This document shows positions 1-64,000 of a stretch of DNA of 64,000 bases, in pieces. Source of the stretch: Dehalococcoidia bacterium (GTDB lineage Bacteria > Chloroflexota > Dehalococcoidia > CAUJGQ01); the NCBI GenBank assembly GCA_035310145.1, contig DATGEL010000104.1:1-64000 (forward strand). Reading direction: 5' to 3'. The position numbers were made by a program, and so were the translations under genes. The notes below the pieces were generated by a model, which searched no databases, was not told where the DNA came from, and was given only the letters and a program-made list of their open reading frames with translations. Positions within the stretch are counted from its first letter, which is position 1. Each line of letters starts with the position of its first letter.

Positions 1-2529
1 ATGGCGCTGCACACGGGCGAGGCGGACCTGCGCGAGGGCGACTACTACGGCGCCGCCGTCAACCGCTGCGCTCGCCTGCGCGCCGCGGGGCACGGCGGCC
101 AGGTGCTGCTCTCCGCGGCGACCGCCCGGCTGGTGCGCGAGACACTGCCGCCCGGCGCGACGCTCACCGAGCTGGGCCGCCATCGCCTGCGCGATCTGAG
201 CGAACCTGAGCAGGTCTTCCAGCTTGCTGCGGCCGGCTTGCCCGAAACCTTCCCGCCGCTGAACACGCTCGATGCCCGCCCCAACAACCTGCCGCTCGCG
301 CTCACCAGCTTCATCGGGCGCGAGGACGAGGTCGCGGCCGTCGCCGCGTTGCTGCGCCACGCCGGTACCCGCCTCGTCACCATTACGGGCGTCGGCGGCG
401 CCGGTAAGACCCGGCTCGCACTCCAGGTCGCCGCCGCATTGCTCGACGACTTCCCCGATGGCGTCCTCTTCGTCGACCTCGCGCCCCTTACGGACCCGAC
501 GCTGGTTGCCTCCGCCATCGCCCACGTGCTGGGCATCTCCGAGACCGGCGCCCGTCCGCTCGCGCAGAGCCTCGCCATCGCCCTGCACGACCGCGCCACC
601 CTGCTGCTGCTGGACAACTTCGAGCAGCTGATGCCCGCCGCAGCGCTCGTGGCCGAGTTGCTCGCGGCCTGCCCCCGCCTGCGGCTGCTCACGACCAGTC
701 GCGCACCCCTGCGTGTCACCGGCGAGCGCGAGTACCCTTTGGCCCCGCTGCCGGTGCCCGAAGATGGTCGCACGGCTCCCGGTGTCGCGGCACAGAACGC
801 GGCGGTGGCGCTGTTTGTGGACCGGGCCCGCGCCGTGCTGCCGGGTTTCGGGCTGACGGACGGCAACGCGGCGGCGGTGGCGGCGATCTGCGCCCGGCTG
901 GACGGACTGCCGCTGGCGATCGAGCTGGCGGCCGGCCGTGCCCGGCTGCTGCCGCCGGAAGCGTTGCTGGCGCGGCTAGAGCGCCGCCTGCCGCTGCTGG
1001 TTGGCGGGGCGCGGGATGCGCCGCTCCGCCAGCAGACGCTGCGCAACGCGATCGCCTGGAGCTACGACCTGTTGGGACCGGCGGAGCAAGCGCTGCTGCG
1101 GCGGTTGGCGGTCTTCGTGACTGGGTTCGGTCTGGAGATGGCGGAGGCCGTCTGCTCGGCCGAGGCCGGCGCCGCCGGTGAAGTCTTGGAGGGGATCGCG
1201 ACGCTAGCGGAGCACAGCCTGCTGCAGCCACGGCCGGCGGTTGCGGGCGAGCCGCGCTTCGCGATGCTGGAGACGATCCGCGAGTTCGCCCTGGAGCGGC
1301 TGGCGGAGAGCGGTGAGGAAGCGGCGGTGCGCGAGCGCCACGCGCGGGCGCTGCTGGCGCTGGCGGAGGCGTCGGAGCCGGGGATGAAGGGGGCGCAACA
1401 CGGGGTGTGGCAGGCGCGCCTGACCGCCGACCGCGATAACCTGCGCCTGGCGCTGGGCTGGCTGCGGGCCAAGGGGCAGATCGAGGAGGCATTGAACTTC
1501 GTCGGCGCGCTGTGGCTCTGGTTCCACACCGGGGCCACGCAGGAGGACCGGCGCCAGATCGAGGAACTGCTGGCCCTGCCCGCCGCGGCCGGCTGCGGCG
1601 CGGCCCGGGCCCGGGCGCTCTTCACTGCGGGCAGGGTCGCCCTTCAATACGGTTTATCCCGTACCTCTGTCGCCAGGTTCGCGGGGAGCGCGGCGCGCTG
1701 GCGTGAGCTGGGAGACAGCCGCAGCCGTGCGCTCGCCCAGGCAGGGCAGGCGGCCGCATTGAGTTACAGCGAGCCGGCTGCAGCCCGGCTGCTGGCCGAG
1801 GACAGCGTGGCGGCGCTGCGGTCCAGCGGCGATCAATTTGGCCTCGGTTGGGCCCTGGATGCACAGGTGATGTCGGTGCTCAACGGGGGCGATCCGGACG
1901 CCGCCAAGCCACTATGTGAAGAGGCTCTGGCCATCTTCAGTGAACTGGGCGACCCGTGGGCGCCGGCGCGGCCACTCTTCTACCTCGGCCTCATCGCCTT
2001 CGCCCAGGGTGATGACGCCGAGGCGATCGCGCTGGCGGAGCGATCGATAGCGCTGGAGCGGGCCTCAGGTGCTCGGCTCGTCTTGCCGCACGGGATCGAG
2101 CTGGCGGGCCGCGCCGCCCTGCGTCGGGGAGAGGTAGGGCGGGCGGAGGCAGCGCTCGCGGAAGCGCTGCGGCTGCGATGGGAGGACGGCATACTCTGGG
2201 GCACAGCCCAGAACCTGAGCGCGTTCGGGCTGAGCGCCGTCGCGCGTGGCGCCCTGCCGGCGGCGGTGCGGCTCTTCGCCGCTGCCTCCGCACTCGAATC
2301 AGCCAGTGAAACGGGCTTGCGACCGGCGTACAGGGCGGACGCGGAGCGGGCACTGAGGTCGGCCCGCGAGGAACTGGGCGAGGGCGGCTTCGCGCAGGCC
2401 TGGCGGGAGGGCCGTGCGCTCACACCGGCTCAGGCCGTGGCAGCAGCGCTGGCCCTGGCCGCGGAGCCCGTGCCGGAGGAACCTGCCGCGGCGGCGCTGG
2501 CACGCGAGCCGGCTCCCGGTGCGGGGTAG
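1..2529 (+). CDS. Cyclase-domain/STAND ATPase/TPR regulator, 3' part of gene
   Basis: The reading frame is open from the first base, so the true start lies upstream. Residues 1-75 match the C-terminal end of a class III adenylate/guanylate cyclase domain (HTGEADLREGDYYGAAVNR, with the Asn and Arg of the transition-state pair). A STAND/NB-ARC ATPase follows: FIGRE near residue 104, Walker A GVGGAGKT near 130, and a Walker B-like LLLLDNFE near 200. The C-terminal 400 residues are Ala/Leu-rich helical repeats of TPR type. Such proteins are usually signal-responsive regulators. No C-terminal HTH is visible, so output may be cyclase activity or protein contacts. The cyclase metal-binding half is outside the window. 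Confidence 0.85.
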   Translation: MALHTGEADLREGDYYGAAVNRCARLRAAGHGGQVLLSAATARLVRETLPPGATLTELGRHRLRDLSEPEQVFQLAAAGLPETFPPLNTLDARPNNLPLALTSFIGREDEVAAVAALLRHAGTRLVTITGVGGAGKTRLALQVAAALLDDFPDGVLFVDLAPLTDPTLVASAIAHVLGISETGARPLAQSLAIALHDRATLLLLDNFEQLMPAAALVAELLAACPRLRLLTTSRAPLRVTGEREYPLAPLPVPEDGRTAPGVAAQNAAVALFVDRARAVLPGFGLTDGNAAAVAAICARLDGLPLAIELAAGRARLLPPEALLARLERRLPLLVGGARDAPLRQQTLRNAIAWSYDLLGPAEQALLRRLAVFVTGFGLEMAEAVCSAEAGAAGEVLEGIATLAEHSLLQPRPAVAGEPRFAMLETIREFALERLAESGEEAAVRERHARALLALAEASEPGMKGAQHGVWQARLTADRDNLRLALGWLRAKGQIEEALNFVGALWLWFHTGATQEDRRQIEELLALPAAAGCGAARARALFTAGRVALQYGLSRTSVARFAGSAARWRELGDSRSRALAQAGQAAALSYSEPAAARLLAEDSVAALRSSGDQFGLGWALDAQVMSVLNGGDPDAAKPLCEEALAIFSELGDPWAPARPLFYLGLIAFAQGDDAEAIALAERSIALERASGARLVLPHGIELAGRAALRRGEVGRAEAALAEALRLRWEDGILWGTAQNLSAFGLSAVARGALPAAVRLFAAASALESASETGLRPAYRADAERALRSAREELGEGGFAQAWREGRALTPAQAVAAALALAAEPVPEEPAAAALAREPAPGAG

Positions 2530-2545
2530 ACAGCGGCGCGGGGCG

Positions 2546-2851
2546 TCAGCGTCCCTCGAGCCAGAGCACGATGCGGCCGAAGTCATCGGCAAGCAGGAGC
2601 CGGGCTTCGTGCAGGAAGGCACGCCACTGCGCCAGGCTGCGAAGGTCGGGGTGGTCGGCGAAGGCGAGCGGATAGGCGTCGCCGGCGCGGAAGTGCGGCC
2701 AGTCGGGGCGCATGAAGATGTGGACGTAGACGGTGCCGCCGTCGTCGGTCAGTGCCACGCGATCGAGCGCGCGATCGGCCAGGTCGGCGCGGCCTGCGCC
2801 GGCCAGGCGACGGCGCAGCTCGCGCTCGATGCCGCGCAGCGAAACCGGCAT
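2546..2851 (-). CDS. Small hypothetical protein, ~101 aa
   Basis: The start MPVSLRGIERELRRRL is chosen because AAGGAACC lies just upstream; the frame stays open nine codons further. The product is an acidic, soluble-looking protein with no membrane segment and no Cys pairs. It contains a Tyr-Val-His-Ile beta-strand segment (GGTVYVHIFMRPDWPHF) and ends in LLADDFGRIVLWLEGR. I do not recognise the family. It converges with the cyclase/STAND gene, whose stop is 16 bases away, so it is a separate transcription unit. Confidence 0.6.
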   Translation of the reverse strand: MPVSLRGIERELRRRLAGAGRADLADRALDRVALTDDGGTVYVHIFMRPDWPHFRAGDAYPLAFADHPDLRSLAQWRAFLHEARLLLADDFGRIVLWLEGR

Positions 2852-2970
2852 GGTTCCTTGCCTCGTCACCCCAGACATCAGCGGCCCTCATTCTACGCAG
2901 TACGTGCTGCGCAGTACCTACCGGTGCGCAGTTGGCGCCTCGGCGCCGATTGTGCGGAAACGCACAGGGG

Positions 2971-2999
2971 TTGGACGCATGGGCGGCGTGTGCTACGCT
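2971..2999 (+). promoter_or_regulatory. Candidate sigma-70-type promoter upstream of zinc-ribbon gene
   Basis: TTGGAC and TACGCT are separated by 17 bases, and TGC precedes the -10, giving an extended -10. It lies 110 bases before the GTG start at 3109. The -35 match is only partial. Confidence 0.35.
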
Positions 3000-3108
3000 C
3001 GTTCGGGAAACGGGTTCCGGCTTCGCGCCGCGCGACGCGCCCAATCGCGCCACGTCCGCCGCCCACTCGATGACCACACGACCCACAACCGATCGAGGAG
3101 GCCGTCGA

Positions 3109-3585
3109 GTGACGACGTACACCGACAAGAACTTGACCTGCGTCGAGTGCAAGACCACGTTTGTCTTCAGCGCCCGCGACCAGGAGTTCCACGCTTCGAA
3201 GGGCTTCAGCAACGAGCCCAAGCGCTGCCCATCCTGCCGTGCGGCGCGGCGCGTGCAGCGCGGCGAATCGGTCCCGGCCGGCGCCGGCGCCCGCTCCGGC
3301 AGCCCCACCTACGCCGGGCCGCGGGCACAGGGCGGTTCTGGCCGTGGCCACGTGAACAACCGCTCGGGCCGGCCGCGCGGCCGGCGCGACGACTACGACC
3401 GCGGCGGACGCGGCGACGGTGACGGCAGCGTCGCCGCCCGCTCGTTCGATGGCGGCGGCGCCTCCGGCAGCTACACCGCCAACTGCATGGCCTGCGGCAC
3501 CGAAACCGACGCCCCGGCCAACGGCAGCAGCGTGGTCTTCTGCCCCAGCTGCGTTGAGAAGATGTCCGCCATCGCCCGCTCCTGA
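3109..3585 (+). CDS. Protein with two zinc ribbons and a Gly/Arg-rich linker
   Basis: A 158-residue protein. The N-terminal ribbon (CVEC near residue 12, CPSC near 40) matches the probable zinc-binding (zf-trcl) family. The linker at about 50-115 is rich in Gly, Arg and Asp. A second ribbon (CMAC, CPSC) closes the C-terminus. I chose the GTG at 3109 because GAGGAGG sits 7 bases before it; an ATG at 3070 is in frame but has no ribosome site. RGG-like linkers often bind nucleic acid, so a role in RNA or ribosome binding is possible but unproven. FmdB follows 20 bases downstream, probably in the same transcript. Confidence 0.8.
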   Translation: MTTYTDKNLTCVECKTTFVFSARDQEFHASKGFSNEPKRCPSCRAARRVQRGESVPAGAGARSGSPTYAGPRAQGGSGRGHVNNRSGRPRGRRDDYDRGGRGDGDGSVAARSFDGGGASGSYTANCMACGTETDAPANGSSVVFCPSCVEKMSAIARS

Positions 3586-3605
3586 GCCGGGCGAGCGCCA
3601 CAGAC

Positions 3606-3884
3606 ATGCCGGTTTACGAGTACCGCTGCACCGCCTGCGCCCATCGCTTCAGCCAGTTTGCGCGGCGCGTCGCGCAGGACGGTGAGCCGCTGCCGCGCTG
3701 CCCGCAGTGCGGCGCCGAAACCGAGCGCCTGCTCTCCTCTTTCGCCTACCACCGCTCGCTCAAGATGCAGCTTGAGCAGCTCGATCCGCGCATCGAGAAA
3801 GAGCTCGACGCGGTCGACAACGTCAAGGGCGACGATCCGCTGGACCGGCTCAACATGGCCTTCCCCCCCGGCGCGGCGGAGTAG
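3606..3884 (+). CDS. FmdB-type zinc ribbon protein
   Basis: A 92-residue protein that begins MPVYEYRC, the signature of the FmdB/CxxC_CxxC_SSSS family (putative regulatory protein family). Cysteines CTAC at 8-11 and CPQC near 32-35 form one ribbon, followed by an SSFAYH element. The C-terminal 45 residues form a charged helix (LEQLDPRIEKELDAVDNV). Some members have been linked to amidase/formamidase expression, but the molecular role is not settled. The downstream response regulator starts 6 bases after its stop, so the two are likely co-transcribed. Confidence 0.85.
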   Translation: MPVYEYRCTACAHRFSQFARRVAQDGEPLPRCPQCGAETERLLSSFAYHRSLKMQLEQLDPRIEKELDAVDNVKGDDPLDRLNMAFPPGAAE

Positions 3885-3889
3885 CCGCC

Positions 3890-4612
3890 GTGGCCACACC
3901 AACCGCCGAGCCGGCCGCCGAGGTTCGTGCCGCTTCGATCCTGCTGGTCGAGGACGAAACCACCTTTGCGCGCGCCGTGCGCCTGGCGCTGCAACGAGAA
4001 GGCTTCCTGGTGCACTGGGCGCCCGATGGCCGCGGCGCCCTCGACGTGTTTCGCGGGGAGGATGTCGACCTCGTCCTGCTGGACATCATGCTGCCGGGCA
4101 TGAGCGGGCTGGAGATCTGCCGCGCGATTCGCCAGGTCTCTTCGCTGCCGATCATCATGATCACCGCCAGGGGCAGCGAGGCCGACACGGTGCGCGGGCT
4201 CGAGCTCGGCGCCGACGACTACCTGCCCAAGCCGTTCGGCATGCGCGAGCTGGTGGCGCGCGTGCGGGCGCTGCTGCGCCGCGCCGGGCCGGAAACCAGC
4301 AGCAACGCCGACCGTCCCATCCAGGTCGGCCCGCTTGAGATCTTCCCGCGGCGGCGCCAGGTGCTGCGCCGGGGCGCGCCGGTCGAACTGCGCCGCCGCG
4401 AATTCGACCTGCTGCTCTTTCTCGCCCGCAATGCTGGCCAGGTGTTCACCCGCGATCTGTTGCTCGAACGGGTCTGGGGTCACGATTTCGAGGGCGAGCC
4501 GCGCACCGTGGACGTGCATATGCGCATGCTGCGGGAAAAGCTGGAGGACGACCCCGCCAACCCGGTGCTGCTGCACACCGTGCGCCAGGTCGGCTACTGC
4601 CTGCGTGCCTGA
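3890..4612 (+). CDS. OmpR/PhoB-family response regulator
   Basis: A 240-residue two-domain regulator. The receiver domain has acidic residues E21 and D22, phospho-acceptor D65 (LVLLDIMLPG) and the conserved Lys in LPKPF. It is followed by an OmpR-type winged helix (REFDLLLFLARNAGQVFTRDLLLERVWG ... RTVDVHMRMLREKLEDDP, ending with TVRQVGY). The start is GTG. No histidine kinase is adjacent. The next gene is phoU, so this is probably the PhoB-like partner of the phosphate response, though a pst operon and PhoR are not in the window. The gene assignment to phosphate is inference from this one neighbour. Confidence 0.9.
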   Translation: MATPTAEPAAEVRAASILLVEDETTFARAVRLALQREGFLVHWAPDGRGALDVFRGEDVDLVLLDIMLPGMSGLEICRAIRQVSSLPIIMITARGSEADTVRGLELGADDYLPKPFGMRELVARVRALLRRAGPETSSNADRPIQVGPLEIFPRRRQVLRRGAPVELRRREFDLLLFLARNAGQVFTRDLLLERVWGHDFEGEPRTVDVHMRMLREKLEDDPANPVLLHTVRQVGYCLRA

Positions 4613-4947
4613 GCCGCGGGCGCCGCAGCTGGGAAGCGCCGCTCTGCCTGCCACGCGATGCCTGAACAGGAGGCCTCCCCGTTCGCTGCCCCGGCAGCGC
4701 CTGGCCGGCCGGCCCTCTCCCGGCGCGGGCTTCGGCGTTGAGCCGCGCTGCCTCGGTGGTGTTCACAGGCGACAGCACGGAGCGTACCATGCAGCGGAAC
4801 GTGCCCGGTCCGCAGCGCCGGCGTTCGGCGCAGCGCGACATTCGTTCGCGGATCTGCCCCGTCAGCGGTTGCCGCCTGGTCCGTGTGCGGCTGCGCGGCG
4901 CCGCACGCGGCAGAACGGACGACGCGCGGGAAGGATGATCGAGCGCG
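4613..4947. other. Intergenic region between response regulator and phoU
   Basis: 335 bases without a credible gene. Short open frames here have no ribosome site or family resemblance. It carries the promoter described at 4762-4790 and about 150 bases of G+C-rich leader. Confidence 0.5.
4762..4790 (+). promoter_or_regulatory. Candidate promoter for phoU
   Basis: TTCACA (5 of 6 to consensus), a 17-base spacer, then TACCAT. It implies a leader of roughly 150 bases before the phoU ATG. No clear PHO-box repeat overlaps it. Confidence 0.45.
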
Positions 4948-5613
4948 ATGGTGCGAACCGTCTTCGAGCGCGAGCTGCAGCGCATCCAGGACGAACTCCT
5001 GGTGCTCGGCAGCATGACCGAGAAGGCGATTGCGGGCGCGATCGACGCCTTGCTGCGCCGCGACGTCGAGCTCGCCCGGCGGGTGATCGAGGACGATTCG
5101 CGCATCAATCACCAGCGCTTCGCCATCGAAGAGCAATGCATCCAGGTGATGGCGACGCAGCAGCCGCTGGCAACCGATCTCCGGGTGATCGTCGCCGTGC
5201 TGAACATCATCTCCGACCTGGAGCGCATGGCCGACCACGCGGAGGGGATCGGCCGCATTTGCCTGCTGATGGTGGGTGAGGCATACGGCCAGGACTTCGG
5301 GCACATTCCCGAGATGGCGACCAAGGCGCGCGGCATGCTGCACGACAGCCTGACCGCCTTCATCGAGCACGACGTGGACGCGGCGCTCGCCGTCTGCATG
5401 CGCGACGACGAAGTGGACGCCCTCTACGACACCGTGTACGCCGTCACCATCAACCAGATGATTCGCGAGCCGGCGGCGATTACGCCGCTCACCTATCACC
5501 TGTGGACCGCGCACAACCTGGAGCGCATCGCCGACCGAGCGACGAACATCGCCGAGCGCGTCGTCTTCCTCGTTACCGGCCGCATGGACGAGCTCAACGT
5601 CTCTCGCTACTGA
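4948..5613 (+). CDS. phoU: Phosphate signalling protein PhoU
   Basis: A 221-residue all-helical protein of usual PhoU length with the two tandem PhoU repeats. The first is around MTEKAIAGAIDALLRRDVELA and RVIVAVLNIISDLERMADHAEGI, the second around MLHDSLTAFIEHDVDAALAV and LERIADRATNIAERVVFLVTG. PhoU links the PstSCAB transporter to the PhoR kinase and dampens PhoB activity when phosphate is plentiful. It acts in the cytoplasm on the membrane face. Here it follows a PhoB-like regulator, with no pst genes nearby. Confidence 0.93.
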   Translation: MVRTVFERELQRIQDELLVLGSMTEKAIAGAIDALLRRDVELARRVIEDDSRINHQRFAIEEQCIQVMATQQPLATDLRVIVAVLNIISDLERMADHAEGIGRICLLMVGEAYGQDFGHIPEMATKARGMLHDSLTAFIEHDVDAALAVCMRDDEVDALYDTVYAVTINQMIREPAAITPLTYHLWTAHNLERIADRATNIAERVVFLVTGRMDELNVSRY

Positions 5614-5633
5614 GGCGCGGGCCGCGAGCGCCT

Positions 5634-6269
5634 TCACGCGCCCGGATTGTGGTCGTCGGGGTGGTCATCCGGCGTGCGCGTCGGCGAAGGCTGGCCGGCC
5701 GCGGACGGCGCCGCAGGCATCTCCGGCCCGGGCGAGAGCCGTTCCGTCGGCGTCTCGCCGTACGGCAGGCCGTCGGGGCCGCGCGGCGGCGCCCCCACCG
5801 GCGGGCGCGCGTGCACCGTGGATTCGCCGGCAAGGCGGAAGCCGGTCAGGAGCAAGGCGAAGGCCAGCGCAATCAGCAGGGCCAGCGCGACGCCGCCGAA
5901 CGCTCTGCGGCCGGCCAGCCAGTCGTAGGCGAGCACGACGACGATCAGCCACTGCGAAAGCAGGGGCAGCCACTCCAACCGGCCGGGACGCAGGGCGATC
6001 GCGCCGAAGACGATCGCGAGCAGCAGCGCCTGCGCGCCGAGCAGATGCCGTCCCGCCTGGTCGCCGAGCCCGCCCGCCAGCGCTCGGGCGAAGCTGCCGC
6101 GCGAGAAGAGCAGGGCCAGCGCACAGAGGCCCGTCCAGGCGGTCAGCGCCCAGTAGAGGATGGTGTGCGGGCGCGGCCGGCCCGGTCCCGGAGTCCAGGC
6201 GGGCGGGTGGTTCGGGGATGGCTCCTCGCCGCCGAACCAGCGGCCGATCCACTCGCGCACGTCCATCAT
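5634..6269 (-). CDS. Four-helix integral membrane protein, unknown function
   Basis: A 211-residue protein starting MMDVREWIGRWFGGEEP. Four hydrophobic segments follow: ILYWALTAWTGLCALALLF, a segment around LLLAIVFGAIAL, WLPLLSQWLIVVVLAY, and GVALALLIALAFALLLTGF. The C-terminal 60 residues are Pro/Gly-rich and probably extended. The longer open frame upstream reads through unrelated sequence, so I start at the double Met. It ends 20 bases from the convergent phoU. I do not recognise the family. Confidence 0.65.
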   Translation of the reverse strand: MMDVREWIGRWFGGEEPSPNHPPAWTPGPGRPRPHTILYWALTAWTGLCALALLFSRGSFARALAGGLGDQAGRHLLGAQALLLAIVFGAIALRPGRLEWLPLLSQWLIVVVLAYDWLAGRRAFGGVALALLIALAFALLLTGFRLAGESTVHARPPVGAPPRGPDGLPYGETPTERLSPGPEMPAAPSAAGQPSPTRTPDDHPDDHNPGA

Positions 6270-6315
6270 CGTCCCGCACTCCCCGCTGACTGGCAGCAGG
6301 CGCCCTTTCGCCTGC

Positions 6316-6729
6316 TCAGTAGCGATCGATCTCGTGCAGGCGCGCGTCGCTGATGCCGAAGTGATGGGCGATCTCGTGCAGCACGGTCTGGCGGATGCGG
6401 GCGGTGAGATCATCCTCATTGCGCGCAAGGCGCTCCAGCGGCTCTTGATAAATGAAGATCCGGTCAGGCATGGCAAAGGAGTAGGCGCTGCCGCGGCGGG
6501 TGAGGTCGGTCCCGACGTACAGGCCGAGCAGCGTGTGGCCGGCAGGCACGCGCCCGGCGCTCAGCTGCCCCGGCGAAGGCCGCGTCTTCACCACGATATC
6601 GACGTTCTCCAGCCGCTGCGCCAGCTCCGAGGGGATGCTGCGCATGGCGCGCCGCACCAGGCTCTCGAAGCGTCGCCGGGAGATCGCGCGGCGTTCGTAC
6701 ACGCGGCGGCCTCCTTCCTCCCGGTCCAT
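6316..6729 (-). CDS. Zincin-like metallopeptidase family protein (DUF1025 type)
   Basis: A 137-residue protein. It carries the HExxH zinc motif near the C-terminus (VLHEIAHHFGISDARLHEI), the pattern of the short metallopeptidase family often found near tsaD and other housekeeping genes. Preceding conserved strands are VPAGHTLLGLYVGTDL and MPDRIFIYQEPLER. It is predicted to be a small cytoplasmic zinc protease; substrates are unknown. It lies 9 bases downstream of the small zinc-ribbon ORF, which overlaps the end of tsaD, so the three probably form one operon. Confidence 0.85.
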   Translation of the reverse strand: MDREEGGRRVYERRAISRRRFESLVRRAMRSIPSELAQRLENVDIVVKTRPSPGQLSAGRVPAGHTLLGLYVGTDLTRRGSAYSFAMPDRIFIYQEPLERLARNEDDLTARIRQTVLHEIAHHFGISDARLHEIDRY

Positions 6730-6738
6730 GGCCGGCGC

Positions 6739-7011
6739 TCAGCGCTGCCCGGCAGCCTGTGCGCCCACGCCCGCTTCAGCGGGGCAGGCAGAGGCCGCCT
6801 CGTCGGGACAGACCGCATGCACGGCCGCGTCGCAGACGGCGCAGCGGCGGAAGGGCATGATCACCAGACAGCCGGCTGCAACCGAGCAGGCATGGCCCGG
6901 CCGCGGCGCCGCATGGCGCAGCGCGTAGGGCAAACCGCAGTGCCGGCAGGTGGTCCAGCGCCGGTAGCGCAGCGAGCGGCTAGCTGGCGAAGGCAAGGCT
7001 TGGCTCGACAT
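6739..7011 (-). CDS. Probable small zinc-finger protein overlapping tsaD
   Basis: A 90-residue ORF starting at MSSQALPSPASRSLRYRRW. It carries several Cys/His clusters: CRHCGLPYALRH, PGHACS and RRCAVCDAAVHAVC. Its start overlaps the 3' end of tsaD by 32 bases in another frame, and its stop is 9 bases before the metallopeptidase. The Cys pairing and operon position support a real gene. The start is uncertain; a downstream TTG or CTG is possible. Confidence 0.5.
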   Translation of the reverse strand: MSSQALPSPASRSLRYRRWTTCRHCGLPYALRHAAPRPGHACSVAAGCLVIMPFRRCAVCDAAVHAVCPDEAASACPAEAGVGAQAAGQR

Positions 7012-7975
7012 CGAGGGCGAAGTCGCTGCGTTCACCGGTGCGGAAATGAAAGTACCCGCAGGCGGCGACCATCGCCGCATTGTCCGTGCAGTATCTCGGC
7101 GGCGGCACGCGCACGGGCACGGGCGCCCGCGCGCTCAGTTCCCGGCGCAGCGCCCCATTTGCGGCCACACCGCCCGCAACGAGGATCTGCCGCACCTCCA
7201 GCTCGCGCGCCGCGCGCACCGTCTTCGCGCAGAGCACATCCACAACCGATTCCTGGAAGGCGGCGGCAACTTCCGGCGCCTCCGGGTGCTCCGGCTCGCG
7301 CGTCAGGTTGAGCACGGCGGTCTTCAGACCGCTGAAGCTGAAGTTGAAAGTGCCCGGCAGCCAGGCACGTGGCAGCTCCAGCTCGCGCCGCTGCACCGTG
7401 GCGGCGATTTTTTCGATCGCCGGGCCGCCGGGAAAGCCCAGGTCGAGCAGGCGGGCCACCTTGTCGAACGCCTCGCCGGCCGCATCGTCCACCGTGCGGC
7501 CCAGCCGGCGGTAGCGGCCGTGATCCTCCATCACGATCAGGTCGGTGTGGCCCCCGGAGACGACGAGGCAGAGCGCGGGAAAGGCCGGCGGCTCGGTCGG
7601 CGTGTCCGTGTCCAGCCAGTTGGCGTAGATGTGCGACTCGAGATGGTTGAGCCCGACCAGCGGCTTGCGCCGCGCGAAGGCCAGCGCCTTGGCGGCGTTC
7701 ACGCCGATCAGCAGCGAGCCGGCGAGACCGGGGCCGTGGGTCACGGCCACGCCGTCGATCGCGTCCCAGCCGCAGCCGGCGAGATGCAGGGCCGTCTCGA
7801 CCACCGGCATGATCGTCTGCAAATGCTGGCGTGAGGCGACCTCCGGCACAACGCCGCCGTAGCGTCGATGCACGTCGATCTGCGTCGCTACCGTGTTAGC
7901 GAGGATACGGTGGCTGTCTTCCACGATCGCCGCCGCGGACTCATCGCAGGAGGTTTCGATGCCGAGCACACGCAT
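6980..7975 (-). CDS. tsaD: tRNA N6-adenosine threonylcarbamoyltransferase TsaD
   Basis: A 331-residue protein of normal length with the ASKHA-type N-terminus (MRVLGIETSCDESAAAIV). Metal-binding His residues occur in NHLESHIYANWL, and nucleotide-binding loops in VSGGHTDLI and LVAGGVAANGALRREL. TsaD transfers the threonylcarbamoyl group from TsaC/Sua5-made TC-AMP to A37 of ANN-decoding tRNAs, working with TsaB and TsaE. Neither partner gene is visible here. A GGAG element precedes the ATG. It heads a minus-strand group with a small zinc-finger ORF and a metallopeptidase. Confidence 0.95.
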   Translation of the reverse strand: MRVLGIETSCDESAAAIVEDSHRILANTVATQIDVHRRYGGVVPEVASRQHLQTIMPVVETALHLAGCGWDAIDGVAVTHGPGLAGSLLIGVNAAKALAFARRKPLVGLNHLESHIYANWLDTDTPTEPPAFPALCLVVSGGHTDLIVMEDHGRYRRLGRTVDDAAGEAFDKVARLLDLGFPGGPAIEKIAATVQRRELELPRAWLPGTFNFSFSGLKTAVLNLTREPEHPEAPEVAAAFQESVVDVLCAKTVRAARELEVRQILVAGGVAANGALRRELSARAPVPVRVPPPRYCTDNAAMVAACGYFHFRTGERSDFALDVEPSLAFAS

Positions 7976-8067
7976 GCGGGACGGACTCCATCGAGCGGTT
8001 CAGACGGGCACGAGCGCCGCCACGTCCGTATCGTCGCACATCGTGCGGCTCACGGCGTAGCGCCCGC

Positions 8068-8766
8068 TCAGGCGCGGTCCGCTTCAGCGTGGCGCCCGAC
8101 CGGCGGCGGACCGACGAGCCCTTCCTGCGCGGCGAAGGCGGCGGCCTGCTGACGGTTGCGCAGATCCAGTTTCTCCAGGATGTTGCGCAGATGCACCTTC
8201 ACCGTGTTCACCGCGATCTGGAGGTGGTCGGCGATCTCCTGATTGCGCCAGCCGGCGGCGACGTATTCGAGGATCTCCCGTTCGCGGGTGGTGAGCTGGT
8301 CGAGCCCCGGACCGCCGCTGCGCGGCGCGGGGCTGGCGCGAGCGAACTCTTCGAGCAGGCGGGTGGCCAGCGCCGGCGTAATCGAGGTACCGCCCTCGGC
8401 CAGCACCTTGATCGCGTCGTGCAAGGTATCCAGCTCCGTATCCTTGAGCAGATAGCCGCGGGCGCCGGCGCGGACGGCCGAAAAGAGATCTTCGTCCTGT
8501 TCCGAGACGGTGAGCACGCAGATCGCCGTCTCCGGCGCTTCTTCAAGGATCGCCCGCGTGGCCTCGGTTCCCGTCATTCCCGGCATGCTGATGTCCATCA
8601 GCACGACCTGGGGAGCCGTTTCCCGCGCCTTTTCGATCGCCTCGGGCCCGCTGCTCGCCTCGGCAACCAGTTGCACGTCGTCAAACTGCTGCAACAGACT
8701 GACCAGGCCGTTGCGGAAGAGCGTGTGGTCATCGACGACCATGTAGCGAACCGGCGCCGCAGCCAT
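8068..8766 (-). CDS. NarL/FixJ-family response regulator
   Basis: A 232-residue regulator. The receiver domain (MVVDDHTLFRNGLVSLL, acceptor Asp in VVLMDISMPGMTGTEA, Lys in LLKDTE) is followed by a LuxR-type HTH (LTTREREILEYVAAGWRNQEIADHL, NTVKVHLRNILEKLDL). GAGGAG precedes the ATG. There is no adjacent histidine kinase, so the sensor is unknown. It sits between tsaD and the YihY-family gene on the same strand, with gaps of about 90 and 125 bases, and may be transcribed alone. Confidence 0.92.
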   Translation of the reverse strand: MAAAPVRYMVVDDHTLFRNGLVSLLQQFDDVQLVAEASSGPEAIEKARETAPQVVLMDISMPGMTGTEATRAILEEAPETAICVLTVSEQDEDLFSAVRAGARGYLLKDTELDTLHDAIKVLAEGGTSITPALATRLLEEFARASPAPRSGGPGLDQLTTREREILEYVAAGWRNQEIADHLQIAVNTVKVHLRNILEKLDLRNRQQAAAFAAQEGLVGPPPVGRHAEADRA

Positions 8767-8892
8767 GGCGAATCTCCTCAGCAGGCTTATGCCGGCGTGG
8801 CGCGATCATAGCACGGGCACTTGCGTATACGGCGCCGAACTGATGGCGGTTTCGCGTCCACTACTCCTCCCGGCGCGGCGCCGGCGGCCGCA

Positions 8893-9777
8893 TCAGCCAG
8901 GAGGCGCCAGGCGAAGCGCGTCGTCGGCGGGCAGCGCCGGGTCTGCCGGCCGTGCCTGCAGCCGCGCGTGTTCGTGCGCCACCTCACCGCCGAAGAGCAA
9001 CAGGCTGCCCAGCAGATAGGCGTAGAAGAGGAAGGCGATCACCGCGCCCAGCGAGCCGTAGACCTTGTCGAAGCTGCCGTACGAGCGCACGAAGACGCTG
9101 AAGCCGAGATTGAGCGCCTGGAAACCGATGGCGCCGATCAGGGCGCCCGGCCAAACCCGGTGCCAGCGCACGCCGGGCGGCGACGTCACGATATAGAGCA
9201 CGCCGAAGGTGCCGAAGCTCAGGGCGAAGGGCAGGAGAAAGAAGAGGGCGCCGAAGACGAGCGTAGTGACCTCACCCAGCCGCGCGCCCAGCAGCCGGTG
9301 CGCGATCTCGGAGAGCAGCGTGAGCACGAACGTGCCGGCGAAGGCGATGCCCAGCAAGCCGCCGAAACCAAGCACGGCGATCAGATCCTGGAGCTTGCCC
9401 GTGAGCAAGGAGCGGCGGCGCTCGTACTTCCAAACCACGTTCAGGCCGGTACGCAACGACCCGAAGATCGCGCTGGCGGACCACAGCGCCAGCGCCAGGC
9501 CGACGAGGCTGATGCCCGCTCGCCCGTTGGTCACCAGGCGGATTTGGCGCTCGATGTTGGCGCCGGAGCTGCTGCCGAGCGCCCGCGCCAACTCACGCAC
9601 CAGGGCGTCGCGCTGTCCCTTGGTCATAAAGTAGCCGCCGACGCCGATCACGAAGAGCGCCAGGGGGAAGAGCGAGAACAGCGTGTGATAGGCGATCGCG
9701 GCCGCGAATGTGCTGGCCTTGTCGCGCGCGTAGGCGCTTGCCGACGCCCTGGCGAGTCTCCAGACCGTCTTCACCAT
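8893..9777 (-). CDS. YihY/BrkB-family inner-membrane protein
   Basis: A 294-residue integral membrane protein with the family signature AAAIAYHTLFSLFPLALFVIG near the N-terminus and about six hydrophobic segments. The conserved G-x-x-x-W/Y region is SFDKVYGSLGAVIAFLFYAYL near the C-terminus. The family was once annotated as ribonuclease BN by mistake; its biochemical role is unknown. GAGGG precedes the ATG. Length and topology are typical. Confidence 0.9.
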   Translation of the reverse strand: MVKTVWRLARASASAYARDKASTFAAAIAYHTLFSLFPLALFVIGVGGYFMTKGQRDALVRELARALGSSSGANIERQIRLVTNGRAGISLVGLALALWSASAIFGSLRTGLNVVWKYERRRSLLTGKLQDLIAVLGFGGLLGIAFAGTFVLTLLSEIAHRLLGARLGEVTTLVFGALFFLLPFALSFGTFGVLYIVTSPPGVRWHRVWPGALIGAIGFQALNLGFSVFVRSYGSFDKVYGSLGAVIAFLFYAYLLGSLLLFGGEVAHEHARLQARPADPALPADDALRLAPPG

Positions 9778-9889
9778 GTCCCTCGGGCCGCACTCCCGGC
9801 CAGCATCATGATCGTCGTTGCGCAGCGATCGCGCACCTTCGCCGGGAATCGTTGCAGTCCCGCGGGCGCCGCGGCGCAGACGGCGAATA

Positions 9890-9919
9890 TTGACCGGCTC
9901 TTCGGGGGCTGCCTATACT
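9890..9919 (+). promoter_or_regulatory. Promoter of the M16 peptidase gene
   Basis: TTGACC, an 18-base spacer and TATACT, each 5 of 6 to the sigma-70 consensus. It is the best promoter match in the window, about 75 bases before the ATG at 9995. Confidence 0.65.
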
Positions 9920-9994
9920 CGCGGCGGGCGCCCTGCGCTGCGGTTTCCGGCCGCCGGGGCGCCGTTTGCTAGTATGCAGAACGCGGGGGGCAGG

Positions 9995-11284
9995 ATGGCG
10001 GCGAGCGAGGGCACGGAACCCTGGCAGATCTCGACCCTGCCGAATCAGCTTCGCGTCGTGACCACGCCCATTCCCACGGCCCAGTCCGCCAGCGTCAACG
10101 TCTTCGTCGGCGTCGGTTCGCGCGCCGAGGAACTGCGCGTCAACGGCGTCTCGCACTTCATGGAGCATATGCTCTTCAAGGGCACGGCCCGCCGCCCCAA
10201 CGCCACGATCATCGCCGGCCAGGTCGAGGGCGCCGGCGGCGTGCTCAACGCCTACACGACTAAAGAGCTGACCTGCTACTGGAACCAGGTGCCGTACGAG
10301 ATGCTGTCGCTGGCGATGGACGTCGTCGCCGACATGGTGCAGAATTCGCTGCTCGAGCCGGTTGAGGTCGAGCGCGAGCGCACGGTGGTGCAGCAAGAGA
10401 TCCGGCGCACGCACGACCAGCCCGGCGCCTGGGTGGGCGAGCTGCTGTCGAGGGCCGTGTACGGCGACCAGCCGATCGGCCGCAGCATCGCCGGCACGCT
10501 GGAGATCGTGGATGGCATCTCCCGGCAGGATATGCGCGACCACCTCGACACCTGGTACGTGCCGAACAACATGGTGCTGAGCGTGGCCGGCAACGTCACC
10601 CACGAGCAGGTGCTGGAGCTGGCGCACAAGTGCTGGGGCAAGGCCGCCAGCCGCGAGGTGCCCTGCGTGTCGGCGGCCGCACCGGACCTCGGGGCCCAGC
10701 GGCTGCAGGTAGACGAGCGCGACCTGGCGCAGGCCAACCTCGCGATCGGCATGCGCGGCATCCGCCGCGAAGACCCCGACCGCTTCGCCCTCACGATCCT
10801 CACCAACGTGCTCGGCCGCGGCATGAGCTCGCGCCTGTTCCGCGAGGTGCGCGAGAAGCGCGGCCTCGCCTACTCCGTCGGCGCCTCTACCGCGCGCTAC
10901 ACCGACACGGGCGCCTTCTCCGTTTCGGCCGGCGTCAGCCCCGAGAACGCCGTCAAGGCCGTGAAGGTGATCATGGCCGAGCTGAAGAAGCTGGTGGACC
11001 GTCCGGTCGGCAAGGCTGAGCTGACGAAGGCACGCGACTACGCCGCAGGCAGCTTCCGCCTCGGCCTCGAAAGCTCGATGGCGCTCGCGCAGCGTGCGGG
11101 CGAAAACCTGCTGGTCGTCAAGAAGATCGAGCCGGTGCAGACGGTCGTGGACGGCCTGCGCGGTGTGACGGCCGCCGACGTGCAGCGCGTCGCCGCCAAG
11201 ATCTTCCGCCCGGACAACCTCGCCCTCGCCGCCGTCGGCCCGACGCTTGACAGGCGCAAGCTCGAAGCCGCCCTGCGCCTGTAG
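9995..11284 (+). CDS. M16B-family zinc metalloprotease
   Basis: A 429-residue protein. It carries the inverted zinc motif HxxEH (SHFMEHMLFKGT; H54, E57, H58) and the distal metal-ligand region (VERERTVVQQEIRR). The C-terminal half has the R/Y signature of the paired domain (SSRLFREVREKRGLAYSVGA). It belongs to the processing-peptidase/PqqF-like M16B group and is usually a homodimer; substrates are unknown. The frame is open to 9818, but I start at 9995, behind a GGGGGGCAGG tract and after the promoter. Length matches M16B single-domain pairs. Confidence 0.92.
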   Translation: MAASEGTEPWQISTLPNQLRVVTTPIPTAQSASVNVFVGVGSRAEELRVNGVSHFMEHMLFKGTARRPNATIIAGQVEGAGGVLNAYTTKELTCYWNQVPYEMLSLAMDVVADMVQNSLLEPVEVERERTVVQQEIRRTHDQPGAWVGELLSRAVYGDQPIGRSIAGTLEIVDGISRQDMRDHLDTWYVPNNMVLSVAGNVTHEQVLELAHKCWGKAASREVPCVSAAAPDLGAQRLQVDERDLAQANLAIGMRGIRREDPDRFALTILTNVLGRGMSSRLFREVREKRGLAYSVGASTARYTDTGAFSVSAGVSPENAVKAVKVIMAELKKLVDRPVGKAELTKARDYAAGSFRLGLESSMALAQRAGENLLVVKKIEPVQTVVDGLRGVTAADVQRVAAKIFRPDNLALAAVGPTLDRRKLEAALRL

Positions 11285-11324
11285 CCGCCGCCTGGAACGG
11301 CGAACGGCCGCGTCGGTCGGCGGC

Positions 11325-11504
11325 TCAGTCGCCGCCGATCGCGCTCAGCGTGGTGCGCAGATCGCGCGTCAGCCAGGCGGGCATCGTTTGCTCTGAGCCG
11401 GTTTCGCGCACGTAGCAGCGCAGGCAGATACAGCGGCCGGTACGGCCGCTAATCACCGTGTCGTCCAGCGGCACGGCGAAGTGGCAGATCACGCAGCAAT
11501 ACAT
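11325..11504 (-). CDS. Small CxxC-CxxC zinc-binding protein, 59 aa
   Basis: The ATG at 11504 opens MYCCVICHFAVPLDD, with CVIC near residue 4 and CICLRC near 25-30, then an amphipathic tail ending TTLSAIGGD. Four or five Cys suggest a single treble-clef or ribbon zinc site. GGAAGG precedes the start. The frame is open far upstream, but only this end looks protein-like. It is convergent with the M16 gene. Function unknown. Confidence 0.6.
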   Translation of the reverse strand: MYCCVICHFAVPLDDTVISGRTGRCICLRCYVRETGSEQTMPAWLTRDLRTTLSAIGGD

Positions 11505-11780
11505 GGCAGGCGCACCTTCCCTGGGCGCCCGAACCGGCGCCCCGCGCAATGCCGCCCCCTGTATCCCCGTGTTCCGGGTCCGCCTTCGCACGAAGGGCGC
11601 GATGCAGGCGCCGCCCCTCGCTTGTGCCGTATCGTACGAGCGCGCCGCGCTTACCGGCGCTGCTGTTATGGTCAGCGCAAGATTTTCGTTGCACGGTCGG
11701 TGGCCGCCACCCAGCCGATCTGCCGCCGCGGCGCCGGCGCCGACAGCGGCCCCGCCGCCATCGTTGCATGCCGTGCTTCG

Positions 11781-11809
11781 TTGCGTTGGCGGGCGCCGGA
11801 TGCTACCAT
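11781..11809 (+). promoter_or_regulatory. Candidate promoter of the nusA operon
   Basis: TTGCGT, 17 bases, then TGC-extended TACCAT. Transcription would begin near 11816, just before the hairpin at 11835. The -35 match is weak (3 of 6). Confidence 0.4.
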
Positions 11810-11834
11810 AAAGACCGCCAGGGGAGCAGTGTTG

Positions 11835-11858
11835 AAGTGGGGTTCCCCCCACTTTTTT
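11835..11858 (+). terminator. Intrinsic terminator or attenuator in the nusA leader
   Basis: Perfect 8-bp stem AAGTGGGG / CCCCACTT around the loop TTCC, running straight into six T residues. It stands about 63 bases before the nusA ATG and just after the candidate promoter. No plus-strand gene ends nearby: the M16 stop is 550 bases upstream. Confidence 0.7.
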
Positions 11859-11920
11859 GTTGGCCTTCGTGCGCCCGCCCGGCGTCGAAGGCGGTGACCC
11901 TCGGGGAGGAACAGCCGGGC

Positions 11921-13429
11921 ATGAAGAACGATTTTCTGCTGGCGATCGCACAGCTGGCGGGGGAGAAGAACCTCCCCAAAGAAGTCGTCTTCGACGCGGT
12001 CGAGGCGGCGCTCGCATCGGCCTATAAGAAGGACCAGGCGAGCGCGGGCAACATCGTCGTCAAGATCGATCCCAACACGGGCACGGCGCACTTCTTCAGC
12101 CGCCGCACCGTCGTCGACGAGGTCACCGATCCGAAGATCGAGCTGACCTTGAAAGAGGCGCGCGCCCTCAGCCCCGGCTCTGTGCTCGGCGAGCACGTCG
12201 ATCAGGAAGTCGCGGCGAAGCCCGCCGGCCGCATCGCCGCGCAGGCGGCGAAGCAGGTCGTGCTCGACCGGCTGCGCGCCGCCGAGCGCGAGGTCGTCTT
12301 TGAAGAATACGCCGGCCGCGAGGGCGACATCATCTCCGGCGCCGTGCAGCGCATCGAGGGCAGCGGCGGTCATCGCAGCGTCTACATCGACCTCGGCAAG
12401 ACCGAAGCGCTGCTGCCGCCGCCGGAACAGGTGCGCACCGAGCACTACCAGCCCGGCCAGCGGCTCAAAGTCTACGTCGCCGAAGTGCGCAAGGACACGA
12501 AGGGGCCGCAGGTCATCGTCTCCCGCGCCCACAAGAATCTGATCAAGCGCCTGTTCGAGCTGGAGGTGCCGGAAATCTTCCGCGGCTCGGTCGAGATCAA
12601 GTCGATCGCGCGCGAGGCCGGCTTCCGCAGCAAGGTCGCGGTTTGGGCGCGGCAGGAAGGTGTCGATCCGGTCGGAGCCTGTGTTGGTTTGCGCGGCATC
12701 CGCATCCAGAACGTCGTCAACGAGCTGGGCGGCGAGCGCATCGACGTAGTGCAGTGGGATCCCGAGCCGGAGCGCTTCGTCGCCAACGCGCTCAGCCCCG
12801 CGCAGGTGGTCAGCGTCTCTGTCAGCGAAGAGGACAACACCGCCTCGGTCGTCGTGCCCGACCGGCAGCTTTCGCTGGCGATCGGCAAAGAGGGCCAGAA
12901 CGCCCGCCTGGCGGCCAAGCTGACGGGCTGGCGCATCGACATCCGCAGCCAGACCGCGGTGGAGCAGGAGCGGCTGGCAGAGCTGCCGCCCGAAGCCGCG
13001 ATCATCGCCGAGCCCGAGCCGGCCGGCGAAGAGCGCGAGATCGACCGGCCTGCCGCGGCGCTTGCGCCCGGCGAACCGGTGCTCGCGCCGCAGCCGTTCG
13101 AGACACCGGAGCCGGCGCGGCCCTTCGCCGAGCCGGAGCCCGAGCCGCTGCGCGTGGCCGCGGTGGCCACGCCCACGGGCCGGCCGGCGGCGCTCGGCGG
13201 CATTCGCTTCGCCGAAGACTTGAACATCCGTCAACCGATGGCCGAGCCGGTGCGTCCGGAAGGCGGGCGCAGCGGCAAGAAGCAGAAGCACCGGAAAGCC
13301 GGCGAGCAGCGAGATGAGATCGAGCTGCTCGAAGCGGCGACGAAGTCCAAAAAGGGCAAGCGCGGCCACGTTGAAGAGGTGGAAGAGGAAGAGTACGACG
13401 AGTACCAGTACCTCACGAAGAGGCGATAA
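11921..13429 (+). CDS. nusA: Transcription termination/antitermination factor NusA
   Basis: A 502-residue protein. In order: an N-terminal RNAP-binding domain ([21 protein letters not shown]), an S1 domain ([15 protein letters not shown] ... [18 protein letters not shown]), and two KH domains ([21 protein letters not shown] and [22 protein letters not shown]). The last 150 residues are Pro/Glu-rich, then a basic-acidic tail. NusA modulates pausing, termination and antitermination. The ATG at 11921 lies 10 bases after GGGGAGGA; the frame is open upstream but without NusA-like sequence. It heads the nusA-ylxR-infB-rbfA-truB cluster. Confidence 0.96.
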
Positions 13430-13511
13430 GCCCGCCCGAGGGTCGCATGGCCCTCGATCGGGCGCGCCGGCCGGCACGCCGGCCCGGCGGCAGCCGCTTC
13501 CTCCCCGGCAC

Positions 13512-13787
13512 GTGCCGCAGCGGACGTGCGTCGTTTGCCGCACGACGACCGCAAAGCGGGCCCTCGTCAGGCTCGTTCGGCCGCCGGAGGGGGGCGTCCG
13601 CCTCGATCGCACCGGCAAGCAGGCGGGGCGCGGCGCCTACCTCTGCGACGATCCCGCCTGCTGGCGCGCACCCGGGCTGCGCCAGCGCCTGGGCAACGCG
13701 CTGAAGACGACCGTTTCCGACGAGGACTTCCAGGGTCTGCAGGCGCACGCCGCCACGCTCGCCCCGGAACCCCCGCACCCCGAGTAG
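13512..13787 (+). CDS. ylxR: YlxR-family RNA-binding protein
   Basis: About 91 residues. The YlxR core is clear: VPQRTCVVCRTTTAKRALVR, then LDRTGKQAGRGAYLCDDPACW. YlxR (RnpM in Bacillus subtilis) binds RNA and modulates RNase P. It nearly always lies between nusA and infB, as here. The start is uncertain: I use the GTG at 13512, which gives the typical length but has no good ribosome site. The frame stays open back into nusA, so a longer protein is possible. Confidence 0.85.
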   Translation: MPQRTCVVCRTTTAKRALVRLVRPPEGGVRLDRTGKQAGRGAYLCDDPACWRAPGLRQRLGNALKTTVSDEDFQGLQAHAATLAPEPPHPE

Positions 13788-13824
13788 CCCACCCAGAGCC
13801 TGGCGCAGCCCGGCTCCGGTAGAC

Positions 13825-13848
13825 AGCGCGGCCCCACGGGGCTGCGCT
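13825..13848 (+). other. Hairpin between ylxR and infB
   Basis: AGCGC-G-GCCCC pairs with GGGGC-T-GCGCT across a tiny AC loop (11 pairs including one G-U). No T run follows, so it is more likely an RNA-stability or processing element than a terminator. The rest of the 204-base gap shows nothing else. Confidence 0.4.
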
Positions 13849-13991
13849 CGCACCATGCCCGGCCCGCGGGTCTCTCGGGCCGCGGCCGTGCCGCCGCCAG
13901 CGTCCCGGAGCGCACCGCGCTCCCGCCCGAGGCCGCGTTCGGAGCGAGGCGTTCCCCGCCCGCGGCCAGCAGGCTCACCAAGGAGGTCCGT

Positions 13992-15794
13992 ATGACAACC
14001 CGAACACCACAGGCGCCGGCCGGCCCGCCGGAAGATCGCGGGCCGATCGACCTGCCGCGTGCGCTGACCGTCAAAGAGCTGGCGGACCGCATGCGCATCA
14101 ACCCCGTCGAAGTTATCAAGGAGTTGATGAAGAACGGGGTGATGGCGACGGTCAACCAGTCGATCGACTTCGACACGGCCGCAATCGTCGCCACCGACTT
14201 CGGCTTTGAGCCGCAGGAGACCGCCGCGCCGCCCGTGCAGGCCCAGCCCGCCGCCAGTCGCAAGGTCGTGGAGAGTGGCGAGCACCTCGATCCGCGCCCG
14301 CCGATCGTGACGATCATGGGTCACGTCGACCACGGCAAGACCAGCCTGCTTGACGCCGTGCGCAATACCCGCGTCACCGAGGGCGAGGCGGGCGGCATTA
14401 CCCAGCACATCGGCGCCTCGACGATCATCATCAACGGCCAGCGCATCACCTTCCTCGATACGCCCGGCCACGAAGCGTTCACCGCGATGCGCGCCCGCGG
14501 CGCCGAGGTCACGGACATCGCCGTGCTCGTGGTGGCGGCGGACGACGGCGTCATGCCACAGACGATCGAGGCGATCAACCACGCCAGGGCTGCTGGCGTG
14601 CCGCTCGTGGTCGCGATCAACAAGATCGACCTGGCCGGCGCCAACCCCGATCGGGTGAAGCAGGAGCTGCTCAACTACGGCATCACCGTCGAAGAGTACG
14701 GCGGCGAGACGATCGCCGTGCCCGTCTCCGCCCGCACGAAAGACGGGCTGGACGACCTGCTGGAAAGCCTGCTCGCCCAGGCCGAGATCCTGGAGCTGCG
14801 CGCCGACCCGCGCCGCTCCGCCGTCGGCGTCGTGCTCGAAGCGGAGAAGGAGTCGCTGCGCGGCACCGTTGCCACGGTGCTGGTGCAAACCGGTACCCTG
14901 CGCCCGGGCGACGTAATCGTGGCGGGCGACACCGCCTATGGCCGCGTCAAGGCGATGTTCGACGAGCGCGGCCGCAAGCTGCGCAGCGCCGGCCCCAGCA
15001 TTCCCACGAAGGTCCTCGGCCTCAGCAGCGTGCCGCAGGCCGGCGACCGCGTGACCGTGGTGGAAGACGAGCGCACCGCCCGCGACTGGGTCGATCGCCG
15101 CGAGCGCGAGAAGGCAGCCGCGGCAGCGGAAGGCGCTGCCGGCGCCGTCACGCTCGACACGCTCTTCGGCGAGATCACCGCCGGCAAGGTCAAAGAGCTG
15201 AACATCGTGCTCAAGACCGACGTGCAGGGCAGCATCGAGCCGATCAAGAACGCGCTGGAGCGCGCCAGCAACGAGCAGGTGCGCGTCAAGGTCATACACG
15301 CCGCTACGGGCACCGTAACCGAGTCGGACGTGATGCTGGCCAAGGCGGCGAAGGGCGTGATCCTCGGCTTCAACACGCGCACGGAGCAGGGCGCCCGCCG
15401 CCAGGCCGAGGCCGAGCACGTCGAGATCAAGCAGTACGACGTGATCTATCACGCCGTGGAGGACATCGAGAACGCGCTCAAAGGCATGCTGGAGCCGGTC
15501 TACGAAGAAGTCATCGACGGCCACGCCGAGGTGCGGCAGATCATCCGTATCAGCCGCTTCGGCAACATCGCCGGGTCGTACATCACCGACGGCAAGGCGG
15601 CGCGTTCCGCCGGCGCCCGCATCCGCCGCGGCCGCGAGCTGGTCTTCGAGGGCCGGGTGGAGAACCTCAAGCGCTTCAAGGAGGACGTGCGCGAGGTCGC
15701 GACGGGCTACGAGTGCGGCATCACGCTCGACGGCTGGGACGACTTCGTGATCGGCGACGTGATCGAGTTCTACCACCGCGAACGGCAGTCGTAG
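13992..15794 (+). CDS. infB: Translation initiation factor IF-2
   Basis: A 600-residue GTPase. A short IF2_N module ([25 protein letters not shown]) precedes the G domain: G1 GHVDHGKT at 110-117, G3 DTPGHE, G4 NKID. Domain II and the C-terminal fMet-tRNA-binding domain follow (ending [17 protein letters not shown]). IF-2 brings initiator tRNA to the 30S subunit. It is much shorter than the Escherichia coli protein (about 890) because the long N-terminal extension is missing, as in many Gram-positive bacteria. AAGGAGGT precedes the ATG. Confidence 0.97.
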
Positions 15795-15868
15795 GAACGA
15801 GGAAGTCGGAACCAGGAACGAGGAACGAGGGCCCGTGCTCTCCTATTTCCTCTTTCCTCGTCCCTCAG
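15795..15868. repeat. Purine/pyrimidine-rich imperfect hairpin element, copy 1
   Basis: A GGAACGAGG-rich left arm faces a CCTATTTCCTCTTTCCTCG-type right arm between infB and rbfA. It shares the exact 12-mer TCCTATTTCCTC (15841-15852) with a similar arrangement at 46049-46140. This suggests a dispersed non-coding element rather than chance. Confidence 0.45.
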
Positions 15869-15876
15869 GATGCGCC

Positions 15877-16248
15877 ATGACCCGACGCTCCGAGCGCGTA
15901 AACGAACTGCTGCGGGAGGAGATCAGCGCCATCGTGCAGCGCGAGCTGAAGGACCCGCGCCTCGGCGGCCTGATCTCGATCACCGCCGTCGAAGCCTCGC
16001 CCGACTTTCGCCACGCGCGTGTCTTCGTCAGCGTGCTGGGCAGCGACGAGGAACGCGCCTCGTCGCTGACCGCGCTGAACGCCGGGGCGCGCTTCATCCG
16101 CCACGCCCTGCGCGAGCGGCTGGAATCGCTGCGCATTGTGCCGGAATTGAGCTTCAAGGCCGATACCTCGATCGCCGAGGGCGTCCGTATGAGCGCCCTG
16201 CTCGACCAGGTCGCGCACGAACACGACGCACCAGAAAGCTCCGCATGA
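15877..16248 (+). CDS. rbfA: Ribosome-binding factor A
   Basis: A 123-residue protein of normal RbfA length. It starts MTRRSERVNELLREEISAIVQRELKDPRL and has the family's GLISITAVEASPDFRHARVFVSVLG strand-helix core. RbfA binds the 30S subunit and helps mature the 5' end of 16S rRNA. The frame opens at 15835 in the pyrimidine-rich element, but AGGA before the ATG at 15877 and family alignment fix the start. Its stop overlaps the next ATG (ATGA), so the two are translationally coupled. Confidence 0.94.
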   Translation: MTRRSERVNELLREEISAIVQRELKDPRLGGLISITAVEASPDFRHARVFVSVLGSDEERASSLTALNAGARFIRHALRERLESLRIVPELSFKADTSIAEGVRMSALLDQVAHEHDAPESSA

Positions 16249-16970
16249 GCGAGGCGGCGCCGCGCGATCCGGCGGCAGACCTGCGCCCGCGGCTGGCGCC
16301 GGGTGGGTGCGACGCGCGCCTGCTCGATCGCCAGTTGCTGCTGACGCCGCAGACGATGCCGCGCCTCTACGGCGGCGAGGCGACGCTGCTCTACGCCCGC
16401 TTCGGCGTCAGCCCCACGGCAAGCGAAACGCAACGCCCCTCCGGCGGCGAGTTCACGCCGCTGGAACCGCAACTGCTGCCCGGCAAGCGGCCGGTGTTGG
16501 ACGCCGCCGCCCAGGAATTGGCCGGCAACGCCCGCCCCGGTCTCGCCCGCGCCACGGCGCTGAACCGGGCGCTGGCACGGCTGCGACCGATCGACTTCGA
16601 CGGCCGCGACCGCGCCGAGGAGGCAATCCTTGCCTCGGGCGAGGCGACGCCGCTGGAGCGGGCGCGGCTGCTGGCGCTGCTGGCGCAGGCCGCCGGAATC
16701 GCCTCGCGCGTCTGCCTGCTGTACCGCGAGCCGGCTGCGCAGCCCGCGTTCCATGCCGTCTGTGAGCTGTTCATCATGGGCGCCTGGGCCGTCTTCGACC
16801 CGCTGGCCGGCCAGCTCTTCTTGATGACTCACCGACCCTACGCCTCCGCCTGGGACCTGGCGCGCGACCCGCAGATCGCCGCACGCCACCCGGAGCACGG
16901 CCGCAAACCGACGCTGGATGCGAGCTTCTACCGCACGGTCGGCATCGCCAACGTCGAGATCGAAGGCTGA
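16245..16970 (+). CDS. Transglutaminase-like fold protein, apparently without the catalytic Cys
   Basis: A 241-residue protein coupled to rbfA by ATGA overlap and ending 4 bases before truB. The middle resembles a transglutaminase-like core: a helix LERARLLALLAQAAGIASRVCLLYRE, then FHAVCELFIMGAWAVFDPLAG, which supplies the usual His and Asp. At the place where the family has Gly-x-Cys before the helix, this protein reads SGEATPLE, so the nucleophile seems absent. It may be a non-catalytic binding domain. This slot in the operon often holds a DHH phosphoesterase, which this is not. The call is moderately secure; the function is unknown. Confidence 0.6.
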   Translation: MSEAAPRDPAADLRPRLAPGGCDARLLDRQLLLTPQTMPRLYGGEATLLYARFGVSPTASETQRPSGGEFTPLEPQLLPGKRPVLDAAAQELAGNARPGLARATALNRALARLRPIDFDGRDRAEEAILASGEATPLERARLLALLAQAAGIASRVCLLYREPAAQPAFHAVCELFIMGAWAVFDPLAGQLFLMTHRPYASAWDLARDPQIAARHPEHGRKPTLDASFYRTVGIANVEIEG

Positions 16971-16974
16971 GCCG

Positions 16975-17913
16975 GTGCGGCGCCCGGCCGAGCTGCATGG
17001 CATCCTCGCGATCGACAAGCCGCGCGGCTGGACCTCGCATGACGTGGTGGCGCGCGTGCGCCGCATCGCCGGTCAGCGGCAGGTCGGCCACGCCGGCACG
17101 CTGGATCCCCTGGCCAGCGGCGTGCTGCCGCTTGGCCTGGGCATGGCGACGCGCCTGCTCGAATATCTCTCTACCGGCGGCAAGACGTACGAAGCCACGG
17201 TGCGCCTCGGCGCTGCCACCACCACCTACGACGCCGAGGGCACGCTCACGGCCGAGGCGCCGTGGGCGCACATCGACGAGGCCGCGCTGCGCACGGCGCT
17301 GGTCGCCTTCACCGGCACGATCGAGCAACGACCACCGGCCTTCAGCGCGATCAAGCGACATGGCCGGCCGCTCTACGAACTCGCCCGTCGCGGCGAAGCG
17401 GTCGATACGCCGCTGCGCACCGTCACGATCGCCGCGATCGAGTTGCGGCGCTTCGCCCCGCCCGAGTTCGACCTGCGCGTGGTCTGCGGCAGCGGCACGT
17501 ACATCCGCAGCCTTGCGCACGATCTCGGCCTGGCGCTCGGCTCCGCGGCACACCTCGCGGCGCTGCGGCGCACGGCCAGCCGCGGCCTCTCCGTGGCAGA
17601 AGCGGTCGCGCTTGAGGAGCTGGAACGGGGCGGCCGCGATCTGCTGCGCCAGCGTCTGCTGCCCCCCGATCGCGCCGTGCAGCACCTGCCGGCAGTGACG
17701 CTTATGGAAGCGGACGTCGAAGCCGTGCGCCACGGGCGTGATCCGGGGGGCGGAGCGCCGCGTAAACCGGAAGAATCGGCTGCAATGCTGTGCAGAGCAT
17801 ACGATCGGGCGGGCGCGTTTACCGCCTTGCTGCGCTATGATGCTCTGCACGGGCGTTGGCGGCCGCATAAAGTCTTCGTGCCGGCAGATGAAGGAGGCCG
17901 CACGGCGGGATAG
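16975..17913 (+). CDS. truB: tRNA pseudouridine-55 synthase TruB
   Basis: A 312-residue protein starting with GTG four bases after the previous stop. It has LHGILAIDKPRGWTSHDVV and the catalytic-Asp motif VGHAGTLDPLASGVLPLGLG, then KTYEATVRLG and the thumb region GTYIRSLAHDLGLAL. A C-terminal PUA-like part ends the protein. TruB makes pseudouridine 55 in the T-loop of tRNAs. An in-frame extension into the preceding gene has no family match. Confidence 0.96.
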   Translation: MRRPAELHGILAIDKPRGWTSHDVVARVRRIAGQRQVGHAGTLDPLASGVLPLGLGMATRLLEYLSTGGKTYEATVRLGAATTTYDAEGTLTAEAPWAHIDEAALRTALVAFTGTIEQRPPAFSAIKRHGRPLYELARRGEAVDTPLRTVTIAAIELRRFAPPEFDLRVVCGSGTYIRSLAHDLGLALGSAAHLAALRRTASRGLSVAEAVALEELERGGRDLLRQRLLPPDRAVQHLPAVTLMEADVEAVRHGRDPGGGAPRKPEESAAMLCRAYDRAGAFTALLRYDALHGRWRPHKVFVPADEGGRTAG

Positions 17914-18008
17914 CGGCCGGCGCCACGCGGGAGTACTGTGTCGGGAGGCGTCGCGCTGCCGGGTGGCCGCGCACGGATTCACCCGCACAGCACACGAGGA
18001 GGACGTTC

Positions 18009-18152
18009 GTGGAAGCGTATTGCGTCAAGTGCCGGGCCAAGCGCGAGATGTCGCAGGCCAAGCAGGTGACGATGAAGAACGGCAAGCCGGCTGTTCAGGG
18101 CAAATGCCCGGTCTGCGGCACCACGATGAATAAGATCGGCGCCAGCCTCTAG
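18009..18152 (+). CDS. DUF5679 zinc-ribbon peptide, 47 aa
   Basis: GTG start with GAGGAGGA six bases upstream. The sequence opens VEAYCVKCRAKREM and closes GKCPVCGTTMNKIGASL, giving CxxC...CxxC with a short basic loop between, the DUF5679 pattern. Function is unknown; it is probably a structural zinc ribbon in a ribosome- or RNA-associated protein. It sits about 95 bases after truB on the same strand. Confidence 0.85.
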   Translation: MEAYCVKCRAKREMSQAKQVTMKNGKPAVQGKCPVCGTTMNKIGASL

Positions 18153-18279
18153 CGCCGGACCCCGCTCGCCTGCACGCACTGACCCGGCGCGGGCCCGTCC
18201 ATACCGGCGCTGCGGCGCGCCCCGTCGGCGGCCGACCGCCGGCAGGTGGCGTCACACGTGGCGCAAGGAACTCGCCTCG

Positions 18280-19686
18280 ATGTCGATCGATGACGCCGCC
18301 CTCGCGCTCGCTTCGCTGCGCGACCTGGGCGCCATGCTGCGCTCGGGACAAACCTCGGCGACGGCGCTGGCGAAGTACTATCTGGATCGGCTCGATTCGG
18401 TCGGCCGGCGCTTCAACGCCGTGGTCACGCTCACGCCGGAACGGGCGCTGCGCGAGGCTGGGCGGGCGGATGAGGAGCTGGCAGCGGGTCACGATCGCGG
18501 CCCGCTGCACGGCATCCCCTTCGGCCTCAAGGATCTCGTCGCTACGGCGAACACTCCCACCACCTGGGGCGCCGTGCCCTTCAAAGATCAGGTCTTCCCG
18601 CGGAACGCCACGGTCGCCGCCCGCCTGGAGGCCGCGGGCGCGGTGCTCGTCGCCAAGCTCGGCATGGTCGAGCTGGCGGGCGGCATGGGCTACGACCAGC
18701 CCGACGCCAGCATCACCGGCCCCGGCCTTTCGCCCTGGAATCCGGAGGCGTGGAGCGGCGGCTCCTCCAGCGGCTCCGGCTCGGCCGTCGGCGCGCGGGC
18801 CGTGCCCTTCGCCATCGGCTCGGAGACCTGGGGATCGATCGTCACGCCCTCCTCGTTCTGCGGCGTCTCCGGCCTGCGCCCGACCTACGGCCGTGTCAGC
18901 CGCCACGGCGCCATGGCGCTCTGCTGGACGATGGACAAGCTCGGACCGATGTGCCGCTCGGCGGACGACTGCGGCCTCGTTCTCGACGCGATCGCCGGCC
19001 GCGACCCGCTCGACGAGACGAGCCTCGATGCGCTGTTTCAGTACCGGCCGGAGCAGCAGCGACACGACGGCTTCCGCCTGGCGGTGCTGGAGAATGCCAC
19101 CGCCGGCGCGCAGCCCGAGGTCGCGGCGAACTTCGAGACGGCGTTGGGCGTGCTGCGCGAACTCGGCACAATCGAGACGCTGGCGCTGCCGGAGCTGCCC
19201 TACGACGCGGTGGCGATGACGATCATCCGCGCCGAAGCGTCCAGCGCCTTCGACGCGTTTCTGCTGAGCGGTGGCGCCTCCGGGCTGACGGCACCGGAGG
19301 ACCGCATCAACCCCCTCGCCTACAGCGTCCTGCCGGCGCGTGACTATCTGCGCGCCCTGCGCATCCGCCGCCACATCCAGCGCGAGATGGACGCACTGCT
19401 CAGCCGCTTCGATGCGATTGTGGCGCCGGGCACGCGCACCGTCGCCGGCCCGATCAGCGAATCCTTCAGCAAGAGCCTGCGCCGCGCCGCGGGCGACGGT
19501 CTGGGTGCGGCAGGCAACATCGCCGGGCTGCCCGCCGTCTGCGTGCCGAACGGCTTCGGCGAACGCGGCCTGCCGACTGCAATCCAGTTCGTCGGCCGCG
19601 CCGGCGCGGAGAACACCGTCCTGGCCGTTGCCGGCGCCTACCAGCAGCGCACGGACTGGCACCGCCGCCTGCCGCCGCACGGCTGA
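18280..19686 (+). CDS. Amidase-signature-family hydrolase
   Basis: A 468-residue protein of the amidase signature family. The Ser-cisSer-Lys triad maps to K84 (FGLKDLV), a Ser in the GGSSSGSGSAV stretch near 163, and nucleophile S187 in GSETWGSIVTP. The usual SIR after the nucleophile is SIV here, so it is probably not GatA; no gatB or gatC lies nearby. It likely hydrolyses a small amide in catabolism. AAGGAA precedes the ATG. It is a single-gene unit between the DUF5679 peptide and a membrane protein. Confidence 0.9.
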   Translation: MSIDDAALALASLRDLGAMLRSGQTSATALAKYYLDRLDSVGRRFNAVVTLTPERALREAGRADEELAAGHDRGPLHGIPFGLKDLVATANTPTTWGAVPFKDQVFPRNATVAARLEAAGAVLVAKLGMVELAGGMGYDQPDASITGPGLSPWNPEAWSGGSSSGSGSAVGARAVPFAIGSETWGSIVTPSSFCGVSGLRPTYGRVSRHGAMALCWTMDKLGPMCRSADDCGLVLDAIAGRDPLDETSLDALFQYRPEQQRHDGFRLAVLENATAGAQPEVAANFETALGVLRELGTIETLALPELPYDAVAMTIIRAEASSAFDAFLLSGGASGLTAPEDRINPLAYSVLPARDYLRALRIRRHIQREMDALLSRFDAIVAPGTRTVAGPISESFSKSLRRAAGDGLGAAGNIAGLPAVCVPNGFGERGLPTAIQFVGRAGAENTVLAVAGAYQQRTDWHRRLPPHG

Positions 19687-19690
19687 ACGC

Positions 19691-19714
19691 GAGCCGGCAT
19701 AGAAAGGCCGGCTC
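19691..19714 (+). terminator. Hairpin after the amidase gene
   Basis: 8-bp perfect stem GAGCCGGC / GCCGGCTC with loop ATAGAAAG, five bases after the stop. No T tract follows, so termination is only inferred. Confidence 0.4.
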
Positions 19715-19893
19715 GGCCAGCGGGCGGGGCCTCAGCCGCGAGCCAAGGACGCCGCCCGGTCGCCCGTCCCGGCTCGCGACGGCCGCGCAGACCATTTTCG
19801 GCGCGACGCCGTGGCGCCGGTTTCCCGACCCGTGTGCTACAGTGATGGGCGCCATTTCTGGGCCGGCACGGAGCAACCCGCGGGAGCAAGGCC

Positions 19894-20481
19894 ATGGCAG
19901 CCCGATCAACGCCCGAGACAGTCGTGCACCAGCTCGTCGAGGGCTGGTGGCTCGTGCTTCTCTTCGGAGTAGCGAGCATCGCCGCCGGGGTGATCATGCT
20001 GGTCTGGCCGGGGATCGGCATCGTCTCGCTCGCCTGGGTCGCCGGCATCTTTCTGCTCGTCGACGGCGTGTTCGAGCTGCTCACCGCGCTGAGTCCGCGC
20101 AGCGAGGGCCGCGGTATGCTGGCGATTCTCGGCGCGCTCAGCGTGATTGCAGGGCTGTTTCTCGTGCGCCACCCGATCGCCAGCGTCGCGGCGATCGCGC
20201 TGCTGCTGGGCGCCTGGTTCATCGTGATGGGCGCGGTGCGCCTGGTCGAGGCGTTCGGCCCGTTCGAGGGGCAGCGTCTCTGGATGCTCCTGGTTGCCGT
20301 CCTTGAGCTGATCTTCGGCATCATCGTCGTGTCGGATGTGGGCATCGGCGTGGCGGCGCTGGCTGCCATCGTGGGTATCGGCTTCATCCTGCGTGGGCTC
20401 GCCATGGTGATGGCGGGCTGGACGCTGCGCTCGCTGTCTTCCGCCCGCGGGACAATCTCCACGGAGATGCATCGGGCGTAA
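19894..20481 (+). CDS. HdeD/DUF308-family membrane protein
   Basis: A 195-residue protein with six hydrophobic helices in three pairs: WWLVLLFGVASIAAGVIMLV, GIFLLVDGVFELLTAL, ILGALSVIAGLFLV, ALLLGAWFIVMGAVRLVEA, LVAVLELIFGIIVV and AAIVGIGFILRGLAMVMAG. This internal repeat is typical of the HdeD family, linked to acid resistance in enterics but of unknown activity. GGGAGCAAGG precedes the ATG. A TGC-extended TACAGT lies about 50 bases upstream as a possible -10. Confidence 0.88.
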   Translation: MAARSTPETVVHQLVEGWWLVLLFGVASIAAGVIMLVWPGIGIVSLAWVAGIFLLVDGVFELLTALSPRSEGRGMLAILGALSVIAGLFLVRHPIASVAAIALLLGAWFIVMGAVRLVEAFGPFEGQRLWMLLVAVLELIFGIIVVSDVGIGVAALAAIVGIGFILRGLAMVMAGWTLRSLSSARGTISTEMHRA

Positions 20482-20588
20482 CCCGCGCGGTCAGATACGG
20501 CTCACTCGCACCGGATCCCGCGACCCGATGACGTGCGCCCGCTTGCCGCCTCGAACAGCAGGGGTGCGCGTCCGCCGGCATCAGCGCG

Positions 20589-22148
20589 TCACTGCCCCGC
20601 CCTTGCCCGCTCCTGCTCGATCAGCACGCGGCGCAGGATCTTGCCGGAGGGGTTCTTCGGAATCGCGGCGACAAACTCCACTTCGCGCAGCTTCTTGTAG
20701 GGCGCCACACGCTGGGCCACGAAGGCGAGCAGCTCGTCCGCGCTCGCCTGCTGCTGCGGCTTCAGCACCACATACGCCTTCGGCTGTTCGCCGTCGGCGC
20801 CCGCCGGCTTCGGCGTCACCGCCGCGTCCAGCACGGCGGGGTGCTCCATGATCAGCGACTCCAGCTCGGCCGGCGCGATCTGGTAGCCCTTGTACTTGAT
20901 CATCTCCTTGGCACGGTCGAGGATGAAGACCTCGCCCTTCGCGTCCATGCGCGCGATGTCGCCGCTGCGCAGCCAGCCGCCGGGCAGCAACGTCTCCTCC
21001 GTGGCCGCCGGGCTCTTCCAGTAGCCGCGCATGATCTGCGGACCGCGGATCAGCAGCTCGCCCACTTCGCCGCGCGCGATCGGTTCAAACGTCTCGCGAT
21101 CGACGACCTTCTCCTCCGTATTCTCGATCGCCGCGCCGACCGAGCCGGGCACGATGCTGCCGGGCCGCTGCGCATTGGTCACCGGGCTGGCCTCGGTCAT
21201 ACCGTAGCCCTGGATCACCGGGCAGCCGAAGCGCTGCAGCGCCAGGTTCGAAACCTCGGCCGGCAGCGGCGCCGCACCGGAAAGAATGAAGCGCAACGAA
21301 TCGTGCCGGCGGGTGGCGGCCGCGGGGTGGTGCACCAGCGCCAGCAACGCCGGTGGCGCCACGAACAGGTCGGTGACGCCGTGCTGCTCGATCAGCGCCA
21401 GCGTTTGCTCGGCGTCGAAGCGCGGCATGATCACGCAGGTGGCGCCCACGGCCAGCGGCGCATTGAGCAGCAGCGTGGCGCCGTAGATGTGGTAGAAGGG
21501 CAGGAAGGCCAGCAGCACCGCGTCCTCTTTGGCCAGGCCGGTGGCGATCGACTGGCGAATATTCGACGTGAGGTTGTAGTGCGTCAGCATCACGCCCTTG
21601 GGCAGGCCGGTGGTTCCGCTCGAATAGGGCAGGAGGGCCAGGTCGTTGAGCGGGTCGATCGTCACCACCGCCGGCTCGCCCGGCTCCGCTTCCGCCAGCG
21701 CCCAGACCTCCTCGATCGCGTGCACGGCGCGCACGCGTGGCAGATGGCCTTGAACGCCGCTCACCGGCGGCAGCAGCGAGCTGTGCGCGAAGATGACCAC
21801 GGCCTCGGCATCGTCGAGCTGGTGCTCGACCTCGCGCTCGCGGTAGAGCGGGTTGAGCGGCGTGACCTTGGCGCCGGCGAGCAGTGCGCCGTGCAGCGCC
21901 ACGGCGAACTCGGGGCAGTTCGGCGAGAAGACGGCCACCGTCTCACCCTTCTGCAGGCGATCCCGAACCTGCAGGAAGCGGGCGAGGCCGCGCGCCGCCT
22001 TCCAGACGCGCGCGAAGCTGAAGGTGTTGCCGGCCGTGTCAATGAAGGCGGGCTTGTCGGGCAGCCGCCGCGCCGTCTCGGCCAGCATGTCGGAGAGCGC
22101 ATGGCGCGGATAGAGCGTGGCGAGGGCGGAAGGATCAAGCGTGGTCAT
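20589..22148 (-). CDS. AMP-forming acyl-CoA synthetase (4-coumarate-CoA ligase-like)
   Basis: A 519-residue ANL-superfamily enzyme. P-loop LLPYSSGTTGLPKGVMLTH, A5 motif QGYGMTEASPV, A7 SGDIARMDAKGEVFILDRAKEMIKYKGYQIAPAELE, and catalytic Lys in PSGKILRR near the C-terminus. It activates a carboxylic acid to the acyl-adenylate and then the CoA thioester; the substrate cannot be read from sequence. GGGAGAGG precedes the ATG. A perfect TTGACA lies about 100 bases upstream on the minus strand (22250-22255), but no well-spaced -10 follows it. Confidence 0.93.
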   Translation of the reverse strand: MTTLDPSALATLYPRHALSDMLAETARRLPDKPAFIDTAGNTFSFARVWKAARGLARFLQVRDRLQKGETVAVFSPNCPEFAVALHGALLAGAKVTPLNPLYREREVEHQLDDAEAVVIFAHSSLLPPVSGVQGHLPRVRAVHAIEEVWALAEAEPGEPAVVTIDPLNDLALLPYSSGTTGLPKGVMLTHYNLTSNIRQSIATGLAKEDAVLLAFLPFYHIYGATLLLNAPLAVGATCVIMPRFDAEQTLALIEQHGVTDLFVAPPALLALVHHPAAATRRHDSLRFILSGAAPLPAEVSNLALQRFGCPVIQGYGMTEASPVTNAQRPGSIVPGSVGAAIENTEEKVVDRETFEPIARGEVGELLIRGPQIMRGYWKSPAATEETLLPGGWLRSGDIARMDAKGEVFILDRAKEMIKYKGYQIAPAELESLIMEHPAVLDAAVTPKPAGADGEQPKAYVVLKPQQQASADELLAFVAQRVAPYKKLREVEFVAAIPKNPSGKILRRVLIEQERARAGQ

Positions 22149-22307
22149 GTCTTGCCTCTCCCAACGGATGGCGCCAGCGGCGCGGGTCGCGCGGCGCGAA
22201 GCGCACCGAAGGTAGTGCCCGCCACCGTGGCTTATCTGTTGCGAGTATATGTCAACCACGGGCGTTGCCGGTACGCGCACGGGATCCCGGTCGGGGCGGT
22301 GGTGTGC

Positions 22308-22745
22308 TCAGGCTCGGCGGCCGCGATCGACGATCGGCTCGGCGAAGCTCAGCTCGTGGCCGTCGGGGTCGAGGATGTGGAAGAAGCGCTCGCCCCAGGG
22401 CGCATCGGCCGGCGCCGTCTCCGGGTGCAGCCCGGCCGCGACGGCGCCCGCGTGGAAAGCATCCACATCCGAGACGTAGAAGACGGCGCGGCCCCACCAC
22501 GAGAGCCGCGTCTCCGGCGGCACGGCGATCAGGTTCAGGTGCGACGTGCCCACGTAGAAGCTGCTGAAGCTGGCGTTTTCGCCGCCGTAGTGCAGCACGA
22601 AGCCGAGGGCGCGGTAGAAGGCAACGGAGCGCGCCATCGCGTGCGTCGCCAGCGTGAGCGCGCTGATCGAGCGCACCGCAGGGCCGGCCACCGGAGGGAT
22701 ACCGGCGGGCGGCGCCGCGTCAGGAAGCGCTGCTTCTTCTGCCAT
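22308..22745 (-). CDS. VOC (glyoxalase/bleomycin-resistance fold) protein
   Basis: A 145-residue VOC domain. The first half has ALTLATHAMARSVAFYRALGFVLHYGGENASF; the second has AVFYVSDVDAFHAGAVAAGLHPE and FFHILDPDGHELSFAEPIV, which supplies the conserved metal Glu. It starts 8 bases after the stop of the upstream serine hydrolase, so the two form an operon. VOC proteins are dioxygenases, lyases or binding proteins; the substrate is unknown. An in-frame upstream extension is just read-through. Confidence 0.85.
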   Translation of the reverse strand: MAEEAALPDAAPPAGIPPVAGPAVRSISALTLATHAMARSVAFYRALGFVLHYGGENASFSSFYVGTSHLNLIAVPPETRLSWWGRAVFYVSDVDAFHAGAVAAGLHPETAPADAPWGERFFHILDPDGHELSFAEPIVDRGRRA

Positions 22746-22753
22746 GCGCCGCC

Positions 22754-23899
22754 TCAGCCGAGGCCCAGCTCGGCGCGGATCAGGTTGCAGATCGCCAGCG
22801 TCGGCCCTTCCGCGGTCAGCGTGAGCTGCATCAGGTTCGGCACCACGGCCACGGCGAGCCCGACCTCGGGATCGGCGAAGGCCGAGGAGCCGCCGGCGCC
22901 GTCGTGCCCGAAGGCGGTAATGCGCGGGCCGCGCACCGACGGCAGCGGCCCGATCTGGCCGCCCATCCAGAAGCCGATGCCCTTGCGCATGGGCAGCATC
23001 AGCACACGGTCCACGTCGCTGGTGATCACGCGCTGCATCTGCGCGATACGCTCGGGCGAAACCAGCCGCACGCCGTCGATCTGCCCGCCGTTGGCCAGCG
23101 CCGCGTACATCCGCGCCAGGGCGCGAGCGCTGAAGTGCCCGTTGGCCGAGGGCAGGCAAGCGCGGCGCACACGCATCTCGTTGAATACGGTCAGGCCCAG
23201 GTTCGGGGGCATCGCCTGCAACATCGGGTGGTCGGGCGGCATGGCCGGCGGCTGCTCCGGGCGCGGGCCAAGCTTCAGCACGGCCAGACGATCTTCTACG
23301 CCGTCGGGAATGCCGACAAACATCTCGTCCTGCACGCCGAGCGGCGCGGCGATCTCCTCGCGGATCACGTCCTTGATGTGCCGCCCGGACGCGCCCTGCA
23401 CGATGCCGCCCACGATCCAGGCGTAGGTCATGGCATGGTAGCCCGTGGCCGTGCCCGGCTCCCAGGCCGGCGTGCTATTGGCGATCCAGTCGAGGCCGGC
23501 CTGCCAATCGGCCAGGAAGTCGACGTTGGCGCCGGGCGGCATGGCATAGAGACCGGCCTGGTGGCTCATCGCCTGCGCGACGGTGACGCGCTCCTTGCCG
23601 TTGGCGGCGAACTCCGGCCAGTAGCGGGCAACCGGCGCATCGTAGTCGATCTGACCGCGGTCGGCGAGGATGTGCAGCGCGGCGGCAGCCACGCCCTTGG
23701 TGGTCGAGAAGCAGTTGAAGAGCGTGTCTGGCCGCACCGGCCGCGGGTCATCCGGCCCCATCTGGCCGGCGCACACCGCGACGATCGGCTCGCCGTGCAG
23801 ATAGGCCGCCACCTGCACGCCGAGCTGCTGGCCCTCCGCAAGCTGTCGCTCGACCAGCTCCTGCACTTTGGCGTTGACGGCGGTGTTCGTGGTGGTCAA
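22754..23899 (-). CDS. Serine beta-lactamase-fold hydrolase/esterase (class C-like)
   Basis: A 381-residue protein. The SxxK motif is in LFNCFSTTKGVAAAALH, and the second motif Tyr is probably in TGYHAMTYAWI. The C-terminal part has FGHDGAGGSSAFADPEVGLAVAVV, where family members have HTG or HGG. It belongs to the EstB/PBP4*-like group, mostly esterases or peptidases rather than antibiotic-hydrolysing enzymes. I chose a TTG start at 23899 because GGAAGGA sits six bases upstream; the frame is open further. It is the first gene of an operon with the VOC protein. Confidence 0.88.
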   Translation of the reverse strand: MTTTNTAVNAKVQELVERQLAEGQQLGVQVAAYLHGEPIVAVCAGQMGPDDPRPVRPDTLFNCFSTTKGVAAAALHILADRGQIDYDAPVARYWPEFAANGKERVTVAQAMSHQAGLYAMPPGANVDFLADWQAGLDWIANSTPAWEPGTATGYHAMTYAWIVGGIVQGASGRHIKDVIREEIAAPLGVQDEMFVGIPDGVEDRLAVLKLGPRPEQPPAMPPDHPMLQAMPPNLGLTVFNEMRVRRACLPSANGHFSARALARMYAALANGGQIDGVRLVSPERIAQMQRVITSDVDRVLMLPMRKGIGFWMGGQIGPLPSVRGPRITAFGHDGAGGSSAFADPEVGLAVAVVPNLMQLTLTAEGPTLAICNLIRAELGLG

Positions 23900-24060
23900 G
23901 CTTCGTCCTTCCCAGCGCCGGCGGCAGGCCACGTCGCGCTCCGCGCCAGTATCCAGCGCGCGGCGCCGCGCGGGCAAGCGACTGCGCAGAGCATCGGGAG
24001 GGCAGTCGTGCAACAATCTGACAGTTCGCCGGTGATGGGCCGCGGCTCGACTTCGGTCAG

Positions 24061-24089
24061 GCATCTAGGTGTACTATGCATCTAGATGC
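24061..24089 (+). promoter_or_regulatory. Palindromic operator-like site before the sunset-domain gene
   Basis: The perfect 12-bp palindrome GCATCTAGATGC (24078-24089) and a half-site GCATCTAG (24061-24068) are spaced 17 bases start to start. TACTAT, a possible -10, lies between them at 24072-24077. A repressor site is suggested. Confidence 0.4.
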
Positions 24090-24126
24090 GCCATCGGTGC
24101 GCGTTCCAGAGGGAGAGGAACCGAAC

Positions 24127-24831
24127 ATGACCACGGACGCGCGGCGCGGCGCCGCCGAGCAGGCGCTGCAAACCTGGCAGAACGGGTGGCGGGCGCTGTT
24201 CGGCGGCGTTCAGCGCCAATTGACCGCGATCGGTGTCGGCGCGGCCGACGCCGGCACTGAGCAGCAGGCATCGGGCAGCGCCCTGGAGCGGATCGCCGCG
24301 AGCACACAGGCGCTCGGCCTGGCCCAGCTCGACGTCGCGGCAGAGTGGCTGCGGCTGCCGCTCGCCCTGACGCAGCCCGGCAGCACCGCCGGCCTCACGG
24401 CCAGCTACGGCCGCCTGATCGAAGCTTACGGCCAGGTCTTTGCTGCCTACGTGTCGGCCGCGGCGCCGCTGCAGATGCTGCCGGCGCGGAGCGCCGAGCG
24501 CGCCGGCAGAGCCGCCGAGGCAGCGGTCGAAGCGCAGACGGAAGCGCTGCAGAAGTCAGCCACCGCTGTCGAGCGGGAAAGTCGCGCCGTCATCGAGGCG
24601 CCCGCAGCGGCCGTGCAGCCGGCCGAAGCCACCGGCCGGCAGTCAGCGCCAGGCGCGAACAACGGCGCGCAGGCCGCGGCGGAACCTCAGATCCGTGGCA
24701 AGATCACGCGCGAGGGCGAGCGCATCTATCACCTGCCCGGCCAGGCGAACTACGACCGTGTTGATCCCGATATGCTCTTCGAGAGCGAAGAGGCCGCGCG
24801 CGCCGCCGGCTTCCGCCCGTCGCAGCGGTAG
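24127..24831 (+). CDS. Helical (phasin-like) protein with C-terminal sunset-like domain
   Basis: A 234-residue protein. Residues 1-130 form long Ala/Gln-rich amphipathic helices (WQNGWRALFGGVQRQL, GRLIEAYGQVFAAYVSA), reminiscent of phasins. Residues 130-180 are a low-complexity Ala/Glu linker. The last 45 residues match the sunset-type motif seen at the ends of nucleases and secreted proteins: IRGKITREGERIYHLPGQ, then YDRV, then FESEEAARAAGFRPSQR. The ATG follows GAGAGGAA. Phasin similarity is weak and no polyhydroxyalkanoate genes are nearby, so granule binding is speculative. The sunset-like tail is clear. Confidence 0.7.
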   Translation: MTTDARRGAAEQALQTWQNGWRALFGGVQRQLTAIGVGAADAGTEQQASGSALERIAASTQALGLAQLDVAAEWLRLPLALTQPGSTAGLTASYGRLIEAYGQVFAAYVSAAAPLQMLPARSAERAGRAAEAAVEAQTEALQKSATAVERESRAVIEAPAAAVQPAEATGRQSAPGANNGAQAAAEPQIRGKITREGERIYHLPGQANYDRVDPDMLFESEEAARAAGFRPSQR

Positions 24832-24862
24832 GCAGCGAGAGCGATCGACCAGCACTGTGCGA

Positions 24863-24890
24863 GGGGTGAGCGCCGAACGGCGCTCACCCC
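24863..24890. terminator. Bidirectional terminator-like hairpin
   Basis: Perfect 12-bp stem GGGGTGAGCGCC / GGCGCTCACCCC with GAAC loop between two convergent genes. No long T run, but position and stability fit a shared terminator. Confidence 0.6.
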
Positions 24891-24931
24891 TTCACGCATG
24901 TACCTGCGATACCTCGGGCGGGCGGCTGCCT

Positions 24932-26110
24932 TCATGAGAAGCGCGGCAACACCTTCGTTGCATAGAGCTCCATCGAGCGCAGCAGCTTTGCGTGCGGCAC
25001 CAGGCCGTTGTACATCCAGGCGAAGACCCAGTTCACCGGCGTGTCCGCCTGCAGCCGTTCGAGCTGCCGGCTGACGGTATCCGGGCTGCCGACCAGCAGC
25101 ATGCCGTTTTGCAGCATCTCCTCGCGCGAGGGCGCGACCCCATCCGGGCCGCGCAGCACGTCGCCGAAGTGGAACGGCGCGAACCAGGCCGAGCCGCAGA
25201 AGGCCGCGCCGTACGACCACAGCTCCTGCGCCTCTTCGTCCGAGTCGCAGACGATCACGTCGCGCAGCACGCCGAGGCCGTCGCCCTGCTGCAAGGCGCG
25301 GCCGTGGGCGGCGGCCTCTTCGCGGTAGACCTCGTAGAGATGGTTCTGCAGCTCCAGCCGCATGGCCGGCAGGATCGCGGTGACGCCTTCGCGGGCGCAC
25401 CAGCGGATCGTGTTCTCGCTGGAAGCGAACGGCTGGAAGATCGGCGGGTGTGGCTGCTGCAGCGGATTGGGCACGACGCCGATCGCCCGCACGATGTTCT
25501 CCTCGTCCAGCCCGGCGCCCCACTGGCGCGTCGCGTCCAGGTCCCAGGGCGTGTCCGGCGGCGGGATCTGCCAGTTCTTGCCTTCGAACTGCAGCATGTC
25601 CTGCGTCCAGGCCTGCTTGATGATGCGGAAGTGTTCCTCGAACGCCTGGCGGTTCGCCTGGTCGATCGCGTCGTGCTGGCCGGGCGTGGCGCCATGGATG
25701 CCGTGCATCTGCTGCGCCATCACGTCCACCCAGCGGCGCTGATAGCCGCGGGCGAAGCCGGCGTTGGCGCGGCCACCGCTCATGTGGTCGAGCATGGCGA
25801 TGTCTTCCGCCACGCGCAGCGGATTCTGCGCCGGCAGCACGATGCCGAGCTGTCCCACACGGATGCGCTTGGTGTGCATGGCGATGAAGAGGTCCAGCAT
25901 CACCGGGTTGTTCGAGATCTCGAATCCCTCGATGTGAAAGTGGTGCTCGGTGAAGGAGATCGAGTCGTAGCCCAGCTCGTCGCCGAGCTGCGCCTGCTCC
26001 TTCAGCTCAGCCAGCATGCGCTGGTAGAGATCGGGCCGCAGTCCGGCCATGCCCTGCTCGATCTCCTGGCGCGAGCCGATCGACGGCAAGTAGAAGAGAC
26101 TGGTTTGCAC
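24932..26110 (-). CDS. LLM-class flavin-dependent oxidoreductase
   Basis: A 392-residue luciferase-like monooxygenase. Key segments are LGYDSISFTEHHFHIEGF, IRVGQLGIVLPAQNPLRVAEDIAMLDHMSGGRANAGFARGYQ, IVRAIGVVPNPLQQPHPPIFQP and LLVGSPDTVSRQLERL, the usual barrel landmarks. These enzymes use FMNH2 or F420H2; which is not decidable here. It is probably a catabolic monooxygenase. Convergent with the sunset-domain gene and separated by a strong hairpin. Confidence 0.9.
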   Translation of the reverse strand: MQTSLFYLPSIGSRQEIEQGMAGLRPDLYQRMLAELKEQAQLGDELGYDSISFTEHHFHIEGFEISNNPVMLDLFIAMHTKRIRVGQLGIVLPAQNPLRVAEDIAMLDHMSGGRANAGFARGYQRRWVDVMAQQMHGIHGATPGQHDAIDQANRQAFEEHFRIIKQAWTQDMLQFEGKNWQIPPPDTPWDLDATRQWGAGLDEENIVRAIGVVPNPLQQPHPPIFQPFASSENTIRWCAREGVTAILPAMRLELQNHLYEVYREEAAAHGRALQQGDGLGVLRDVIVCDSDEEAQELWSYGAAFCGSAWFAPFHFGDVLRGPDGVAPSREEMLQNGMLLVGSPDTVSRQLERLQADTPVNWVFAWMYNGLVPHAKLLRSMELYATKVLPRFS

Positions 26111-26357
26111 GCGTGCCTCCCGGCGCCCTTGCGGCAGCGTCTTGCAGCATCCAGTGTGCCCGCAGGCAGCCCCTCACGGAAGGGCGCGCCCGCCGGTCGC
26201 GACGACCGCACGGCATCGGCGGCAGCGTGCCGGCAGAACTCGACCGTTCCGCCGCGATACAACGTGGCAGCGACGATTCGGGCGGGAATCCGCGCTCGTT
26301 CAACGCTCGTCTGCGTGGCCACCGGAGCAGTGGGCGGAGCTCGCCGCCGCGAGAGGC

Positions 26358-27242
26358 TCACCCTCGCTCGGCGGCAACGCCGGCGGGCAGCAGCGAGGTG
26401 CTGACCTCAGCGCGCGGCAGCCAACGCCCCTGCTCGACGGCGGTGAGGAACGCCAGCAGCGCGTCGTTGAAGAGGCCGGGCTCCTCCAGGTTGATCGCAT
26501 GGCCCGATTTCGGCAGGATCCACAGCCCCGCGTTGGGGATGCGGCGTTTCATCAGCAGCGCCGGCTCGAGGCAGGTTTCGTCTTCGTCGCCCACCATGAT
26601 GCAGACGGACGGCTGGATGCGCGCCAGCTCGTCTTCGACCTCGAACACGGTGCGGCGCTTCAGCTGCACGCCGCGCATTGTCAGCGCCGAGCCCCGCGCC
26701 GAGTGCCCGCGGAACAGGTCGTAGAAGCGCTGCCAGCCGCGCGGGTCCTTGCGCAAATACTGGACGCGCGCCGGTCCGCGTGTGTAGAACTCGGCGACGG
26801 CCGCCGTCCCCTGCTCTTCAAAGGTGCGGATCGTGGTGAGCGCGTCGCGCTGCCACTGCTCGCGATTGCCGGAGCCGCCGCCCGCGCCGGCGACAACCAC
26901 GCCGAGGCAGCGATCGGGGTGCGCGATCGCGAACTTGAGCGCCACGGCGCCGCCCATGGAGAGTCCGCAGATATGCGCACGCTGGATCTCGAGCGCGTCC
27001 AGCAGCCCGCGCAGGTCGTCCACCAGTTGCTCTTCGGAGTACGCCGCGGGATCGTCCGGAACCGTCGACGGCGGATAGCCGCGGTGGTTGTAGGCGATGC
27101 AGCGGTAGCGGCGCGCGAAGAAGTCGAGCTGTGGCTCCCAGCTTTCGACGCTGCCGGCGAACTCGTGGCTGAAGACCAGCGGTGTGCCCGCGCCCGCCTC
27201 CTCGTAGTATAGATCGATGCCGTTCACGCGCGCTGCCGGCAT
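26358..27242 (-). CDS. Alpha/beta-fold hydrolase
   Basis: A 294-residue protein. Nucleophile elbow GLSMGG, acid probably in VGDEDE, and catalytic His in KSGHAINLEEPGLF. The oxyanion region is LVFSHEFAGSVESWEPQL. It resembles 3-oxoadipate enol-lactonase and haloperoxidase-like esterases, so it may act in a ring-cleavage or ester route. GGGAGGG precedes the ATG at 27242; the in-frame extension is not protein-like. Divergent from a VOC gene. Confidence 0.9.
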   Translation of the reverse strand: MPAARVNGIDLYYEEAGAGTPLVFSHEFAGSVESWEPQLDFFARRYRCIAYNHRGYPPSTVPDDPAAYSEEQLVDDLRGLLDALEIQRAHICGLSMGGAVALKFAIAHPDRCLGVVVAGAGGGSGNREQWQRDALTTIRTFEEQGTAAVAEFYTRGPARVQYLRKDPRGWQRFYDLFRGHSARGSALTMRGVQLKRRTVFEVEDELARIQPSVCIMVGDEDETCLEPALLMKRRIPNAGLWILPKSGHAINLEEPGLFNDALLAFLTAVEQGRWLPRAEVSTSLLPAGVAAERG

Positions 27243-27402
27243 GACACCCTCCCGCGCGGCGGCGCCGCGCTGCGCCGAGTATAGCGCCTCGTTATGACGC
27301 GCCGGCGCTTGAGGGAGAGGGAGATGTGTCCGCATCATGGAGGGAACCGCCACGCCAGCGGAGGCAAAGCGTGCCGCGGATCAGTCCGCAGGGAGAGGCG
27401 CG

Positions 27403-27780
27403 ATGGCCGGAACGTATCTCGATGTTGTCTCGGTGCCCGTCGGCGACCAGGACCGCGCCAGGGCGTTTTACACGGAGGTGCTCGGCTTCCAGCCGCGGGC
27501 CGACATGACCATGGCCGACGGCCTGCGCTGGGTGCAGCTCGCGCCGGCGGGCGGCGGCGCCTCGATCACGCTCGTGACCTGGTTTGAGACCATGCCGCCC
27601 GGCTCGCTCAAGGGGATCGTGCTGGCGGCGGAGGACATCCGCAAGACGTACGAGGAATGCGCGGGGCGCGGCCTGCGCTGGAACGGGCCGATCGAGGAGG
27701 CGTCCTGGGGGACCTTCGCCACCTTCGACGACCCCGACGGCAACGGCTGGGTGGTGGTCCAGGCGCAGCCGGCCGCTTGA
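27403..27780 (+). CDS. VOC-family protein (glyoxalase-like)
   Basis: A 125-residue single VOC domain: YLDVVSVPVGDQDRARAFYTEVLGF, IVLAAEDIRKTYEECAGRGLRW and FATFDDPDGNGWVVVQ. The start follows GGGAGAGG. Metal ligands are partly conserved: Asp or Val at the first position rather than His, so it may bind rather than catalyse. Divergent from the alpha/beta hydrolase. Confidence 0.85.
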   Translation: MAGTYLDVVSVPVGDQDRARAFYTEVLGFQPRADMTMADGLRWVQLAPAGGGASITLVTWFETMPPGSLKGIVLAAEDIRKTYEECAGRGLRWNGPIEEASWGTFATFDDPDGNGWVVVQAQPAA

Positions 27781-27836
27781 GCGCGGCGCAACGGCTGGAG
27801 CGCCGGCATGCGGCCACGCTCTGCCGTTCCGGAGCA

Positions 27837-27889
27837 GCAGGCAAGTCCGGCCGGCGGCAGTTCGCCTGCCGCCGGCCGGACTTGCCTGC
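27837..27889. terminator. 24-bp perfect inverted repeat between convergent genes
   Basis: Arms 27837-27860 and 27866-27889 are perfectly complementary, with a 5-base loop TTCGC. It lies between the VOC gene and the LPNTG peptide gene, which converge. No T tract; a strong bidirectional stop or RNA-stability structure. Confidence 0.6.
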
Positions 27890-28038
27890 CGTGTTACGTC
27901 GCAGATCCACGCCCGTTTCATGGGCGTTTGCCGGCAACAACAGAGCCGTCGCGCCGCGCATGCAGCGGCACGCTCACCAGACGCGCATCATCACCAGCCG
28001 CTTGGCCGGGCGCTGCACCGCCCGCCGTCGCCGTCCGG

Positions 28039-28281
28039 CTAGCCCAGACCGTCGTCTTCGAGCTCGCGGCGATGGCCCAGCAGGAACATCGCCGCGCCGG
28101 CCAGGGCCGAAATCGCGCCGGCGACCAGCATAAAGGTGATGCTGGTGTTGGGAGCGCCGTGCCCGGTGCCGGTGTTCGGCAGTTGCACCGCGGCCGGCGC
28201 GCCGGCCGCGGCCGCGACCGTCGTGGCCGCGGACGCGCCCGCCACCGCAGTGGCCGCGCCTTCGGTTACGGGGGTCGTCAT
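28039..28281 (-). CDS. LPXTG-like (LPNTG) tail-anchored small membrane protein
   Basis: An 80-residue protein: an Ala/Thr-rich N-terminus, then QLPNTGTGHG, one hydrophobic segment (ITFMLVAGAISALAGAAMFLL) and a charged end (GHRRELEDD). This is the layout of a sortase signal, but there is no N-terminal signal peptide. GGAGG lies in the last codons of the upstream GT2 gene, and the ATG is two bases after its stop, so translation is coupled. No sortase gene is in the window. It may be a substrate or just a tail-anchored peptide of the polysaccharide machinery. Confidence 0.75.
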   Translation of the reverse strand: MTTPVTEGAATAVAGASAATTVAAAAGAPAAVQLPNTGTGHGAPNTSITFMLVAGAISALAGAAMFLLGHRRELEDDGLG

Positions 28282-28283
28282 GG

Positions 28284-29615
28284 CTAAACCTCCTGCCTTC
28301 TCTCGGGGCTCGTCCAAATGGAAGCGTCCGTATTGCCGGCAGCCGTCTTGAGCTGCTGATATTGGCTCCGGACCGTGCTGCCCACCGCCCGGAAGGTCAC
28401 GATGATGTCCACGTACAGCAAGAACAGGAACAGTGGACTGTAGTAAAGGACGCGCGGCCTGCGCGTGACAAAGCTGACGACAAGCGCCGTCAACAGCACA
28501 CTGCCGTACTGCCAGGCGAACAGATGCAGCACCGCCGACCGGCTCTGCACGTCGAAGAACCAGACGTGCAGTTGCACGGGGTGAATGAGCAGCACCGGCA
28601 GCGCGAGGACGGTCAGCATGTAAACCGCGATATCAAGCGTCAGCAAGACGGTGGAGATATCGAGGACGCTCACGCCCGTGGGCAGCCCGTTGCGCATGTG
28701 GAACCAGCGCAGCCCCACCTGGTATCTGCGAACCGACTCCCACCAGGCGCGATCCCAGCGGTACATCTGCCGTTGATAGGAATCGATCGTGAACGGATCC
28801 TGGGTGGCAACCACGGCTGAAGGCACGTACTTGATCTTGCCCAACCGCTGACGGTGCACCTGCATGGTCAGGCTGAAGTCCTCGGTAGACATGCGGTGAT
28901 CGAACGTGAGCTGTTTGAGCACCCGCGTCTTCCACGTCGTGCTGCAGCCCGACGCGATCGTAACCGAGTTGGTGTAGCTCTGGAGCCGCTTGTAGATGAG
29001 CTGCCACAAGGTGTAGACGTAGGTGCGATACACGGAGATCAGGTTGTTCGCATGCCAGCGCGAGCGCACCTGGCCGACGGCGCAGGCGATGTCCGTATAG
29101 CGCAGCACCTGCAGCGTGTTCTGCAGGAACGCCGGATCGACGGTGGTGTCGGCGTCAATGACCGAGACGTACACGTACTCGCGGGGAAACACGTGGTTCG
29201 AGAGCACGTGCTCCAGCCCACGCGACTTGCCGAACTGCCGTTCGCCCACCAGCACGTTGGCCTCGGGCAGATACCGACGAGCGATTTCCGCCGTGCGATC
29301 CGAGCAGTTGTCGCAGAAGACGAACACGTCCTCCCGTTGCCAGACCTGCACCACGGAACGCAGCGTCGCGGCGATCACGGCCTCCTCGTTATGCGCCGGG
29401 ATGACGGCCGCGCAAACGCCCGGGGGTATCACCAGGGCGGGTTGCCGGCCGAACCAGCGGCGCAGACCGCGGGCGCGCCCGACATGCCCCGACAGTTCGA
29501 CGGCTCCCGCCAGCCGCGACGGCGCCAGGTCGGCGCGCCGGCGCCGCTCGGCCAGCCAGCCGAAGCCGCCCGCCGCGATGCATGCCAGAATCACGAAGCC
29601 AACCGTGTACAGCAT
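28284..29615 (-). CDS. Processive family-2 glycosyltransferase (polysaccharide synthase-like)
   Basis: A 443-residue membrane enzyme. One N-terminal helix, then a GT-A domain: AAVIPAHNEEAVIAATL, IDADTTVD (metal-binding Asp residues), STEDFSLTMQV (catalytic region) and QMYRW, the QxxRW motif of processive synthases such as cellulose or hyaluronan synthase. Three or four hydrophobic helices follow (VLLTLDIAVYMLTVLALPVLL and others). It probably polymerises and exports a glycan using sugars made by the two upstream genes. The epimerase stop is 61 bases upstream, so all belong to one operon. Confidence 0.9.
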   Translation of the reverse strand: MLYTVGFVILACIAAGGFGWLAERRRRADLAPSRLAGAVELSGHVGRARGLRRWFGRQPALVIPPGVCAAVIPAHNEEAVIAATLRSVVQVWQREDVFVFCDNCSDRTAEIARRYLPEANVLVGERQFGKSRGLEHVLSNHVFPREYVYVSVIDADTTVDPAFLQNTLQVLRYTDIACAVGQVRSRWHANNLISVYRTYVYTLWQLIYKRLQSYTNSVTIASGCSTTWKTRVLKQLTFDHRMSTEDFSLTMQVHRQRLGKIKYVPSAVVATQDPFTIDSYQRQMYRWDRAWWESVRRYQVGLRWFHMRNGLPTGVSVLDISTVLLTLDIAVYMLTVLALPVLLIHPVQLHVWFFDVQSRSAVLHLFAWQYGSVLLTALVVSFVTRRPRVLYYSPLFLFLLYVDIIVTFRAVGSTVRSQYQQLKTAAGNTDASIWTSPERRQEV

Positions 29616-29676
29616 GAAGCGTCCTGCACCAAATCAGTGAACACGGGATGCGCCGGCGCAACCGCGCGCCGCCTGA

Positions 29677-30675
29677 TCACGCCACGCGAACCGCCGTCTC
29701 CCTGCCGGTCGCATGCTCCTCGCCGAGCCCCATCCGCCGCCGAAAGTCGGCGATCGATGCCCGCAGTCCGTCCTCCAGTTCGACGCCGCGGCTCCAGCCC
29801 AGCTCGGTGTGCGCCCGCGTTGTGTCGGGCAGGCGCGAATCGTGATCGTGGCTCGGCCGGTCGATCGAGATAATTGAGCTGAGCGAGCCGGTGAGCCGCA
29901 GAACCAGCCCGGCCAGATCGCGCACCGTCACCGGCTGTTGCGATCCCAGGTTGTAGGCCCGCGCCGGCGCGCCCTTCGCCATCGCCAGGCGGATGCCGTT
30001 CACCATGTCGCCGGCGTAGGTGTAGCAACGCGTCTGGCCGCCGGCGCCGTGCATGGTCAGCGCCTGCCCGCTGAGCGCGGCCTTGAGGAACGCCGGAATC
30101 ACGCGCGTATCGTCGAGGCACATGCCCGGGCCGTAGGTGTTGAAGACGCGCACGATCTTCGCCGCAACGCCATAGCGCTCGTGATAGATGGCGAACAGCG
30201 CCTCGGCCGCGCGCTTGCCCTCCTCGTAGCCCTTGCGGGCGCCCAGCGGGTCGACGTTGCCGCTGTACGTTTCGCTCTGCGGAACTACCAGCGGATTGCC
30301 GTACACCTCGGCGGTAGAGGTGAGCAGAGCGGGGGCGCCGTGCGCCCGGGCGATCTCCAGCGCCGCTTTGCTGCCCTCATAGCAGGTGGTCATCATCTCG
30401 TAGGCAAGCGGGCCCGTGTTGGGCACGCCCGTCGGGCAGGCGAGATGATAGACCGCCTCGATCTGGCCAAGCTTGCCGGCAAAGGCGCCAAACTCCGGCC
30501 TGGTGATGTCCAGCTCGGCGAACGCGAATCCCGGCCGGCCAGCCAGCGAGACCATATCCCGCCGGTCGCTGGTGATGAAGTTGTCCACGCCGGCCACGGC
30601 GAAGCCATCGTCCAGCAGGTTGTGCACGAGGTTGCGGCCGAGGAAGCCGCCGGCGCCGGTGACGAGGACCGTCAT
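29677..30675 (-). CDS. NAD-dependent epimerase/dehydratase, UDP-glucuronate decarboxylase-like
   Basis: A 332-residue short-chain dehydrogenase. Rossmann motif VTGAGGFLGRN; YHLACPTGVPN, the TSTAEVYG strand, PQSETYSGNVDPLGAR, and the YxxxK pair in YEEGKRAAEALF. These features are closest to UDP-xylose synthases (UXS) rather than GalE. It would convert UDP-glucuronate to UDP-xylose or the 4-keto intermediate. The ATG overlaps the dehydrogenase stop by 4 bases. GGAGGA precedes it. UXS identity is inference; a 4-epimerase is the alternative. Confidence 0.85.
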   Translation of the reverse strand: MTVLVTGAGGFLGRNLVHNLLDDGFAVAGVDNFITSDRRDMVSLAGRPGFAFAELDITRPEFGAFAGKLGQIEAVYHLACPTGVPNTGPLAYEMMTTCYEGSKAALEIARAHGAPALLTSTAEVYGNPLVVPQSETYSGNVDPLGARKGYEEGKRAAEALFAIYHERYGVAAKIVRVFNTYGPGMCLDDTRVIPAFLKAALSGQALTMHGAGGQTRCYTYAGDMVNGIRLAMAKGAPARAYNLGSQQPVTVRDLAGLVLRLTGSLSSIISIDRPSHDHDSRLPDTTRAHTELGWSRGVELEDGLRASIADFRRRMGLGEEHATGRETAVRVA

Positions 30676-32057
30676 GACCGATCCTCCGCCAGGCGCAGCC
30701 CCCTGGAGCGGCGCACGAACTCGCTCAGCCGGTGCGAGCGAGCCTCGGCAGCCTGGGCGGCGTGCGGCATGGTGCGGCCATGGGCGTTCCACAGCCTCCA
30801 ACCCGCGGCCTCAAGCGCGGCGTAGTCGACGCCGCGGTGCTCGGTGAGCAGCACCGCCAGGTCGTAGCGCTCGGGGCTGGCGCTGGCGAGGTCGGTCGAG
30901 GCGCGGTCGGCAAACCGCGCCACGTGCGGGTCGTGATAGTCCACGATGGCGCCGGCGGCTTCGAGCAGTTGTAGGATCGGCATCGCGGGCGATCGCCGCG
31001 CGTCGCCGATGTTCGGCTTGTAGCTCACGCCCAGCAGCAGGATGTGGGCGCCCGCCAGCGGGCGGCCAATGGCACGGGCGATGCGCTCGACGATCACGCC
31101 CGCGCGCTGCTCGTGGTTGCGCAGACCCGCCGCCAGCATGCCCGCCTCGCTGCCGCTGTCCAGCATCGCCTGGTAGAGGAAGTACGGGTCCTCGGCGATG
31201 CAGTGCCCGCCGATGCCAGGCCCCGCGTAGAAGGGCATGAAGCCGAACGGCTTGGTCGCGGCCAGGCTCACCACCTCGTGGGCGCTGATCCCTGCCCGCT
31301 CGCAGTAGGCGTCGAACTCCTGGGCGAAGGTAATGTTGATGAAGCGGAAGGTGTTTTCGAGGATCTTGGTCGCCTCCGCCGCCTCCATGGAGGTGGCAGG
31401 CACCGCGTGCTCGACGAAGCTGGCGTAGAAGAGCTGCGCCAGCTCGGCCGCGGTGACGTCCATGCCGCTGGTAATCTTCGGTGTGTTTTCGAGGTGGAAG
31501 CGGGTGTTGCCCGGGTCGATCCGCTCGGGCGAGTAGCCGAGCAGCACCGTCTCGCCCAGGGCGTGCCGTTCGGCGATGATTGGCGCTACGACGTTACGTG
31601 TGGTGCCGGGGGCGTAGGTGCTCTCCAGCAGGACCAGGCGCGGCCGGGTTTCGTCCAACACGTGGTTGACGAGCGAGCGTACCGCAGAGATCACCATCGC
31701 CAGGTCGGGCTCGTAGGCGGCGCCGGTGAAGCGCGTAGGCGTCGGCACGGCCACGACCAGCACATCACAGGGGCGCAGCGCCAGCACCGTCATCACCGCG
31801 CGATAGCGGCCAGACTTATTCTCCTGCTCGCAACGCACCACGGTGTCGCCGTTGAGGTCGAAGCCGTAGGTCTTGTAACCGCTTTGTGCGATGCGCTGCG
31901 CCAGCGGAAAACCGACGTAACCCTGGCCGACTACGCCGACCACGGCCTTGCGGCTGCGGATTCGGCTCTCTAGGGTGCGCAGATCCGCAGCCATGTGCTG
32001 TTCGTTTGCCGTGGCAGCTTTTGTGGTGAGGGCGGGGGCTTGGCCAGAAAACATCAC
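30672..32057 (-). CDS. Nucleotide-sugar (UDP-hexose/HexNAc) 6-dehydrogenase
   Basis: A 461-residue enzyme. N-terminal Rossmann VVGVVGQGYVGFPLAQRIAQ; catalytic-Cys motif GPGIGGHCIAEDPYFL; C-terminal substrate-binding fold (LGVSYKPNIGDARRSPAM). The GPG-GGHC form fits the WbpA/WecC branch (UDP-GlcNAc or UDP-ManNAc) better than UDP-glucose dehydrogenase, yet the next gene looks like a UDP-glucuronate enzyme, so the true substrate is open. It uses two NAD+ to make a uronate. First gene of a four-gene minus-strand operon. The start has AGGAG and AGGTG upstream. Confidence 0.88.
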   Translation of the reverse strand: MMFSGQAPALTTKAATANEQHMAADLRTLESRIRSRKAVVGVVGQGYVGFPLAQRIAQSGYKTYGFDLNGDTVVRCEQENKSGRYRAVMTVLALRPCDVLVVAVPTPTRFTGAAYEPDLAMVISAVRSLVNHVLDETRPRLVLLESTYAPGTTRNVVAPIIAERHALGETVLLGYSPERIDPGNTRFHLENTPKITSGMDVTAAELAQLFYASFVEHAVPATSMEAAEATKILENTFRFINITFAQEFDAYCERAGISAHEVVSLAATKPFGFMPFYAGPGIGGHCIAEDPYFLYQAMLDSGSEAGMLAAGLRNHEQRAGVIVERIARAIGRPLAGAHILLLGVSYKPNIGDARRSPAMPILQLLEAAGAIVDYHDPHVARFADRASTDLASASPERYDLAVLLTEHRGVDYAALEAAGWRLWNAHGRTMPHAAQAAEARSHRLSEFVRRSRGLRLAEDRS

Positions 32058-32522
32058 CTACATATCTCCTAAATGCTATATATCGACCAGAATCGCCATT
32101 CAACGAAGCGTACAGCGCCAATGCCGGGTTGTAGCCAGCCCGAGACGGCGAAACCGGCGCGGTTTCGGTCTTCTGCAAGAGATTGAACGCCCGCGAGTCC
32201 GGAATGTTATCGCATTTCGGCGTACCAGCTCAAAATATACTCCCGGACTAACCTCATCGCCCCATCTCCGTAGCTCGCACCGATCGCGGCGGGAGCGCCA
32301 CCCTGACCGGGTCCCGGCGCCCGGGTGTGGCACGGCCGATCTGCGGCTTAACTGTTCAGTAACGTATTGAATTCATCATCGAGCCGTTTCGGAACTATGT
32401 CAATCCATCAGGGTTGCGGCCAAATTACAGTTTTCTGTCGGGTGGTCGGCGGGTCTGGTAACGAAACGGTAAAGCCGATGGCGGCACCGCAGGTTGCGCT
32501 CTGGTTTCGGCCTGGCTGGAGG
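32058..32522. other. Intergenic region between polysaccharide operon and merB-like gene
   Basis: 465 bases with visibly lower G+C and no credible gene. On the minus strand, TTGAAT and the AT-rich TATATA stretch (GATATATAG near 32082-32091) lie just before the dehydrogenase ATG and may be its promoter, with a poor spacer of about 15 bases. Nothing else recognised. Confidence 0.4.
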
Positions 32523-32711
32523 TCAGGGGGTCGGGCGCCGACCGGCTCGCTCGCTGAGCAGCCAGGTAATGTAGTCCGCGCGGCCGCGATTGCGAAACAG
32601 GGGCGCGCTGAAGCGCTCGGCCCAGTGATCAAGCGGCTGCAGTAACTCGGCGAATGCGGGATCGAACTCCGCCCAGCGTCGCGCGTGCTCTTCCGACCGG
32701 AAGAGGTTCAT
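32523..32711 (-). pseudogene. C-terminal part of the MerB-like protein, after an in-frame TGA
   Basis: A 62-codon continuation starting MNLFRSEEHARRWAEFDPAF. The NLFRSEEHxxRW stretch is the C-terminal signature of alkylmercury-lyase-family proteins. It is in the same frame as the upstream half, separated only by a TGA (32718-32720) and two codons. No Shine-Dalgarno precedes its ATG. Read as the 3' part of a single gene broken by a nonsense codon, although re-initiation is possible. Confidence 0.6.
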
Positions 32712-32717
32712 GCCCGC

Positions 32718-33185
32718 TCAACGCCACGCCCGCGTCTCGGCCGCGCCTCCGACCTGGCTGCGCGAGTAGCCGACGATCGTCTCCGGGTCGGCCACGGCGA
32801 TCAACTCGTCGCGCATCAGGACGCGCAGCGGCTCGCCGCAGTCGAGGCACGGCGCGTCGATCTGCACGCGTTTGCCGGGAAAGAGCCAGCGCACGGCCAG
32901 CGCCTCGAAGCCGCACTGCGCAAACCAGCGCTGCTCACCCTCGACGGTAACCCGGTACTGCGTCGGCAGGTTGTGAAACGGCGGAAAGGAGACGATGTAG
33001 TCGGTGCCGGGATGAAGCCAGGCGGGAATGCCGGTCTCGATCAGGTCGCGCAGGGTTTGCCGCCCCGCTTCCACGTCGAGGCCAAGCTCGGCGGCCAGCT
33101 CCGCGTAATGGGGCGCCTGGCCCGTGGCCACCATGCGGGCGGTGATCGCCGCGAACGCCCGGTCCAACAGCGCCACCTCGGTCAC
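32718..33185 (-). pseudogene. N-terminal part of alkylmercury-lyase (MerB)-like protein
   Basis: About 155 codons. An N-terminal winged-helix-like segment (MVATGQAPHYAELAAELGL), then FHNLPTQYRVTVEGEQRWFAQCGFEALAVRWLF and CLDCGEPLRV, typical of the MerB family region carrying the catalytic cysteines. MerB cleaves C-Hg bonds using Cys-Asp-Cys; the exact triad is not assured here. The frame stops at TGA 32718, then continues with a family-like C-terminus. I prefer the GTG at 33185 (AGAGG seven bases upstream). No merA or merR nearby. Confidence 0.65.
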
Positions 33186-33191
33186 CGGCAC

Positions 33192-33500
33192 ACCTCTGCA
33201 CGCGCGATCGGCGGCGCCGGGCTTGCCGGCGCTCGCTCGGCGCCCATCGTACCGTCAGACCGCTTCGCTGTCGATCGAGCGTGCTCGCCGCCGGCGGGTC
33301 GCGGCCGCGGCCCGGACATCCGCCCGCGACCCTCCCGGACTCCGGCGCGAACCGGCGACGCAAGCAGTCAAGGGCGATCGTCCGCTGCGTCCGGCCCGCG
33401 CCACGGCTACGATGGGCGGCGCCGAAAGCACCGTCGCGCCGGCCGACACCGACATGGTCGCGCACCGCGCAGCGGCGCAAGCGCCGGTGATGCGCGGTGT
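33192..33500. other. Gap between merB-like gene and peptide copy A
   Basis: 309 bases, G+C-rich. Open frames here have no ribosome site or protein-like composition. No clear promoter or terminator found. Confidence 0.4.
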
Positions 33501-33623
33501 TTAGTGGCCCCAGGACTCGATGCCGTCGGCCAGGGCCTTGGCATGCGGGCTGGCCAGGAACAGCGCCAGCGGCCCGGCGGCCAGGGCAAGCAGCAGGTGC
33601 AGGTGCGTGCGCAGATACGACAT
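33501..33623 (-). CDS. 40-aa hydrophobic peptide, copy A
   Basis: GGGAAGG lies 5 bases before the ATG. The peptide opens MSYLRTHLHLL, has one hydrophobic segment (LLLALAAGPLALFLAS) and ends AKALADGIESWGH. It differs from copy B only at residue 2 (Ser for Thr). Codons from about 3 to 37 are identical at DNA level to copy B (110 bases), while upstream and downstream sequence differ. It may be a small membrane peptide, a secreted signal or a bacteriocin-like product. Family unknown. It follows the RiPP-like gene on the same strand. Confidence 0.7.
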   Translation of the reverse strand: MSYLRTHLHLLLALAAGPLALFLASPHAKALADGIESWGH

Positions 33624-33688
33624 CAGAACCTTCCCGAGTGCGAATTTGAATGGTCGAGGTCCGCCGTGGCGAAGGCACGGACGGGGGA

Positions 33689-33922
33689 TCAGGCGATCGC
33701 CGCCAACTCGGGCGACATCGCCGGCGCACCGCGGCGCCACGCCTCCACGGCCAGCGCCAGGTCGGTGAGCGAGTTGGCGCCCGAACCGGTGAGCACGCCC
33801 AGTTCAGCGCCACTCAGGTCGTACTGCTGCACCGCAAGGCGCGGCGCCTCCAGCAACACGCCGAGAAAGGCGCCGTCCAGCGCGGCGCGGCAGAGAATCG
33901 TTTGCAAGGTTTGCATGGCCAT
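33689..33922 (-). CDS. NHLP/Os1348-type RiPP-precursor-like protein
   Basis: A 77-residue protein. The pattern LQTILCRAALDGAFLGVLLEAP ... YDLSGAELGVLTG follows the Os1348/Franean1_4349 leader plan (short helix, D-xxF-xxLL-xxP, YDL, E-xx-L), which is related to nitrile hydratase/Nif11-type leader peptides. The C-terminal 20 residues (EAWRRGAPAMSPELAAIA) lack Cys and carry only one Ser, so few modifiable residues exist. GAAGGAGGG is well placed before the ATG. No YcaO, radical SAM or lanthipeptide enzyme is in the window. Family match is by pattern only. Confidence 0.6.
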   Translation of the reverse strand: MAMQTLQTILCRAALDGAFLGVLLEAPRLAVQQYDLSGAELGVLTGSGANSLTDLALAVEAWRRGAPAMSPELAAIA

Positions 33923-33951
33923 GACCGGCCCTCCTTCGCGTGATCGGCCGC

Positions 33952-34074
33952 TTAATGCCCCCAGGACTCGATGCCGTCGGCCAGGGCCTTGGCATGCGGG
34001 CTGGCCAGGAACAGCGCCAGCGGCCCGGCGGCCAGGGCAAGCAGCAGGTGCAGGTGCGTGCGCAGATAAGTCAT
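33952..34074 (-). CDS. 40-aa hydrophobic peptide, copy B
   Basis: Starts MTYLRTHLHLL, otherwise identical to copy A. GGAAAGGA precedes the ATG by about ten bases. One predicted membrane helix and a conserved end, SWGH. The stop codon is TAA in both copies. It lies upstream of the RiPP-like gene, so the two copies bracket it. In-frame extension to 34299 has no ribosome site and is low-complexity, so I do not include it. Confidence 0.7.
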   Translation of the reverse strand: MTYLRTHLHLLLALAAGPLALFLASPHAKALADGIESWGH

Positions 34075-34326
34075 CTCGGCGAGATCCTTTCCTCGGCCGC
34101 CGCCACGAGCGGCAGCCCTTTCTCCGGGTTCCATGTGCGGACGTGCAGACACGATCGAACGGGCTTCAGGCGATGGTGGCGGGAACAGGCGTGCGGAGCG
34201 AGCGCTCGTGGCGGTGACCGCGGCGGGCGGCGGTGGCCGGCGGCCGCTGAGGCGCGGCGAGACATCGGGACTCCTCGCTGCTGCTCGGCGGCGTTGCATC
34301 CACGCAACACGCTCTCGCGAGCGCCC

Positions 34327-34563
34327 CTACTCGACAGGATTCGAAGCTTCCTTGCTTCTTACAAACGCGGACAGGCGCTGCTCGCGCAGCTCGGCGGCCA
34401 GCACGTTGAGGTTCGAATAACTGTGGCCGGAAGCGCAGAGCCAGTGCGGGGAGATCCACCAGGAGTCGAGCCGCAACGCCGCGCTGCAGACCGGACAGGT
34501 CAGCGGCTCGCCAAACGTCGGGCTGTCGCGGAGGAGGGTGCGTGGTTGTACGCGTTCGAGCAC
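34327..34563 (-). CDS. Small zinc-ribbon protein, 78 aa
   Basis: GTG start with GAGGAA six bases upstream. CPVC near residue 23 and CASGH near 43 suggest a zinc ribbon with a C-x-C-x-C-His set, joined by LRLDSWWISPHWL. The C-terminus is a helix (LNVLAAELREQRLSAFVRSKEA). Its Shine-Dalgarno lies in a hairpin arm. Position between the BTAD regulator and the peptide genes suggests co-regulation. Confidence 0.7.
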   Translation of the reverse strand: MLERVQPRTLLRDSPTFGEPLTCPVCSAALRLDSWWISPHWLCASGHSYSNLNVLAAELREQRLSAFVRSKEASNPVE

Positions 34564-34569
34564 AGCGGT

Positions 34570-34610
34570 TCCTCATCGGGCGGCCGGCACAGTGCCGGCC
34601 GTGCTGAGGA
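34570..34610 (-). promoter_or_regulatory. Hairpin that can hide the zinc-ribbon gene's Shine-Dalgarno
   Basis: 10-bp arms CGGCCGGCAC (34581-34590) and GTGCCGGCCG (34592-34601), plus outer pairs TCCTCA (34570-34575) with TGAGGA (34605-34610). On the minus strand the GAGGA of the ribosome site forms the outer arm, so folding would block translation. Confidence 0.5.
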
Positions 34611-34627
34611 AAGGCTAACGTCCGCCG

Positions 34628-34645
34628 CTGACAAAAAAGTGACAG
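34628..34645 (-). promoter_or_regulatory. PHO-box-like direct repeat
   Basis: Minus-strand CTGTCACTTTTTTGTCAG: two TGTCA repeats at 11-bp period separated by an AT tract, as in PhoB sites (consensus CTGTCATAWAWCTGTCAY, about 12-13 of 18). A PhoB-like regulator is encoded at 3890-4612. The downstream -10 is poor. Confidence 0.4.
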
Positions 34646-34707
34646 ACGGGGCGATTCCTGACCGTGATCTGTGACCGCCGTTCCACGGTCGTGAATCTGC
34701 GGCAGGG

Positions 34708-37700
34708 TCAGGCGCGCAATTGCGTTGCCAGCGCCTGCAGCTCGGCGCCGGGCAGGATGCCGAGCTCGTCGCGCAGCACCGCCGCGCAGCGCTCGTAGCA
34801 ACGCCGTGCGGCGGCGCGGTCGCCAAGGCGCAGGCTGGCGCGGATGACGCGGGCATACGCGGCTTCGCGCAGGGGATCGCGTGCCAGCAGGCGCTCGGCT
34901 GCCGCGATGCATTCGCTCGGTTCGCCGGCGGCGGCGTGCGCATCCGACAGCCGGTCGAGCGCCAGCAGATAGCGCTGTTCCAGACGCGTGCGCGGCTCCG
35001 CGCACCACTCCGCTTCAAGCTGCTCCAGAAACTTGCCCGTATAGCGGGCGACGGCGCCGTCGAGCAGCGCGACGGCCTGGTCGCCGCTCGCGCTCGCGGC
35101 CTCGTGCAGCAGCCGCTCAAACTCGCGCACGTCGTAGGAGACGATCAGCTCTTCGTTCACCCGGTAAATGCCCGACGAGAGCACGATTGCGTCGTGGTGA
35201 ATCGCCTTGCGCAGCCGGTAGGCAGCCGTATGCAGGTTCGTCCGCGCGCGGTCGATCGGCGCATCGGGCCAGAGCGCGTCGAGGATTTGCTCCTGGCGCC
35301 GCGGCCCGCCGTGCAGCAGGTAGAAGTACAGCTCCCGCGCCTTGTACGAGACGAAGTCCACCGGGCGCTCGCCGTCGATCAGCAGCGTGCCCGGGCCGAG
35401 GGCGCGCACTGCCAGCGCGGGCAAACGCACCGCCGGCGCGCTGCTGCCCGGCGGCAGCTTCTGACCCGTGCGGGCCAGCACCGCCTCGATCCGCGCCGGC
35501 TCAATGCCGCTCGCGGCCGCCGCCAGCAGCGGCGCAGCATCCCAGCGCGCGTGCAGATCGAGGACCGCGTCGCCGCCCAGCTCGCCCGCCCCGCGCAGCG
35601 CCGCACGCAGGTGACGATTGGCTGCCCGCTCCGCGCCCGCCGCATACTGCGCCTGCATCAGCCACAGATGGGCGCGGGTATGCTCGCGCGGGGCGCCCAT
35701 CGCGGCGAAGGCGTCGGCCGCGGCAAGCAACGTCGTCAGGGCCTGTGGCCGCCCCATCCGGCTCTCGATCGCGCCCAGCGTCAGCGAGCAGAGCGCCTCA
35801 AGATAGCGCGACTCCTGCCGTCGGGCGAGGCCGAGGGCGTGGTGAGCGTGCTCCTCCGCCCGCGTTAAGTCGCCGGCGAAGGCGGCGGTAAGCGCTAGCG
35901 AGTCGTAGATCGCGGTCACGGCCCACAGTGAGCCCAGGTCCTGCATCGTCGCCAGGCCGCGCTCGAAGGCCGCGCGGGCGCCGGCCAGGTCGCCCGTCTG
36001 CAGCAGGATCTCGCCCAGCGAGTGCTGGGTCAGCCCCTCGATCGAATCGTTGCCGCCATCGCGTGCCAGCCGCAGCCCTTCGGTCAACGTGTCGCGGGCG
36101 CGGGCATAGTCGCCGCGGTAGCCGTAGGCGCAGCCGAGCGCGTTGAGCATCTCCGCCTGCATGGCCAGATCGCCGAGGCGCCGCCAGCGGGCCAGGCAAG
36201 ACTCGTAGGCGGCGATGGCGCGCGCCAGTTGTCCGGCTTTGGTCAGCGCAACGCCCAGACCAAACTCGGCGCGCGCCGCCTCGTGCTCGTCACCCGCGCG
36301 ATCGAAGTACTCGAGCGCGGCGCTCAGTTCAACCGCGGCCGCGGCGAAATCGCCCTGCACACCGAGGCATTTACCGTGGTCACGACGCACGGCGGCGACC
36401 AACGCCGCATCCTCGGGCGCCAGCTCGCGGGCGCGGCTCAGCGCCTGGAGCGCCTCGCGCGTGCGCCCCTGCTGCCGCCGCACGCTGCCCAGCGCCGCCA
36501 AGCCCCTGGCTTCGAGCGGGGCGTCGCCGCCGACAGCCGCGGCGATCGCCGCCAGCGCGAACCGCTCGGCCTGGGCGAGATCCCCGATCAACAGCGCCGC
36601 CCGGGCGCCGGCAAGGTTCACGCCGGGTTGAGCGGCGGCGGCCTCGGCCGGGAGCGCCGCGACCACCTCCGCCAGCGCCCGCCAGCGTCCGCTCTGTTCC
36701 AGGCGCGGGAAGATGCGCGCCACCAGCGCGGCCGCCTCCAGCGGCTCGCCCGCGCTCAGGAAGTGCTGCAACGCCGCCGGCCACTCCTCGCGCGCCGCCA
36801 GCAGCCGCGCCGCCACGCCGTGCAACCGCGCGAACTCGGCCGGCCGCGTGCGCCGCAGGCGCGTTTGCAGGAAGACGCGAAAGAGTCGATGGTAGCGAAA
36901 GTCCGAGGGGCTGCTCGCCAGCCGCTGCACAAACAGGCCGGCGAACTCGACGCGATCGAGCATCGCCACCCAGTTGCCGGCGCCGAGCAACGCTCCGCAG
37001 AGGCCGGCATCCACGCATTCGGGAATCGCCGTGGCGAGCAGGAAGCGCTGCACCTCCGCCGGCTGGCGGTCGAACGCCTCGGCCGCCAGGTAGTCGTAGA
37101 GCGGGCCATCGCCGCCGCGGGCCGCGATCAGGCCGCCCACCAGCCCTTCCCACAGCCGCGGCACGGAGAGCAGAAAGCCCGCCACCCAGCCCTCGGCGCC
37201 CTCGGCCAGCTCGCGCGCCTGCTCGGGCGCGATTTGGACGCCGCGGCGGCGCAACAGCGTCAGCAGTTCCGCGGCGGTGAAACGTAGATCCGCCTCGCCC
37301 AGCCCGAAAAGCTGCTGTTCCACGATCAACCGGGAGACGGTCAGCGACGGCAAGGCGCGGCTGGCGAGGATCAAGCGCAGGTTCTCGGGCAAGAGGCGCA
37401 GCAGCTCGTCCATGAACTGCGCGATCGGCGGACTCTCGTTCACCTCGTGGTAATCGTCGAGCACCAGCACCGCGAAGCCGTCCATGTGTTCGGCCACGTC
37501 CAGGGCGAACAGACGAGCCAGGGGCAGGGCGCGTTGCTCCACGTCGCTTGAGCCACGCAGAGTGGCGAGCAGCCGCTCACCGAACGTGGGGCAGTGGAGA
37601 CGCAGCGCCTCGGCCAGGGTCTCGATGCAGACGGCGAGGTCACGGTCGCCGGCATCCAGCGCGGCCCAGGCGACGGGATGCGCGGCGCCGCGGGCGAAAT

Positions 37701-37866
37701 CGGCCAGCAGCGTCGTCTTGCCGAAACCGGCCGGCGCCACGACGAGTTGCAGCTTGCGGCCGGCGTGGCGCTGAAGCGCGTTCAGCAGCCGCGAGCGTGG
37801 GAGCGTATCCGCGGCAGGGCGAGGAGGCTGGGTTCTAGCGGCGAGCACGGCCGGCGCTTTCAGCAC
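34708..37866 (-). CDS. MalT-like STAND regulator with C-terminal BTAD domain
   Basis: A 1052-residue protein with GTG start. Walker A VAPAGFGKTTLLADFARG near residue 50, Walker B AVLVLDDYHEV, and a MalT-like ATPase section (residues 1-330). Long TPR-like helical repeats span about 330-800. The C-terminal part has an OmpR/SARP-like winged helix (VRALGPGTLLIDGERPVDF ... ILDALWPDAPIDRARTNLHT) and a BTAD domain (YDVREFERLLHEAAS ... LERQ-type repeats). It is likely a signal-responsive transcriptional activator. Expression probably starts at the TATAAT at 37902-37907. It lies just upstream of the peptide cluster and may control it. Confidence 0.88.
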   Translation of the reverse strand: MLKAPAVLAARTQPPRPAADTLPRSRLLNALQRHAGRKLQLVVAPAGFGKTTLLADFARGAAHPVAWAALDAGDRDLAVCIETLAEALRLHCPTFGERLLATLRGSSDVEQRALPLARLFALDVAEHMDGFAVLVLDDYHEVNESPPIAQFMDELLRLLPENLRLILASRALPSLTVSRLIVEQQLFGLGEADLRFTAAELLTLLRRRGVQIAPEQARELAEGAEGWVAGFLLSVPRLWEGLVGGLIAARGGDGPLYDYLAAEAFDRQPAEVQRFLLATAIPECVDAGLCGALLGAGNWVAMLDRVEFAGLFVQRLASSPSDFRYHRLFRVFLQTRLRRTRPAEFARLHGVAARLLAAREEWPAALQHFLSAGEPLEAAALVARIFPRLEQSGRWRALAEVVAALPAEAAAAQPGVNLAGARAALLIGDLAQAERFALAAIAAAVGGDAPLEARGLAALGSVRRQQGRTREALQALSRARELAPEDAALVAAVRRDHGKCLGVQGDFAAAAVELSAALEYFDRAGDEHEAARAEFGLGVALTKAGQLARAIAAYESCLARWRRLGDLAMQAEMLNALGCAYGYRGDYARARDTLTEGLRLARDGGNDSIEGLTQHSLGEILLQTGDLAGARAAFERGLATMQDLGSLWAVTAIYDSLALTAAFAGDLTRAEEHAHHALGLARRQESRYLEALCSLTLGAIESRMGRPQALTTLLAAADAFAAMGAPREHTRAHLWLMQAQYAAGAERAANRHLRAALRGAGELGGDAVLDLHARWDAAPLLAAAASGIEPARIEAVLARTGQKLPPGSSAPAVRLPALAVRALGPGTLLIDGERPVDFVSYKARELYFYLLHGGPRRQEQILDALWPDAPIDRARTNLHTAAYRLRKAIHHDAIVLSSGIYRVNEELIVSYDVREFERLLHEAASASGDQAVALLDGAVARYTGKFLEQLEAEWCAEPRTRLEQRYLLALDRLSDAHAAAGEPSECIAAAERLLARDPLREAAYARVIRASLRLGDRAAARRCYERCAAVLRDELGILPGAELQALATQLRA

Positions 37867-37901
37867 TCGATCTGACCGAGTTGTTGCGGAGAAGCAAGAA
37901 G

Positions 37902-37907
37902 ATTATA
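37902..37907 (-). promoter_or_regulatory. Candidate -10 of the BTAD regulator gene
   Basis: Perfect TATAAT on the minus strand, 36-41 bases before the GTG. No good -35 at normal spacing, so an activator may be required. Confidence 0.4.
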
Positions 37908-38138
37908 CACGCCCATGCCATCCCGCCCGGAGAGGCAGCAAAGGGGCCGTGGTTCACCAGCCGCGCGGCGCCGCTGTGATACGCTGCAGCCTGCAGGCGT
38001 CGGGGCGCCCGCGTGCAGCGCGGAACCATAGGACATGGTTTCAAAATCGGCGGTCAAGCGACACTGCGCACCTGCAAGCGGTAACCCGAGGCGGTTTTGA
38101 AGCCATCTGCAAATAGCCCGCACAGGATCGTGGCCGGC

Positions 38139-39575
38139 ATGACCTCTCACTACGACCTGGTGGTGATCGGCTCGGGCCCGGCAGGCGAGAAGGGCGCGGC
38201 GCGGGCGGCGTACTTCGGCAAGAAGGTGGCGATCGTCGAGCGCGGGCCGCACCTCGGCGGCGCCACCGTCAACACCGGCACGATCCCCTCGAAGACGCTG
38301 CGCGAGACGGCGCTCTACTTCTCCGGCCTGCGCCAGCGCGGTCTCTACGGTATCGACTACTCGCTGCGCGAGGGCGTCACCGTGGTGGAGTTCATGCACC
38401 GCGAGCGCGCCGTGGTCGAGACCGAGTGGGCGCTGATCGAGCGCAACCTCAAGCGCCACGGCATCGACCTGATCTGGGGCGAGGCCGCTTTCGTCGCGCC
38501 CGACCGGCTGCGCGTTGATCGGAACGACGGCGGCCGGCTGGAACTCAGCGCCGACGCCTTCCTGATCGCCACCGGCTCGGTGCCGAATCACCCGCAGCAC
38601 GTGCCCTTCGACGAAGATCTGGTCTTCGACTCGGACACGATCCTGCGCATGAAGCGGCTGCCGAAGTCGGTCGCCGTGGTGGGCGGCGGCATCATCGGCT
38701 GCGAGTATGCGGCGCTGTTCACCGCACTCGGCCTGGACGTCACGCAGATCGTTTCCAGCCCGCAACTGCTCTCCTTCTTAGACTGCGAGATTCGCGACCG
38801 CCTGCAGGCGCACCTGGAGTCGATCGGCCTGCGCTTCGTCTTCAACGAGCGCGTGGCCGGCGTACAGACGCGGCGTGACTCCGTCGAGTTGACGCTCACC
38901 GGCGGCGACACGCTTCACAGCGAAATCGTGCTGTACGCGGCCGGCCGTCGCGGCAACGTTGCCGGACTCGGACTCGAGCACGCCGGCGTGGCGTTGAACG
39001 CGGACGGCCATGTGGTGGTAGACGAATGCTTCCGCACCGGCGCGCCGCACATCTATGCAGCGGGCGACGTGCTGGGCTTTCCCGCGCTCGCCTCCGTCTC
39101 GATGGAGCAGGGCCGTGCCGCCATCACGCATGCCTTCGGTCTGCCCGCCACCGAGCACGTCTCCGCCGTCTGCCCGATGGCCGTCTACAGCATTCCCGAA
39201 GTGTCTACCGTTGGCCTCTCCGAAGAGGAGTGCCGGGCGAAAGGCGTCCCCTACCTGGTGGGCCGCTCCTACTACGATAAGAGCCCGCGCGGCCAGATCA
39301 TCGGCGATACGGCGGGCATGCTCAAGCTCGTCTTCTCGCCGGAGGACAAGCGGCTGCTCGGCGCCCACCATATCGGCGAGCTGGCCTCCGAGCTGGTGCA
39401 CATTGGCGCGCATGTGATGGCCGATAACGGCACGATCGACGCCTTCATCGATGCGGTCTACAACTATCCCAGCCTCGCCGACTCCTACAAGTACGCCGCC
39501 TACGACGGGCTTGGCGTGCGCGATCAGTGGCTGCGCGAGCAGGAGTCGCGGGCCGGTGTCCAGGGCGGCGCGTAG
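38139..39575 (+). CDS. sthA: Soluble pyridine nucleotide transhydrogenase-like flavoprotein
   Basis: A 478-residue FAD/NAD(P)H disulfide-reductase-fold protein: YDLVVIGSGPAGEKGAARAAYFGKKVAIVE, VAVVGGGIIGCEYAALFTALGL, and IYAAGDVLGFPALASVSMEQGRAA. The usual redox Cys pair is replaced (LGGATVNTGTIPSKTL, no Cys), as in SthA, not lipoamide dehydrogenase. SthA exchanges hydride between NADPH and NAD+. The ATG at 38139 is preferred over upstream in-frame TTG and GTG codons. Divergent from the BTAD gene. Confidence 0.88.
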   Translation: MTSHYDLVVIGSGPAGEKGAARAAYFGKKVAIVERGPHLGGATVNTGTIPSKTLRETALYFSGLRQRGLYGIDYSLREGVTVVEFMHRERAVVETEWALIERNLKRHGIDLIWGEAAFVAPDRLRVDRNDGGRLELSADAFLIATGSVPNHPQHVPFDEDLVFDSDTILRMKRLPKSVAVVGGGIIGCEYAALFTALGLDVTQIVSSPQLLSFLDCEIRDRLQAHLESIGLRFVFNERVAGVQTRRDSVELTLTGGDTLHSEIVLYAAGRRGNVAGLGLEHAGVALNADGHVVVDECFRTGAPHIYAAGDVLGFPALASVSMEQGRAAITHAFGLPATEHVSAVCPMAVYSIPEVSTVGLSEEECRAKGVPYLVGRSYYDKSPRGQIIGDTAGMLKLVFSPEDKRLLGAHHIGELASELVHIGAHVMADNGTIDAFIDAVYNYPSLADSYKYAAYDGLGVRDQWLREQESRAGVQGGA

Positions 39576-39594
39576 CGGCGGGCGAGCTATTTAC

Positions 39595-40566
39595 TTAAGG
39601 GCCACCGTCCGGCGCACGCAGCCACCTGGTGAAGAAGGCGTCCATGCGCGCGTAGGCGTCGTCGCGCGCCGCCTGCTGCGCGGGGCCGGGGATAAAGTTG
39701 AAGCCGTGCGGCGCACCCGCGTAGATCGTGATCTCGTACGGCCTGCCGTGCGACGAGAGCAGGTCTTTGAGGGTGTAGGCGTCGCTCACCGGCACCAGCG
39801 CGTCGGCATCGCCATGCAGCATCAGCACCGGCGGCATCTGGTCCAGGTTCGTGGTAAAGCCGGGCACAACACCGCCGTAGAACTCGACCACGGCCTTGAT
39901 CCGCGGGTCCAGCATCGCCGCGTCGAGCGCCATGAAGGCGCCCAGCGAGTAGCCGTTGACGCCGATGCGCTGCGGATCGACCCGCGGCAGCCCCTGGAGA
40001 TAGCTGATACCGTCGGCGATCTCCCGCAGCCAGGTCGGCGCGTCCTGCAGGTAGTCGGCGGCCGGGGGATTGCCGAACGCCCCGTCGCCGGGCGTCTGTG
40101 AGAAGTAATCGATTTGCAGCGCGGCGAAGCCGTTTTGCGCCAGCCCCTGCGCGATCAGCCGGTAGCCCGGATTCAGCCGCGGCCCTTCGGCGCCGTGCAG
40201 CACGACGACTGCCGGCCACGGCCCCGCGCCGTCGGGCAGGCAAAGATAGGCCCCAACCGGGCTGCCGCTCGAGTCATAGCTCGCCTCGTTGCAATCTTCC
40301 TGCCCGGCCGTGCGACCACCGGCGCGGGGCTGCGATCCAGCCACGACGGCGGCCGGCAACCCTTCGGCCACGGTCGCGACGGCGCTCGGAGACGACACGC
40401 CGGTGTCAGGTGCGCCGTCTATCGGCGTTGCGGCAGCCGCTTTGGCAGGCGTGGCGGGACCAGCCGCACCGTGGTTCGTCGCGGGGCCGCAGGCGATTCC
40501 CAGCAGCAGTGAGGCAGCGACGACGCTGGCCGGCACGAGCAGACGAGGGTTCGGCAAGCGCGGCAT
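39595..40566 (-). CDS. Dienelactone hydrolase-family lipoprotein
   Basis: A 323-residue protein. Signal peptide with lipobox LLLGIACGP, cleavage before Cys26, then an Ala/Thr-rich linker to about residue 85. The hydrolase fold shows AVVVLHGAEGP, nucleophile GYSLGAFMA, Asp in LHGDADALVP and His in APHGFNFIP. It would act outside the membrane. It follows two membrane-protein genes, 21 bases after the second. GAGGA precedes the ATG. Convergent with sthA 19 bases away. Confidence 0.9.
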   Translation of the reverse strand: MPRLPNPRLLVPASVVAASLLLGIACGPATNHGAAGPATPAKAAAATPIDGAPDTGVSSPSAVATVAEGLPAAVVAGSQPRAGGRTAGQEDCNEASYDSSGSPVGAYLCLPDGAGPWPAVVVLHGAEGPRLNPGYRLIAQGLAQNGFAALQIDYFSQTPGDGAFGNPPAADYLQDAPTWLREIADGISYLQGLPRVDPQRIGVNGYSLGAFMALDAAMLDPRIKAVVEFYGGVVPGFTTNLDQMPPVLMLHGDADALVPVSDAYTLKDLLSSHGRPYEITIYAGAPHGFNFIPGPAQQAARDDAYARMDAFFTRWLRAPDGGP

Positions 40567-40587
40567 GAACCGGTCCTCGCACCGATG

Positions 40588-41982
40588 CTACTGCGCGATC
40601 AACCCGGCCAGCCAGGCGCGGTCCAGGTCGCCGAAGGGGCCGGCCGGGTTGCCGGCGGTCCACACGTGCATCATGTAGGCCGTGGGCGCGTTGAACGAGC
40701 CCGCCGGGCAGGTGCCGAAGGGCGAGAGCACGCCCACCACGAAGCCGGTGGCCGTGAAGCAGACGTTGTCGTGCATGTGCCAGCGTGTGATTGAGCCGCC
40801 GGGATCGGGGCCGTACTCGCCGGGCTTCGGCATCACATACATGGCGCCGAGCAGCAGCGGCCCGGAGCGGGTGTTGGCGTAGACCAGCACCTCCGGCGCC
40901 TGGGGATCGAGGATCTTGCCGTCGTGCATGTACTTCGGGTTGAGATAGTGCACCGTGGGGCCGAGCGGGTTGGTGGTGGCGCGATAGCCGTCGGCGGTGG
41001 CCGCGGCGAGATCCCGGTACCGGGCAATGCCGGCCGCGGTATTGGCGGCGAGCTGGTTCGCGGCGGCGACCTGCTCCGGCGTGGGCGGGGTGTCGGGCGC
41101 CGGCTGCATCACCATTCCCGGCTCGTCGCGGTGCATCATGCTGTTGGGCACGCCGCCCGTGCCGGGCATACCAGTCACGCCGCCATGATCGTCGTGCCCG
41201 GCATGGTCGTGTCCCGCGGCAACGGCGATATGCTGTCCCGCCAGGTGATCTCCCGCCTGCGTACCGCCGCCAGCCATGCCGGGCATGCTCAGAGCGTTCG
41301 CCGCGAGGAGTTCGTCGTGCGCATCGGGCCGGTGCGCCGGCTGGCTGGCGCTGGCAGCCATTGCCGAGGCCGCGTTTGCCTCACGGTTCTGCGCTGCCCA
41401 GACGGTGACGCCGGTCAGCAACGTCAGCAGCATTACGGCGACCCCGGCGGCCGTCCAGCGCAGCTTGCGCACCCAGGAGCGGACGGTTGCTGTCGTCGGT
41501 GCGATTATCAGGCCGAGCGCGAGCACCTCGATCATCTTGGTGGCAAGGCCGACCTGGTCCGCATCCTCCTTGCCCTGCGCGATGTAGGAGATGTACGCGA
41601 GGATGGTCAGCGCCAGCAGCAGTGCGGCGGCCGGCCGCCACCAGCGCCAGGTGAAGGCCGCGAGCGCCGCGGCGATGAAGAGCAGGCCGTTGATCGCGAA
41701 GAGCTTCGCCAGCTGCGGGTCGTCCTGCGCGTGCGTGGGCACGATGGAGAGGTGGATCATCGCCGTCAGCAGCAGCAGCACCGCCGCCACCCGCGTCGCG
41801 TCGGACGACGCCTCATAGCCGCGCACGAAGCGCAGCGAGAGGCGATTGCCGCCGGCCGCGGCTCGGCGGACGAGCGTCAGGAACAGCCAGATCACCAGGG
41901 GCAGGAAGAGCGGCCAGACCAGGGCGGGCATGTGCTCGGGCGCCACGTTCCAGAGCAAGCCGCTGCCGCTTGAACCGTCCAT
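40588..41982 (-). CDS. Membrane protein with His-rich linker and His/Cys-rich C-terminal domain
   Basis: A 464-residue protein. About five or six helices lie in the first 210 residues (ALVWPLFLPLVIWLFLTLV, VAAVLLLLTAMIHLSIV, AAALLLALTILAYISYI and others). A linker at about 225-290 is rich in His, Met and Gly (AAGHDHAGHDDHGG). The C-terminal domain has conserved-looking HYLNPKYM, RWHMHDNVCF, FGTCPAGSF and YMMHVWTAGNP, a pattern I associate with uncharacterised exported proteins. Its His/Cys/Met content suggests metal, perhaps copper, binding; this is inference. GGGAGG precedes the ATG. Confidence 0.7.
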   Translation of the reverse strand: MDGSSGSGLLWNVAPEHMPALVWPLFLPLVIWLFLTLVRRAAAGGNRLSLRFVRGYEASSDATRVAAVLLLLTAMIHLSIVPTHAQDDPQLAKLFAINGLLFIAAALAAFTWRWWRPAAALLLALTILAYISYIAQGKEDADQVGLATKMIEVLALGLIIAPTTATVRSWVRKLRWTAAGVAVMLLTLLTGVTVWAAQNREANAASAMAASASQPAHRPDAHDELLAANALSMPGMAGGGTQAGDHLAGQHIAVAAGHDHAGHDDHGGVTGMPGTGGVPNSMMHRDEPGMVMQPAPDTPPTPEQVAAANQLAANTAAGIARYRDLAAATADGYRATTNPLGPTVHYLNPKYMHDGKILDPQAPEVLVYANTRSGPLLLGAMYVMPKPGEYGPDPGGSITRWHMHDNVCFTATGFVVGVLSPFGTCPAGSFNAPTAYMMHVWTAGNPAGPFGDLDRAWLAGLIAQ

Positions 41983-42044
41983 CTCGTTGCCTCCCGTGCC
42001 GGCCGCTGCCAGCGAGCCGGCGCCGCAACCATCCTGCGACGCTC

Positions 42045-42518
42045 CTACGCCGGTGGCGCCGGTTGTGCAGCGCCGTTCCGTCGCCGCGCGGCGGTGTCCG
42101 TGCTCTCGACGGCGGAACCCACTTGCAGCTTCGGCTCGGGCGCATAGCGAATCCAGAGCAGGTCAATCAAGGCGATCGGCAACGCCACGTCGGCCAGCAG
42201 CCAAACGAGGCCGTTGCTGGTGCCGTGCCGCAGCAGCAAGCGCAGCGCCGCGCCGAGCAGCAGCAGCCCCTCGAAGACCGTGGCCGCGATCCTCGCCCAG
42301 CGCCAGCCGCGCACCACGCCGGCCGCAATGACGACCAGCAGCGTGACGATCGCCGCCGACGCCAGCCCTACCGCGGCTCCGATGGGCGTCGCGCCGGCAA
42401 ACGCGAGCGTCACAAGCGTCTCCAGTAGGCCGATCGCGGCCTGCATCAGCAGCAGCACGAAACTGAGTGTCGCTCGGCTCGCATCGGCGGTTGGTTGGCG
42501 TGGCGTCTGCTCGTTCAT
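42045..42518 (-). CDS. Four-helix membrane protein, unknown
   Basis: About 157 residues from MNEQTPRQP. Helices: LSFVLLLMQAAIGLLETLVTL, AAVGLASAAIVTLLVVIAAGVV, IAATVFEGLLLLGAALRLLL and VWLLADVALPIALIDLLWI. No motif or family recognised. It is 63 bases upstream of the His-rich membrane protein and 145 bases after the sensor kinase gene, on the same strand. Confidence 0.75.
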   Translation of the reverse strand: MNEQTPRQPTADASRATLSFVLLLMQAAIGLLETLVTLAFAGATPIGAAVGLASAAIVTLLVVIAAGVVRGWRWARIAATVFEGLLLLGAALRLLLRHGTSNGLVWLLADVALPIALIDLLWIRYAPEPKLQVGSAVESTDTAARRRNGAAQPAPPA

Positions 42519-42662
42519 CGGCCTCGCTCGCTGCGGCATCGTTACTGGTAAGTCGCGATGCTTGCGTCTTCACTGTCGGGCAGGCTCGTGAGCGTTGCCT
42601 AAGCGATTCGTGAGAGGCTGATGAGAGATCGAGCGAGGCGCGACGGTCGGCGCCGCGCGGCA

Positions 42663-44126
42663 TCAGGCCGGTGCGGAGCCCTGGAGAGATGGGACGGCAT
42701 CGCCTGCCGCCGCGGGCAGCTCGGCGGTGAAGGTGACGCCTGCGCCGGGGTTGTTGCACGCCGAGACCGTGCCGCCGTGCTCCGCGGCGATCCAGCGGGC
42801 GATGGCGAGGCCGAGGCCGGCGCCGCCCGTGCTCCGCGCCGGGTCGGCCTGCACGAAGCGCTCGAAGATGCGCGGCAGCTCGCCCTGCGGAATGCCCGGC
42901 CCCTCGTCGGCGACGGCCAGCACCGCACGATCGCCGCACCGCGCCAACCGCACGGAGATGCGTCCGCCCTCCGGTGTGTGCTTGATCGCGTTGTCGATGA
43001 AGATCCAGAGGAGCTGCGTGATCGCGTCGGCGTTCGCGCTGGCCGGCAGCGGTTCGGCAGCAAGCGCAATCGTGCGCGCGGGCTGCTGCCGCTGCGCCTG
43101 GCGGCAAACGTCTCGGGCGAGCGGCGCGAGATCGATCGGCGTCAGCTCCAGGTGGTAGCCGGCGTCGGCGCGGGCAAGCGTCAGCAGGTCCTGCACCAGC
43201 CTGCTCATGCGCTCGCCCTCGGCGGCGATGTCGTCGAGCGCGGCGGCGCGGTCGGCCGGGTCGCCCTGCGGATGTTGCCGCAGGAAGGCGACGTTGTTGC
43301 GGATCGTGGTCAGCGGCGTGCGCAGCTCGTGCGAGGCGTCGGCCACAAAGCGCTTCTGCGCCTCCAGCGCCTGCGCCAGCTTCGCGTAGGCGTCCTTCAG
43401 CCGGTCCTGCCCCGCTTCCAGCCGCGCCAGCATGCGATCAAAGCTTGCCGTGAGCCGGCCGACCTCGTCCCGCGTGCGGCGCGGCGGCAGGCGACGCGAG
43501 AGATCAGCGGTTGCGCCAATCGCATCGGCTGCGTTCGCCAGCCTGTCGATCGGCTTGAGCGCTCGGCGTGCCAGGAGCCAGCAAGCGGCGAGGGCGGCGA
43601 GCAACGTGACCAGCGCCGAGATCAGCAGCAGGCCGCGCAGGCTGCGCAACTGCCTGTTGCGCAGGCGCATCGATTGGCCGGCCACGGCGTAACCGCCGGC
43701 CAGCCCGCCGGGCCGCGTGTAGTGCTGCACGTAGAGGCGCAGGGTCACGCCCCGCCCCGGAGTAACGCTGGCGAAGGCGAAGCCCCTGGCCGCGGCCGCG
43801 GTGAGGGCGTCCTGCGGTACGGCCGGCGTGGCGCCGCCGAGCTGCCCGTTGCTGTAGAGCACGGAGCCGTCCGGCGAGAGCACCTCGGTGAAGGTGTCCT
43901 CGCTTGTCGCCAGGTCGAGCGGCGGGCCGCTGCGCGCCGCGGCCAGCTCCTGGGCTGGAGCGAAGCTGAGAAAGGTGACGACCTGCTGGCCGCGCAGCGA
44001 GAGCGCCTGGTCCTGGCCGGCGCGGGCGCCGTAGGCGGCGAGGGCATAGAGCAGCAGGCCGAACAGCGCCACCGCGACCAAGACCACGCCCGCCGCGAAC
44101 AGGGCGATGCGCAGCCGGATCGTCAT
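42663..44126 (-). CDS. Sensor histidine kinase
   Basis: A 487-residue kinase. Membrane helices near residues 8-30 and 170-195 border a periplasmic-type sensor region of about 140 residues. A HAMP region follows ([24 protein letters not shown]), then HisKA with phospho-His ([11 protein letters not shown]), N-box [14 protein letters not shown]1 VADEGPGIP and G2 [12 protein letters not shown]. Its ATG overlaps the regulator's TGA. Signal unknown; the three following membrane/exported genes are candidate targets. Confidence 0.93.
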
Positions 44127-44809
44127 CCCGCGCCTTCCCGCAGCACGTAGCCCACGCCGCGCACGGTATGCAGCAGGCGCGGCTCGCCGCCGGCTTCCAG
44201 CTTCTGCCGCAGGTAGCCGACGTAGACATCGACGACGTTGCTCACGGCCTCGGATTCGTAACCCCAGGCGGCTTCCAGGATCTGATCGCGCGTCAGCACC
44301 TGGCGCGGATGGCGCAGGAAGAGGCGCAGCAGCTCGAACTCCTGCGCGGTGAACGCGACGGCCCGTTCGCCGCGGTGAACCTGGTGCGCATCGGCGTCCA
44401 GCGAGAGATCGGCGTAGCGCAGGACCGCGTTCGTCTGCGGCGCACGGCGGCGCAGCAGGGCCCGCACCCGGGCCAAAAACTCCTCGTAGGCGAAGGGCTT
44501 GGCCAGGTAGTCGTCGGCGCCGCTGTCGAGGCCGCGCACGCGGTCGGCCGTGGCGTCGCGGGCGGTAAGCATCAGGATCGGGATGTCGCCGTCGTCGCGC
44601 AGGCGGCGGCAGACCTCCATGCCGTCGATGCCAGGCAGCATTACGTCGAGCACGACCAGGTCCGGCAGCCGCTCACGGGTACAGGCGAGGGCGGCCGGAC
44701 CGTCGCCCGCCGTCTCCACCCGGTAGCCCTCGTAGATCAGGGCGCGCCGCAGCGAGGCGACGATGCGGGCGTCGTCGTCCACCACGAGGATGCAGGGCTG
44801 GCCGGCCAT
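44123..44809 (-). CDS. OmpR-family response regulator of the two-component pair
   Basis: A 228-residue regulator from [17 protein letters not shown]. Receiver Asp in [16 protein letters not shown], Lys in YLAKPF. OmpR winged helix: [28 protein letters not shown] and [16 protein letters not shown], ending [12 protein letters not shown]. The start is moved in by eight codons to the Met after GAGGTG. Coupled to the kinase by a 4-base overlap. Confidence 0.93.
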
Positions 44810-45403
44810 GCGCACCTCACCGCGCCGGCACACACACGCCGGCCCTCGCCTATCGTACTCACCCTAAGCATCGACGGATGAGGAAACCGTGAGAGGGCCG
44901 ATCGCCGGATCAACGCGCCAGCGCGCGGCGGCGAACGTCGCGTTGGAACGCGCTCGACGTTGTCGCGAACCTGAGATCGGCTTGCGTTCGATTCCTCGTG
45001 ATGTGACCGAACGGCGATCGGCGCACACGCTGCCCGGATGCAGCAGAGCTATCCTGTCACATTTCACATTGACCAATCACATTGACCAAATCTGAATGGG
45101 AAGCATTGGCGCGCTTGATCGCGGCCGGCAGCGTGCTCGCTCACCGACTCACGCGCGGAGCAGGCGCAGGTCAACCCGCGCCTGGAGCTGCCGGAGGATC
45201 CGTCCTATACAGAAGCGAAGCACGGCGAGCGCCGGAGCAGGAGCGACGCGTGCAGGAAAGACGCCTGAACAGATTGTGCTTCGCTCGCTGCGAATCCTGA
45301 GGATAACCATGTACGCTGATGGCAGCAGCGCGGCACGCCGGTTCGGGCGGAAGGCCGGCCCTTCGCCCCGCGCCCTTCACCCTCCACCCTCAAAGGGGCC
45401 CTC
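44810..45403. other. Intergenic region between response regulator and flavin reductase
   Basis: 594 bases, divergent control region. Two overlapping short frames (44889-45095 and 45082-45300) have no ribosome site and no family resemblance. It holds the tandem repeat at 45057-45089. Nothing else assigned. Confidence 0.5.
45057..45089 (+). repeat. Tandem 13-bp direct repeats (iteron-like)
   Basis: TCACATTGACCAA occurs twice back to back (45064-45076 and 45077-45089), preceded by a partial TCACATT (45057-45063). Each unit carries a TTGACC box. Likely a binding site for a regulator of the divergent genes. Confidence 0.55.
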
Positions 45404-46051
45404 ATGCGACGCAACCTCTCCGAGCACGACGCCCGCCGCCTGCTGGTCTGCGGCCCGCTGGTGCTGGTGACCACCACCTGGCGCAACAGCGAGGACGTGA
45501 TGCCCGCGGCCTGGAGCATGCCGCTCAGCGCCGACCCGCCCTTCATCGGCGTGGCCGTGCATCCCTCGCGCCACACGCACGACATGATCCGCTTCTCCGA
45601 AGAGTTCGCGCTGAACATCCCCGGCCGCCGGCTGCTGAACCACTGCCAGTACTTCGGCACCACCAGCGGCCGCGACCTGGACAAACTGGAGCTGTCGAAG
45701 CTGCCGACCTTCCATGCCCGCAAGGTGGGGGCGAAGCTGCTGGAGGGCTGCGTCGCCTACATCGAGTGCGGCGTGGAGGACGCGCTGCGCATCGGCGACC
45801 ACACGCTGTTCGTCGGCCGCGTCGTCGCCGTTTCGGCCGATGAGGAAGCCTACAACGAGCTGTGGACGCTGGCGGACGAGGACGAGAAGCCGCTGCACTA
45901 CCTGGGCGGCGACTGGTACGCCATGCTGGGCACGAGGCTGCAGGCGCGTCCGCCCGCAAGCGCCGGCCCGGGCGAGGAAAGTGATGAGGACCGCGAGCGC
46001 CGCGAGCTGGAGCGCGAGCGCGACGCCGAAGAGCGCGAACGCATGAACTGA
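45404..46051 (+). CDS. Flavin reductase-family (FMN-binding split barrel) protein
   Basis: A 215-residue protein. Flavin-reductase core: LLVCGPLVLVTTTWRNSEDVMPAAWSMPLSADPPFIGVAVH, then FSEEFALNIPG, and GDHTLFVGRVVAV. The C-terminal 40 residues form a highly charged Glu/Arg helix (REREL-type repeats), unusual for the family. It may supply reduced flavin to an LLM-type monooxygenase or act as an oxidoreductase. AAAGGGG precedes the ATG. Confidence 0.88.
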   Translation: MRRNLSEHDARRLLVCGPLVLVTTTWRNSEDVMPAAWSMPLSADPPFIGVAVHPSRHTHDMIRFSEEFALNIPGRRLLNHCQYFGTTSGRDLDKLELSKLPTFHARKVGAKLLEGCVAYIECGVEDALRIGDHTLFVGRVVAVSADEEAYNELWTLADEDEKPLHYLGGDWYAMLGTRLQARPPASAGPGEESDEDRERRELERERDAEERERMN

Positions 46052-46140
46052 GTGCGAGGAAAAAGGATGAAGGAACTAGGAAATAGTGGCGGTCCGCCGC
46101 TCCTATATTCTGCTTCCCCGTTCCTATTTCCTCGCCCCCT
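46049..46140. repeat. Purine/pyrimidine-rich hairpin element, copy 2
   Basis: GAGGAAAAAGG...GGAACTAGGAAATAG is followed by GGCGGTCCGCC (a small palindrome) and TCCTATATTC...TTCCTATTTCCTCG. It shares TCCTATTTCCTC (46122-46133) with the element at 15795-15868. Both precede a gene by less than 50 bases. Confidence 0.45.
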
Positions 46141-46184
46141 GTTCCCTGTACCCTGTCACCTGTACCCTACTCCACGGAGGGGAG

Positions 46185-47336
46185 ATGACGAGCGCCGCGC
46201 CCGATCCCGCGAGGAGATCCCCGGCGGATGCGAATCCGCTGGCCGCGCTGTTGCCGGCGCCGCTGCTGCGCCGCGTCGGCGGCCGCTACGATCGCGCCCG
46301 CTTCGCGGCGCTGCTGGACGGGGCGGAAGCGCTGGCGCCGCTGATCGTGGCGCTGGCCAACGCCACCGGCGGCTACGTTGCGCTCGGCTGCGAGATCAAC
46401 GCGGAGAGCGGCGCGCCGGGCGCCGTGCCCGGCATCTCCGGCGAGGCAGCGGCCGAAGCGCTCGCCGCCGCACTGGGCCGCGTCGATCCGCCGGTCGAGC
46501 ACCTGCTCACCAGCGAGCGCACCGTCTCGCCCGCCGGCGCCGAGCTGAGCCTCGTCTCCGTGCGCCAGAGCCCCTCGCCGCCGCACCTGCTGGTGCCCGA
46601 CGGCGCCGTGCTGCTCTCCACCGCCGCGGGCGTGCGCTCCGTGCGCTCCCGCGCCGAGCTGGACGCGCTCTACCAGCGCGGGCGCAACGAGCGCGAACGC
46701 GCCGAGCGCCAGATCGACGCGATGATCGAAAAGCTGTTGCAGGCGCACTACGCCTTCTACGGCGTGGGCGTCGTCGCCTGCATGCAGCGCGCCACGGCGG
46801 AGCCGTATCTCTGGGCGCGCGAGCACGCGGACGAGCTGATCAGCGAGAGCGACCCCTTCTGCGCCGGCTGGAAGCTGACGCCGGAGCTGATGAAGACACG
46901 GCCGGGCGAGGTCGATCTGCGCGGCGAGAAAGAGGTCTTCGGCTACCTGCGCATCACCCGCGCCGGCTGCGTGGCCGTGGGCGAGGTGCGGCGTCGCCCG
47001 GCGGGCAACACCGTCGGCACGGTCGAGGACGTGGCGCGGCGCATCGACACGATGGTCTCGCTCGCCTGCCGCATCCTTGCCCAGGCGCCCGACGCCACGA
47101 TCGTGCCGCGCCTCTTCTACGAGGGCATGCGCGGCCAGCGCGTCGTCGTCAGCCAGGATCCGTACGGCGAATCGAGCGCGCTGGAGCTGGACACGGCGCA
47201 GTTCCCCGGCAACATGGGCACGCCCGCCGATCCCGCCTATCCGCGCCGGCTGAGCGGCGAGCTGGCGGCGAGCTTGCTTGCCGGCTTCAAGGTCGAGTGG
47301 GATGCCGGCGCCGACGCCCTGCCGCAGGAAGCTTGA
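46185..47336 (+). CDS. Uncharacterised protein with AlbA_2/Schlafen-like N-terminal segment
   Basis: A 383-residue protein after GGAGGGGAG. Residues 50-110 (PLIVALANATGGYVALGCEI ... LGRVDPPVEH) resemble the AlbA_2/Schlafen module (AFANT-GG-xxxGV), often DNA/RNA-binding. The rest has a Ser/Arg-rich central part and a C-terminal alpha/beta region (FGYLRITRAGCVAVGEVRRRP). No catalytic motif. The AlbA_2 assignment is weak. Confidence 0.6.
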   Translation: MTSAAPDPARRSPADANPLAALLPAPLLRRVGGRYDRARFAALLDGAEALAPLIVALANATGGYVALGCEINAESGAPGAVPGISGEAAAEALAAALGRVDPPVEHLLTSERTVSPAGAELSLVSVRQSPSPPHLLVPDGAVLLSTAAGVRSVRSRAELDALYQRGRNERERAERQIDAMIEKLLQAHYAFYGVGVVACMQRATAEPYLWAREHADELISESDPFCAGWKLTPELMKTRPGEVDLRGEKEVFGYLRITRAGCVAVGEVRRRPAGNTVGTVEDVARRIDTMVSLACRILAQAPDATIVPRLFYEGMRGQRVVVSQDPYGESSALELDTAQFPGNMGTPADPAYPRRLSGELAASLLAGFKVEWDAGADALPQEA

Positions 47337-47416
47337 GCGTCAGACCGCTTTCGCGCGAAGCTCTCCACGCACAACCGGCCCCGTGTCACCCGATTGGGTC
47401 CACCAAGAGTGAGGCG

Positions 47417-47902
47417 ATGGCAGGCGACGGCCAGACCGGCAAAGAGCGAACCACGCGGCGCGGTCACGGCGCGCGCCCGCGCCCGGCCATTCCAAAGATC
47501 GGCCGCGGCCTCCCCTCGCCCCGCTGCGCGGAGGCGCCGCCAGCGCTCGTGCTGGAGGGCTTCGCGCAGTTCAACCGCGGCGAATTCTTTGAGCAGCACG
47601 AGACGCTGGAGGACGCCTGGATCGCGGAGACGGACCCGATCCGCTATCTGTACCAGGGCATCTTGCAGGTCGGCGTAGGGCTGCTGCACCTGCAGCGCGG
47701 CAACCTCTACGGCGCCGCTCGCATGATGGCGAAGGGACTGCGTCTGCTGCAGCCGTTCCAGCCGCGCTGCCTGGGTGTCGATGTCGAGCGCTTCGTAGCC
47801 GAGTCCGAGCGCTGCCTCGCCGCCGTCGAAGCCCTCACACCCGAGTCGCTTTCACGCTTCGATAAAGCACTAATTCCTCGCGTGCACCTGGCCGGCGCGT
47901 GA
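47417..47902 (+). CDS. DUF309-family protein
   Basis: A 161-residue protein. The DUF309 signature is clear: GFAQFNRGEFFEQHETLEDAWI, RYLYQGILQVGVGLLHLQRGNLYGAARMM. A basic, low-complexity N-terminal 35 residues precede it. Function unknown; Bacillus members are near sporulation or ribosomal genes. GAGTGAGG precedes the ATG. An in-frame ORF that runs from 46052 is just the shadow of the previous gene. Confidence 0.88.
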   Translation: MAGDGQTGKERTTRRGHGARPRPAIPKIGRGLPSPRCAEAPPALVLEGFAQFNRGEFFEQHETLEDAWIAETDPIRYLYQGILQVGVGLLHLQRGNLYGAARMMAKGLRLLQPFQPRCLGVDVERFVAESERCLAAVEALTPESLSRFDKALIPRVHLAGA

Positions 47903-47926
47903 CGGCAGGCGGCCTTGCCGCGGCGC

Positions 47927-50197
47927 TCAGCCGGCCTGCTGCCGCAGATCGTCGAAGCTGCCCATGCCGGAGCGCGAGGCGGCGTCGCGGCGCAGCAGCT
48001 CGTCCAGCTCGGCAGCCGGAGCGGGCGGCGCAAAGAACCAGCCCTGACCGCGGTCGCAGTTGACCGCCTCCATCAGCGCGAGTTGGTCCGCCGTCTCGAT
48101 GCCTTCCGCGGTGACGTCCAAGCCCAGCGCGTGGCCCAGGGCCGTGACGGCGCGCACGATCGAGATGGCGCCGGCGTCGCCGTCCAGGCCGGCGATGAGC
48201 GATCGATCGATCTTGATCGTGTCCACGGGGAAGTGGCGCAGGTGGTTGAGCGAGGAGTAGCCGCTGCCGAAGTCGTCGATCGCCAGCCAGACGCCCAGCT
48301 CCTTGAGCGCGTGCAGCGTGCGCCGGGTGAGCTCCAGGTCCTGCATCAGCGCGGCTTCCGTGATCTCCAGCCGCAGCGAGCCGGGGGCAAGCCGCGTGCG
48401 CTCCAGGATGCGGGCCACCTCGGCGGGCAGCGCTGCACAGGCGAACTCGCGCGGGGAGAGGTTGACGCTCACCACCAGCGGCCGGGTGCCCAGGTGCTGC
48501 TCCTGCCAGCGGCGCGTGTCGCGGCAGGCCTGCTCCAGCACCCAGGGGCCGATCTCCAGGATCAGGCCGGTCTCCTCCGCCAGGGCAAGGAAGCGATCCG
48601 GGCCGATTAGGCCGCGGCGCGGGTGCTGCCAGCGCAGCAGCGCCTCCATCCCCACCACCAGGCCGGAGTCGATATCGACCTCCGGCTGGTAGTAGACGTG
48701 CAGCTCACCGCGGCTCAACGCCTGGCGCAGGTCCGTCTCCAGGTCGAGCCGGTCGCTGCTGGCGGCCTTCATGCCGGCGTCGAACAGCACGTAGCTGCCG
48801 CGCCCCGCAGCTTTCGCTTCGAAAAGGGCGATGTCCGCCTCCCGCACCAGCTCGTCGGGCCGTGCGCTGGCGGTGTCACTCAGGGTAATGCCGATGCTCG
48901 CCCCGCTGAAGACCTCGTTGCCATTGCTGCCATTGCCGCCATTCAGGTCGTAGGGTTGGGTCAGTGCGGCGAGCACGCGCTGCGCCACGGCGACGATGCT
49001 TTCTCGTGACACGCCCTCCTCAAGCAGCACGATGAACTCATCGCCGCCAAAGCGGGCGACGGTATCGGCGGGCCGCAGGCAGGCGCGCAGCCGCTCGGCC
49101 ACGGCGACCAGCAGCGCGTCGCCGGCCTCGTGGCCGAGGCTGTCGTTGATCAGCTTGAAGCGGTCCAGGTCGAGGAAGAGCACGGCCGTGACCGTGCCGC
49201 GGCGCTCGCCGCGGCTCAGCGCCTGTGCCAGCCGGTCCATAAACAGGGCGCGGTTGGGCAGGCCGGTGAGCGGGTCGTGGAAGGCCTGGTGACGCAGGCG
49301 CTCCTCCAGGTCAACGCGGGCGGTGATGTCGCGCCCGATGATCAGCAGGCCCTCCGCCTGGCCGGCGGGGTCAAACACGGTCTGGGTGCGGGCCTCGATC
49401 CAGATGTAGCGTCCATCCGTGTGGCGCAGGCGCACGGTGATGCCGGAGTGCGGGGCGCTGCCGGCCGTATCGCAGACGACGCGCCGGCTGAACCGCTCCT
49501 GCACCTCGGCCAGCTCGTCGGGGTGCAGGAAGGCGAAGGGCGAGGCGCCGAGCAGTTGTCGCGGCGGGCGGCCGAGGATCGTCTCGTGCGCCTGGTTGGC
49601 GAAGGTGTAGCAGCCGCGCTGGTCGAGCACGCCGATCAGGTCGGGGGACGTCTCGACGATGTGCTGCAGCCGCGCTTCGTTGGCGATCACCGCCTGCTGC
49701 GAGCGGCGCCACTGGGCCGTGAGCCAAGAGAGCGTCTCGCCCACGAGCAGGCAGAGCGGCGCCACGTACCCGATCGAGCTGATCGCGGAGGTGGGATGCG
49801 GCCGGAACAGCACCGGCAGCAGGGACGCCGCCGCCAGCAGCGGCGTCAGCGCCAGCGACGTGCCCCGCGGCTGGCCGAGGCCCACCCAGACGAAGACCAC
49901 GAGAAAGAACGCGCTGAGACGGTACGGGGCGGCGCCGGCGACGTAGTTATTCAGCGCGATCAGCCCGATGGTGATGACCGCGAAGACCAGGCTCGCCCGC
50001 TGCGGCCAGCGCTGCCACGGCAGCAGCCAGAGCAGCGGCGCCAGCAGCATGGCGGCGAGCGCTGCGCCCAGCAGGCCCGCCACGTTGCTGCCGCCAGGGC
50101 CGGGCAGCAGCAGGCTCGGCAACGTGATCAGCGCGCAGAGCACGCACAGCGCCGCCCCTGCACGGGCCACGTTGCGGCGCGACAAGGGCAGATCCAT
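47927..50197 (-). CDS. Membrane PAS-GGDEF-EAL c-di-GMP enzyme
   Basis: A 756-residue protein. About six N-terminal helices (residues 10-170), a PAS domain (LQHIVETSPDLIGVLDQRGCYTFANQ), GGDEF with FGGDEFIV and an intact catalytic Glu, and EAL with GMEALLRW, VNLSPREFA and IDDFGSGYSSLNHLRHFPVDTIKIDRS, a full phosphodiesterase motif set. It may synthesise and degrade cyclic di-GMP. GCAGGAGG precedes the ATG at 50197. Convergent with DUF309. Confidence 0.95.
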   Translation of the reverse strand: MDLPLSRRNVARAGAALCVLCALITLPSLLLPGPGGSNVAGLLGAALAAMLLAPLLWLLPWQRWPQRASLVFAVITIGLIALNNYVAGAAPYRLSAFFLVVFVWVGLGQPRGTSLALTPLLAAASLLPVLFRPHPTSAISSIGYVAPLCLLVGETLSWLTAQWRRSQQAVIANEARLQHIVETSPDLIGVLDQRGCYTFANQAHETILGRPPRQLLGASPFAFLHPDELAEVQERFSRRVVCDTAGSAPHSGITVRLRHTDGRYIWIEARTQTVFDPAGQAEGLLIIGRDITARVDLEERLRHQAFHDPLTGLPNRALFMDRLAQALSRGERRGTVTAVLFLDLDRFKLINDSLGHEAGDALLVAVAERLRACLRPADTVARFGGDEFIVLLEEGVSRESIVAVAQRVLAALTQPYDLNGGNGSNGNEVFSGASIGITLSDTASARPDELVREADIALFEAKAAGRGSYVLFDAGMKAASSDRLDLETDLRQALSRGELHVYYQPEVDIDSGLVVGMEALLRWQHPRRGLIGPDRFLALAEETGLILEIGPWVLEQACRDTRRWQEQHLGTRPLVVSVNLSPREFACAALPAEVARILERTRLAPGSLRLEITEAALMQDLELTRRTLHALKELGVWLAIDDFGSGYSSLNHLRHFPVDTIKIDRSLIAGLDGDAGAISIVRAVTALGHALGLDVTAEGIETADQLALMEAVNCDRGQGWFFAPPAPAAELDELLRRDAASRSGMGSFDDLRQQAG

Positions 50198-50352
50198 GCG
50201 GCCTCCTGCGGATGAGTGTCGAGTGGAATTCGGGGAAGTTGAGCGCGGCGCGGCTGTGGAAACCGTTGCATTTCGGCCGTCCGCCGTGTCATCGTTCGCC
50301 ACGTCGGTGCCGCTCGCCGCAACCCGCCGCTACGTTCGAAGGACAGAAACCC

Positions 50353-51717
50353 ATGAATGCTGGCAACGCCGCGCGGCCGCTCGTCATCACCGGCGTCACG
50401 CTGATCGACGGCCTCGGCGGCGCCCCCCTGCCCGGCGCCGGCGTCGTGATCGAGGACGGCCGCTTCAGCCGCGTCGGTCCCGCGGCGGCGATTCCCGAAC
50501 CGGACGGCGCCGAGACGATCGATGGCCGGGGCAAGTTCCTGATTCCTGGCCTGGTCGATATGCACGTGCACACGCAGCCGCCGGAGCGCGCGCATCTGTC
50601 CCTGTTCCTCGCCGCCGGCGTCACCACCGTGCTCGATCTCGGCGGCCAGCTCGGCGACCTCGTTCCCCGCCGCGGCGCGCTGGCACGCGGCGAGCAGCTC
50701 GGCCCGCGCCTGCTGTTCACCGGCCCGATGCTGGAAGAGGGCAAGGCCTTCGCGGGCTTCGCCGCAATGAGCCGCGAGATCGACGCCGAGCAGATCGAAG
50801 GCGAGATCGACGGACTGGCCGGCGCCGGCGCTGACGCGGTCAAGCTCTACATCACCATCCGGCCGCAGACGGCGCGGCGAGCGGCGGCGCGGGCGCACGC
50901 ACGCGGCCTGCGCGTCTTCATGCACCAGCAGGCGACCTGGGGCGCGGACGCGGCCGACGCCGGCGTGGACTGCCTCGAACACCTGATGGCCTTCGGCGAG
51001 CTGGCGACCGCCGCCGAGCGGCCGGAGCATCCCGGCACCATGACGCCGTTCGAGTACGGCGGCTGGCTCTGGCGCGTGCTGACCGAGATCGATCCGCGCG
51101 GGCCGGCGGTGCAGCGCCTCTACGAGCGCCTGCTTGCCGCGGATACGGCGCTGGACCCGACGCTGGTGCTGTTCGCCGCACGCCCGGCCGCGATCGGCGA
51201 CGATGCCGGCGACACGTCGATGGACGACCCCGAGCGCACGCCCCTGCTGCCGTTGCTGCCCGCGCCCGTTGCCGAGGAGCTGCAAAGCCGCTGGGCCGAG
51301 CGCCGCCAGGCCGCGGCCGGCGCCTCGGAGAACGCGAAGGGGCGCTCACGGCGCTGCTGGCAGAACATCTTGCAGCTCGTGGGCGGCTTTCATGCCGCGG
51401 GCGGGCGCGTGCTGGCCGGCACGGACTGCCCCAATGTCGCGATCGTCTCCGGCTTCTCCCTGCACCGCGAGCTGGAGCTGCTGGTGCGGGCGGGCCTCTC
51501 GCCGCTGGCCGCGCTGCAGGCCGCCACGCGCCGCGCGGCCGAACGGCTGGACCGGCAGGACGAGTTCGGCGCGATCAAGCCCGGCCTCAGCGCCGATGCC
51601 CTGCTGCTTGACGCCGACCCGCTGGCCGACATCCGCAACACGCGCCGCATCGCCGCCGTCTTCGCCTGCGGCCGCCTGCACCGCCCGGACGACGTGCTGG
51701 CCGGCCTACGCGCCTAA
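50353..51717 (+). CDS. Metal-dependent amidohydrolase (imidazolonepropionase/dipeptidase-like)
   Basis: A 454-residue protein. Urease-superfamily landmarks: LIDGLGGAPLPGAGVVIEDGRF, GKFLIPGLVDMHVHTQPPE (HxH), FMHQQAT, CLEHLMAF and GTDCPN. C-terminal ATRRAAERLDRQDEFGAIKPGLSADALLLDADPLADI is typical. Substrate unknown, probably a cyclic amide or imide. GAAGGA precedes the ATG. Confidence 0.92.
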   Translation: MNAGNAARPLVITGVTLIDGLGGAPLPGAGVVIEDGRFSRVGPAAAIPEPDGAETIDGRGKFLIPGLVDMHVHTQPPERAHLSLFLAAGVTTVLDLGGQLGDLVPRRGALARGEQLGPRLLFTGPMLEEGKAFAGFAAMSREIDAEQIEGEIDGLAGAGADAVKLYITIRPQTARRAAARAHARGLRVFMHQQATWGADAADAGVDCLEHLMAFGELATAAERPEHPGTMTPFEYGGWLWRVLTEIDPRGPAVQRLYERLLAADTALDPTLVLFAARPAAIGDDAGDTSMDDPERTPLLPLLPAPVAEELQSRWAERRQAAAGASENAKGRSRRCWQNILQLVGGFHAAGGRVLAGTDCPNVAIVSGFSLHRELELLVRAGLSPLAALQAATRRAAERLDRQDEFGAIKPGLSADALLLDADPLADIRNTRRIAAVFACGRLHRPDDVLAGLRA

Positions 51718-51848
51718 CCCCGCGTTGATTGCCGATCGCCCCTCCGCGGCGATCGGCGGCCGGCGGCACCACCGTCGCGCCATAGGCGGCCCGCCAGCGC
51801 CACTGCCAGGCGGCCCCTGTTTTGCATCACGCGTTTGCAGGGAAGGGA

Positions 51849-51868
51849 GATTTGGCTTCAGCCAAATC
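51849..51868. terminator. Hairpin overlapping the CaiB gene stop
   Basis: Perfect 9-bp arms GATTTGGCT / AGCCAAATC with a 2-base loop. The TGA of the minus-strand CaiB gene lies in its centre. Convergent with the amidohydrolase; terminator function is inferred. Confidence 0.45.
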
Positions 51869-53822
51869 GGGGGGAGGCGCCCCGCACGGGCACCGCCGCC
51901 GGCCCTGCACGCCACACGTCCGCGAGCCCGTTGTGCTCGCCCAGCGCCGGGGCAGGCGCGCCGTCGCCAGGCGGACCGAGCACGGGCGCGGGCAGCGTCA
52001 GCGGCCCCAGCTCAGGCTGCTCAATGCGCAGCCAGAGGCGGTTCTCGCTGAAGTGCGGCTCGGCGCTGAGATCGTAGGGGTGGATGCAGGGGATGGACGG
52101 CACACCCAGCGCCGCCAGCCGTGCGATCGCGGCCTCGGTGGTCTCCTGAACGAGATGGCCGGCGAGATAGCGCTCGGCCGCAGCGTTTGGCGCCGCCTCT
52201 TCGTCTGCGGCCGTCAGCAGCCAGCCGTCCCGCGTCTGGTGCAGGCCGTGCAGCGGGCGCGGGCCTTTGAAGTCGCGGCCGCCGACGAGATAGGCGCGGC
52301 CGGCGCGCACGTCTTCGTAGGCGGCGTAGTTGAGCAGCAGCGCCGCCGCGAGCAGCGAGGTGCGCACCTCGTAGCCGCCGCCGCGCTGGAGCTGCGCCAG
52401 CCGCGCCGCCAGCACGCCGATGGCGCCGAGCATGCCGGAGAGGTAGTCCGTGGCCGCCATCTGCGGCTTCACCGGCTCGCCCTCGCCGCCCTGCCGCTTC
52501 ATGATGCCGGCGAACGCCTGCACCACCGGGTCGAAGCCGGGCAGGTGCGCCAGCGGCCCGCTCTCGCCGAAGGCCGAGACGGTGCAGTGAATCAGCGCCG
52601 GATTGACCGCGAACAGGTCGTCGCGGCCGACGCCCATGCGCGTCAGCGCTTCCGGCCGGTAGTTAGTGACGAGCATGTCGGCCCCGGCCACCAGCGCGGT
52701 GAGGCGATCGCGCCCGGCCGCGTCGCGCAGGTTGAGCGAGAGGGCGCGCTTGCCGTGGTTCCACGCCGGGAAGCCGAGGCCGTTGACGCGGAACGGGTCG
52801 CCGTCCGGCGGCTCGATCTTGACCACGTCGGCGCCGAGATCGGCCAGCAGCCGGCCGACGTACGAGCCGGCGATGTAGCCCGCCAGCTCGACCACGCGCA
52901 GGCCGGAGAGCGGCAGCGGGCCGGACCCGGCCGCCGTGCGAGGCACGCCGTCGCCACGGCGCGTCACGGCGCTCATGCGCGTCAGGCGGCCGATGGGCTC
53001 GCCGGGCTCGGCCAGGCCGGCGGCGCGGATCTGCGGGTGGGCCAGCGTCTCCTCCAGGCTGAGCACCGGTCCGGCGGGCACCTTCGCCGCCTCGAAGCGG
53101 GCCAGCCATGCGTCGAGCGGCTCGCGGCGGACAATCGGGTCCATGCGCTGCCACACTTCGCCGGCAAGCTCCGGGTCGCGCAGCCCGCGCGCCCCGCCGT
53201 GCAGGCGCGGGTCGTCCAGCAGGCTGTCGAGGCCGACCGTCTGCAAGACCTTGATCATGAACGGCGTGGTGGAGGCGCCGATGAAGATCCAGTCGTCGGC
53301 GGCGCGGTAGGTCGAATAGGTGGGCGACTGGCCGCGCGGGCTGTGGGCGAAACGTTGTGGCTCCGGCTCGGCGCCGAAGCAGTAGAAGCCGGCCTGCACA
53401 GCGAACAGCCCCTGGATGCCGCTCACCGGCAGTGGCTCGCCGCCTGCGCCGCCGAGGCGCGCGGCGCAGGCGGCCGCGGTGGCGAGCAGCGCCTGACCCA
53501 CCGTGGCGTAGGGCGAGACGAGATAAGCCGGGCCGGGCGCGTAGGTGTACTGTCCCAGCAGCGCGCCGCCCACGGCCCCGATCGCGGCGTGGTGGTCCGG
53601 CGCGCCGGCGAAGCGGCCCGTTGCGCCGTAGGGGCTGAGCAGCACGGCGCTGCGCCGGACGTTTACGCCGGCGTCGGCCAGGTCCGCGGCGCCGTCGGAT
53701 GCGGCGACCGTGCGTGCGCCGAGGTCGCGCAGTACGAAGGCGGCGAGATCGGCGGCGGCGGTGCGGCTGCCGATGGCGAAGCTCAGGCCGGCGAGCGGCG
53801 CCGTATCCCACTCTTGCGACAC
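51858..53822 (-). CDS. Tandem-domain CaiB/BaiF CoA-transferase-family protein
   Basis: A 654-residue protein made of two family-III CoA-transferase modules. The C-terminal one (from about 310) is complete: LPLSGLRVVELAGYIAGSYVGRLLADLGADVVKIE, and the catalytic Asp in AATDYLSGMLGAIG. The N-terminal one starts LAGLSFAIGSRTAAADL and at the equivalent place reads YLVSPYATVGQAL, without Asp, so it may be inactive. Family III enzymes are dimers of interlocked chains; this fusion may form the dimer internally. Substrate unknown. Confidence 0.88.
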   Translation of the reverse strand: MSQEWDTAPLAGLSFAIGSRTAAADLAAFVLRDLGARTVAASDGAADLADAGVNVRRSAVLLSPYGATGRFAGAPDHHAAIGAVGGALLGQYTYAPGPAYLVSPYATVGQALLATAAACAARLGGAGGEPLPVSGIQGLFAVQAGFYCFGAEPEPQRFAHSPRGQSPTYSTYRAADDWIFIGASTTPFMIKVLQTVGLDSLLDDPRLHGGARGLRDPELAGEVWQRMDPIVRREPLDAWLARFEAAKVPAGPVLSLEETLAHPQIRAAGLAEPGEPIGRLTRMSAVTRRGDGVPRTAAGSGPLPLSGLRVVELAGYIAGSYVGRLLADLGADVVKIEPPDGDPFRVNGLGFPAWNHGKRALSLNLRDAAGRDRLTALVAGADMLVTNYRPEALTRMGVGRDDLFAVNPALIHCTVSAFGESGPLAHLPGFDPVVQAFAGIMKRQGGEGEPVKPQMAATDYLSGMLGAIGVLAARLAQLQRGGGYEVRTSLLAAALLLNYAAYEDVRAGRAYLVGGRDFKGPRPLHGLHQTRDGWLLTAADEEAAPNAAAERYLAGHLVQETTEAAIARLAALGVPSIPCIHPYDLSAEPHFSENRLWLRIEQPELGPLTLPAPVLGPPGDGAPAPALGEHNGLADVWRAGPAAVPVRGASPRFG

Positions 53823-54035
53823 ATGTCACCTCGGGCAGGTTGGATACGCCAGCCGTGCCCTGTCTCCCGCAGCGCCGGCCTCGATCGTGCGGCGCAGGCT
53901 TAGCGTGGAACCGGGAGCCGACACCGTCAAGGGCGACGGCCACTGGCCGGTTGTTGCCGCGCGGTTCGCGGGTGTACGTTGGCCGCGCACCGGGCACCGG
54001 TGCGGGCACTGAGCGTTCCATGATGGAGAAGCGTG

Positions 54036-55148
54036 ATGGCGAAGCAGTTGTGCATTTCGGCCGATTCGCATGTGGTTGAGCCGCCGGAGCTGTTCCTGCC
54101 GCTGGCGAAGCGCTTCGGCGAGCGGGCGCCGCGCGTGGTGGAGACGGCAGACCGCGGCCCGGTGCTGGACCTGGGCAACGGCAAGTTCGGCCTCGGCATC
54201 TCCGGCTTCTTTATGGCCGGCGTCGACTTCACCAAGACCGACACGCGCGAGCTGGTGAAGCAGGGCTACGGCCTGGCGCGGCCCGGCGTCTACGATGTGA
54301 AGCAGCGCATCGCGGACCAGGAAATCGACGGCATCGATGCCGAGGTGCTCTATCCCAGCGTGCTGTTCAACGTCTACCAGATCGAAGATCTGGCGATCGT
54401 GAAGGCCAGCTTCGCCACCTACAACGACTGGACGGCCGACTACTGCGCCGCCGCGCCCGGCCGGCTCTTCCCCCTGGCCTGCATCCAGCTTTTCGATCTC
54501 GACGCGGCGATCGCGGAGATGGAGCGGGCGAAAAAGCTGGGCCACATCGGCGTCTGCATTCCCGCCACGGCGCCGCCGGAGCACCCCTACTCCGACCCCT
54601 GGTACGACACGTTCTGGGCCGCGGCGCAAGAGTTGAAGCTGCCGCTCACCATGCACATCTTCACGGGCGCCACGCCGAATCACGGCCTGCCGCACCCGCA
54701 GGCCGGCTACGCGCTTGCCTTCGCCGGCGTGATGTTCACGATCGCCGACCTGATCACCTCCGGCGTCTGCGAGCGCTTCCCCGAGATCCGCTTCGTGCCC
54801 ACGGAGTTCGAGACGGGCTGGCTCGGCGCCCTGCTGAAGCGGCTCGACATGGCCTACTTCCGTCGCGGCGGGCCGCGGCAGCCGGGCGCCACGCCGCTGA
54901 AGCCGAGCGACTACTGGCGGCGCAACTTCCTGATCACCTTCGAAGACGACGAGATCGGGATCATGACGCGCTATCTCTCCGGTACGAACACGCTGATGTG
55001 GGGCAGCGACTACCCGCACGGCGACTCCGTCTTCCCCGACTCGCAGAAGGTGCTGGACACGATCATGCAGGACTGCACCGCGGACGAGCGCTACGCGATG
55101 ACCGTCAAGAACGTGGTGGAGCTGTACGATCTGCCGTTCGAGGTGTGA
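54036..55148 (+). CDS. Amidohydrolase-2-type (TIM-barrel) family protein
   Basis: A 370-residue protein from MAKQLCISADSHVVEPPELF (D-S-H metal-site start), IDGIDAEVLYPSV, PLTMHIF, EIRFVPTEFETGW and the closing MWGSDYPHGDSVFPDS, all typical of ACMSD-like decarboxylases/hydrolases. It may act on an aromatic acid or lactone. GGAG precedes. Divergent from the CaiB gene, 210 bases away, with no clear operator. Confidence 0.9.
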   Translation: MAKQLCISADSHVVEPPELFLPLAKRFGERAPRVVETADRGPVLDLGNGKFGLGISGFFMAGVDFTKTDTRELVKQGYGLARPGVYDVKQRIADQEIDGIDAEVLYPSVLFNVYQIEDLAIVKASFATYNDWTADYCAAAPGRLFPLACIQLFDLDAAIAEMERAKKLGHIGVCIPATAPPEHPYSDPWYDTFWAAAQELKLPLTMHIFTGATPNHGLPHPQAGYALAFAGVMFTIADLITSGVCERFPEIRFVPTEFETGWLGALLKRLDMAYFRRGGPRQPGATPLKPSDYWRRNFLITFEDDEIGIMTRYLSGTNTLMWGSDYPHGDSVFPDSQKVLDTIMQDCTADERYAMTVKNVVELYDLPFEV

Positions 55149-55189
55149 GGTCGGGCGGGCGAGCGGCGGGCCCTCATCCTCACCCCCGA

Positions 55190-55227
55190 CCCCTCTCCCT
55201 CTCCCAATCCTGGGAGAGGGAGAGGGG
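55190..55227. repeat. C-rich palindromic element, left copy
   Basis: Perfect 17-bp arms (55190-55206 and 55211-55227) with loop ATCC. Flanked on the left by CATCCTCACCCCCGAC. It lies between convergent genes and is the mirror-image relative of 57859-57886. Confidence 0.65.
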
Positions 55228-55322
55228 CGATCGTGGGGAGTAAGTTCCGGGAGTGCATCGGGTTAGCAGGCTGCTGCAGGCGCGGCACGCGGCGGCCTCG
55301 CTGCCTTCGTGGGCCGCGGCTT

Positions 55323-57137
55323 CTAGCCGGCCAGCGCCTGGGGAAGCTCGCGCTCGGCGAAGGCGGGTGCGACCTGCCGGACGTCATCGGGCAGCGGGAG
55401 CAGCTCCGCGCCCGCGAGTCCCGAGTAGACGATGAACTTGAAGGGGTTGAGCTGGTGGTAGCGCTCGCGCAATCGATCCAGCGCCTGCCGGCGGAGTCGG
55501 GCCAGGGTCTTGCTCGCGGGATGACGCTGCCGGCCCAGATCGATGAGCTTGAGGGCGAGTGCGGCATTCCCCCGGCTCAGCAAGACGCGGGCGCTGCGTA
55601 CGAAGGCCCGCTCCTTGCCTCCGGCCAGCAGGTCGAGCGCTGCCGCCCACTCCGCGGGCGAGACCGGCTCCATGCCCTCGCCATCGGGCTGCCAGTAGCC
55701 CGTGCGCTGGTGGTAGAGCCGCTCGATGAAGCCGTCGCGCATCACCACGAACGGCACGACGACGCCTGGGTGCGAGCGCAGGCTGCCGGGCAGCGGGTTG
55801 TCCTCGAGGATTTCCACCAGCGTCTTGCCCTCGCGGATCGCCCGCATCACCTGCGCATACACCTCGCGCAGCGCGGCGTCGAGGCCGGGGAGCGTTTCTG
55901 AGCCGATGTTCTCGGTCAGCGCCGTGTGCCCGTGGATGAGCAGCCGCGGCGCGAGCCGCTGGATCAGCGCCAGGGTATCGAACAGACCCTCCGCCGAGCC
56001 CTCCGGCAGGAAGGGCGCGCCGAATTCCGGCATGAGGACATCGCCGACAAAGAGGACGCCGGCCGAAGGCAGGTGAACCAGGAGCGCGTCGTTGGTCTCG
56101 CCCCCGTGGGCCGGGTACAGGGTGAATTGCACCCCGCCGAGGGTCAGCGTCTCCGGCTCGGCCACCAGGCGGTCGGGCGCCAGCGCGTAGTCGTGGCGGT
56201 CGTCCCGTCCGAAGAAGGCGCCAAGCCGGCCGCCCGTCTCGTTCACGATGCGCAGTTCATCGGCAAAGTTGGCGCTGGCGATCACCTGAACGCCGGGCGG
56301 CGCGAACGCGCTCAGGCCGCCGATGAGATCCCAGTGGGCATGGGTGAGGATCACGTGGCGGATAGGGGCATCGGTCCGCCGCCGCAGGTCGTCCAGGGCG
56401 GCCTGGGCGCGGGCCGGCGTGGTGCCGGCGTCGATGGCCACCAGGCCATCGCCGGTGGCGATGAAGGCGAAGTCGCTGAAGTCGTAGCCCTGGGCGACGT
56501 AGATCCCGGGCGACGGCTCGATTAACCTGGGCGCGACGAAGCGGTAACCATCCGCCGCCGTGAGCCAGGCGTCGGTCACGAATTGGGGCTCGCCGGGTTC
56601 CAGGGAAGCATAGCCCGAGCGCTGCAGCGCCTCGTGCGCCTCCGCGCCACGTCCCTGCGCCGTGTAGGCCCTGGCCAGGGCGCGGTAAACGCTGCGCCGG
56701 ATCGCGGTCGGGAACGCGTTCATGTGAGCGAGCACCCATTCGAGATCGGCCACCGCCGCGCCCGCTTTGCCCAGCATGGCGGGAAGCTCGGCGAGCACCA
56801 GGCCGCGGAAGTAGGTCGTCAGACCAGGTTCCCGGGCCACGGCGCGGTCCAGCTTGCCCACCGCGTCGCGGATCCAGGCCGGACGCCGGAACAGGGGCTT
56901 CCGGCCGGCGAGCCTCGCCTGGAAGACCCCTTCCAGGGCGAGGAGGAGCGGCTCGTTCGGTTGGGCGGCGGCCCGCTCGCGGAAAAAGGCGTAGCCGCGC
57001 TGAAACTGGCGGGTAGCCAGAAGCTGGCCGGCCAGCACGACGATGGTGCGGCGTTCCACGGTCGGCCAGCGGACCGCCTCCTGCAGGGCATCGAGCTCCA
57101 GGTATCGGCTGGTGTTGGGATTGGCATGAGTACGCAT
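55323..57137 (-). CDS. Metallo-beta-lactamase-fold hydrolase with TPR-like N-terminus
   Basis: A 604-residue protein. The first 200 residues are helical repeats (LALEGVFQARLAG, VYRALARAYTAQGRGAEAHEAL). The MBL domain starts near 220: FAFIATGDGLVAIDAG, metal motif HVILTHAHWDLIGGL (HxHxDxxGG), GGETNDALLVHLPSAGVLFVGD and LLIHGHTAL. It resembles the alkylsulfatase/BDS1-like group without its usual C-terminal SCP2 domain. The C-terminal 100 residues are helical. The start after AAAGGCAG is preferred over GTG at 57164. Divergent from HxlR. Confidence 0.88.
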   Translation of the reverse strand: MRTHANPNTSRYLELDALQEAVRWPTVERRTIVVLAGQLLATRQFQRGYAFFRERAAAQPNEPLLLALEGVFQARLAGRKPLFRRPAWIRDAVGKLDRAVAREPGLTTYFRGLVLAELPAMLGKAGAAVADLEWVLAHMNAFPTAIRRSVYRALARAYTAQGRGAEAHEALQRSGYASLEPGEPQFVTDAWLTAADGYRFVAPRLIEPSPGIYVAQGYDFSDFAFIATGDGLVAIDAGTTPARAQAALDDLRRRTDAPIRHVILTHAHWDLIGGLSAFAPPGVQVIASANFADELRIVNETGGRLGAFFGRDDRHDYALAPDRLVAEPETLTLGGVQFTLYPAHGGETNDALLVHLPSAGVLFVGDVLMPEFGAPFLPEGSAEGLFDTLALIQRLAPRLLIHGHTALTENIGSETLPGLDAALREVYAQVMRAIREGKTLVEILEDNPLPGSLRSHPGVVVPFVVMRDGFIERLYHQRTGYWQPDGEGMEPVSPAEWAAALDLLAGGKERAFVRSARVLLSRGNAALALKLIDLGRQRHPASKTLARLRRQALDRLRERYHQLNPFKFIVYSGLAGAELLPLPDDVRQVAPAFAERELPQALAG

Positions 57138-57220
57138 CGGTCGAGACTGCCTTTCGTCTTGCACGTCAATGCTTCGGCGGGCCGAGCCAGGCGGCGGCTA
57201 CCGCCCACGCGTCCCGCACT

Positions 57221-57245
57221 GGTCACTTGCGAATAACAAGTGATC
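57221..57245. promoter_or_regulatory. Operator-like palindrome in the MBL/HxlR divergent region
   Basis: GGTCACTTG and CAAGTGATC (8 of 9 complementary) surround CGAATAA. Outer ACTGGT (57218-57223) and ACCAGT (57252-57257) add a second level of symmetry. TAAAAT at 57274-57279 is a possible -10 for the regulator. Confidence 0.45.
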
Positions 57246-57324
57246 CTATGGACCAGTGTCAACCAGTCTGTTCTAAAATGCAAGTGGCTGGAACGCGGCA
57301 TGCGAGAGGAGTTCACCGGCAACG

Positions 57325-57720
57325 ATGATCGGTCAGGAGCGGGCAGGCGATGAGACCACGGCTGGCCCCGGCCGTTCGCTGTGCCCAGTGGCCCGCGCGC
57401 TGGACCTGGTGGGGGACCGCTGGACCCTGCTGGTGATCCGCGATCTGCTCGGCGGCCAGAAGCGCTACGGCGATCTCCTCGCCTCAGCGGAGCACATCCC
57501 CACCAACATCCTGGCCGACCGCCTGAAGCGCCTGGAACGCGCGGGGCTGCTGGAGCGAATTCGCTACCGCGAGCATCCGCCACGTTTCGAGTACCGCCTC
57601 ACCGCCGAAGGCAGAGGGCTGGGACGTGCGATCGATGCGCTCGCCACCTGGGGGCTCGCGCACTTTCCCGGAACCGTCAGGGCGATTCCCGGTAGCGACG
57701 AGCTCGACCGCGCCCGGTGA
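57325..57720 (+). CDS. HxlR-family winged-helix transcriptional regulator
   Basis: A 131-residue protein. SLCPVARALDLVGDRWTLLVIRDLLGGQKRYGDLL, IPTNILADRLKRLERAGLLER and the wing EHPPRFEYRLTAEGRGLG are HxlR hallmarks, including the single conserved Cys at about residue 20. These regulators sense aldehydes, oxidants or aromatics. It is likely to regulate the divergent MBL-fold gene via the palindrome between them. Confidence 0.93.
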   Translation: MIGQERAGDETTAGPGRSLCPVARALDLVGDRWTLLVIRDLLGGQKRYGDLLASAEHIPTNILADRLKRLERAGLLERIRYREHPPRFEYRLTAEGRGLGRAIDALATWGLAHFPGTVRAIPGSDELDRAR

Positions 57721-57858
57721 TGGACCGGCCGTCACGAACGGTTGGCACCGCGGCGCGCCGTGGGTCGCGGCCGGCGGCGCGAAGGGCGCACGCCGTGCGC
57801 CCCTACAGGTGGCCTTGAAGCTCTGCCTCTAGCCCCAATCGCTCCGTATTGCATCTCT

Positions 57859-57886
57859 CCCCTTCCCCCAGGATTGGGGGAAGGGG
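57859..57886. repeat. C-rich palindromic element, right copy
   Basis: Perfect 12-bp arms CCCCTTCCCCCA / TGGGGGAAGGGG with loop GGAT. Followed on the right by CCGGGGGATGGGGG. Reverse-complemented, it aligns with the copy at 55190-55227 including the tail. Confidence 0.65.
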
Positions 57887-57911
57887 CCGGGGGATGGGGG
57901 CCGCGGCCCGG

Positions 57912-58772
57912 CTACCGATACGGCGACAAATCGATGCCGGGATAGCGCGCGGCCGTGTCGACCAGCGTCTGCTCGTTCCAGTACTCGTGCCCAGGCGGCG
58001 GCCAGCCGAACAGGTCGCGCTCCCGCACCGACATGCGCACGATCGCCTCGGTCATGTTCGGGTCGTTGGCGCGGTTCGGCCAGGCGAGCTTGCCGGCCCA
58101 GGGCGTGCCCCTCGCCTTGTAATCGGTCAGCAACGCGAAGCGCGAGCGCCCGGGCGCGCGGAAGTCCGAGCCGCGGTGCATCACGTCGGTGCGGTAGATG
58201 AGGAGCGTGCCGGCGGGGCCGGTGGCCGCGATCTCCTGGTCGAACAGCTCGCCCATCGGCAGCAGGTCTGGGACCAGCGGCAAGTCCTTCGTCAGCGGCG
58301 CGGGCAGAACTTTGGTTGGGCCGTCCAGCTCCGTCACGTCGGACAACAGCAGAAAGGTCGTCATCTGCAGCCAGCGGCCATCGCGGCGCGGCACAACCAG
58401 CGTGTGGTTGCCGTAATCATAGTGATGCGGCTGATCGTAATTGACGGCGCCCGCGTACTTGCCCCACAGCTCGATCTTGTAGATCTCCAGCTCGGCCGAG
58501 CCGATCAGGCGCTCCGCGGCGTCCACCATGTCGGGATGGAACGGCAGCCGGTTCAGCGCCCACGACTTGTAAGGGAACAGGTTGATTCCGGAGAACTGGC
58601 TCTTGCCGATCGCTTCGTACTGCTCCGGCGCGGCGAAGTAGTCCTCCGGCCGCGGAAAGTGCAGCCAGAGCGCCGCCTGCGCCTCTGCCAGCTCCGTACC
58701 GGAGAGGAAGCCCCGGACGACGGTGAAGCCCTGCTCCCGCACCTCGGCCAGCTGCTGATCGGAAATGTGCAC
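57912..58772 (-). CDS. Phytanoyl-CoA dioxygenase (PhyH)-family protein
   Basis: A 286-residue Fe(II)/2-oxoglutarate oxygenase. HxD in QPHHYDYGNH, distal His in DVMHRGSDF and a 2-oxoglutarate Arg in GRSRFALL. GTG start after AGAGGGAA. Likely hydroxylates a small substrate; which is unknown. The gene follows the E2 gene on the same strand (85-base gap). Confidence 0.88.
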   Translation of the reverse strand: MHISDQQLAEVREQGFTVVRGFLSGTELAEAQAALWLHFPRPEDYFAAPEQYEAIGKSQFSGINLFPYKSWALNRLPFHPDMVDAAERLIGSAELEIYKIELWGKYAGAVNYDQPHHYDYGNHTLVVPRRDGRWLQMTTFLLLSDVTELDGPTKVLPAPLTKDLPLVPDLLPMGELFDQEIAATGPAGTLLIYRTDVMHRGSDFRAPGRSRFALLTDYKARGTPWAGKLAWPNRANDPNMTEAIVRMSVRERDLFGWPPPGHEYWNEQTLVDTAARYPGIDLSPYR

Positions 58773-58856
58773 GGACTCAGTTCCCTCTGCCGGGGCTTCG
58801 GTGTGGTCGCGGCCGATTGAAGTTGTGAGCAGGGATGCCGCGTGCTGGAACCCGCG

Positions 58857-60398
58857 CTACAACGCCAGCCGCAGCGGGTGCTCCAGCAGCTCCTTGAGGT
58901 CGCGCAAGAACTCGCCGCCCTGGGCGCCGTCGGTGACGCGGTGGTCGGCGGCCAGCGCCACCATCATCAGCTTGCGGATCACGATCTGCCCCTCGCGCAC
59001 GGCCGGTTTGTCCTCGACGGCGCCGACGCCGAGGATCGCGGCCTGCGGCGGCTGGATGATCGGGATCAGCGTCTCGATGCCGTACATGCCGAGGTTGCTG
59101 ATCGTGAAGGTGCCGTCGTTCAGCTCGGCGGGGCGCATCATGCCGGACCGAGCGCGCTCCGCCAGGTCGTGCGCCTCGGCAGCGATCGTCCCCAGGCTCT
59201 TCACGCCCACGTCCAGCAGCGCCGGGGCGATCAGCCCGTCGGGCAGAGCCACGCCGATGCAGACGTTGATGCGCTCGTTCAGGTGCAGGCCGTCGTCGCC
59301 GTAGGCGGCGTTGAAGGGGGTGTACCGCTTCAACGTCTCGGCGCAGGCCTTGACGATCAGGTCGTTGACGGAGACGCGCAGGCCCTCCGGCGCCGCCTGG
59401 TTGAGCTGGGCGCGGAAGGCCATCGCCTCCGTCATGTCGATCTCGGCGGTGACGTAATAGTGCGGCGCCTCCCGCTTGCTCTGCGCCATGCGCCGCGCGA
59501 TCGCCTGCCGCATTTTCGAGAACGGCTGCACGCCGGCGGCAGGCGCCGCCGCGGGACGCTGAGGCGCGGCCGGCGCGGCGGGCCGGGGCGCTGGCGGCGG
59601 CGCGGCCTGCGCGGCGGCGGGTTGCGTCGAGACGGGTGTTGCCGCTGGCTCCGCCGGCTGCTCCCAGCGGCGCGGCACGACCGGCTCGGCAGGCGCCGGC
59701 GATGGGGCGGCTGCCGGGCGCTCAATGGTGGCGACCCCGCCTGCGGGTTGCGCTGCGGGCGCCGCCGTTGCTGCACTCGCCGCGGCAGGCTGGCCCTGGG
59801 CCGCGGCGCGCTCCACGTCCTTGCGCATGATGCGGCCTTCGGGGCCGCTGCCCTGCAGCGAGCGCAGATCGACACCCAGCTCCTCGGCGATGTTGCGCGC
59901 CACGGGCGAGACGCGCAGCCGCTGCCCCGGCCCCGCGATCTGCGAGCCGTCGGGGGGCGTGCGCAATTCTCCGCGATCGCTTGCCGGCGGCGCCGCGCCC
60001 GCGGCCACGGGTTCGCGCACCTGTTCGCCGCCGCCCGCGCCGTTAGCTGCAGGGACGGGCGCGGCCACCGGCGGCGGTTCCACTGCTCCCCCGGCGGCCG
60101 CGAGCACGGGTTCGGGAGCGGGCGGCGCGGCGGCGGACGGGGCCGAGACGGCAGCATCGGCGCCGGCTTCAATCAGGGCGATCACCTCGCCGACCGGCAC
60201 GACCTGGCCCTCGGCGGCCAGTGTCCGGCTGAGCACCCCGTCGATGAACGACTCGATCTCGACGTTGGCCTTGTCGGTCTCGATCTCGGCGATGATCTCG
60301 CCCCGCGCCACGTGCTCGCCCGGCTGCTTCAGCCAGCGCAGCAGTGTGCCCTCCTGCATGTCGGCGCCCATCTGGGGCATGATCACTTCGGTCGCCAT
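58857..60398 (-). CDS. Dihydrolipoamide acyltransferase (2-oxoacid dehydrogenase E2)
   Basis: A 513-residue protein. Lipoyl domain with K43 (EIETDKANVEIE), an Ala/Pro linker, E3-binding domain (VSPVARNIAEELGVDLRSLQGSGPEGRIMRKDV), another long Ala/Pro linker, and catalytic core with ADHRVTDGAQGGEFL (HxxxD). It forms the core of pyruvate, acetoin or branched-chain dehydrogenase complexes. No E1 or E3 gene is adjacent. GGAGG precedes the ATG. Confidence 0.95.
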   Translation of the reverse strand: MATEVIMPQMGADMQEGTLLRWLKQPGEHVARGEIIAEIETDKANVEIESFIDGVLSRTLAAEGQVVPVGEVIALIEAGADAAVSAPSAAAPPAPEPVLAAAGGAVEPPPVAAPVPAANGAGGGEQVREPVAAGAAPPASDRGELRTPPDGSQIAGPGQRLRVSPVARNIAEELGVDLRSLQGSGPEGRIMRKDVERAAAQGQPAAASAATAAPAAQPAGGVATIERPAAAPSPAPAEPVVPRRWEQPAEPAATPVSTQPAAAQAAPPPAPRPAAPAAPQRPAAAPAAGVQPFSKMRQAIARRMAQSKREAPHYYVTAEIDMTEAMAFRAQLNQAAPEGLRVSVNDLIVKACAETLKRYTPFNAAYGDDGLHLNERINVCIGVALPDGLIAPALLDVGVKSLGTIAAEAHDLAERARSGMMRPAELNDGTFTISNLGMYGIETLIPIIQPPQAAILGVGAVEDKPAVREGQIVIRKLMMVALAADHRVTDGAQGGEFLRDLKELLEHPLRLAL

Positions 60399-60883
60399 AG
60401 CCGTCGCCTCCGAGGCTGCAAGGTTGGATGCGGGCGAGCCTCAAGCCCCGGCGCGAGCGGCATCCACCGTGCCAGTGCCTGCCGGGTGTACAAAGCCGGG
60501 GTGCAGGGCAGCCTGTGTAGAGCTTAGCAGAGGCCGGGAGCGGGCCGTCAGCGGCCGAGCAGGGAAGGACTCATCGAGGGTTCATCGTGCCCGCTTCTGC
60601 CCGTCCTTCCTCGGAACCACCAATGAACCACCAAACTCCGGCGGCGTGCGTCTCCTTGCCTGCGCGCTCCCGCGACCAGAGCTACCGCAAAGGCGTAGCG
60701 CGGGCCCTGGCCCCAATACGATTTCGTTAGTGGCGCTCCAGGCGTGAGCAACAGCGAGGACTACCGAGAGCGGTGCAATGAGATGCCGCCTGCAGGCGTG
60801 GCTGCGCAGCCTCGGCGGCCGTTTCCCGACGATCATCGGGGCCAGACGACGGCCCGCCGACGCTTAACGAAGCCGTATTGGCC
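60399..60883. other. Intergenic region upstream of the E2 gene
   Basis: 485 bases. Two minus-strand frames (60548-60751, 60582-60836) overlap each other in different frames and have no ribosome site. I see no gene. Confidence 0.5.
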
Positions 60884-61285
60884 TTAGCCCTCCCGGTTCT
60901 GCAACGCCGTGTCGGTCATCCCGACAAATGAACGCACATCGCTGACGCTGCGTCTGCCTTCCGGGGCGATCGTCCGGAAGCCGCGGTTCACCGCGTTGAT
61001 CAGCGCCTCCATGTAACGCACGCCGTGCTTCACCAGATCCGCATGCAGGCGATCCAGCGGCGGGACCGTGCCCGGTTGCCGTGCGTTCATCAGCGCCGCC
61101 TGGGCCTCGCCAAGGATCAGCGTGCGCGTGAAGACGAGCGGGTCGGGACGGTCGGAGATTTCGCTCGCCGTTAGCTGACATGAATAGCGCGAGCTGCCGT
61201 CATCCTCGCGCGCCTGGTCGAGCTGCGCCACAAGGCGATAGCCGGCATACGTGGCTGCGATCGAGGGCTCGGGGGGAGTGGTCAT
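60884..61285 (-). CDS. Hypothetical protein, 133 aa
   Basis: Starts MTTPPEPSIAATYAGYRLVAQLDQA, contains LVFTRTLILGEAQAALM and LHADLVKHGVRYMEALINAVNRGF, and ends with a polar tail. Mixed alpha/beta, no membrane segment or Cys. GTGGAG precedes the ATG. I do not recognise the family. Confidence 0.6.
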   Translation of the reverse strand: MTTPPEPSIAATYAGYRLVAQLDQAREDDGSSRYSCQLTASEISDRPDPLVFTRTLILGEAQAALMNARQPGTVPPLDRLHADLVKHGVRYMEALINAVNRGFRTIAPEGRRSVSDVRSFVGMTDTALQNREG

Positions 61286-61415
61286 GGACGTACTCCACAA
61301 TCTATTACGCCGCCGTGTGGGCTGCGGCGGCCGTGTCGGCGTACCCGTTGCTGGCTCCGCCCGATGGCGCTGCCCACGCGTACGGGCGAGCGATGCTGTG
61401 CGCTTGCCCCTGACA

Positions 61416-62531
61416 TCAGGTGCTCGCCGTGCCGTTGCTGCTCGTCACCGGCTGGTCGGTGCGCAGCGCCGAAGGTCTGCTGAGCGCCAGCGCCGGAACC
61501 GTGCGGGATGCGGTCAACTGGTCGTAGAGAACCTCGTAGCCGGCCGCCATCTGCGCCGGCGAGAAGCGCTCCAGCGCCGCGCGCCGGCATGCTGCGCGGT
61601 CGATCTCTCCCACGCGCTCGACGGCCAACGCCATCTCTTCAACTGAGTCGCAGATGAAGCCCGTCACGCCGTCGTCGATGACTTCGGGCACCGACCCGAA
61701 CCGCCCGGCGATCACCGGTGTGCCGGTCGCCAGAGCTTCGGCCATGACCAGGCCGAAGGGCTCCGGCCAGCGAATCGGAAAAAGTAGCGCCAACGCGCCG
61801 CCCAGAAAGGCGTCCTTCGTCTGCTGATCCACTTCGCCGATGTAGGTGACCAGTGGGTCAGCCAGCAGGGGAACAATTCGCTGCTCGTAGTAGGCCTGGT
61901 CGATAGGGTCAACTTTGGCGGCAAGCTTGAGTGGCAACCCTGCCATGCGGGCCACGGCAACGGCGTCCTCCACGCCCTTGTCAGGCGCGAGACGTCCCAG
62001 GAAGGCCAGGTAATCGCCGGGGCGCGCATGGAAGTTGTAGTCGGGCAGGTTGATGCCGTTGTAGACGGTGCCGCGCCAGTTCCACCCCGGCAGCAGCCGG
62101 CGCTGATTGTCGCTCACCGAGACCAGGTTGGTGTCGCGGTAGGCATCGAACAGCGGACGCAGCCAGGACAGGTCGAGGCGGCCGTGCAACGTGAACAGCA
62201 CAGGGGTCTCCACCAATCGGGCAAAGGGCAGAGCCGGCACATCGACGTGCGCGTGGATCAGATCGAACTCGGCGGCTCGTTCAAACACCTGGCCGATGCT
62301 CAGCATCGTGGCCGGCAGATAGTCGGGCACTCCCAGCGGGCGGAGGGCCCGCGGCACCACCGGCACCAGACGAGCCGTGGTTGTCGAATCACCGCTGGCA
62401 AAGAGGGTGACCTCGTGGCCGCGACGCACCAGCTCTTCGGTCAGCACCGACACGACGCGTTCCGTGCCGCCGTATCTGGCGGGCGGCACACTTTCCTGCA
62501 ACGGTGCAAGTTGCGCGATGCGCATGCGCAA
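61416..62531 (-). CDS. GT4-family glycosyltransferase
   Basis: A 371-residue GT-B enzyme. N-terminal PPARYGGTERVVSVLTEELVRRGHEVTLFASG, middle NFHARPGDYLAFLGRLAPDKG, and donor site EPFGLVMAEALATGTPVIAGRFGSVPEVI with the E-x7-E pair. It resembles starch-synthase-like/MshA-type enzymes that transfer from UDP- or GDP-sugars. No carbohydrate genes flank it, so the acceptor is unknown. Start is the first of two in-frame Met codons. Confidence 0.92.
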   Translation of the reverse strand: MRMRIAQLAPLQESVPPARYGGTERVVSVLTEELVRRGHEVTLFASGDSTTTARLVPVVPRALRPLGVPDYLPATMLSIGQVFERAAEFDLIHAHVDVPALPFARLVETPVLFTLHGRLDLSWLRPLFDAYRDTNLVSVSDNQRRLLPGWNWRGTVYNGINLPDYNFHARPGDYLAFLGRLAPDKGVEDAVAVARMAGLPLKLAAKVDPIDQAYYEQRIVPLLADPLVTYIGEVDQQTKDAFLGGALALLFPIRWPEPFGLVMAEALATGTPVIAGRFGSVPEVIDDGVTGFICDSVEEMALAVERVGEIDRAACRRAALERFSPAQMAAGYEVLYDQLTASRTVPALALSRPSALRTDQPVTSSNGTAST

Positions 62532-62644
62532 TCTCCTTCGATGACGGCTGTATCGCTAGTCAGCCGTTGTACCAGTCAGCGCTGCTCGCCCGCGGCGGGT
62601 GGCGGCGCGGACGCAGCGCGCGGCAGGGCGTTCTGCGCGGTGCG

Positions 62645-62896
62645 TCACAGCAGCAGCCCGGCGTGAAGCGGGCTGTGGCCTCGCCCTCGTCCTGGGTTCG
62701 ACGGCGACGGTTCGACGGCCCCCGGCGACTGGCGCCAGCTGCAGCTTAGACAACACCACACGGTCCCATCCGCTTCCTCGTCGCTGACTTCGCGATAGAG
62801 GGAGCGGGCCGCGCAGCGGGGACATGCGGACAGGCGCACGGCCCGGTGCGTGGCGGGAGTCTGTGCCTCCGCCTGGTTTTCTGCTGCAACCGTCAT
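62645..62896 (-). CDS. Small zinc-ribbon protein, 83 aa
   Basis: From MTVAAENQAEAQTP. CPRC near 25 and CCLSC near 48 give a ribbon with a basic-acidic insert between (SLYREVSDEEADGTVW). The C-terminal 25 residues are low-complexity. The ATG overlaps the stop of the upstream 28-residue peptide (ATGA). Confidence 0.55.
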   Translation of the reverse strand: MTVAAENQAEAQTPATHRAVRLSACPRCAARSLYREVSDEEADGTVWCCLSCSWRQSPGAVEPSPSNPGRGRGHSPLHAGLLL

Positions 62897-62979
62897 AGCA
62901 CCAGCTTGAACGCGAGGAAGACCACAAGGATGGCGAGGAGCAGGCTTGTCCACGGGTGGGCCTTCAGCAGCGACAACAT
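62893..62979 (-). CDS. 28-aa membrane peptide coupled to zinc-ribbon gene
   Basis: Begins MLSLLKAHPW, then a hydrophobic segment SLLLAILVVFLAFKLVL to the end. An in-frame ATG three codons upstream (62988) is an alternative. The TGA overlaps the next ATG. No strong ribosome site, so support is from composition and coupling. Confidence 0.45.
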   Translation of the reverse strand: MLSLLKAHPWTSLLLAILVVFLAFKLVL

Positions 62980-63132
62980 CGCAAGCATCGGGGCGCTTCG
63001 CTTTCTGCCGCACCGGGTATCGGCGGCGCTGGGGCTGGACCAGAGGTCCAGCGATACGACATACACCACAGGATGGTAGGACCGTGGACACCGGCGGGCA
63101 GCCGCGCACTCTGCCTTCGGCGCATCCCGGAC

Positions 63133-63642
63133 CTACCCAGCGGGGGCGGCGGCCGTCTGGGCGGCGATCGCGCACCGCATCCCGGCCTCCGAAAGTCGGT
63201 GCTGGATCAGGTTGTGCGCACGCGCGAGCGCGACACGCAACGCGGGGGCGATCTTCTCCTCCGCCAGGATGACCACAGCCGCACCGGCGTTGGTAAGCGT
63301 CTCCCGGAACTCCTCGCGTGCGGCCACGTCGAGCCTGTTCGGCAGGGCATCTGGGTCAGCATCGGCGCTGGATGAAGAGACCGCGGCGCCGGGCAGCGAG
63401 GGCGAAAGGAGCATGCCGAGCAGCTCGTCGACGCGCAGTTCCGATACCGCACCCGCGGCAGGGCTGGACGATGAGGAAGCCTCGCGCCATGCCCAACCGG
63501 CCGGGGATTGGGCCATGACCCCACCGACGGCCGTGCCGATCACGCCATCGCGCCGCAGGCGGCGCACAATGGCAAAGTCCTCCTCCGCCCCGTCGGCGCT
63601 CTCGTAGGTCGCGATGTAGAGGGCTACCGGTTTCGCTGTCAC
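63133..63642 (-). CDS. DUF1269/DUF6325-like protein
   Basis: A 169-residue protein with GTG start. VALYIATYESADGAEEDFAIVRRLRRDGVIGTAVGG and FRETLTNAGAAVVILAEEKIAPALRVAL follow the general-stress-like DUF1269/DUF6325 plan. The usual Gly-zipper membrane segment is replaced by a Ser/Ala-rich stretch. Function unknown. Confidence 0.65.
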   Translation of the reverse strand: MTAKPVALYIATYESADGAEEDFAIVRRLRRDGVIGTAVGGVMAQSPAGWAWREASSSSSPAAGAVSELRVDELLGMLLSPSLPGAAVSSSSADADPDALPNRLDVAAREEFRETLTNAGAAVVILAEEKIAPALRVALARAHNLIQHRLSEAGMRCAIAAQTAAAPAG

Positions 63643-63696
63643 GGTCTATCGCTTTCTGGCGTGGCCCGTTTTGCCTGAGCGTGGGATCGGCGGATC

Positions 63697-63837
63697 TCAG
63701 GCCGGTCGTGCGCTCGCGCGCTGGCGGAGGTATGCAGCTGAAACCGCTCCGGCGCAGGCTGCGAGCAAGGCCGAGCGGATCGGCCGCTGTCGCGGGTGCC
63801 GGGCGGCGTGACGGGTCCAGTAGTTGTTCTCAGCCAT
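63697..63837 (-). CDS. 46-aa small hydrophobic/basic peptide
   Basis: GGGAGGACGACA precedes the ATG. MAENNYWTRHAARHPRQRP, then a short hydrophobic stretch SALLAACAGAVSAAYL and RQRASARPA. A possible tail-anchored small membrane protein. Unknown family. The remaining 163 bases to the window end show nothing. Confidence 0.5.
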   Translation of the reverse strand: MAENNYWTRHAARHPRQRPIRSALLAACAGAVSAAYLRQRASARPA

Positions 63838-64000
63838 TGTCGTCCTCCCGAACGGCCGGTAGCCCTGGGCGATGCTGCCGGCGCAGCGCCGGCACGGCTG
63901 ACCGACGCTGTAACGTGATGGTGATTCGAGCAGAGCCTTCGCAGGCTTGCAGAGCGGGCGCATCGCCGAGCGCCGCGCCGCTGCTCACCTTCCCGCGGCC

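Follow-up and report, generated by a model that had tools for sequence, protein, structure and literature searches.

The mini-peptide genes and the large BTAD regulator described here probably form an undescribed peptide signalling system of a quorum-sensing-like kind, not a modified-peptide antibiotic cluster. They were found in a 64,000-nucleotide stretch of Dehalococcoidia DNA, hereafter the window, from a genome of 5.3 Mb in 148 contigs (G000). Our computations show that regulator and peptide are linked over many families, that the peptide genes are under coding selection, and that a SARP-type operator pattern accompanies them. The surveys covered a phylum taken as Chloroflexota.

Gene organization in the window

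All genes of the set lie on the minus strand. The NOD-TPR-SARP regulator (34708–37866, GTG start, 1052 aa) is followed by a Zn-ribbon protein (34327–34563, GTG, 78 aa), mini-peptide 1 (33952–34074, ATG, 40 aa), an Os1348-like protein of the NHLP clan (33689–33922, ATG, 77 aa) and mini-peptide 2 (33501–33623, ATG, 40 aa). The initial annotation listed these four small reading frames and the BTAD gene, each small gene with its own Shine-Dalgarno sequence, and both statements were borne out (GAGGA, AAGGA, AAGGAGG and GGAAGG, in gene order). The regulator is 637 bp from peptide 1, with the Zn-ribbon gene between them. Longer mechanical reading frames of 115 and 79 aa were rejected as peptide starts, because the Shine-Dalgarno sequences sit at the 40-aa starts and the homologues in a related genome begin at the matching place. 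Neither an Rfam match nor a terminator-like site was found. Downstream of peptide 2, at 32718–33191, lies a 157-aa MerB-like protein (alkylmercury lyase family, 1.7e-10), which the cluster of that related genome lacks. Elsewhere in the window, a 92-aa protein (28039–28317) whose C-terminus carries an LPNTG-like sorting motif adjoins a glycosyltransferase.

A single residue (T2/S2) separates the two peptides. Codons 3–38 match exactly at the DNA level and the flanks are unrelated, with immediate divergence, which points to a precise duplication or gene conversion of the peptide gene. On inspection, both have a basic start, a hydrophobic stretch and an AxA site. The segment had been described as membrane-like; the hydrophobic stretch is there, but it is better read as the h-region of a Sec signal than as a membrane peptide. 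By the AxA rule, signal peptidase is predicted to cleave between ALA and DGIESWGH, so that peptide 1 would divide into MTYLRTHLHLLLALAAGPLALFLASPHAKALA and DGIESWGH (predicted tail at 33955–33978, minus strand) and peptide 2 into MSYLRTHLHLLLALAAGPLALFLASPHAKALA and the same octapeptide (33504–33527, minus strand). The two tiny genes thus look like signal peptides with a cargo of 7–8 residues.

As the initial annotation had said, the 40-aa peptides match nothing familiar: no Pfam, PHROGs or meaningful NCBIfam family was hit. A single-sequence search with the 40-mer in 294 genomes of the class gave only chance matches inside long reading frames, and a peptide profile (A1) run against 400 genomes of the phylum gave noise near E 0.01. 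An Acrocarpospora match (L010) was dismissed as spurious, being antisense to a long reading frame. The wider peptide family was reached through the Os1348-like and DUF5317 genes as anchors and not through peptide searches.

Recurrence in a related genome

Among the genomes examined, one other member of the window's family was found (G025), which belongs to another genus. It repeats the set of a Zn ribbon, two 38-aa peptides and an Os1348-like gene in one run on a single strand (L009/L209). Since the same genes recur there, with Os1348-like proteins 49% identical to each other, the four-gene set is more than chance. The C-termini of these two Os1348-like proteins are not alike. The Zn ribbons (L009:8014-8400 in the relative) are 39% identical, occupy the same place and keep the Cys, His, WW and HSYSN motifs. 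The peptides of both genomes share the start M-[ST]-[YF]-x-R-x-x-LHL...AGP. In G025 the leaders of the two copies differ and both end in AHADVNFPTG, a tail that is identical at the DNA level too. The window tail DGIESWGH stands at the same position as DVNFPTG after AHA in G025 and DVNFPF after ALA in a distant family (L203). The counterpart of the regulator is 51% identical to that of the window and lies on another contig, and G025 therefore offers no neighbourhood link between regulator and peptide.

The Zn ribbon, which has the motifs CPVC and CASGHSYSN in the window, is specific to the window's family: in 235 genomes of the class, the one match outside these two genomes was weak and stop-interrupted (G037). 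No relative with a solved structure was found for it.

Regulator architecture and recurrence across the phylum

By its profile matches the regulator combines a MalT-like NTPase, TPRs and an AfsR-like SARP (ODB-BTAD) domain. Pfam places BTAD at 912–1051 (1.8e-24) and finds TPRs, TPR_12 (1.2e-17) among others. The regulator-family profile matches the MalT N-terminus (8bob) over 8–422 (4.5e-73) and the AfsR SARP domain (8k60) over 821–1063 (5.7e-40); in the regulator, the SARP match covers the C-terminal 240 residues. The ODB and BTAD parts that define a SARP domain are thus both present.

Following Os1348-like genes elsewhere in the phylum brought up loci arranged as BTAD regulator, a peptide of 33–34 aa, DUF5317 and Os1348-like gene. 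Downstream of the regulator relatives lies one peptide gene of 29–48 aa with its own Shine-Dalgarno sequence. Its product has a basic start and a hydrophobic stretch, then a site resembling that of signal peptidase, and closes with a short tail; genes for DUF5317 and for an Os1348-like protein often come next. This module of regulator and mini-peptide recurs in about 15 families (f1, f14, f33, f62, f90, f92, f97, f103, f104, f119, f120, f129, f130, f139 and, divergently arranged, f100). The initial proposal that small peptides and the BTAD regulator belong to one system is thus upheld by relatives with a downstream peptide and SARP-type repeats, and comparable mini-peptides do occur beside Os1348-like genes in other genomes.

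A strict scan (24–60 aa, Shine-Dalgarno sequence, hydrophobic stretch, basic start), with criteria that L110-L115 prompted and that were set once the first loci had been inspected, found a peptide in 22 of the 25 regulator-linked gaps, while shuffled sequences lead one to expect 0.14. Gaps after other genes in DUF5317 loci gave 9/183, seemingly from the same peptide family, and are not a clean background. The regulators closest to that of the window have a peptide downstream (with a weaker Shine-Dalgarno sequence in L212, divergent in L214/G311, and unlinked in G025). None of ten more distant full-length BTAD regulators has one of this type, except for a longer candidate in L235. On the regulator tree the peptide label is clustered, with 6 changes against 11.3 after shuffling, and none of 500 shuffles was as low. 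The window's regulator groups with that of G025 and then with that of L113, a locus in which BTAD, peptide and Os1348-like gene come in this order.

DUF5317 was surveyed in a sample of 201 genomes (57 positive, G000 negative) and the regulator in a sample of 101, and both surveys added further loci. In the majority of related loci, DUF5317 follows the peptide. Where it has no BTAD neighbour (L156-L195), peptides of 25–39 aa end in GAGTRWH, GAGMRW, SGANDKW and similar, possibly as a second branch of the family with other partners. Many loci have an Os1348-like homologue downstream of the peptide or of DUF5317, and many module members lack one (e.g. L199-L203, L220-L222). Os1348-like protein and DUF5317 are both common and optional, so neither is the essence of the module.

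Coding selection and tail variation

Purifying selection acts on the peptides: in frame, 12 between-genome pairs taken together gave a pS of 0.66 and a pN of 0.21, and the other frames showed no such contrast. Past the small-residue site, most members have a tail of about 4–11 residues; that of L198 is longer. The last eight residues include an aromatic residue in 36 of the 47 peptides. Tails vary between genera and are identical between copies within one genome, as with DGIESWGH and DVNFPTG; the distant L203 ends in ALADVNFPF, near the G025 tail. In one genus with small closed genomes, four species carry WPVATGP, WPVGTCP, GPIATLP and GPFPTMP after AA, the last two read by eye from the sequence. 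Some family tails start with GAP, which is a poor SPase I site unless cleavage falls one residue earlier.

Direct repeats upstream of the peptide genes

SARP sites are described as 11-bp direct repeats, the last of them 8 bp from the -10 element (PMC10936776), and the target repeats have also been reported in matching terms (PMC5930380). The 180-bp regions before peptide genes, some of them shorter, were scanned for 8-base tandem repeats. Of 30 regions, 12 have a perfect (8/8) repeat at 11 bp (0.06 in shuffles), a number that rises to 19 when 12-bp spacing is allowed as well (0.15 in shuffles). Ordinary upstream regions of the same loci gave 3/307 and 6/307, respectively. TAnnnT follows 7–9 bp past the second repeat unit in 12 loci. 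A SARP-type operator pattern of putative sites thus precedes peptide genes in the family; SARP spacing is 11 or 22 bp, and one lineage here uses 12 bp. Three peptide-less BTAD regulators (L223, L224, L225) also have a perfect 11-bp direct repeat within 400 bp downstream.

An operator is not evident in the window itself, where 8-mer repeats at offset 11 in the gap upstream of the Zn-ribbon gene reach 6/8 at best, no better than background. A 19-bp palindrome, GGCCGGCACTGTGCCGGCC (34582–34600), lies directly before the Zn-ribbon Shine-Dalgarno sequence and holds GCCGGC at 11-bp spacing. It was rejected as a SARP box, as no -10 element fits and the repeat is 6/8; its pattern occurs 9 times in the window, where 2.9 would be expected. 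In G025, TGCCGGTATCG occurs twice in tandem, with no clear -10 element at the expected distance.

A candidate signalling module and its alternatives

We consider it moderately probable that the peptide is an exported signal whose operon is activated by a regulator that probably reads the peptide. The small genes would encode Sec-type propeptides, and cleavage between ALA and D would free the octapeptide DGIESWGH outside the cell. The regulator is proposed both to activate the peptide operon, through SARP-type direct repeats, and to serve as peptide receptor. Its TPR domain would most probably bind the peptide or a fragment of it, re-import being assumed, and the outcome would be population-dependent feedback. 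That the TPRs read the peptide is suggested by the presence of this domain together with the linkage of regulator and peptide, and in AfsR-type large SARPs the TPR has been described as a tentative sensor domain (PMC10936776). Where present, DUF5317 may be a membrane partner in processing, export or sensing, and the Os1348-like protein is probably an accessory; we also infer some role for the Zn-ribbon protein. Against the signal reading stand the lack of an operator above background in the window and the Zn-ribbon gene between regulator and peptide, as well as the unlinked regulator in G025 and the DUF5317-linked peptides that occur without a nearby BTAD gene.

The initial annotation had also considered ribosomally made, modified peptides (RiPPs), with no modification enzyme in the window. 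No such enzyme was recognised among the neighbours of the genes here or in G025, and this argues against a RiPP cluster, in which an unlinked enzyme would modify the 40-aa peptides as cores or the Os1348-like protein as leader-core precursor. The likeness to Os1348 that suggested it is real but weak: the 77-aa protein matches NCBIfam NF038399 with E 1.7e-6 and 28 bits, short of the cut-off of 40, and Pfam Frankia_peptide at 0.0016, also below cut-off, while the relative in L113 passes the NF038399 cut-off with 47.6. Modification genes and antibiotic activity have been connected with Os1348 in Pseudomonas Os17 (PMC7726476), and Trp-rich tails in the wider family, with W in the last eight residues of 24/47 peptides, would also suit a RiPP. 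However, the Os1348-like gene is missing in many members, the two Os1348-like proteins have unlike C-termini, and the peptide leaders are of the signal-peptide type, not NHLP, followed by a short tail. The RiPP reading is therefore not supported, and we regard it as improbable. We hold it unlikely, though less so, that the peptides are small membrane proteins that are not secreted and act as subunits or regulators of DUF5317 or of a sensor. Hydrophobic proteins of 25–48 aa do adjoin DUF5317 even without a BTAD neighbour, but G000 keeps two peptide copies without any DUF5317, and a short tail after AxA that is the same between copies and varies between genera is what would be expected of a released signal.

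An AfsR-AfsS-like pair, in which the SARP regulator drives a small intracellular effector protein, would account for the same regulator domains and for 11-bp direct repeats before a small gene (PMC10936776); the signal-like hydrophobic stretch common to all family members makes it very improbable, and no feature shared with AfsS was noticed. The size, hydrophobicity and duplication of the peptides would also fit a SARP-controlled hydrophobic toxin or bacteriocin-like peptide. Since no antitoxin or immunity gene was recognised, and the conserved tail variation and the regulator linkage need no toxin, we find this the least credible of the readings.

Relation to known systems

The exported-signal reading has its closest parallel in the RRNPP systems of Bacillota (Rap-Phr, PlcR-PapR, NprR-NprX, Rgg-SHP), which place a small Sec-type propeptide with a variable short C-terminal signal beside a TPR regulator, and in which duplicated propeptides are known (PMC11343458). 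The RRNPP signature includes a receptor of 250–500 aa (PMC10075063). The propeptides here (40 aa in the window, 25–48 aa in relatives) lie within its 10–100 aa, and the predicted receptor has TPRs. However, this receptor is a NOD-TPR-SARP protein of 1000–1080 aa (1052 aa in the window) with another DNA-binding domain and from another phylum, and the genes are adjacent in most relatives but separated by the Zn-ribbon gene in the window and unlinked in G025. Because of receptor length and adjacency, the window's locus is not classed as RRNPP; by analogy, the logic of the module seems RRNPP-like and its parts unrelated.

By domain content the regulator is of the SARP type. It shares the SARP (ODB and BTA) domain, NTPase and TPR with AfsR and further large SARPs (PimR, SARP-LAL). 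Their 11-bp direct-repeat operators, with the last repeat 8 bp from -10, have putative counterparts before peptide genes of the wider family. It differs from AfsR in its reversed domain order, with the SARP domain at the C-terminus, and in that the gene driven would be a signal-peptide-like mini-peptide. The 77-aa protein has the domain type of the Os1348/Franean1_4349 (NHLP clan) and PalX-PalQ RiPP precursors, but it has no adjacent GNAT, SagB or prenyltransferase partner and is optional; on these features the locus is not classed as a RiPP cluster. Unlike most related loci, the window's genome lacks DUF5317 (PF17248), a domain not mentioned in the literature searched.

Os1348-type domains have other settings too. 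Os1348-like proteins of 75–90 aa ending in SPEWT or PMGGW (L079:3086-4042, L080:4879-5844, also L025 and L033) directly precede an enzyme of the polyprenyl synthetase family and resemble the Trp-prenylated PalX-PalQ RiPPs (PMC10853753). Within the class to which the window belongs, a molybdopterin oxidoreductase ends in the Os1348/Franean domain, and a free-standing copy of the domain neighbours a formate/nitrite transporter (among L015:1-1719, L035 and L039).

The literature searched held no peptide signalling system of such a plan for the phylum. It is possible, at somewhat short of an even chance, that the module represents phylum-wide quorum sensing that did not descend from RRNPP, with a NOD-TPR-SARP protein as receptor and autoregulator, Sec-exported heptapeptide-like signals and DUF5317 as dedicated membrane partner. 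Relatives with small closed genomes may be culturable. The module names a candidate ligand beside its receptor and predicts the sequence, the operator and the membrane partner, and it is therefore directly testable.
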